DNA of 7,721 nt from assembly GCA_016209865.1 (NCBI GenBank), contig JACQVL010000017.1:1-7721 (forward strand), given 5' to 3'. Positions 1-7,721 of the stretch are shown here, one piece after another. The DNA is from Candidatus Latescibacterota bacterium (GTDB taxonomy: Bacteria > JAAXHH01 > JACQVL01). Made by a program: the position numbers and the translations under genes. The notes below the pieces were generated by a model that was given only the letters and a program-made list of their open reading frames with translations, was not told the origin of the DNA and ran no database searches. Position 1 is the stretch's first letter, and every line of letters begins with the position of its first letter.

Positions 1-1
1 G

Positions 2-2578
2 CGGGCCGGCACGCCGTTTCTGACGTCCCAGGGGGAGATGGATATCCGGTTTCTCACGCTGGGGGCGGAAGAGAGACAGCCGGAAGACATCGGAGCGCTC
101 AGATTGCAGAGCGTCAATGGCCCTCCTGTGCTTCTCCGGGACGTGGCCGACGTTCGCCTGGATGAGGGGGAGGGCAACATCGTCCGCTTCAACCAGGAAC
201 GACAGGTTCAGATCAGGTACGACTTCACTGAGCAGGTCCGACAATCTCAAACCAGTCTCGACCGGGCTGAAGCGCAAATCGCACAGCTCGTGGCGACGTT
301 CCGGCTTCCCGAAGGGTTCATCCTCGAGCCCATCGAACCGGAAGACGAACAGACGGTCTACTACTGGATGTTCGGCATCGGGGTTCTGCTCATCTATATG
401 TTCCTGGCGTCCCAGTTCGAGTCGCTGCTCAGTCCTCTGGTGATCTTAGGCACCGTCCCGACCGCCATCATCGGCGCCTCCTGGGCGCTCATGCTGAGCG
501 GCACCGCGTTGTCGCTCGGCGAGGGTGCTCCCATGGCGCTGCTCGGCCTGATCGTGCTGCTCGGCATCGTCGTCAACAACGGCATCATCCTGATCGACCG
601 CATCGCGGTTCTGCGCCGGCGGCAGGACTACCGCTGGCAGCGAGCGGTGTTGACGGCGAGTCAGCGGCGAGTCCGCCCGATCGTGATGACGTCGGTCACG
701 ACGATGTTGGGCGTCCTGCCCCTGGCCTTGAAACAGGGGACGGAACTGGAACTATGGCCGCCGTTTGCCATCACCATCTTAGGCGGTCTGGCGGTCTCGA
801 CGTTCTCAACCCTGATTTTCATCCCGGTGTTGTATGTGGGACTCGAACAGACGCGCGCCTGGTGCAGGCAGATCGGCACGGCGGGCCTGGTGGCTGGCAC
901 GGCCGCCGCCATCCTGGAACTCGTCTGGCTGTATCAGCAGTACCCGAGCAAGCTGTACGTCGGCCTGCTTGCCCTCCCGGCCTGGTTTCTGAACCTCGGC
1001 TTTGCGTATGGCATCAAGCGGTACCGAACGATCAGCCAGGAAAAGGTGCGACCGACGGACCACATCCTCGGCATACGGATCAGCAACCTCACCAAAGTCT
1101 ACGGCACGCCGGGACGGTTTCGGCGGGACTGGCGGAAACAACGCAGGCGGACAGCGGCTGCGGTCCGGAAGGGCGGCATCCCCTGGACGGCGCATGACGT
1201 CATGAACGGCGCGATCTGGCTGGGGACCGGCGGACTGCTGATGGCGTACCTGCATACCGTGGCGGATCACTCGTTCTGGGTCGTGTTGCTGACGCTGCTC
1301 ACCTTAGGCTGGCTGTTCGGCGTCCGCGAACTCTGGTATGCGTTCCGGTTTGTGAAAGGGCGTCCCCCGGCGCGGACAACGGGACGATGGTGGCGCCGGC
1401 GGGTTCCGTTCAAGTCGTTCAGGCTTTCGCCGTCGGAGCACGACAGGCCGGTGACGCCCCTGGATATGCCGAGACGCGGCGGTCTCTGGTTTGCCCTGCT
1501 CTGTGTCGGCTACCTGCACCTCCGCTTGAACATCCCCGGCCTGACCATTGCCGCCGGCCTGATCAGCCTGTTCTGCTACCAGCTCCACCGGATCGGACGC
1601 CACATCGAACAGGGACGCATCAACCCCGAACAGCCTGCCGGCCGTCTTCGCAAGCTGAAACGGGTTGTCTACAGCCTGGTGCGCAGCCTTCCGGTCATCC
1701 GTCCGCCCGATCTCGAAGTCACGGCGCTGCGAGGCGTCAACCTCGATATCGGGCCGGGCATGTTCGGCCTGCTCGGTCCGAACGGCGCGGGAAAAACCAC
1801 CCTCATGCGCATCCTGGTGGGGGTTCTGAACCAGGACAGGGGCAGCATCTTCATCAACGGCCGGAAGCTGGATGACGAACGGGAGGTGTTCCATGCGGCA
1901 ATCGGCTATCTCCCGCAGGGGTTCGGCCTGTACGAGACGATGACGCCGTATGCCTATCTGGAGAACCACGCGCTCATCAACGGCATCTACGAACCCGCCG
2001 TCCGACAACGCCTGATCGAGGACGTCCTGCACGGCGTCGGGTTGTGGGACCGGCGCCATGACCGGATCAACACTTTTTCCGGAGGCATGAAGCAACGGGT
2101 GGGCATCGCACAGACGCTGCTTCACCTGCCCCAGATCATCGTCGTCGATGAACCGACGGTCGGCCTCGACCCCCGGGAACGCATTCGTTTCCGCAACCTG
2201 TTAGGGGAGCTTGCGAAAGACCGCATCGTCGTCTTCAGCACGCACATCGTTGAAGACGTCGCGTCCACCTGTCATGATCTCGCCGTCCTGTTCGGCGGAG
2301 AAGTCCTCTACCGCGGTTCACCGGAAACGCTCATCCGCCGGGCGGAGGAGAAGGTCTACGAGACCGTGGTTCCGGAAGATCGGCTGGACGAGTGGCGTCA
2401 ACGCCTTCATATCGTCAACCACAACAAAGTGGAAGGGGGCGTCCGGCTCCGGTTTGTCACAGATTCGCCGGAGACTGGACTCGCGCCGGATCTCGATGCC
2501 CGGCCGGTGACGCCGACGCTCGAAGATGCGTACGTGAATCTGCTCCGGGGAACACAGATGCAGGACACCGAACGATGA
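2..2578 (+). CDS. RND efflux permease C-terminal part fused to an ABC transporter ATPase (5' partial)
   Basis: The frame is open through the left edge, so the true start is outside; residues are numbered from the Met codon at 38. Residues 1-105 resemble the end of the RND periplasmic porter domain. RND TM8-12 follow (about 107-267), with TM10 GIVVNNGIILID (177-188) and the TM11-12 pattern RPIVMTSVTTMLG. Two further hydrophobic segments lie at about 282-299 and 306-325. ABC ATPase sequence begins with IRISNLTKVYG (346-356), is interrupted by about 200 residues with four likely membrane segments (392-409, 412-436, 482-494, 500-515), and resumes at ALRGVNLDI (563). It then carries Walker A GPNGAGKTT (580-588), Q627, signature FSGGMKQR (680-687), Walker B IVVDEP (701-706) and switch His736. 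The C-terminal 70 residues are typical of ABC-2 exporter ATPases. The RND part is expected to be proton-driven and the ATPase to power the permease encoded next. Domain calls are strong; the job of the fusion and its substrate are unknown. Confidence 0.9.
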   Translation, partial: RAGTPFLTSQGEMDIRFLTLGAEERQPEDIGALRLQSVNGPPVLLRDVADVRLDEGEGNIVRFNQERQVQIRYDFTEQVRQSQTSLDRAEAQIAQLVATFRLPEGFILEPIEPEDEQTVYYWMFGIGVLLIYMFLASQFESLLSPLVILGTVPTAIIGASWALMLSGTALSLGEGAPMALLGLIVLLGIVVNNGIILIDRIAVLRRRQDYRWQRAVLTASQRRVRPIVMTSVTTMLGVLPLALKQGTELELWPPFAITILGGLAVSTFSTLIFIPVLYVGLEQTRAWCRQIGTAGLVAGTAAAILELVWLYQQYPSKLYVGLLALPAWFLNLGFAYGIKRYRTISQEKVRPTDHILGIRISNLTKVYGTPGRFRRDWRKQRRRTAAAVRKGGIPWTAHDVMNGAIWLGTGGLLMAYLHTVADHSFWVVLLTLLTLGWLFGVRELWYAFRFVKGRPPARTTGRWWRRRVPFKSFRLSPSEHDRPVTPLDMPRRGGLWFALLCVGYLHLRLNIPGLTIAAGLISLFCYQLHRIGRHIEQGRINPEQPAGRLRKLKRVVYSLVRSLPVIRPPDLEVTALRGVNLDIGPGMFGLLGPNGAGKTTLMRILVGVLNQDRGSIFINGRKLDDEREVFHAAIGYLPQGFGLYETMTPYAYLENHALINGIYEPAVRQRLIEDVLHGVGLWDRRHDRINTFSGGMKQRVGIAQTLLHLPQIIVVDEPTVGLDPRERIRFRNLLGELAKDRIVVFSTHIVEDVASTCHDLAVLFGGEVLYRGSPETLIRRAEEKVYETVVPEDRLDEWRQRLHIVNHNKVEGGVRLRFVTDSPETGLAPDLDARPVTPTLEDAYVNLLRGTQMQDTER

Positions 2579-3333
2579 GCACCCCCTCTTTTCAACCGTT
2601 CCGGCAACTACGTCGCAGGGAGCAACTCGGCACGGCATGGACGGTCTTCCGGCTCCAGACCCAATTGATTTTTTCTCAACGCGTCGTCTGGTTCCTGAGC
2701 GCCATCCTGCTCTATCTCGGCATTCTGTATGCGGTGAATTACCGTCTCGCCATGAATGACCGCATGGACCTGGAGACGATCTATCTTATGGTCATGACCA
2801 TGCCGCTGCTCGTCCTGACGCTCTATCTGCACATGCAGGTCATCATCACTGAGAAGGAACAGCGCACGCTGGAAGTGATGTTCACCACCGCCGGTTCCCG
2901 GCACAAGGTCTGGTTGGTGCGGCTGGGCACGCTGAACGCCCTGCTCTGGCTGATGAGTGTGGGCATGAGTCTGCTGGTGTTCTTCACGTTCGCGGATTTT
3001 TCGATTCTCGGCATGGCGTGCAGCGTGTACGCGACGGTCTTTCTCGTCGGCAGCCTGACGCTGTTCTTCGCGGTGCGCCTGCGCAGCAGCCTCGGTGCCG
3101 GTATGGTCACGGCGCTCGTGCTCCTCTTGCATACGTTCAGCGCCGACATTTTCCATTATAATAGGACCCGGTATTTCCTCTTCTTCAACCCGTACGATAT
3201 CCCCAATCAGATCGACCCGCGCACGTGGGACATCTGGGCGTGGCAGAATCGAATCGGTGTCATGATCATCGGCCTCCTGCTGCTGTTTTTCGCGCTACGC
3301 AGTCTGGAGCACCGGGATCGCCTGCTGCGGTAA
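2575..3333 (+). CDS. ABC-2 type transporter permease
   Basis: This 252-residue integral membrane protein has about six hydrophobic segments (roughly 37-55, 69-91, 116-138, 143-166, 172-190, 225-241). The conserved cytoplasmic stretch after the second segment, EKEQRTLEVMFTTAGSR (93-109), matches the ABC-2 permease pattern in which an E-R/Q-x-x-TLE motif precedes a coupling helix. The frame is open further upstream to 2392, inside the preceding gene, but the ATG at 2575 overlaps that gene's stop as ATGA and gives a normal amphipathic N-terminus, so it is the chosen start. The overlap implies translational coupling with the RND-ABC fusion, whose ATPase part should be its motor. Family ABC-2 members export drugs, polysaccharides or lipids, or act in maturation systems such as NosFY. 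Nothing here identifies the cargo. Confidence 0.9.
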   Translation: MSTPSFQPFRQLRRREQLGTAWTVFRLQTQLIFSQRVVWFLSAILLYLGILYAVNYRLAMNDRMDLETIYLMVMTMPLLVLTLYLHMQVIITEKEQRTLEVMFTTAGSRHKVWLVRLGTLNALLWLMSVGMSLLVFFTFADFSILGMACSVYATVFLVGSLTLFFAVRLRSSLGAGMVTALVLLLHTFSADIFHYNRTRYFLFFNPYDIPNQIDPRTWDIWAWQNRIGVMIIGLLLLFFALRSLEHRDRLLR

Positions 3334-3365
3334 TCATCTCAGCCCGCCGCCGAATCCGTTTTGGG

Positions 3366-3395
3366 TTGACGTGACCGCCTCCCCCTTTCTATATT
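3366..3395 (+). promoter_or_regulatory. Sigma70-like promoter upstream of the PhyH gene
   Basis: TTGACG (3366-3371) and TATATT (3390-3395) are separated by 18 bases, close to the sigma70 consensus. The stretch is locally AT-rich against a GC-rich background and lies in the 113-base gap between the permease gene and the PhyH gene. Predicted transcription would start near 3402, leaving a leader of about 45 bases. It probably separates the exporter operon from the enzyme cassette. No transcript evidence is available. Confidence 0.6.
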
Positions 3396-3431
3396 GTGGT
3401 ATCCTAATCCACCTGAATCAGCCCCTCTCAG

Positions 3432-3437
3432 AAAGGA
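3432..3437 (+). promoter_or_regulatory. Ribosome binding site of the PhyH gene
   Basis: AAAGGA ends nine bases before the ATG at 3447, supporting that start codon. Confidence 0.6.
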
Positions 3438-3446
3438 CGGCGCGCG

Positions 3447-4112
3447 ATGACTGATCAACAGTCGGTCGAACACCTGTGGCAGGATGGCTATCTCCTGATC
3501 CGGGGCGCCTTGCCGCCCGATCAGTTGGCGCGAATCCAGGCCGCTCACGACCGGATGGGCGAGCCGGACCGGATCATTCCCGACGGCAACCACGGGTACA
3601 ATAACCTGTTAGACAAGGACCCTGTTTTTGCCGAACTCGTCCGCCATCCGGCGGTCGATGGGGTTTTAACCGGACTGTTAGGCGCCGGGTATGCTTTCTA
3701 CCGGATCGGCGGCCTCAAGACCGTGGTGGCGTACTCCCAGCCGTGGCACTGGGACGATGTCCGATGGATCCAGTATTGTACGCTCGCCATCGATCAACGC
3801 CCGGAAAACCCACCACCCGTCGCGGCCCATACCACCTTCTATCTCGATTCCCTTACGCCGGAGACGGGCTTCGTGAAAGTGCCGCCGGGGTCTCATCGCC
3901 GGATCGAGGTGCTGACCGCTCCGGTGTTTCGACCCGACGAGGGGAACGAGCCGTTCGGGCCGGAAGTCCACCTGTACCCGGCGGCGGGGGATGCGATCGT
4001 GTACATCAGTCATCTGCCCCATCGGGGGGTGAATTTCAAGCCGGACATGCAGCGGCGTCTCGTGGTGGCTCTGTACGGGCCTCCCGGCACGCAGGAAGGG
4101 GGGACGTACTGA
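3447..4112 (+). CDS. Phytanoyl-CoA dioxygenase (PhyH) family Fe(II)/2-oxoglutarate oxygenase
   Basis: This 221-residue soluble protein has PhyH family landmarks: an N-terminal helix-plus-strand start (QDGYLLIRGAL, 12-22), the iron-binding H-x-D pair in PWHWDDVRW (His101, Asp103), the PGSHR turn (147-151), and a distal strand beginning GDAIVYISHLPHRG (181-194). His192 is the likely third iron ligand, with Arg203 or Arg204 available for the 2-oxoglutarate carboxylate. Members oxidise an unactivated C-H bond using Fe(II), O2 and 2-oxoglutarate, giving succinate and CO2. Known substrates range from phytanoyl-CoA to ectoine and antibiotic intermediates, so the name does not define the substrate. 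At 221 residues it is shorter than many PhyH proteins (250-300) but keeps the full motif set. It opens the enzyme cassette, with its own promoter and ribosome binding site. Confidence 0.85.
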   Translation: MTDQQSVEHLWQDGYLLIRGALPPDQLARIQAAHDRMGEPDRIIPDGNHGYNNLLDKDPVFAELVRHPAVDGVLTGLLGAGYAFYRIGGLKTVVAYSQPWHWDDVRWIQYCTLAIDQRPENPPPVAAHTTFYLDSLTPETGFVKVPPGSHRRIEVLTAPVFRPDEGNEPFGPEVHLYPAAGDAIVYISHLPHRGVNFKPDMQRRLVVALYGPPGTQEGGTY

Positions 4113-4137
4113 TTGCGGATTAACGCATAGAAAGGGT

Positions 4138-4165
4138 TGTCATTCCCGCGAAAGCGGGAATCCAG
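4138..4165. repeat. REP-like dispersed palindromic repeat (GAAA-loop hairpin)
   Basis: ATTCCCGC (4142-4149) and GCGGGAAT (4154-4161) form a perfect 8-bp stem around the tetraloop GAAA, flanked by TGTC on the left and CCAG on the right. This matches the widespread intergenic repeat whose reverse-strand translation reads WIPAFAGMT, a familiar spurious peptide in bacterial annotation. It lies between the PhyH and amidohydrolase genes. It may act as an mRNA-stabilising or attenuating hairpin; there is no U-run, so it is not a classical terminator. Its copy number in the genome cannot be seen from this window. Confidence 0.8.
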
Positions 4166-4189
4166 TTATGCTCTATGGCCAAGGAGAAC

Positions 4190-4198
4190 TGGTATAAA
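4190..4198 (+). promoter_or_regulatory. Possible extended -10 promoter upstream of the amidohydrolase gene
   Basis: TGG immediately precedes TATAAA (4193-4198), matching the extended -10 pattern TGnTATAAT. No good -35 box is present at 17 bases, which extended -10 promoters can tolerate. Transcription would start about 23 bases before the amidohydrolase ATG. It lies just after the REP-like hairpin, so the last two enzyme genes may be transcribed separately from PhyH. This is a prediction from motif alone. Confidence 0.35.
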
Positions 4199-4227
4199 CA
4201 CCATTTTCCTGCAAGATGGGAGGCTCT

Positions 4228-5049
4228 ATGACTATAGTCGATACCCATGCTCATCTCGACTCGCCGGATGAAGTGCGCTACCCCAAAGCCCCCAACCCGC
4301 TCCGTCCGCCCCCTGGAAAGGGCACGCTCGAGCACCTGCGCGAGGAAGTGCGGGTCAACCAGGTTGCCCGCGTGGTGCTTGTCCAAACCGGAAGTTACTA
4401 TCGCTTCGATAACCGCCTGACGGTGGACACGGCCAACGCCAACCGGGACTGGACGACCGGGGTGTGTACCCTCGATCCCTTCGACGCCGGGAGTCCAGCT
4501 CTTATCACGCAGTATGTCCCTACCAGCAACATCCGTGGTCTCCGGTTCGGGCCCACGCCGGGCTGCACGCCCATCTTTGGCCATGAGGGCCATCAGCGTC
4601 TCTGGGAAGCGGGGGCGCGTCTCGGCCTCGTCCTCTGCGTCCTCATCAATATTGAAAGCGCGGGGGAGCTGGCCGGTCTCCTCCAGCGGTTCCCCGACAC
4701 GCCGGTCGTGCTCGATCACTGCATGGGCCTGCGGGCGGGCGGGCACGACACGCTGCGCGTCGTCTGTGACTTCGCTCGCTTTCCCAACGTGTACGCGAAG
4801 CTGACGTTCGTGGTCGGCGGCTCCGATGAACCGTATCCGTTCCGGGACATGCACGACCTCGTCCATCGGGTCATCGAGGCGTACGGCCCAGACCGGTGCA
4901 TGTGGGGTAGCGCGTTTCCGTGCGAACTCTGGTGTCCGAAGGTGACCTACGAACAACATCTCCGGCTGTTCACCCAGGAGATCCCGTTGGAAGCGCCGAT
5001 CCGGCAGGCCATCCTGAGTGACACCCCGATGCGTCTCTGGTTTTCCTAA
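4228..5049 (+). CDS. Amidohydrolase family 2 (TIM-barrel metal-dependent hydrolase/decarboxylase-like)
   Basis: This 273-residue protein belongs to the amidohydrolase-2 group, which includes ACMSD, gamma-resorcylate decarboxylase and LigI-type lactonases. The N-terminal metal motif DTHAHL gives His7 and His9; NIRGLRFG (101-108) is the usual G-x-R strand; VVLDHCMG (160-167) supplies His164. The last barrel motif, normally GSDxP with a catalytic or metal-binding Asp, reads GSAFP (227-231), so the Asp is Ala229. The closing ILSDTPMRLW (262-271) matches the family's C-terminal helix. An upstream ATG at 4216 is in frame, but GGGAGG (4218-4223) sits four bases before the ATG at 4228 and the family normally begins two to five residues before D-x-H, so 4228 is chosen. 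The next gene starts 23 bases downstream, implying co-transcription. The substrate is unknown, and the missing Asp makes ordinary hydrolysis uncertain. Confidence 0.87.
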   Translation: MTIVDTHAHLDSPDEVRYPKAPNPLRPPPGKGTLEHLREEVRVNQVARVVLVQTGSYYRFDNRLTVDTANANRDWTTGVCTLDPFDAGSPALITQYVPTSNIRGLRFGPTPGCTPIFGHEGHQRLWEAGARLGLVLCVLINIESAGELAGLLQRFPDTPVVLDHCMGLRAGGHDTLRVVCDFARFPNVYAKLTFVVGGSDEPYPFRDMHDLVHRVIEAYGPDRCMWGSAFPCELWCPKVTYEQHLRLFTQEIPLEAPIRQAILSDTPMRLWFS

Positions 5050-5056
5050 CCGGAAT

Positions 5057-5062
5057 AGGAGG
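5057..5062 (+). promoter_or_regulatory. Ribosome binding site of the MR/MLE family gene
   Basis: AGGAGG, a perfect anti-Shine-Dalgarno match, ends ten bases before the ATG at 5073 and lies within the 23-base gap after the amidohydrolase stop. It supports the start choice and efficient translation. Confidence 0.7.
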
Positions 5063-5072
5063 GCAGCAGCGT

Positions 5073-6146
5073 ATGGTGATCACCGACGTCAAGCTCTTCC
5101 CGATTCGCACTCCGCGCGAGATCGGGACGTTCTCTCAGCATGTCATCGTGAAAATCCATACCGATGACGGGGTGACCGGGATCGGCGAGATGTCCGACGT
5201 CCGGGATACTTCAGCAGTGCCCGACATCCAGGACCTGGAGCGACAGCTCACGCAGCAACTGAAAGGGACGGACCCGCTCGACTCCGGCCCTGGCCGGCGA
5301 ACAGTCCGCCGGTACGGCATCGCCATCGCAGCCGGGGTAGAGACCGCCCTCTACGACCTCAGGGGGCGCATCTTGGGCGTCCCGGTCTGCTACCTGCTGG
5401 GGGGGAAATACCGTGACCGCATCCGGGTGTGTTATCCGCTCTTCTCGATGGCAAACGACCCGAGCGGCGAACAGAACGTCGCCCGCGTGGGACGGATGCT
5501 CGACCAGGGGTTCGACCTCTTCCGCTTCTATTGCGGGCCGCACAACTTAGATGCGGATGAACGGGTCCTCCAGGGCGTCCGGCAGACCTACGGCGACCGG
5601 GTGTCGTTCAAGTCGCTCGACATGAGCGGCCAGTTCACCTGGCACGAGGCGGTCAGGGCGGCGAACCGGTTCGAGCAGTATGGGTTCGCGATGGTCGAGA
5701 CGCCCTGCGCCTCGATCGCGGACACCGCGCGGGTGCGGGATCGCATCGGCCTGCTCGTCAGCGAGCACGTCCACACTTTGGAGCGGGCCCGTCTCCTGAT
5801 CGAATGGAAGGCGGCGGATATCTTCAACATCTTAGTGACGGTGGGCGGACTGGAGCATGCGCGGAAGCTGTTCTCGTTCGCAGAGGCGTTCGACATGAAG
5901 ACGCTCATCGGGACGACCCAGGAACTGTCCATCGGGACGGCCGCGCAGGCGCATCTCGGCTGTGCCGTCCCCAACCTGGATTTTCCGAGCGACCCGGTCG
6001 GCGGGCGTCTGTACATGAAGGATGTGGTCGTGAAGCGAGTGGACTACCAGAACGGTTCTCTGTTGCTTCCGGAGGGGCCCGGACTCGGCCTGGAGATCGA
6101 TGACGCGCGCTTGAGCGAGCTGGCGTGCCCTCTCCACGAAGGCTGA
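5073..6146 (+). CDS. Mandelate racemase/muconate lactonizing enzyme family (enolase superfamily) protein
   Basis: This 357-residue protein has the two-domain enolase-superfamily layout: an N-terminal capping domain (about 1-115; VKIHTDDGVTGIGEM, 26-40; ALYDLRGRILGVPVCYLLGG, 92-111) and a C-terminal barrel. The three expected Mg ligands are visible as Asp183 (SLDMSG), Glu209 (VETP) and Glu231 (VSEHV). DIFNILVTVGGLEHARKL (249-266) is the sixth-strand region, and GTTQELSIGTAAQAHL (280-295) resembles the muconate-cycloisomerase subgroup pattern. The usual catalytic bases differ: the K-x-K of the second strand aligns with Arg151-x-Tyr153, the sixth-strand Lys aligns with Ile253, and no seventh-strand His is apparent. 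Relatives abstract a proton alpha to a carboxylate to racemise, dehydrate or cycloisomerise acids. It closely follows the amidohydrolase gene and may process the same compound. Family is certain; reaction is not. Confidence 0.9.
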   Translation: MVITDVKLFPIRTPREIGTFSQHVIVKIHTDDGVTGIGEMSDVRDTSAVPDIQDLERQLTQQLKGTDPLDSGPGRRTVRRYGIAIAAGVETALYDLRGRILGVPVCYLLGGKYRDRIRVCYPLFSMANDPSGEQNVARVGRMLDQGFDLFRFYCGPHNLDADERVLQGVRQTYGDRVSFKSLDMSGQFTWHEAVRAANRFEQYGFAMVETPCASIADTARVRDRIGLLVSEHVHTLERARLLIEWKAADIFNILVTVGGLEHARKLFSFAEAFDMKTLIGTTQELSIGTAAQAHLGCAVPNLDFPSDPVGGRLYMKDVVVKRVDYQNGSLLLPEGPGLGLEIDDARLSELACPLHEG

Positions 6147-6173
6147 TCAACAACGCCATACACCGAAATGGCG

Positions 6174-6180
6174 AGAAAGG
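6174..6180 (+). promoter_or_regulatory. Ribosome binding site of the decayed M24 gene
   Basis: AGAAAGG ends seven bases before an ATG at 6188, at a good distance for initiation. It appears to be the preserved start of the fourth cassette gene, whose body is now out of frame. Confidence 0.5.
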
Positions 6181-6187
6181 TTCATTC

Positions 6188-6566
6188 ATGATCGTGAACG
6201 GTACGAAGCCAGCCATTCCGTCGTGCGTTGAACGTCGCGTGTCAGGCGCAGGAGGCGTGCTTCCAGGCCCTGCGTCCGGGGATCGAAGGACGTGAAGTCG
6301 AAGCACAGGGGAGGCGGATTGTGGAGGCGGCCAACCTGGGACGGTATTTTCTGTACTCAGGGGTGCATAGCGTGGGGGTCATCGAATTTGAACCCCCCAT
6401 CTTCGGGCCGAGCAGTCAGGCCAGACTCAAACCCGACATGATCATCTCTGTCGACATTCCGCTGTTCAACGCCCCCTGGGGCGGTCTGCGCATCGAAGAT
6501 GGGTATCTGATCACGAAGACGAAGGCCGAACGGCTCCATACGACGCCGTATACGATTGAAAAGTAA
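6188..6566 (+). pseudogene. M24 metallopeptidase family (creatinase/Xaa-Pro peptidase-like) gene remnant, internally deleted and frameshifted
   Basis: A well-placed ribosome binding site and ATG at 6188 open a frame of only 35 codons (MIVNGTKPAIPS..., stop at 6293). M24-like sequence lies in another frame, readable from about 6198 or from a TTG at 6228 to 6566. It shows A-C-x-x-Q-A-L-R-P-G, the metal-ligand region GVHSVGVIEFEPP (45-57 counted from 6228), DMIISVDIPLF (70-80) and GGLRIEDGYL (85-94). This is about the last 110 residues of a pita-bread fold that normally needs over 220. The two metal-binding Asp residues that precede this region, and any N-terminal domain, are absent, so activity is not expected. 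The likely history is an internal deletion joining the first codons to the 3' part. It sits 41 bases after the MR/MLE gene, as a former operon member. A short active paralog starting at TTG 6228 is unlikely. Confidence 0.75.
6363..6544 (+). repeat. Direct repeat copy 1 (M24 3' region)
   Basis: This 182-base segment within the M24 remnant matches 7540-7721 at 172 of 182 positions without gaps. The match begins at the GTG of V-H-S-V and continues to the window edge, so the true repeat may extend further right. Sequence before the match is unrelated in the two copies. Confidence 0.95.
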
Positions 6567-6671
6567 GGAATGTCTCCTATCGAGGAAGCTATTACAACTG
6601 CGGGATAGAAGCCGATATTCATTAAAAGCACAGGTGTTGCAGTAGGTTGAAACATGCCGCCCCTTTTGCCC

Positions 6672-6679
6672 AAGGAGAG
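6672..6679 (+). promoter_or_regulatory. Ribosome binding site of the antitoxin gene
   Basis: AAGGAGAG ends five bases before the ATG at 6685, a strong Shine-Dalgarno. The 118-base gap before it (6567-6684) holds no clear promoter; only weak TTACAA (6592) and TATTCA (6616) matches are present. Confidence 0.7.
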
Positions 6680-6684
6680 TCCCG

Positions 6685-6951
6685 ATGACGCTCGTGATTG
6701 ATCTGACCTCGGAGGTCGAAGACCGCTTGCGCCACGCGGCCATCCAGCAGGGGATGACCGAGGAGGAGTACGCGCTTCAACTCATCGAAGATGGCCTGTC
6801 TATGACCCTGACCACAGGTGCAGCTCTCATCGCCCGCTGGGAGCAGGAAGGCGTCCTCGGAGCCTGGGCTGATCGAACGGACATTCCGGATAGTGCGGCC
6901 TATGCCCGAACCCTCCGGCAACAAGCCGAAACCCGCGCCTGGGAGGGTTGA
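6685..6951 (+). CDS. Antitoxin of a VapBC-type toxin-antitoxin module
   Basis: This 88-residue protein starts with a strand-helix-helix pattern (MTLVIDL, then EVEDRLRHAAIQQGMTEEEYA, about 2-40) resembling ribbon-helix-helix antitoxins, in which the N-terminus binds operator DNA as a dimer. The C-terminal half (W52-E-Q-E-G-V-L-G-A-W61, then DRTDIPDSAAYARTLRQQAE, 63-82) is the kind of extended tail that wraps a PIN toxin. Its TGA shares one base with the ATG of the downstream PIN-domain gene, the classic antitoxin-first order ensuring coupled synthesis. Modules of this sort are usually autoregulated by the antitoxin-toxin complex; no palindromic operator was identified with confidence. The role is inferred mainly from position and toxin partner; the precise antitoxin family was not settled. 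Confidence 0.8.
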   Translation: MTLVIDLTSEVEDRLRHAAIQQGMTEEEYALQLIEDGLSMTLTTGAALIARWEQEGVLGAWADRTDIPDSAAYARTLRQQAETRAWEG

Positions 6952-7331
6952 TGCGCCTGCTGGATACCGATATCCTTATCGACCTGCTCCGTCGTCATCC
7001 GCCTGCAGTAGCCTGGTTCGCGACCTTGACCGAAGTCCCTGGTGTTCCGGGATTGGTCGTCATGGAACTGATCCAGGGCTGCACCAACGCCGCGGATCTG
7101 CGCGCCGTCACCAAGCTGGTCAAGCCGCTCCGGGTCGTCTGGCCGACCGAGGCGGATTGTCGGCGGGCGCTGGCGGATGTGACCCAGTATCGTCTCGCCC
7201 ACCACTTGGGGGCGCTGGATGCGTTGATCGGGGCGTGCACCATAGGATTGGGTGCGACCCTCTGCACGTTCAACGTGAAGCACTACCAGGTGATGGTCGG
7301 GCTTGCCACCGAGCAACCCTACACGCGTTGA
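6951..7331 (+). CDS. vapC: PIN-domain toxin, VapC-like ribonuclease
   Basis: This 126-residue protein fits the VapC length. The PIN acidic centre is visible: Asp5 in MRLLDTDILIDLL, Glu39 in VVMELIQG, Asp90 in LGALDALIGA, and the terminal T-x-N/D motif as TFNVKHYQ (106-113) with Asn108. VapC enzymes are Mg-dependent endoribonucleases that cut tRNA or rRNA to arrest growth and are inhibited by the cognate antitoxin. The ATG at 6951 overlaps the antitoxin stop by one base and follows GGGAGG (6941-6946) at four bases. A TTG one codon upstream is in frame but adds nothing. All key residues are intact and the gene seems functional, unlike the flanking M24 fragments. Confidence 0.9.
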   Translation: MRLLDTDILIDLLRRHPPAVAWFATLTEVPGVPGLVVMELIQGCTNAADLRAVTKLVKPLRVVWPTEADCRRALADVTQYRLAHHLGALDALIGACTIGLGATLCTFNVKHYQVMVGLATEQPYTR

Positions 7332-7539
7332 CCGTCGAATGAGGCATCGGCCGGTCATCTCGGCTGATGGGAGGTGGCAGGGTGTCGAATCCGCCGATCC
7401 CTCTCGACTTATCGGGACCGCGCAGAACAGTACGATCATGTTCCAACCGACGCCTCAGGCCATCATAATTCTGATGAGTAGGACGTCCGCCAGGATGGTG
7501 GATGCCCACGAACTCAGTATCAGGCTTGGGCAGCAGCAT
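7332..7539. other. Intergenic stretch between toxin gene and second M24 fragment
   Basis: These 208 bases hold no recognisable domain. One + frame is open from an ATG at 7339 through the right edge, in phase with the M24 fragment that follows, but its first 67 codons resemble nothing I know and lack a clear ribosome binding site at a suitable distance. A minus-strand frame also spans the stretch, likewise unrecognised. It may be remnant DNA from the rearrangement that placed the second M24 copy here. Confidence 0.4.
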
Positions 7540-7721
7540 GTGCACAGCGTGGGAGTCATCGAATTTAAACCCCCCATCTTCGGGCCGAGCAGTCAGGCCA
7601 GACTCAAACCCGACATGATCATCTCTGTCGACATTCCACTGTTCAACGCCCCCTGGGATGGTCTGTGTATTGAAGACGGGTATCTGATCACGAAGACGAA
7701 GGCCGAACGGCTCCATACGAC
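7540..7721 (+). pseudogene. Second M24 metallopeptidase 3' fragment, direct repeat copy 2 (runs off right edge)
   Basis: This segment repeats 6363-6544 with ten substitutions in 182 bases and no gaps. Three substitutions change conserved-looking residues: the second Glu of EFEPP becomes Lys (codon 7567-7569), the first Gly of the GGLRIED motif becomes Asp, and its Arg becomes Cys, giving DGLCIED. Sequence upstream of 7540 shows no M24 similarity, so the fragment lacks at least half of the catalytic domain. It is probably a decaying duplicate. Its 3' end is outside the window. Confidence 0.75.

Follow-up and report, generated by a model that had tools for sequence, protein, structure and literature searches.

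RND pumps and ABC exporters are regarded as distinct classes, each with its own energy source. HAE-1-type tripartite pumps such as AcrAB-TolC and MdtABC combine an RND permease with a HlyD-type adaptor and an OEP channel. The MdtABC operon codes for two paralogous RNDs, and MdtBC is named as a rare heterotrimer in a large review of tripartite systems (PMC8277102). MacAB-TolC is an ATP-driven transporter that also works through an adaptor and TolC (PMC5985334). In Mycobacterium, the type V ABC-2 exporter DrrABC, which contains two different permeases, and the RND protein MmpL7 are needed for one export path, that of PDIM; MmpL7 may serve as a scaffold alongside DrrABC, although there is no direct evidence of a complex (PMC11539658).

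The locus described here likewise codes for an RND permease, a HlyD-type adaptor and an OEP channel, and for two RNDs as in MdtABC. In contrast to HAE-1-type pumps, one of its RNDs bears an ABC ATPase and six additional predicted transmembrane (TM) helices, the cluster includes a putative ABC-2 exporter, and the residues equivalent to D408 and K940 of AcrB are Asn. MacAB-TolC differs in that its NBD is joined to its own ABC permease instead of an RND, and in that it has no RND subunit. As an analogy, DrrABC with MmpL7 is the nearest working system, but its components are encoded by separate genes, its RND is of the MmpL type, and it includes neither an adaptor nor TolC.

The window, the whole stretch of DNA that was analysed, is the 7,721-nt contig JACQVL010000017.1 (C124) of assembly GCA_016209865.1, a MAG of 356 contigs from Candidatus Latescibacterota bacterium. 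The original prediction that an RND permease and an ABC ATPase are joined in one frame holds. Positions 2-2578 of the forward strand read through 858 codons in one frame that contains no stop and is open at its 5' end, where the contig begins. Within this frame, Pfam recognizes both ACR_tran (residues 22-280, profile positions 767-1019 of 1021, E 6.5e-55) and ABC_tran (residues 576-719, E 2.5e-28). Alignment to full-length relatives indicates that approximately 730 N-terminal residues are absent from the window and that the full protein comprises approximately 1,590 residues, close to the predicted 1,600. A search of the organism's own assembly did not find the missing 5' half. The solved chains nearest to the RND part in the window are ZneA, AcrB, and MexB. 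The fusion and the gene that follows it divide into these parts:

2..853, + strand: C-terminal part of the RND permease (end of the porter domain and TM8-TM12), truncated at its 5' side by the contig edge; from ACR_tran and family-averaged hydropathy.
854..1072, + strand: first part of the linker with two added predicted helices, TM13 (about residues 293-311) and TM14 (about 321-339); from hydropathy averaged over 40 fusions.
1073..1105, + strand: putative first strand with A-loop (IRISNLTKVYG) of the ABC ATPase, detached from the remainder of the domain; from a motif matrix, with I358, K365, and Y367 conserved to at least 90%.
1106..1711, + strand: insert within the ABC ATPase with four predicted helices (TM15-TM18); from hydropathy, conservation, and the motif matrix.
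1718..2575, + strand: remainder of the ABC ATPase, from Walker A to the switch His, with a conserved C-terminal EDAY motif; from ABC_tran and motifs in 40 fusions.
2569..3333, + strand: small ABC-2-like permease with six predicted TM helices, which closes the cluster and whose start codon is placed approximately; from a weak ABC2_membrane_3 match (E 0.021).

The ABC ATPase carries the complete motif set that had been claimed for it: Walker A (GPNGAGKT), Q-loop (YLPQ, Q639), signature (FSGGMKQ), Walker B (IIVVDEP, E717), and the switch histidine (H748), all five nearly invariant in 40 fusions. This domain is not contiguous. Hydropathy averaged over the 40 aligned fusions places 18 TM candidates before Walker A, namely the 12 of the RND, two more, and a further four. 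The sequence I-x-I-x-N-L-x-K-x-Y sits between the 14th and the 15th candidate. A motif matrix built from nine stand-alone ABC ATPases, covering their first strand and A-loop, finds its best match in the linker at this same alignment column in 40/40 fusions. The scores are mostly higher than in any of 1,000 shuffles, and the weakest is that of G159 (p 0.028). From this element to Walker A the fusions span 193-256 residues, as compared to about 30-35 in stand-alone relatives, and the four-helix insert occupies the interval. Several positions of the insert are conserved (R375, W377, W406, Y416, W426, G547, Y557, and P564). From these sequence patterns, we read the ATPase as one domain interrupted by a membrane insert. 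Since the number of helices on either side is even in the predicted 18-helix layout, both pieces of the ATPase would be cytoplasmic and the topology consistent. For an ABC ATPase, four membrane helices inserted behind the first strand would be an unusual domain topology.

Linker and insert gave no match in Pfam or the PDB. AlphaFold2, run on the linker and ATPase of the window as a single sequence without alignment, returned a pLDDT of 40. The idea that the six added helices make up a third ABC-2 domain was dropped, as hhalign shows no relation to either ABC-2 permease of the cluster.

By Pfam each part of the protein is ordinary, and by curated models it belongs to no named family, as had been surmised. 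The curated models closest to the fused ATPase are GldA (E 2.8e-48) and DrrA (4.8e-45), with scores well short of the curated cut-offs (for GldA, 165 of 403 bits). Members of these two families are stand-alone ATPases and are not known to carry a membrane insert. Named NCBIfam subfamilies of RNDs also stay below their cut-offs; the best, RND_permease_2, reaches 531 of 1250 bits. We found no RND-ABC fusion in the open-access full text of PMC, and the available part of the review cited above (PMC8277102) yielded neither such a fusion nor an RND-ABC hybrid.

Like the split of the ATPase, the conserved gene cluster around the fusion goes beyond the original prediction. The order is stand-alone ABC ATPase, ABC-2 permease with a degenerate M1-peptidase domain, TolC, adaptor (PAP), RND, fusion, and small ABC-2 permease, and holds in most loci with enough sequence. 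For example, in G205 and G335, genes for OEP (TolC), the HlyD adaptor, and a plain RND precede the fusion, and a small ABC-2-like permease follows. The permease noted earlier behind the fusion in the window is such a small permease; a homologue lies downstream of the fusion in 36/41 loci, and in four of the remaining five the locus runs out at the end of a contig or close to it. It shows six TM peaks, and its matches to Pfam ABC2 models are weak. Upstream of TolC, all 12 of the 12 loci fetched contain the stand-alone ABC ATPase and an ABC-2 permease of about 1,100 residues. The domains of this permease, as assigned in the members from the window's own genome and from G001, include one resembling M1 peptidases and a C terminus of the golvesin type. 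Because HExxH and GxMEN are absent from the members checked, this M1-type permease is probably not an active peptidase. The membrane parts of the two ABC-2 permeases are related at the profile level (hhalign E 3e-5). Exceptions to the arrangement are G455, G457, G461, and G436; in G457 the same genes are arranged divergently. G501 and G486 have no local TolC, and several genes overlap by a few bases or are closely spaced.

The genome of the window contains the other genes of this cluster. Contig C122 holds the ATPase, the M1-type permease, TolC, the adaptor, and the first 648 residues of a plain RND up to the contig edge; HlyD and OEP matches, found in G205 and G335, also occur here. This plain RND groups with the companion RNDs of other clusters, and the window holds the last two genes. 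C122 stops within the plain RND and the window opens partway through the fusion, so these contigs probably adjoin; the gap between them, expected to span about 3.5 kb, would then hold the 5' half of the fusion. The suggestion that RND and ABC parts form one machine or share a tripartite exit is strengthened by the adaptor, the usual TolC, the plain RND, the second ABC ATPase, and the second ABC-2 permease of the cluster.

These genes are inherited together. In the phylum of G205 (82 genomes), 39 genomes have the fusion together with the M1-type permease, 37 have neither, and six are discordant (Fisher p 4e-16, counting full-strength permease matches only). One genome, G013, has the stand-alone ATPase and the M1-type permease, and no fusion was found there. 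Distance matrices of fused RND, fused ATPase, plain RND, small permease, and adaptor from 23 loci correlate at 0.96-0.98, and 0/2,000 permutations exceed 0.63, although shared species history contributes to this correlation. Species history less easily explains G464, which contains two clusters with fusions of different subclades, each accompanied by an RND of the matching subclade. What co-inheritance shows is that the parts belong to one pathway; it does not show that they form a single complex.

The RND tree places the fused halves in one clade (100/100) and the companion RNDs in a second (69/92); by this tree, the RND half of the fusion has a single origin. In the ATPase tree, the stand-alone ATPases of the cluster stand beside the fused ATPases with moderate support. 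The fused ATPases form one group, except for a long-branch intruder (L025) and the frame-broken fusion copy of G070. Duplication of ATPase and RND inside one cluster, followed by fusion, would suit these trees, which do not prove it.

On balance, we favour the reading that the cluster encodes a composite trans-envelope exporter, with the fusion as the central link between a heteromeric ABC-2 exporter and a tripartite RND pump. As its partner in an ABC dimer, the fused ATPase would take either the cluster's stand-alone ATPase or another fused copy. This dimer would drive the small and the M1-like permease as one heteromeric ABC-2 exporter, and ATP would thereby bring the substrate to the periplasmic side. 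The fused RND half and the plain RND would assemble into a mixed trimer docked to the adaptor and TolC. This trimer would then expel the substrate via TolC, either powered by the proton gradient or under the gating control of the tethered ATPase. The symmetry mismatch between an RND trimer and an ABC dimer counts against such an exporter. Two fusions and one plain RND would bring exactly two ATPases; alternatively, a single fusion could pair with the stand-alone ATPase. Two energy inputs, ATP and proton gradient, may exist: the catalytic residues of the ATPase are intact, but the proton relay of the RND is altered (see below). A fusion that is kept across five phyla, clustered with all parts of both systems, constitutes strong genetic evidence that the two can act as a unit. 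The fusion also makes it testable whether ABC and RND transporters form a joint machine, as suggested for DrrABC and MmpL7. If the coupling is true, the cluster would encode a new class of exporter. A more specific version is tentative: ATP hydrolysis and proton gradient may be mechanically coupled, with the membrane-anchored dimer of split ATPases covalently built into the RND trimer, for example one of two fused and one plain RND, which would likewise constitute a new exporter class.

The conserved residues of the RND half bear on how it may be energized. In a full-length relative, the ACR_tran match covers profile positions 1-1019 of 1021 (E 1e-192), and the RND part shows the 12 TM peaks of the RND fold, of which the window contains the C-terminal part only. 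Three residues of the AcrB proton relay, D407 (the TM4 Asp), R971, and T978, are retained in 39/39 fusions. The other two are replaced: D408 is Asn in 38/39 fusions and Ser in one, and K940 is Asn in 39/39. The same relay residues occur in 27 companion RNDs. The complete AcrB-type relay is absent and, because D408 and K940 are Asn in fusions and companions alike, proton coupling of the fusion is not assured. These substitutions would suit a sub-case of the joint machine in which fused and companion RNDs serve as an ATP-gated conduit and all energy comes from ATP. MmpL7, which has no proton relay and is likely a scaffold with DrrABC, provides a parallel (PMC11539658). Against this reading, which we consider rather doubtful, stands the invariance of the TM4 Asp, R971, and T978, and so does the ability of CusA-type RNDs to function with a single TM4 Asp.

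Alternatively, the fusion may only co-localize an ABC-2 exporter and an RND pump and balance their amounts, with each pump running on its own energy source. Consistent with this idea, each module keeps its own conserved residues, and the linker is the least conserved part of the protein. Between the window and its nearest relative, the fused orthologue G001:C610 (other family, same order; a 1,443-aa frame cut by the contig at both ends, 67% identity), identity is 46% in the linker, as compared to 74% in the RND part and 85% in the NBD. However, a simple tether needs no insert that splits the ATPase and carries conserved membrane positions, kept in 40/40 fusions, and the plain RND, being inherited along with the fusion, points to a mixed trimer. 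Two merely tethered pumps therefore appear unlikely.

Codon differences between the window and G001 follow the pattern of a translated gene: in the linker their frequency is 0.66 at third positions versus 0.40 and 0.29 at first and second positions, and RND, linker, and NBD show the same third-position excess. With a profile of the linker (residues 285-575 only, from alignment A2 at first and later from A3 of seven), two domain-wide samplings each gave matches in 9/384 genomes. One match of the first search (G067) contains stops and was discarded as chance. The survey of homologues found the same architecture in 80/236 genomes from five phyla (2/16 in the window's own phylum, 41/82, 5/6, 31/64, and 1/68), and uncut fusion ORFs mostly measure about 1,560-1,610 residues. 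The single-contig genomes G501 and G502 both carry the fusion, in ORFs of 1,575 and 1,566 residues. The window fusion is a real gene and not an assembly error, because the same fusion occurs in these 80 of 236 genomes, including the two single-contig ones. An assembly chimera or read-through of two neighbouring genes, which a MAG of many contigs and a gene cut at a contig edge might suggest, is so improbable as to be negligible, since the identical junction and insert recur in about 80 independent genomes, two of them single-contig, with the codon pattern of a gene. The two particular doubts raised with the original prediction have also been settled: the window frame contains no stop or frameshift at the junction, with only a few scattered genomes broken (G440, G460, and G070), and close homologues are not always encoded by separate genes, as G001:C610 is fused.

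The sister family f3 of the same phylum has the fusion in 0/14 genomes by the linker profile, and its long RND ORFs (about 1,300 residues) do not match this profile. Viral contigs contained no relatives of the fusion, and no plasmid record covered 80% of the linker-plus-ATPase query. A contig search with the whole protein returned only Pseudovibrio ABC ATPases, which match the ATPase part. PADLOC matches are also limited to the ATPase part, so there is no sign of a defence system.

Several individual loci deserve mention. In the sister-family genomes L035 and L036, an adaptor, an RND of about 1,300 residues, and one of about 1,090 stand in tandem, the long RND having about 250 extra residues. 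In G525:C83, the linker match lies inside a frame of 2,326 residues, about 700 more than in other fusions, which may indicate a further domain or merely a stop-free frame. In G440 (L137, about 3990-4250), some 250 bases with a long inverted repeat break the fusion gene just before the first strand of the ATPase. Because the part that follows starts with an ATG of its own, the gene may be a natural fission or a disrupted copy. G460 (L136, about 1550-1718) contains an insert of about 170 bases with stops within the linker, and in G070 (L054, about 6030) the linker frame breaks near G and T runs; in both genomes this may reflect either an error or a real break.

Downstream of the small permease, the window codes on the same strand for a PhyH-type dioxygenase, an amidohydrolase, and an enolase-superfamily enzyme (3447-6146), which were not seen in the cluster elsewhere. 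A direct repeat of 182 nt, 95% identical between its copies at 6363-6544 and 7540-7721, overlaps part of a C-terminal fragment of an M24 peptidase. Between the two copies lie the overlapping ORFs 6685-6951 and 6948-7331 (PIN domain), which resemble a toxin-antitoxin pair of the VapBC type.
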